Origin: Candidatus Latescibacterota bacterium
Lineage (GTDB): Bacteria; JAAXHH01; JACQVL01
Assembly (NCBI GenBank): GCA_016209865.1
Contig: JACQVL010000078.1
Span: 1 to 14,089, forward strand
Length of the DNA stretch: 14,089 nt
Direction: 5' to 3'
Part shown: piece by piece, positions 1 through 14,089 of the stretch
How the letters are laid out: every line of letters begins with the position of its first letter
Position numbering within the stretch: the first letter of the stretch is position 1
The notes under the pieces: model-generated
Seen by the model: only the letters and a program-made list of their open reading frames with translations
What the model was told of the DNA's origin: nothing
The model's database searches: none
Program-made: the position numbers and the translations under genes

Positions 1-1011
1 ACCGGGTACGAGACGGTCGCCTACTTCTCCAAATTCTCCGGCTGGTTCGGCGGACAGGTCTACTGGGATTCCCGCTCACCCGGGTTTGATACGAACGATT
101 TAGGGTTCATGAACCGCGCCGATCGCATCCAGTCAGGCGCCCATGTCTACGCCCAGATTCAGCAGCCGTGGGCGCTGGCGCGGCGGTCGGGGTTTAACGT
201 GAACGTCTGGTCCCACTGGAATTTCGACCGGATCAACTTGAAGAAAGGGATCAATTTCAACAACTGGCATGAGCTGAAGAACTACTGGTGGTTTAATTTC
301 GGCATCAGCCGGGATTTTGAGGCGATGGATGACTTAGTCACTCGCGGGGGGCCTGTGATGGCCAACCCGGCGAGCATCTGGTACTGGTCGAACCTCAGCA
401 CGGACAGCCGGAAACGCATCAGCGGCGGCGTGAGCAGCTTCGGGTCGCGGGCTCAGGCTGGGCGGAGCTGGGCCAGGAACGTCAATGTCTGGGCCACCAT
501 CCGCCCGGCTTCCTACGTGCAGATCGACCTCAGCCCTGGCTACAGCACGGAGAAGAACTTTGCCCAGTGGGTCACGAACGTCGACACCGACGGGGACGGC
601 CGCAACGATCGCTTTGTGTTCGGCGAGCTGCGCAGCCAGGTGCTGGATATCACGGCACGAGCCACGGTCAGCTTTACCCCGGACCTGAGTCTGCAGTTCT
701 ACATGCAGCCGTTCGTCGCGGCCGGGGATTACGGCGCGATCAAAGCGCTCGCCCGGCCCGCCTCGTATGAATTCATTCCGTACGCGGGACTGAACTTCAA
801 CCCGGATTTCCACCGGCGCTCCCTGCGGAGCAATATGGTGATGCGCTGGGAATACCGGCCCGGCAGCACTCTCTTCCTCGTCTGGTCGCAGTCCCGCAGT
901 GCGTCCTCCCCGGACCCCTCATTCCGTCCGTGGCAAAGCCTGGGAGACAGTCTCTCCGATGACGGCTCGAACATCTTCTTAGTCAAGATGAGCTACTGGT
1001 TGAATATGTAG
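1..1011 (+). CDS. DUF5916 domain protein, C-terminal part (5' end outside window)
   Basis: Open from the first base in frame 1 to TAG at 1009-1011, giving 336 residues of a longer protein. The segment before the first Met (SPGFDTNDLGF, just ahead of residue M37) is the motif I associate with DUF5916 proteins, which carry an N-terminal family 9 carbohydrate-binding-like domain followed by a large outer-membrane beta barrel. The visible part suits that barrel: alternating aromatic and polar strands, many Trp and Tyr, an Asp/Gly-rich turn (DTDGDGRNDRF) and a C-terminal strand ending FLVKMSYWLNM, like a barrel-closing strand. The role of the family is not established; surface binding or transport of polymers is often assumed. 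The internal ATG at 109 is not a real start because homology continues upstream. A strong terminator follows, so this is the end of its transcription unit. Confidence 0.85.
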   Translation, partial: TGYETVAYFSKFSGWFGGQVYWDSRSPGFDTNDLGFMNRADRIQSGAHVYAQIQQPWALARRSGFNVNVWSHWNFDRINLKKGINFNNWHELKNYWWFNFGISRDFEAMDDLVTRGGPVMANPASIWYWSNLSTDSRKRISGGVSSFGSRAQAGRSWARNVNVWATIRPASYVQIDLSPGYSTEKNFAQWVTNVDTDGDGRNDRFVFGELRSQVLDITARATVSFTPDLSLQFYMQPFVAAGDYGAIKALARPASYEFIPYAGLNFNPDFHRRSLRSNMVMRWEYRPGSTLFLVWSQSRSASSPDPSFRPWQSLGDSLSDDGSNIFLVKMSYWLNM

Positions 1012-1048
1012 CTCCACAAAATATCGTCCCCCCCAGGGACGCTGTAAC

Positions 1049-1091
1049 AAGAGAAGGGAGAACCGCCGCATTTTCTCCCTTCTCTTTTTTT
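1049..1091 (+). terminator. Rho-independent terminator after the DUF5916 gene
   Basis: A perfect 14-bp stem pairs 1049-1062 with 1073-1086 around a 10-nt loop (1063-1072), and the 3' arm runs straight into seven Ts (1085-1091). It begins 38 bases after the DUF5916 stop and ends before the ftsY ribosome-binding site, so it separates the two transcription units. The A-rich 5' flank opposite the T run could let it work weakly on the other strand, but no gene there needs it. Confidence 0.88.
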
Positions 1092-1109
1092 GTGTTCTGA
1101 TGTATTTTC

Positions 1110-1124
1110 AGGAGGACAAGGAGG
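1110..1124 (+). promoter_or_regulatory. Tandem Shine-Dalgarno sites fixing the ftsY start
   Basis: AGGAGG (1110-1115) is followed closely by AAGGAGG (1118-1124). The second lies 11 bases before ATG 1136. An in-frame ATG at 1100 lies upstream of both sites and would place them inside the coding region, so 1136 is preferred. Confidence 0.7.
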
Positions 1125-1135
1125 ATTCACGAACC

Positions 1136-2056
1136 ATGCTCGGCTTCTTCAAACGCTTACACGATGGGCTGACGAAGACGCGGGACGGGCTGGTCAGGCG
1201 GATCGACCAGGCCATCCGGCGGTACGACAAGATCGACGACGACCTGCTCGACGAGATCGAGGCGATCCTGCTCCAGACCGACGTCGGCGTGGACACGACG
1301 ACGAAAATCATCGAGGGACTCCGGGCGCGGACGGTCGAGGAGCGGACGAAAGACCCTTCCGCCATCTACGAGTTGCTCAGGCATGAGATGGTGCAGATTT
1401 TGACCACGCATTCGTCGCCCCCCCCCTCGCTCGATCAGCATCGCCCTCACGTCATCATGGTCGTCGGAGTGAACGGCACCGGGAAGACGACGACGATCGG
1501 CAAGATGGCCGACCGGTACCGCCGGGATGGGAAGAAGGTGCTGGTGGCCGCGGCGGACACGTTTCGGGCCGCGGCGATCGACCAGCTCGCTGTCTGGGCG
1601 ACCCGGGCTGAGGTCGACCTCATCCGCCACCAGCCGGGGGCCGACCCGGCGGCGGTGGCGTTCGACGCCCTCCAGGCCGCTGTCGCCCGGAACATCGACG
1701 TGCTCATCATCGACACCGCCGGCCGGCTCCACACGAAGACGAACCTGATGGAGGAACTGAAAAAGATCAAACGAATCTTAGGAAAGCAGATTCCCGGCGT
1801 CCCGCACGAGACACTCATCGTCCTCGACGCGACAACCGGCCAGAACGCCATCTCACAGGCGACCCTGTTCAACCAGGCATTAGACGGCCTGACCGGGATC
1901 GTCCTGACCAAACTCGACGGAACCGCCAAGGGCGGGATCGTCCTGGCCATCAGCGACCGGCTGTCCATCCCGGTCAGGATGATCGGGGTGGGCGAGACGA
2001 TCGACGACCTCCAGGACTTCGACGCCCGCTCCTTCGTCGAGGCGTTGTTTACGTAA
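1136..2056 (+). CDS. ftsY: Signal recognition particle receptor FtsY
   Basis: SRP-family GTPase of 306 residues that docks Ffh-ribosome complexes at the inner membrane for co-translational insertion. The helical N domain is residues 1-90, then a Pro/Ser linker (93-100), then the G domain: P loop GVNGTGKTT (111-119), insertion-box motif DTFRAAA (141-147), DTAGR (193-197), TKLD (258-261) followed by GTAKGG, and the GVGE closing loop (284-287). This is the compact NG form: the long acidic A domain of enterobacterial FtsY is absent, and the amphipathic start MLGFFKRLHDGL probably mediates membrane contact. The linker is encoded partly by nine consecutive Cs (1418-1426). Start chosen by the Shine-Dalgarno site at 1118-1124. 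Its SRP partner gene ffh is not in the window, and the gene downstream is metabolic and 152 bases away. Confidence 0.97.
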   Translation: MLGFFKRLHDGLTKTRDGLVRRIDQAIRRYDKIDDDLLDEIEAILLQTDVGVDTTTKIIEGLRARTVEERTKDPSAIYELLRHEMVQILTTHSSPPPSLDQHRPHVIMVVGVNGTGKTTTIGKMADRYRRDGKKVLVAAADTFRAAAIDQLAVWATRAEVDLIRHQPGADPAAVAFDALQAAVARNIDVLIIDTAGRLHTKTNLMEELKKIKRILGKQIPGVPHETLIVLDATTGQNAISQATLFNQALDGLTGIVLTKLDGTAKGGIVLAISDRLSIPVRMIGVGETIDDLQDFDARSFVEALFT

Positions 2057-2073
2057 CTCCCCTCTCCCCGCCT

Positions 2074-2179
2074 CACCGGGCAGGTGGGCAGTCCCTGCAC
2101 AGCCCCCCGGCCCCACCGGGCAGTAGGCAGTGGACGGGGGAACGGCTTCGACTGCCCACTGCCCATTGCCCACCTGCCC
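2074..2179. repeat. Heptamer-based direct and inverted repeat cluster between ftsY and the ceramidase-like gene
   Basis: Two near-identical direct copies (2074-2092 and 2114-2131, sharing CACCGGGCAG...GGCAGT) face an inverted array at 2151-2179 built of 7-nt units: ACTGCCC, ACTGCCC, ATTGCCC, then ACCTGCCC. The second copy can pair with 2151-2164 over 14 positions with one mismatch around a 19-nt loop; the first copy is the exact complement of the last part of the array (TGCCCACCTGCCC). Mutually exclusive hairpins are therefore possible. There is no T run, so it is not a classical terminator. The design resembles the short tandemly repeated repetitive (STRR) heptamers known from cyanobacteria. 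It occupies most of the intergenic region, leaving only the GGAGGT ribosome-binding site (2195-2200) after it. Confidence 0.7.
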
Positions 2180-2208
2180 GGCGGGGCAGGGACGGGAGGT
2201 AGGGTCTT

Positions 2209-3495
2209 ATGCCATCTTTCCTCGCTGGTACGGCCCGTGTTGACATCACCCCGCCGGCCGGGCTGGACATGACCGGGTTCATCGCCCGGCTCGGTCCGGC
2301 GACCGGCACGCACGACCCGCTCTGGGCGCGCGCGTTCGTCGTCGAACAGGACGGCACCGCCCTCGCCCTCGTCGCCGCCGACATCCTCGGCTTCGACCGG
2401 CACTCGACCGCCGCCATCCGCCGGATCGTCCACCGCCGGGTCGGGCGTCCGATCGACGTTATGCTGGCCGCCACGCACACCCACTCCGGCCCCGCCACGT
2501 TGTTCCTCCGGCACTGCGGGACGGTGGACGCCGCCTGGATGAAGGCCCTCCATGCCCGTGTGGCCGACGCGGTCTGCACGGCGTACAGCCGCCTGACCGG
2601 CGCGCGGGTCAGTATAGGGTCGGGTGAAGCCACGATCGGGATCAACCGGCGGGTGGCCGGAGGGCCAACCGACCCGTCCGTCGCCGTGCTCCGCGTCGAG
2701 ACGACCGACGGCCGGCCGCTCGGCGCGGTCGTCAACTACGCCTGCCACCCGGTCGTCCTGGGCTCGGACAGCCGGCTCTGGTCGGCCGATTTCCCCGCCG
2801 CCGCCAACGCGGCGCTGGAACAGCGGTACGGAGCGGGATACGACGGGTTCCTCAGTCTCTTCATCAACGGCGCGGCGGGAGACATCAACCCTCGTGAACG
2901 CGATACGTTCGAGGTTGCAGACCGGCTCGGCACGGAACTGGCGGATGCAGCGACGGGTGCGTGGGACCGGGCGACGGCGGTTGAAGTGACCGCCCTCCGG
3001 GGCGCGAGCCGGACGGTGACGCTTCCCCTTTCGCCGCCCCCTTCCCTTGACGAGGCGCACGACCTCCTGAGCGAGTATGGGGACAAATACGAAACGCTCA
3101 AACAGGAAGGCGGATCGGAGGTCGCCATCAAGGTCGCGGGGGCGATGGCGAGTTGGGCGGCCGAGCTGTACAAGCGGCTCCGGGATGGGACAGTCCCGTC
3201 CTCCATCGATGCGGAATTCCAGGCGTTCGGGCTTGGCCCGGTTCGCTTCATCGCCGTCCCCGGCGAGCTGTTCTCCGCCATCGGCCTGGCGATCAAGCAG
3301 GCGTGCCAGGGGCTGAACGTCTTCGTCGTCGGATACGGGAACGAGGACATCGGCTACCTGCCGACCCGACAGGCCTTCCAGCAGGGCGGGTACGAGGTGG
3401 CGGACGCGCACCGGTACTACGACCTCCTGCCGGTCACGCCTGAAACAGAGAACATCGTAATCGAGGCGGCGGTGGGATTGATAAACAGTCTATAA
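2209..3495 (+). CDS. Neutral/alkaline non-lysosomal ceramidase N-terminal domain-like protein
   Basis: 428 residues matching the N-terminal catalytic domain of neutral ceramidases (PF04734 family), which hydrolyse the amide bond of ceramide. The opening LAGTARVDITPPAGLDMTGF is diagnostic. Candidate zinc ligands, aligned from memory to the Pseudomonas enzyme, are in ATHTHSGP (His90/His92), NYACHP (His180), VPGE (Glu353) and GYLPT (Tyr383), all kept. The segment that carries the catalytic Ser in true ceramidases reads NGAAGDINPRE (220-230), with Asn where Ser is expected. The protein is about 430 residues, lacks the C-terminal domain of classical ceramidases and has no signal peptide, so it is probably a cytoplasmic hydrolase-like member with another substrate. 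Start ATG 2209 has GGAGGT 8 bases upstream. It ends 12 bases before the DegT/StrS gene, so the two are likely co-transcribed. Confidence 0.85.
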   Translation: MPSFLAGTARVDITPPAGLDMTGFIARLGPATGTHDPLWARAFVVEQDGTALALVAADILGFDRHSTAAIRRIVHRRVGRPIDVMLAATHTHSGPATLFLRHCGTVDAAWMKALHARVADAVCTAYSRLTGARVSIGSGEATIGINRRVAGGPTDPSVAVLRVETTDGRPLGAVVNYACHPVVLGSDSRLWSADFPAAANAALEQRYGAGYDGFLSLFINGAAGDINPRERDTFEVADRLGTELADAATGAWDRATAVEVTALRGASRTVTLPLSPPPSLDEAHDLLSEYGDKYETLKQEGGSEVAIKVAGAMASWAAELYKRLRDGTVPSSIDAEFQAFGLGPVRFIAVPGELFSAIGLAIKQACQGLNVFVVGYGNEDIGYLPTRQAFQQGGYEVADAHRYYDLLPVTPETENIVIEAAVGLINSL

Positions 3496-3507
3496 AAGGA
3501 GCGCACC

Positions 3508-4746
3508 ATGCCACATCTTGCGATCAATGGGGGGCCGGTCATCCGGACGAAGCCCTTTCCGACCTGGCCGGTGTACAGCGAGAAAGACGCGCAGGCCGTC
3601 GGCGAAGTCATCCTGAGCGGGAACTGGGGGCACAACACCGCGAAACGGGTGGAGACGTTCCAGGACCGGTTCGCCGAGTACCACAACGCGAAGCACGCCA
3701 TCTGCGTGACGAACGGGACGACGGCGCTGGTGCTGGCGCTGCAGTCCGTCGGGGTCGGTCCGGGCGACGAGGTGCTCGTCCCGGCGTACACGTTCATCGC
3801 CACCGCCGCCGCGGTGCTGATGGTCAACGCCGTCCCGGTGTTCGTCGACATCGACCCGGCGACGTACAACATGGACCCGGCCAAAGCCGAAGCGGCCATC
3901 ACCCCTCGAACAAAGGCGATTATGCCGGTGCATTTCGCCGGGCTGCCGGCTGACATGGACCGGTTCACCGACCTTGCCCGCCGGCGCAACCTGATGCTCG
4001 TCGAGGATGCTGCCCAGGCCCACGGGGCGCAGTGGAACGGGCGCGGGGTGGGCGCGATCGGGCAGATGGGCGGGTTTAGCTGCCAGTCGTCGAAGAACCT
4101 CAACTCCGGAGAAGGCGGCATCATCCTGACGAACGATGACGAGCTGGCGAAGGTCGCCCGGTCACTGTCCAACTGCGGCCGATCAGAAGACGGCCTGTGG
4201 TATGGGCACTACCGGCTCGCCGGGAATCACCGGATGACCGAGCTGCAGGCGGCGCTGCTCCTCGCCCAGATGGACCGGTTAGACGAGCAGACGGCCCGTC
4301 GCAACGACAGCGGGGACTACCTGACGAGCAAGCTCCGGGAGATCGACGGGGTCGAGCCGACGGTTCGCGGCCCGGCGGTTACCCGGCACGCGTACCACCT
4401 GCACATCTTCCGGTACAAGTCGGACGCGTTCGGCGGAGTCCCGAAGAAGCGGTTCGTCGAGGCGCTCCAGGCCGAGGGGATTCCCGCCAGTCCAGGTTAC
4501 TCGATGCCTCTCTACCAGCAGCCGGTCTTCATCCTGAAGAATTTCGGCTCCTACCGGCATTCCGACGCCTCTCACGACATCGATTACACCAGTCTCCACC
4601 TGCCGGAGACGGAGCGGGCGTGCTTTGAAGAGGCGGTATGGTTCTCGCAGCACGTCCTGTTAGGCTCGCGGTCGGACATGGACGACATCGTCCGGGCGAT
4701 CGCCAAGATCCGCGAGCGGCGGGCGGAACTGGCGAAGACGGAGTGA
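3508..4746 (+). CDS. DegT/DnrJ/EryC1/StrS family PLP-dependent aminotransferase
   Basis: 412 residues, usual length for the family, which transfers amino groups to keto-sugars or related ketones (scyllo-inosose aminotransferases and sugar aminotransferases). Visible features: substrate-side SGNWGHNT (37-44), TNGTTAL phosphate-binding loop (about 69-75), LVPAYTFIATAAAVL, VEDAAQAHGA with PLP-ring Asp167 and Gln170, and the Schiff-base Lys196 in SSKNLNSGEGG. The start MPHLAINGGPVIRT is like that of the StsC/inosose-aminotransferase type rather than ArnB, but the substrate cannot be fixed. AAAGGAG at 3495-3501 precedes ATG 3508. It lies 12 bases after the ceramidase-like gene and 25 bases before the Uma2 gene. 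No sugar-nucleotide pathway genes flank it, so a catabolic or inositol-like role is as likely as surface-sugar synthesis. Confidence 0.93.
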   Translation: MPHLAINGGPVIRTKPFPTWPVYSEKDAQAVGEVILSGNWGHNTAKRVETFQDRFAEYHNAKHAICVTNGTTALVLALQSVGVGPGDEVLVPAYTFIATAAAVLMVNAVPVFVDIDPATYNMDPAKAEAAITPRTKAIMPVHFAGLPADMDRFTDLARRRNLMLVEDAAQAHGAQWNGRGVGAIGQMGGFSCQSSKNLNSGEGGIILTNDDELAKVARSLSNCGRSEDGLWYGHYRLAGNHRMTELQAALLLAQMDRLDEQTARRNDSGDYLTSKLREIDGVEPTVRGPAVTRHAYHLHIFRYKSDAFGGVPKKRFVEALQAEGIPASPGYSMPLYQQPVFILKNFGSYRHSDASHDIDYTSLHLPETERACFEEAVWFSQHVLLGSRSDMDDIVRAIAKIRERRAELAKTE

Positions 4747-4771
4747 TCAGGAAAGGAACAGGTGATGCAGG

Positions 4772-5332
4772 ATGCCCAAGACATTCACGCCGTCTCCGAC
4801 TGATCTCACGTATGAAGATTTTCTCACGTTACCGGACGACGGCAAACGGTATGAGATCTTAGACGGGGAGCTCCACGTGACACCCTCGCCGTTAACGACG
4901 CATCAACGCGCGGTAATGAATCTCGGCGCGCTCCTTCATCATCACGTTCGTCGAAACGGCTTAGGAGAGGTCTTCCTCGCCCCGCCCGACGTCATCCTGG
5001 CAGAGACGACCATCGTTGAGCCTGACCTGCTGTTTATCGCCAGGCAGCGCGCCAAGATCATCACACGGGCGAACATCCGGGGAGCGCCCGACCTGATCGT
5101 CGAAGTGCTCTCCCGACGCACCGCGCGGGTCGACCGGGGACGGAAGAAGAAGCTGTACGCACGGTACGGGGTACAGCACTACTGGCTGGTCGATCCTGAT
5201 ACGCGATCGGTCGAAGTGTATGCGTTAGAAAATGGGAAATACCGGCTCATCGGGCACTATACGGAGCACACCTCCTTCGAACCTTCCCTGTTTCCCGGTC
5301 TGACGATCTCGCTTGATGAGGTCTGGGATTGA
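4772..5332 (+). CDS. Uma2 family (DUF820) putative restriction endonuclease-like protein
   Basis: 186 residues, standard length for Uma2 proteins, a PD-(D/E)XK nuclease-fold family that is greatly expanded in cyanobacteria and several environmental phyla and whose biological role is largely unknown. Family motifs are in order: LTYEDFLTLPDDGKRYEILDG (12-32), EPDLLF with Asp85, LIVEVLS with Glu111, the Lys-rich KKKLYARYGV with Lys127 as likely catalytic Lys, HYWLVDP (136-142) and the C-terminal FPGLTISLDEVW. All nuclease-core residues appear intact. The ribosome-binding site is mediocre: AGGAAAGGA (4749-4757) is somewhat far from ATG 4772. No methyltransferase or toxin/antitoxin partner is adjacent; it sits between metabolic genes and may be a passenger. 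Confidence 0.9.
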   Translation: MPKTFTPSPTDLTYEDFLTLPDDGKRYEILDGELHVTPSPLTTHQRAVMNLGALLHHHVRRNGLGEVFLAPPDVILAETTIVEPDLLFIARQRAKIITRANIRGAPDLIVEVLSRRTARVDRGRKKKLYARYGVQHYWLVDPDTRSVEVYALENGKYRLIGHYTEHTSFEPSLFPGLTISLDEVWD

Positions 5333-5354
5333 CCACATTTGTTGATGGATGGGA

Positions 5355-5383
5355 GAGGCATTCGCAGAATGCTTCGCTCCTAC
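5355..5383. repeat. Palindromic intergenic element, copy A (between Uma2 and pncB)
   Basis: An 8-bp stem with one G-T pair (5355-5362 with 5368-5375) around the loop CGCAG, followed by CGCTCCTAC. Bases 5363-5383 match 9287-9307 at 19 of 21 positions, so it is a degenerate copy of the palindrome after the molybdoenzyme gene. It lies in the 63-nt gap just before the pncB start and has lost the left arm that makes copy B a perfect hairpin. Confidence 0.65.
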
Positions 5384-5395
5384 GCAGAGAAACCC

Positions 5396-6841
5396 ATGTC
5401 TCATCCCCGAATCTCTGCCCTCCTGACCGACTATTATTCGCTCACCATGGCGCAGGGGTACGACGCGCTCGGTCGAGGACAACAACGGGCGGTCTTTGAG
5501 TACGTCTTCCGCTCCCTGCCGCCCGATACCGGGTACGCCGTCTTCGCCGGACTCGACCCTCTGCTCGACGACTTCCAGTCGCTGTGTTTCGCGGAAGAAG
5601 ACTTCGCGTACCTGAAACAACTTCCGGGCATGATCCCGGCCTTTCTGGAGGGGCTGAAGACCTGGAGCTTCACCGGTCACGTCTGGGCGGCCCCTGAAGG
5701 CACAGTCGTCTTCCCCTACGAACCGGTGCTGCGTGTCGAAGCCACCCTCCCTGACGCCCAACTGATCGAAGGCCTCGTCTTAAATCGTCTCAACTACCAG
5801 ACGTTAGTGGCGACCAAGGCCGCGCGCGTCTGTGAGGCAGCGCAGGGCGACCCGGTGCTGGAGTTCGGGTTCCGCCGGGCGCACGGCCCCGACGGCGCGC
5901 TCTCCGGCTCCCGCGCGGCGTACATCGGCGGCTGCATCGCTACATCGTACATGGCGGCCGGCCTCCGGTACGGGATTCCCGTCCGGGGGACGATGGCCCA
6001 CAGTTGGGTGATGAGCTTTGCCTCCGAACTCGACGCGTTCCGGGCGTACGTCTCGGTCTCCCGCGACAACCCGATCCTGCTGGTTGATACCTACAGTACG
6101 AGACACTCGGGCATTCCGAACGCGGTGACCGTCTTCCAGGAACTCCGTACTCAAGGCTGGACGGGCCGGCCCGCCATCCGCTTAGATTCGGGCGACCTCA
6201 AACAACTCGCCGAATATGCCCGTGAGCGGTTTCTGGCCGCCCGACTGCCCGCCCCCCTGATCGTCGCCAGCGGCGACCTCGATGAAGACAGTATCCTGAG
6301 GCTGAAAAAGCAACACGCCCCGATCGAAGGCTGGGGCGTGGGGACGAAGCTCATCACGGGCGACCCACAGCCCTACTGGACGGGGGTCTACAAGCTGGCC
6401 GCCGTCCAGGAAGCGGGAGGCTGGCGGCCTCGGATTAAATCGTCGGATACCCCGGAGAAGACGACCGAGCCGGGGGTGAAGGAAGTGATCCGGTGGAGCG
6501 ATCACGCCGGTCGTCCGGCGGGCGATGTCATCTGTCTGGCCGACGAACTGGCCTCGTCGCAGACACCGGCCACTCGTGCGTGCCACCGCACCGACCGAAC
6601 GACGCAGCGGGTGTTCGACGGGATGGCCGGCATGCCGTTGACGAAGCCCGTCATGCGGGACGGCACACGCCTCTACCCGCCCATTCCGCTCGCTGATGTG
6701 CAGCGGCAGGTCCGCGCCAACCTCGACCGACTCGACCCGGCGCTCCGTCGGTTGACGTCGCCGTCGTCCTACTGGGTCGGGCTGAGCGAGCGGCTGAGTC
6801 AGTTGAAAGTGGAGATGCTCAGGCGCAGCAGTGACGAGTGA
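5396..6841 (+). CDS. pncB: Nicotinate phosphoribosyltransferase
   Basis: 481 residues. Makes nicotinate mononucleotide from nicotinate and PRPP with ATP coupling (EC 6.3.4.21), the entry step of Preiss-Handler NAD salvage. Signatures: LLTDYYSLTMAQGY (9-22), FEYVFRSLPPDTGYAVFAGL (34-53), EFGFRRAHG (156-164), GTMAHSW with His202 as the likely regulatory phospho-histidine, LLVDTYST (228-235), RLDSGDL (262-268), IVASGDLDE, and the phosphate-binding WGVGTKLITG (313-322) then VYKLAAV. An upstream TTG at 5339 would translate the intergenic palindrome into an extra 19 residues; ATG 5396 starts exactly where family homology starts, though its ribosome-binding site (CAGAGA) is weak. The stop codon falls inside a tandem heptamer repeat. 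The nicotinamidase-like gene follows 50 bases on and supplies its substrate. Confidence 0.95.
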   Translation: MSHPRISALLTDYYSLTMAQGYDALGRGQQRAVFEYVFRSLPPDTGYAVFAGLDPLLDDFQSLCFAEEDFAYLKQLPGMIPAFLEGLKTWSFTGHVWAAPEGTVVFPYEPVLRVEATLPDAQLIEGLVLNRLNYQTLVATKAARVCEAAQGDPVLEFGFRRAHGPDGALSGSRAAYIGGCIATSYMAAGLRYGIPVRGTMAHSWVMSFASELDAFRAYVSVSRDNPILLVDTYSTRHSGIPNAVTVFQELRTQGWTGRPAIRLDSGDLKQLAEYARERFLAARLPAPLIVASGDLDEDSILRLKKQHAPIEGWGVGTKLITGDPQPYWTGVYKLAAVQEAGGWRPRIKSSDTPEKTTEPGVKEVIRWSDHAGRPAGDVICLADELASSQTPATRACHRTDRTTQRVFDGMAGMPLTKPVMRDGTRLYPPIPLADVQRQVRANLDRLDPALRRLTSPSSYWVGLSERLSQLKVEMLRRSSDE

Positions 6842-6858
6842 CAAGTGACGAGTGACGA
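6831..6858 (+). repeat. Tandem heptanucleotide repeat spanning the pncB stop codon
   Basis: Four exact-register 7-nt units: GTGACGA, GTGACAA, GTGACGA, GTGACGA, then GG. Only one base differs among the units. The TGA stop of pncB (6839-6841) is inside the second unit, so the last three residues (SDE) are repeat-encoded. The form is that of short tandemly repeated repetitive (STRR) heptamers. No T run or ribosome-binding motif lies in it; the next gene's GGAG is at 6877-6880. Confidence 0.85.
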
Positions 6859-6891
6859 GGAAAACAGAACATAGCGGGAGAGTTGGTCACC

Positions 6892-7434
6892 ATGAATACC
6901 GTCATCATCGTCGATATGCTCAACGGGTTCTGCAAGGAGGGGGCGCTGGCCAGCCCGCGATTGGACTCGGTGACGCCCCACATCGTCCAGCTTCTCGACC
7001 GAGAGCAGGCGCGCGGCTCCCCGTTGATCTTCTTAGTCGATACTCACGAACCGGACGACGCGGAGTTCCAGATGTTCCCGCCGCACTGCGTCCGAGGGAC
7101 GCGCGAGAACAACATCATCGACGAGCTGAAGCCGTTCACGCAGCGTCCGAACGCGACAGTCATCCCGAAATCCCGGTATTCGGGGTTCTACCGGACGGAC
7201 CTGGAGAGCGTATTAGAACAGCAGAGGCCGGAACGGGTGATCGTCTGCGGGGTATGCACGGACATCTGCGTCCTCCATACGGTCGCCGACCTGCGGAACC
7301 GCAACTACCCGGTCGACGTCGTGCGGTCCTGCGTCGAGACGTACGACCTGCCGCCCGACCATCCGGCAGACCGGATGAATGAATTCGCCCTCACCCACAT
7401 GCGCGACATCCTGGGCGCGCGGGTCGTGGATTAA
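6892..7434 (+). CDS. pncA: Nicotinamidase-like cysteine hydrolase (isochorismatase superfamily)
   Basis: 180 residues. Probable nicotinamidase, converting nicotinamide to nicotinate, the substrate of the gene just upstream. The catalytic triad is present: Asp8 in IIVDMLNGFCKEG, Lys93 in IPKSRYSGF and nucleophile Cys126 in GVCTDICVLHT. Likely metal ligands are Asp50 and His52 in VDTHEPDD and His65 in FPPHCVRGT; the metal site distinguishes nicotinamidases from plain isochorismatases. The FPPHCVRGT/E motif is typical of nicotinamidases. ATG 6892 is chosen over an in-frame TTG at 6883 because GGAG (6877-6880) is 11 bases from the ATG but only 2 from the TTG. Another amidase of the superfamily is possible on sequence alone; adjacency to pncB makes nicotinamide the best guess. 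Confidence 0.88.
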   Translation: MNTVIIVDMLNGFCKEGALASPRLDSVTPHIVQLLDREQARGSPLIFLVDTHEPDDAEFQMFPPHCVRGTRENNIIDELKPFTQRPNATVIPKSRYSGFYRTDLESVLEQQRPERVIVCGVCTDICVLHTVADLRNRNYPVDVVRSCVETYDLPPDHPADRMNEFALTHMRDILGARVVD

Positions 7435-7464
7435 CAGACAACACCCTTATAGAGGAGAGTCACG

Positions 7465-8235
7465 ATGCTCACGCCCGAACAGGCGGCGTTTTTCCAGACG
7501 TTCGGTTTTGTGACCCTGCGACAGGCATTCAGCCCGGATGAGATGGCCGAGGTGAGCCGGGAATTCGATGAGCTGGTCACGCAGGATCGACAGGGGCTCC
7601 CGTTCCCAGGGGAGAAGCGGCAGTCGCTGTACGGAATCGCCGAGAAAAGCCCGCTGATCACGCGCCTCGTCGACGATGACCGTTTCTACACCACCGTGGA
7701 ACACCTCCTGGGTCCCGGGTTTCTCTGGCTTTGCTCTGAAGGGAACCTCTACGTCGGGGACACTCCCTGGCATCCGGACGGCACCCGGCTGAACGCGATC
7801 CCGCTGAAGGTTTCGCTCTACCTCGACCCGCTCACGAAGGAGACCGGCTGCTTGCGCGTCCTCCCGGGGTCACACCGCCTGCCGTTGCACGAAGACATCA
7901 AGGCGCTCACGAAGCTGGGGATGGCGGGCGCGGACCTGCCGGGCGTCCCGTTCGAGTCCCAGCCGGGCGACGTCCTCTTCGCCAACATGAACCTCTGGCA
8001 CGCGGCGTTCGGGGGCCGGTCCGGCCGGCGACATCTCGCCATCAGTTTCTTCTCCGAACCGACCACGGATGAGCACCTCACGCTGCTGCGGGAGAATTAC
8101 GATGGCCTCCTGGTGTTCATCCAGCGGCTGCAGTACAGCCAGCCGGGCCGTGTCTTTACCGACGAGTTCCTCTACAGCGACCGTCCCCGCATCCGGCGCA
8201 TGGCCGCCAAATGGGTGGAGCTCGGACTGAGGTAG
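7465..8235 (+). CDS. Phytanoyl-CoA dioxygenase (PhyH) family protein
   Basis: 256 residues, a non-heme Fe(II)/2-oxoglutarate-dependent oxygenase of the PhyH type. The iron-binding facial triad is visible as His103-x-Asp105 in TPWHPDGT and His179 in MNLWHAAFGG; Arg188 or Arg189 in SGRRHLAISF is placed to bind 2-oxoglutarate. The N-terminus LTPEQAAFFQTFGFVTLRQAF and the mid-domain CLRVLPGSHR are typical of the family. Members hydroxylate many substrates (lipids, amino acids such as ectoine, alkaloids, phosphonates), so none is assigned. GAGGAG (7452-7457) precedes ATG 7465. The gene lies 30 bases after the nicotinamidase and 16 bases before the molybdoenzyme gene, which suggests the oxygenase and molybdoenzyme are co-expressed. 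Confidence 0.92.
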   Translation: MLTPEQAAFFQTFGFVTLRQAFSPDEMAEVSREFDELVTQDRQGLPFPGEKRQSLYGIAEKSPLITRLVDDDRFYTTVEHLLGPGFLWLCSEGNLYVGDTPWHPDGTRLNAIPLKVSLYLDPLTKETGCLRVLPGSHRLPLHEDIKALTKLGMAGADLPGVPFESQPGDVLFANMNLWHAAFGGRSGRRHLAISFFSEPTTDEHLTLLRENYDGLLVFIQRLQYSQPGRVFTDEFLYSDRPRIRRMAAKWVELGLR

Positions 8236-8251
8236 ACAGGAGGACGCCACG

Positions 8252-9283
8252 ATGTCGTCACTGCCCCCTGGACAGACCGAAACGCGCAAGTTCCCGACGA
8301 CCGGCGAGACGGCCCCGCTGGCGTCGATGTCGTTAGAGAATTGGCGGTTGATCGTGGAGGGCGTGGTGGACGCGCCGTTCACGTTGACCTACCCGGAATT
8401 CCTGACATTGCCGCAACGGACGCTCGTCATGGACGTGCATTGCGTCACCGGGTGGAGTCACTTAGGGATGGCGTTTGAGGGCCTCCCGCTCGCCGACCTG
8501 CTCGACCGGGCGCGGCCACAGCCGAACGCGCGGTTTGTGGAGTTCATCGCGTACTCGGCACGCGGCCACGATACCTCCCTCCCGCTTGACGTCGCCCGCG
8601 AGCAGTGCTGGCTCATCCACAGCGCGGACGGCGCGCCGCTGACACCGGCACACGGGTTCCCGCTCCGGGTGGTGACGCCCGGCAAGTACTTCTACAAAAG
8701 CCTCAAGTGGGTGCACCGGATCGTCCTCTTAGAACAGGAGACACTGGGGTTCTGGGAGCGGGAATCGGCGTACCACAACCACGCCGACCCCTGGAACGAG
8801 GAGCGATACGACGACCGCGCGCGCTTCTCGCGCGAGGCGACGCGGGCGTTCCGGCAACTGGAGACGTTCGATGCGTACCGTCAGGGCCGTCCGCAGGATG
8901 TCGTCCTCAAAGCAAACCTCTCGAACTGGACGCCCAGGACAAGGGACTTGCACGGCCTCCAGCTCAAATCGTGCAACTTCCGGGGCGCGGACCTGTCGCA
9001 CGCGAATCTCCGCGGGGCGAACCTCACGCGGAGCGTCTTTCGGGGCGCGAGTCTGCGGGACGCGGATTTGACGGGCGCAGACCTCGAAGGGGCGGATTTC
9101 TCCGGCGCGGACTTGACCGGCGCCCGGCTGGTCGATGCGGCGCTCTCGTCGACGACCTTCTTCCGGATCACTCAGAAAGGCGCGCAGATCAGCGCGATGG
9201 TCGACGGCATGATCGTGCGCGGCTGCTCGGGCCTCCTGGAGGCGCAAGAAGCCTTCCTGATGAGATTTGTAGAGGTGTTGTAG
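8252..9283 (+). CDS. Molybdopterin-dependent oxidoreductase (sulfite oxidase/MsrP fold) fused to pentapeptide repeats
   Basis: 343 residues in two parts. Residues 28-165 are an oxidoreductase molybdopterin-binding domain of the sulfite oxidase superfamily: WRLIVEGVVDAPFTLTYPEF, Mo-ligand Cys64 in MDVHCVTGWS, GLPLADLL, then PLRVVTPGKYFYKSLKWVHRI (about 137-157) and GFWERESAYHNHADPW (166-181). Residues about 221-298 are pentapeptide repeats of A(D/N)LxG type (NFRGADLSHANLRGANL ... ADLEGADFSGADLTGARL), which fold as a right-handed beta helix. There is no heme or dimerisation domain and no Tat or Sec signal peptide, so it is probably cytoplasmic, unlike MsrP. CAGGAGG (8237-8243) is 8 bases before ATG 8252. 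The TAG stop overlaps the left arm of a palindrome. Redox partner and substrate are unknown. Confidence 0.9.
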   Translation: MSSLPPGQTETRKFPTTGETAPLASMSLENWRLIVEGVVDAPFTLTYPEFLTLPQRTLVMDVHCVTGWSHLGMAFEGLPLADLLDRARPQPNARFVEFIAYSARGHDTSLPLDVAREQCWLIHSADGAPLTPAHGFPLRVVTPGKYFYKSLKWVHRIVLLEQETLGFWERESAYHNHADPWNEERYDDRARFSREATRAFRQLETFDAYRQGRPQDVVLKANLSNWTPRTRDLHGLQLKSCNFRGADLSHANLRGANLTRSVFRGASLRDADLTGADLEGADFSGADLTGARLVDAALSSTTFFRITQKGAQISAMVDGMIVRGCSGLLEAQEAFLMRFVEVL

Positions 9284-9307
9284 GGGCGCAGAATGCTGCG
9301 CCCCTAC
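9280..9307. repeat. Perfect palindrome at the convergent gene junction, copy B
   Basis: An 11-bp perfect inverted repeat (GTAGGGGCGCA, 9280-9290, with 9297-9307) around the loop GAATGC. The TAG stop of the molybdoenzyme gene is within the left arm, and the stop of the convergent MR/MLE gene is 26 bases beyond. It has no T tract on either side, so if it terminates it does so as a simple bidirectional hairpin. Bases 9287-9307 match 5363-5383 at 19 of 21 positions, marking it as a dispersed REP-like element rather than a one-off hairpin. Confidence 0.85.
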
Positions 9308-9332
9308 AGCCATGCCATTCATCAACCGATCC

Positions 9333-10517
9333 CTAATCGAAGAAATCCTCGTCGCCTGCGGGCAGGTACTTTCGTGCTGCGCGTGCGTTGAGCTCAACCC
9401 CCATGCCGGGCCTGTCCCACACCTCGATGAACCCGTCCTTGACGATCGGGTCGGGCAGCCCTTCGACGATGTCGTACCACCATTCGGGATTCCCCACCGG
9501 ATACTCGAACGCGATGTAGTTGTGCGGCAACGTGGCCGCGACCTGGACGAGGGCGGCTAACCCGAGCAGGCCGTTCCCGACCCCGTGCGGCGCGATCAGG
9601 ATGCTGTGGAGGTCGGCGTATTCGGCGACCCATTTGAGTTCGGCGATGCCGCCGATATCGCAGGGGTCCGGCCCGATGATGTTCACCGCGTGCTTCTCGA
9701 TCAAGTCCTGGAAGTTCTGCCGGAGGTAGATCTGCTCGCCGGTGTGGATGGGGGTCGAGGTGCCGTGCGTCACCTCCCGGTAGAGGTCTGCTGACACGTA
9801 CGGCACGTAGTCGCCGGTGATCAAATCTTCAAGCCACATCACGTTCAATGGTTCTAATGCCTTCGCCAGCCGGATCGCGTCGGGCACCATCCAGCCCGGG
9901 CCGCAGTCCAGGGCGAGGCCAATCTCGTCGCCCAGGACGTTTTTCATCGCCTCCACGCACGCGATCACGTGCTTCAACCCGCGTTCCGTCAAAGGTCCGC
10001 GCCGCGCAAGAGACCCATCCTGCTGTCCGTAGAAGAAATCGGGCACATGGCCTGGCATCGGGCTATGAAACCCGACGCCCTGCTTGATGATGGTGAACCC
10101 CTCCGTGGCGGCTTTCATCCGCGCCATGTCGTCGGCGTACGCCGCCGGCGAGTAGTCAGTCATGCCCGACCGGACGCCGCCGTTGTACACCCGGACTCTG
10201 TCGCGGACCTTGCCCCCAAGCAGCCGGTAGACCGGGAGGCCGGCGGCCTTGCCCGCCAGGTCCCAGAGGGCCATCTCGATCGCGCTCACCGCGCTGCCCC
10301 ACGGCTTGAAGCTGCCCAACCGGCGGATTTTGAGCATCACCCGCTCGACGTTCGTGGGGTCTTCGCCTATGATGAACCGCTGATAGAAGAGCACGTGCGG
10401 CTTCAGGTAGGACTTGCTGGCCTCCACCTCGGCGAACCCGCTGATGCCCGCGTCTGTCGTGATGCGAATGATGGGATTCTGACCGAGGACGGCGCATTTG
10501 AGATCGGTGATTTTCAT
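9333..10517 (-). CDS. Mandelate racemase/muconate lactonizing enzyme family protein, probable sugar-acid dehydratase
   Basis: 394 residues, enolase superfamily. The N-terminal capping domain (1-130) has SAIEMALWDLAGKAAGLPVYRLLGG (78-102), a family hallmark. In the barrel the Mg2+ ligands are Asp204 (LALDCGPGW), Glu230 (VMWLEDL) and Glu261 (HTGEQIY). His311 in IAPHGVGN with Asp287 or Asp284 (GPDPCDIGG) would be the general-base dyad; Lys145 in FTIIKQG is at the strand that carries Lys-x-Lys in mandelate racemase, here only one Lys. The IHTGEQ and APHG patterns are closest to sugar-acid dehydratases (mannonate/galactonate type), so dehydration of an aldonic acid is the best guess, not proven. 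ATG 10517 has a strong ribosome-binding site and homology starts there (MKITDLKCAV). It follows the aminotransferase gene by 31 bases. Confidence 0.9.
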   Translation of the reverse strand: MKITDLKCAVLGQNPIIRITTDAGISGFAEVEASKSYLKPHVLFYQRFIIGEDPTNVERVMLKIRRLGSFKPWGSAVSAIEMALWDLAGKAAGLPVYRLLGGKVRDRVRVYNGGVRSGMTDYSPAAYADDMARMKAATEGFTIIKQGVGFHSPMPGHVPDFFYGQQDGSLARRGPLTERGLKHVIACVEAMKNVLGDEIGLALDCGPGWMVPDAIRLAKALEPLNVMWLEDLITGDYVPYVSADLYREVTHGTSTPIHTGEQIYLRQNFQDLIEKHAVNIIGPDPCDIGGIAELKWVAEYADLHSILIAPHGVGNGLLGLAALVQVAATLPHNYIAFEYPVGNPEWWYDIVEGLPDPIVKDGFIEVWDRPGMGVELNARAARKYLPAGDEDFFD

Positions 10518-10525
10518 CGGCTCTC

Positions 10526-10530
10526 CCTCC
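10526..10530 (-). promoter_or_regulatory. Shine-Dalgarno site fixing the MR/MLE start
   Basis: Read on the minus strand, GGAGG lies 8 bases before ATG 10517, inside the 31-nt gap after the aminotransferase stop. In-frame TTG (10541) and GTG (10538) codons lie upstream of it and are therefore unlikely starts. Confidence 0.65.
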
Positions 10531-10548
10531 ACCTTCACCAAGAAACGT

Positions 10549-11943
10549 TCACCCGTTGAACCGGTTCAGGTCGGGTTTGTAGCTTCGGTATGGCTCGGGC
10601 AGACCGTTTTTGGCGACATCTTCCATCGCCTCACAGAAATACTCCAGTTCCGGCAGCGTCGTGTACAGATTCGGCGAGATTCGGAGCCAGAGCAGGGTTC
10701 TGCCCTCTTCATAATAGCCCCGGGAGGTCTGGATACGATGCTTCTCCCACAGGTAGTTGTGTAAGGCGGTCGGATCGACGCCGGCGATCCCGACGGAGGC
10801 GATCCCGCAGCTCATCTCCGGCGTCAGCGGCGTGTACAGTCGGATGGTGGGCACCGCCTGCAGCCGTTCCGCCCAGGCGTGCGTCAGGTACCGCAGCCGT
10901 TCTTCCTTCCGTTTTGCCCCGATCGCGTTGTGGAACGCGAGCGCCTCGCCGATGCCGAGATTCTGCGCCGACGACTGGATGCCGACGGATTCGTATTTCC
11001 GCATTCGATCGTTCCCTCGGCGCGGCGGGGGCGACATGATCGGCGGAATTTTCTCGATCTTATCCTTGCGGATATACAACATGCCGGTGCCTTTGGGCGC
11101 CAGGAGCCATTTGTGGAGGCTGGTGCCGAAATAGTCGCAATTGAGGTCCGCCAGTTTGAAGTCCAGATGACCGAACGAATGCGCGCCGTCAACGAGCACA
11201 TCAATCCCGCGCTGGTGCGCGAGGTCGCAGATGCGTTTGACCGGGAACACCTGGCCGGTGGTGTACGTGATGTGCGACAGCAGGATCAGGCGCGTCTTCG
11301 GCGTGATGCCGCGCTCGAACATCCCGACCAAGTCGTCCATCGACTTCGGCGGCGTGGGGACGTCGACTTTGGTCAGCGTAATGCCGTCACGTTGCTGTCG
11401 ATGTTCCAGCGTCGCCAGCATCGAGTCGTAGTCCTGCGTCGTGGTGAGGACTTCATCCTCCGGCTTGAGGGCAAACCCGTACAGGATGGTTCTGAGCGCT
11501 TCCGTGGCGTTGCGGGTGATGGCGATTTCATCCGGGTCGCAGCCGAACAGTCGGGCCAGGCCGGTACGGACGGTACCCATCCGGCTTCTGGCATCCCGGA
11601 GCCAGAGGCCGTAGGGGACCTCCTCCTGATCCCCGATGTACCGCGCGACCGCCTCGGAGACGACACGGGGCGTCGGACACGTAAACCCGTTATCCAGGTT
11701 GATGAGGCCGCGACTCATCGTGAATGCCTGCTGGACCGAACTCCAGAGCGACTCCTCGCGCGCTGCCTGTTGCGGGGTGAGTCCGACAGCGTTGCTCATC
11801 GCCGCCTCGACGCCCCGCAGCGTAGCCGGGCCGAGCAGCGCGGCCAGCCCGACGGCGCTGCCGACGGCTTTGAGAAACCCGCGTCGTTCCATCGTCGGCT
11901 GGGGTTCTATCCCGCCGGAGCGCGGGGCTTCGTGTGGTTGCAT
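10549..11943 (-). CDS. Tat-exported class V aminotransferase (isopenicillin-N-epimerase/cysteine-desulfurase-like)
   Basis: 464 residues. The N-terminus carries a twin-arginine signal: Arg20-Arg21 in ERRGFLKAVG then a hydrophobic stretch (about 27-38) and a plausible cleavage after GVEA (about 44-47). The rest is a fold-type I PLP enzyme: INLDNGFTCPTP (81-92), TRNATEALRTIL (143-154) binding the PLP phosphate, LLSHITYTTGQVFPV (221-235), VDGAHSFG with Asp252 and His255, and Schiff-base Lys278 in SLHKWLLAPKGTG. Relatives include isopenicillin N epimerase and selenocysteine lyase/cysteine desulfurases; the reaction here is not determinable. ATG 11943 is supported by AGGAGGT 5 bases upstream; an internal Met18 has no such site. 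It shares strand and short spacing with the MR/MLE gene and is 147 bases after the binding-protein gene. Confidence 0.9.
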   Translation of the reverse strand: MQPHEAPRSGGIEPQPTMERRGFLKAVGSAVGLAALLGPATLRGVEAAMSNAVGLTPQQAAREESLWSSVQQAFTMSRGLINLDNGFTCPTPRVVSEAVARYIGDQEEVPYGLWLRDARSRMGTVRTGLARLFGCDPDEIAITRNATEALRTILYGFALKPEDEVLTTTQDYDSMLATLEHRQQRDGITLTKVDVPTPPKSMDDLVGMFERGITPKTRLILLSHITYTTGQVFPVKRICDLAHQRGIDVLVDGAHSFGHLDFKLADLNCDYFGTSLHKWLLAPKGTGMLYIRKDKIEKIPPIMSPPPRRGNDRMRKYESVGIQSSAQNLGIGEALAFHNAIGAKRKEERLRYLTHAWAERLQAVPTIRLYTPLTPEMSCGIASVGIAGVDPTALHNYLWEKHRIQTSRGYYEEGRTLLWLRISPNLYTTLPELEYFCEAMEDVAKNGLPEPYRSYKPDLNRFNG

Positions 11944-12090
11944 GACGTACCTCCTGTTTCAGGGGAAAAGATGACGACGGTGTCGCGTGCCGTGTGAACG
12001 TCCGATATGATGAAGATGGGAGAATCTATACTATGTACATCGTCGAGGAGCGATTTCTTCATCCCTCCTCGGCTCATTGTGGTGTTCAGA

Positions 12091-13779
12091 TCAATGATTG
12101 CCCCGATCTTTCTTCCGCACGTAGATCGTGGTCGAGAGTTCCTGAAGCCCGTCCCCGCGCCAGCATCGTTGCCCATACCGGTTGACGTCCAGGGCCGGGC
12201 TGATCAGATACGGCCGCCAGAGCTGGGTGACGCGCGGATGCCAGAGGAACACCGCCCCCACATCCTCGACCAGGATCCGCTCCGCCTGCTGGTACAACCG
12301 CAGCCGTTCCGCCGGAGACCCGATGACGGTATTGGCCTGTCGGATCGTCTGATCGAACAGGTCGTTCTTCCAGGTATGGCGGCCGCCCGACATCCAGATG
12401 CCGAGCAGGCTGTGCGGGTCGATATAGTCGTACTGAAACGACGTCATCGCCAGGGTGAGCCGATGGGAGAGGAAGGCGTCCATAAAGACTTTGGCTTCCA
12501 TGTTCCGCACGTCCACCCGGACGTTGAGCACGCGCTTCAGCATCGCCTGGATCGCCTCCGCCGCCGTCCGGTGGACGGTTCCCTCGTTGCGCAGCCACAT
12601 GTCCAGGACGGGAAACCCCCGTCCGTTCGGATACCCCGCCTCCGCCAGGTACCGGCGCGCGAGGTCGGGATCATACCGCTGGATCGAGGCGAGCTGCGTC
12701 TCCGATGCGCCCGGGAATCCGGTCGGCAGCATCGCAGAGGCCGGGACGCCAAACCGCTTCAAGGCCGACCGGCAGAGCGCCGACCGATCGATGGCGTGAC
12801 TGAACGCCTGGCGCACACGTTTGTCCTTGAACACGCCGTGGTACGTATCCATCGCTAAGTAGTACGTCATAAAGTCTGTGTACTGATTCAACTCCGTCCG
12901 GAGCCGGGAATCGCTGGCCACCCGTTCTACCTCCGCCTGGCTGGTCAGGGCGGCATAATCGGCTTCGTTGCCTTCATAGGCCGGGAGGAACGACGGCTGG
13001 ACGGCCACGATGTACAGCTTGTAGATCAACCGCTCTAAGTACGGCCGGGCTCCGCCTCGGTAGGTCGGGTTCAACTCCAACACGATCCGGTCGCCCTTCG
13101 ACCATTCCTTCAACCGATACGGCCCGCTCGATATCGACGTCTCTGGACGGGTCGACCAGGCATCCCCGTATTTTTGGACGGCTTGCCGGGGAGACGCCCA
13201 TGAAAAAGTCAGAAGGGCGGGCAGGTACGGCGCGGGATATTCCGTCGTCACCTGGAGGGTGTAGTCGTCGATCGCGCGGACGCCCAATGCCTCTATCGGC
13301 TGCTTTCGGGCGACGACCGCTCCCCAGTTTTTGATCGACCGGTAGTACCACTCTGCATCGAAGGCGGTGTTGGGGTCCGCCCCACGGCGAAACGAGTACA
13401 CATAATCGTGGGCGTTGAACGGAGCGCCGTCGCTCCAGACCATCCCACGGCGGATGTCGAACGTCCAGGTGAGGCCGTCGTCGGCGACCGCCCACCGCTC
13501 AGCCCCCGCCGGGATCAGGTCGTAGTTGTGATCGATCCGGATGAGCGGTTCGGTGATCAGCGTCGCGCCGTCCACGCCTTTGTAGGAGGTCTTGAACCGC
13601 TCCATGTACGTATTATCGACGGTGAACCTGACGAGCACCTGCTCGTCGGGCGGCGCCGCATCGGGCGGCAGCGGGATGCCCAGGCTGTTGATGTAGCCCC
13701 CGCCGTCCAGGCGCGGCGGACGGCTCATCCAGGTCGCGGTCAGCAGCAGGAGGGTGAACGTCACGAGTCTTCGAGGCAT
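12091..13779 (-). CDS. ABC transporter solute-binding protein, family 5 (peptide/oligopeptide type)
   Basis: 562 residues, normal for OppA/DppA-type periplasmic binding proteins, which deliver peptides, sugars or other solutes to an ABC permease. The N-terminus MPRRLVTFTLLLLTATW is a Sec signal peptide without a lipobox Cys, implying a soluble periplasmic protein. Family features: LITEPLIRIDHNYDLIPAGAERW, DDGLTWTFDIRRGMVWSDGAPFNAHDYVYSF (signature region, about residues 100-130), SSGPYRLKEW, DKRVRQAFSHAIDRSALC, and AGYPNGRGFP. ATG 13779 is chosen because the signal peptide begins there; an upstream TTG at 13869 would add 30 unlikely residues. The ribosome-binding site is poor (none obvious in the 20 bases upstream). 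No permease or ATPase gene is in the window, so it is orphaned here; it may use components elsewhere or act with the downstream enzymes. Confidence 0.92.
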   Translation of the reverse strand: MPRRLVTFTLLLLTATWMSRPPRLDGGGYINSLGIPLPPDAAPPDEQVLVRFTVDNTYMERFKTSYKGVDGATLITEPLIRIDHNYDLIPAGAERWAVADDGLTWTFDIRRGMVWSDGAPFNAHDYVYSFRRGADPNTAFDAEWYYRSIKNWGAVVARKQPIEALGVRAIDDYTLQVTTEYPAPYLPALLTFSWASPRQAVQKYGDAWSTRPETSISSGPYRLKEWSKGDRIVLELNPTYRGGARPYLERLIYKLYIVAVQPSFLPAYEGNEADYAALTSQAEVERVASDSRLRTELNQYTDFMTYYLAMDTYHGVFKDKRVRQAFSHAIDRSALCRSALKRFGVPASAMLPTGFPGASETQLASIQRYDPDLARRYLAEAGYPNGRGFPVLDMWLRNEGTVHRTAAEAIQAMLKRVLNVRVDVRNMEAKVFMDAFLSHRLTLAMTSFQYDYIDPHSLLGIWMSGGRHTWKNDLFDQTIRQANTVIGSPAERLRLYQQAERILVEDVGAVFLWHPRVTQLWRPYLISPALDVNRYGQRCWRGDGLQELSTTIYVRKKDRGNH

Positions 13780-13926
13780 AGGAACGATGCGCAGAGGCCG
13801 GGAGCATACAAGAGTGGAGAACGCGCTGAATGGGGTTAATTTGAGACAGGATAGGCTTTCCTGCCGCAAGAAGCAAGGAGAAACTCATTGAGGAGGGGAA
13901 ACGCTCGAAACGCCAAACTCTCGCGT

Positions 13927-14089
13927 TCAGTCGCCCGCGGCCAGCAGTGCTCGCTCGGCTACTTCGGGCAGCTCAATCGGGGCAAACATCGACGTGGGGT
14001 AGAGATAGCCGGCGGGCTCTGACTGATCCTCATCAAGGACGCGGAGCATGTGATACACTTTGCCCACAATCAAGCTGGCGGGATTGCTC
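13927..14089 (-). CDS. Unrecognised protein, C-terminal 53 residues (5' end outside window)
   Basis: On the minus strand an open frame enters from the right edge and ends at TGA 13927-13929, with Gly and Asp as the last residues. Codon composition is normal for the window (G/C-rich third positions), and the peptide is well behaved: SLIVGKVYHMLRVLDEDQS, then a YLYPTSMF stretch, an IELPEVAERALLAAG helix. I do not recognise the family. It is on the same strand as the binding-protein gene, 147 bases upstream of it; I see no clear terminator between them. Confidence 0.55.
   Translation of the reverse strand, partial: SNPASLIVGKVYHMLRVLDEDQSEPAGYLYPTSMFAPIELPEVAERALLAAGD

Follow-up and report, generated by a model that had tools for sequence, protein, structure and literature searches.

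The C-terminal domains of sulfite oxidases (SO) serve in dimerisation, and Arg450 of the chicken enzyme and Arg374 of the plant enzyme both come from this domain. In chicken SO, the molybdenum (Mo) is bound by C185 and the cofactor phosphate by His283, Arg288 and Lys301, while Arg450 hydrogen-bonds the substrate (PMC5856855); in plant SO, Arg374 takes part in binding the substrate (PMC10574614). MsrP (YedY), a periplasmic protein-methionine-sulfoxide reductase, has the SUOX fold without the SO-type C-terminal domain. The enzymes of "group 3" of the sulfite oxidase family, which are annotated as "sulfite oxidase-like oxidoreductase", are single-subunit and cytoplasmic and end after about 200 aa without repeats. 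To our knowledge, no role has been assigned to group 3, and few roles have been assigned within the very large class of pentapeptide-repeat proteins.

The window analysed here is a stretch of 14,089 nucleotides from a Candidatus Latescibacterota bacterium (contig JACQVL010000078.1). An open frame with an ATG start runs without interruption on its plus strand from 8252 to 9283 and encodes 343 aa. On the minus strand of the same interval there are frames too, one of 222 aa and others shorter, which is to be expected opposite coding DNA rich in GC. As a preliminary description of this DNA had read, a Mo domain and pentapeptide repeats are joined in this single chain. Together, a contig scan and three genomes of the window's order yielded 76 non-redundant full-length homologues of about 320-366 aa with the same domain order. 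The features of the gene are:

8252..9283, plus strand: whole gene, fusion of a Mo domain and pentapeptide repeats, 343 aa (open frame with ATG; 76 full-length homologues)
8324..8755, plus strand: SUOX-fold molybdopterin domain, residues 25-168 (PF00174, E 7e-35; VIA-align Z about 15-21 against solved chains of the sulfite oxidase family)
8441..8443, plus strand: Cys64, predicted Mo ligand (identical in 76/76; aligns with the family Cys ligand, C185 of chicken SO)
8555..8578, plus strand: fusion-specific motif S102-x-R104-x-H106-D-T-S109 (in the fusions R104 74/76, H106 76/76 and S109 74/76; in stand-alone relatives mostly N/W/N)
8651..8707, plus strand: stretch with the cofactor-phosphate triad H134, R139 and K152 (R139 and K152 76/76, H134 72/76; spacing +5/+13)
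8771..8773, plus strand: Tyr174, probable equivalent of the catalytic Tyr322 (identical in 76/76; equivalence judged from spacing)
8807..8896, plus strand: linker, residues 186-215, with one helix at 194-201 (DSSP of the model; 22-33 residues in the fusion family)
8897..9166, plus strand: pentapeptide-repeat beta-helix of about 4.5 coils, residues 216-305 (PF00805, E 8e-25; VIA Z 17.9 to 2g0y; almost indel-free in 76 homologues)
8966..8968, plus strand: Lys239, predicted at the place of SO Arg450 (K/R in 76/76; alignments end with model 239/240 on SO 450/451)
9020..9028, plus strand: N257-L258-T259, on the same face one coil (20 aa) further (N257 76/76, S/T259 76/76; the plant SO alignment ends with 260 on 375)
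9080..9091, plus strand: D277-L278-E279-G280, on the same face two coils further (D277 75/76, E/D279 76/76, G280 76/76)
9167..9280, plus strand: C-terminal cap with helix 330-339 (structure model; L328 and Q332 each above 90%)

Both Pfam matches are far beyond chance (PF00174, residues 25-168, 120.5 bits against a cut-off of 24; PF00805, residues 241-280, 86.5 bits against 20.2), and no heme, SO-type dimerisation or other further domain was found by Pfam in the 343-aa chain. The N-terminus, MSSLPPGQTETRKFP, as read from the sequence, contains neither a hydrophobic nor a twin-arginine segment. These absences and the intact Cys64 ligand had been noted in the preliminary description, and its suggestion of a cytoplasmic Mo enzyme is consistent with this cytoplasmic-looking N-terminus. 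The description had also placed about 16 repeats at about 221-298; repeats were indeed found there, but the block is slightly longer, with about 18 repeats that start near residue 216 and reach 305, form 4.5 coils of 20 residues in the model and are followed by the cap. The PF00174 score above the gathering cut-off, the invariant C64, R139 and K152 and the nearly invariant H134 place the N-terminal part in the SUOX-fold superfamily, and the spacing of H134, R139 and K152 equals that of His283, Arg288 and Lys301 in chicken SO. The PF00805 score and the beta-helix of 20-residue coils likewise place the C-terminal part among the pentapeptide-repeat proteins. MoaA, which belongs to cofactor synthesis, is encoded in the same genome.

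The protein resembles SO, plant SO, SorA and SorT in the fold of the Mo domain, the cofactor-phosphate triad and the probable Tyr. It differs from SO, SorA and SorT in that a pentapeptide beta-helix is present instead of the C-terminal dimerisation domain, and in having no heme. In the model, the Arg of the C-terminal domain of these enzymes would be located where the fusion has residues of the pentapeptide solenoid. Chicken SO has three substrate Arg residues (138, 190 and 450); the 190 place is taken by Ser69, as judged by spacing from the Cys, and Lys239 stands at the 450 place in the alignments. Since the Arg190 position seems to be occupied by Ser69, canonical sulfite oxidation by the fusion is unlikely. 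MsrP structures (1xdq and 1xdy) were the best Foldseek hits, and MsrP and the fusion presumably both carry C-V-x-x-W-S around the Cys ligand. Unlike MsrP, the fusion carries a solenoid and has no Tat signal, and it scored 71.6 bits against the cut-off of 207 of the MsrP model. Neither msrQ nor a membrane cytochrome gene was found among its neighbours in the window. The solenoid has the same beta-helix fold as the Rfr/lumenal pentapeptide-repeat proteins (2g0y, 2f3l) and HetL (3du1), with Z of about 16-19, but it differs from these in being joined to a redox enzyme and in having one nearly invariant face.

The nearest relatives of the fusions are encoded by stand-alone Mo genes; they have about 200 aa, end after a GYHxxGDPWxEERF motif, lack repeats and apparently belong to group 3, which is cytoplasmic and uncharacterised. 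The fusion shares with group 3 the PPxQ N-terminal motif, the HCVTxW cysteine motif, YxxKSxKW and the GxWExxGYHxxxDPWxExR end motif, and a signal peptide and heme are apparently absent from both. Residues common to fusions and stand-alones are C64, V65, T66, W68, G77, H134, R139, Y146, K149, K152, W153, W168, E169, Y174 and R185. G18, E19, F98, S102, R104, H106, S109, F147 and Y148 were found in the fusions alone, and the differences from group 3 are consistent at positions 18, 19, 104, 106, 147 and 148. The added domain therefore comes with a re-shaped pocket. Judged by their sequences, the fusions share the family motifs of group 3, yet they form a separate clade with an extra domain.

The structure of the window protein was predicted by AlphaFold2 with a 64-sequence alignment (pLDDT 96.3, pTM 0.90), and a homologue from Mariniblastus, which is 38% identical to the window protein, gave a model with pLDDT 94.4 and pTM 0.88. 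With these values the domain arrangement is predicted with confidence; the two models are not fully independent, because their alignments are partly shared. In Foldseek and VIA-align comparisons, the N-terminal part matched MsrP, SorA, SoxC and the SO of plant and chicken with Z of about 15-22; matches to the C-terminal part were pentapeptide proteins such as 2g0y (Z 17.9-18.9). Many of the alignments to the SO family passed the Mo domain, resumed in the solenoid and ended at 239/240 or 259/260 (237/238 or 257/258 in the homologue), while several rows stopped at the Mo domain, short of the solenoid. The partners at these ends, as given by an aligner whose output is the first and last aligned residues, were 450/451 of chicken SO, 375 of plant SO, 426 of Pichia nitrate reductase, 366 of Thermus SO and 382/383 of SorT. 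For 3hc2, the last aligned pair was Arg237 of the homologue (Lys239 of the window protein) with SO 450. The domain placement and an Arg450-like position are supported by prediction; for the latter, the register leaves a choice between 239 and 259, which are one coil apart. The solenoid most likely replaces the C-terminal domain of sulfite oxidase as a wall of the active site, and to wall a catalytic centre is an unexpected job for such a rod.

Because one coil comprises 20 residues, positions 239, 259 and 279 stack, as do 257 and 277. The residues on this face are invariant or nearly so in the 76 homologues, as listed above. The mean entropy of the outward residues was 1.29 bits on the conserved face and 2.24 bits on the other three, with a permutation p of 0.0013 that is somewhat optimistic because the face was picked after the invariant residues had been seen. 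This comparison was computed without the structural alignments, and both point to the same face. Co-variation between the two domains mostly reflected clade structure.

On balance, we consider it somewhat more probable than not that the fusions are a single widespread family of Mo enzymes, probably cytoplasmic, in which the short group 3 sulfite oxidase fold is combined with a pentapeptide-repeat beta-helix folded over the catalytic opening, in place of the SO C-terminal domain. In such an enzyme, the Mo domain would bind its cofactor as usual, with Cys64 as the Mo ligand and the cofactor phosphate held by His134, Arg139 and Lys152. The beta-helix would fold back so that one of its four faces covers the catalytic opening, would occupy the place of the classical SO C-terminal "dimerisation" domain, and would give the basic Lys/Arg239 together with Asn257, Ser/Thr259, Asp277 and Glu279 to the active-site wall. 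The pocket may hold a small oxygen-transfer substrate with negative charge; a small anionic oxo-substrate is suggested because the pocket would be basic from Arg104, His106 and Lys239. We infer both that solenoid residues touch the substrate and what type of reaction is catalysed. A further step, which we advance tentatively and with slightly less than even confidence, is that the solenoid is a catalytic half-site that took over from the SO C-terminal domain and supplies a substrate-binding basic residue. The fusions would then be a further structural class of SO-family enzymes with a substrate of their own, and perhaps the first case of an enzyme whose active site is formed by a repeat rod of this kind.

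Other roles for the solenoid were weighed against the same evidence. The preliminary description had proposed a built-in scaffold or docking rod, that is, a projecting solenoid that recruits a redox partner or a protein substrate. Pentapeptide repeats are capable of a scaffold role, and with a chain that has no redox domain, and with no gene neighbour conserved across phyla among the fusion loci, a partner must come in trans. However, the compact domain placement is predicted with confidence, solenoid residues align onto an active-site segment of SO, reaching 239 and 259, and the conserved residues gather on the face that takes part in these alignments, the other three being variable, all of which makes a docking rod improbable. 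We also regard as doubtful a structural cap or dimer module, which would bury the Mo domain's open side and stabilise or dimerise the protein without a part in catalysis. The dimerisation role of SO C-terminal domains, the existence of stand-alone relatives without a solenoid and the conserved L328 and Q332 in the region of the C-terminal cap helix are consistent with such a module, but the invariant polar or charged residues K/R239, N257, D277 and E279 in a 20-residue ladder exceed the needs of packing, and the pocket signature is altered in the fused Mo domains. A DNA mimic of the Qnr/MfpA type, acting as a gyrase-associated or regulatory protein, is very improbable and was rejected on net charge and model scores: although the repeats are similar in sequence to the MfpA and Qnr models, the bits are far under the cut-offs (MfpA 41 against 360, Qnr 24 against 240), the repeat region is not strongly acidic (net charge +1 here, family median -2), and there are only 4.5 coils.

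The reading of a solenoid that walls the active site applies to a fusion with a wide distribution. Scanning genome contigs with the fusion as query gave 80 loci. Fusions were found in Planctomycetota, Verrucomicrobiota, Acidobacteriota, Chloroflexota, Pseudomonadota, Myxococcota, Actinomycetota, Calditrichota and Ca. Fraserbacteria, as well as in the group of the window, whose deposited relatives carry the labels Ca. Latescibacterota and Zixiibacteriota; this makes about ten phyla overall. The junction is constant among the 76 fusions: the domain order does not change, 22-33 residues link the two parts, and the repeats (216-303) are almost without indels. The domain partnership, which is unusual, as had been noted, is a genuine conserved fusion. 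An assembly join within 8870-8910, which the preliminary description had named as a possible source of error, is in effect excluded, because homologues from about ten phyla, and three genomes belonging to the order of the window, carry this junction too. Its other concern, that the two parts might be separate genes in relatives, was not borne out either, as no repeat gene was found within about 3 kb of the stand-alone Mo gene in 20 loci. An assembly or annotation artefact joining two genes deserves practically no weight: the window does come from a fragmented assembly of 356 contigs, but 76 homologues with an identical junction across about ten phyla already refute it.

In a tree built from the Mo domain only, a single branch (SH-aLRT 94) separated all 76 fusions from the other sequences, with one change of state. 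Because the 76 Mo domains form one clade, the fusion probably arose once; since the contigs were found with a fusion query and the stand-alone relatives came mostly from one family, this single origin holds for the sampled sequences. The fusion itself, the monophyly of those sampled and the invariant residues are established at the level of sequence. Among 199 genomes of the Planctomycetota family to which a Mariniblastus record belongs, searched with a profile and with ten candidates per genome scored, the fusion was found in 49 and the stand-alone Mo gene in 33. The two forms occurred together in only 1/199 genomes, against 8.1 expected if they were independent (hypergeometric p 0.0005, with kinship ignored). 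Strict mutual exclusion was rejected, as four genomes of other groups carry both. The fusion was present in the centre genome only of both the Verrucomicrobiota sample (194 genomes) and the Acidobacteriota sample (199 genomes), where the stand-alone form was found in 8 and 27 genomes, respectively. Some lineages thus carry the fusion commonly and others only sporadically, a patchy distribution that suggests horizontal spread. No full-length fusion was present among 231 plasmid records with a match.

Several observations concern the surroundings of the gene. A near-perfect palindrome at 9280-9307, GTAGGGGCGCAGAATGCTGCGCCCCTAC, overlaps the gene end and supplies its TAG stop codon. The form GTAGGGGCG...CGCCCCTAC occurs at 29 places in the genome and its reversed control at 0, and the palindrome therefore looks like a dispersed REP-like element. 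Between a PhyH-family gene (7465-8235) and the fusion downstream of it there are 16 bp. PhyH matches number 77 in this genome and about 136-154 in each of three relatives of the order, an extreme expansion. In these three relatives, too, the gene next upstream of the fusion is a PhyH gene, but its subfamily is a different one, and it is 22-27% similar to that of the window. PhyH was rejected as a conserved operon partner, given this distant similarity and genomes that hold 77 to about 150 PhyH genes. Further upstream, 5339-7434 encodes a nicotinate phosphoribosyltransferase and then an isochorismatase/nicotinamidase-like protein, likely an NAD salvage pair, and 4772-5332 encodes a putative nuclease of the Uma2 family (PF05685, E 3e-39). 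On the minus strand, 10549-11943 encodes a class V aminotransferase with a twin-arginine-like N-terminus (ERRGFLKAVG), which is unusual for a PLP enzyme. Within the fusion gene, the Mo domain (8312-8884, residues 21-211) was matched by phrog_26318 (an uncharacterised PHROG family, 334 aa; E 6e-15), hinting that some phage records may carry a SUOX-fold protein.

Domain-architecture databases probably list such fusion proteins; a published description was not found in the open-licence literature, which misses most subscription journals. The fusions are a widespread and apparently undescribed family of bacterial Mo enzymes. If the proposed role of the solenoid is true, pentapeptide repeats would gain a direct catalytic role, and a structural class would be added to a textbook molybdoenzyme family. 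The questions of what pentapeptide repeats do and what group 3 does would both become testable with one 343-aa protein.
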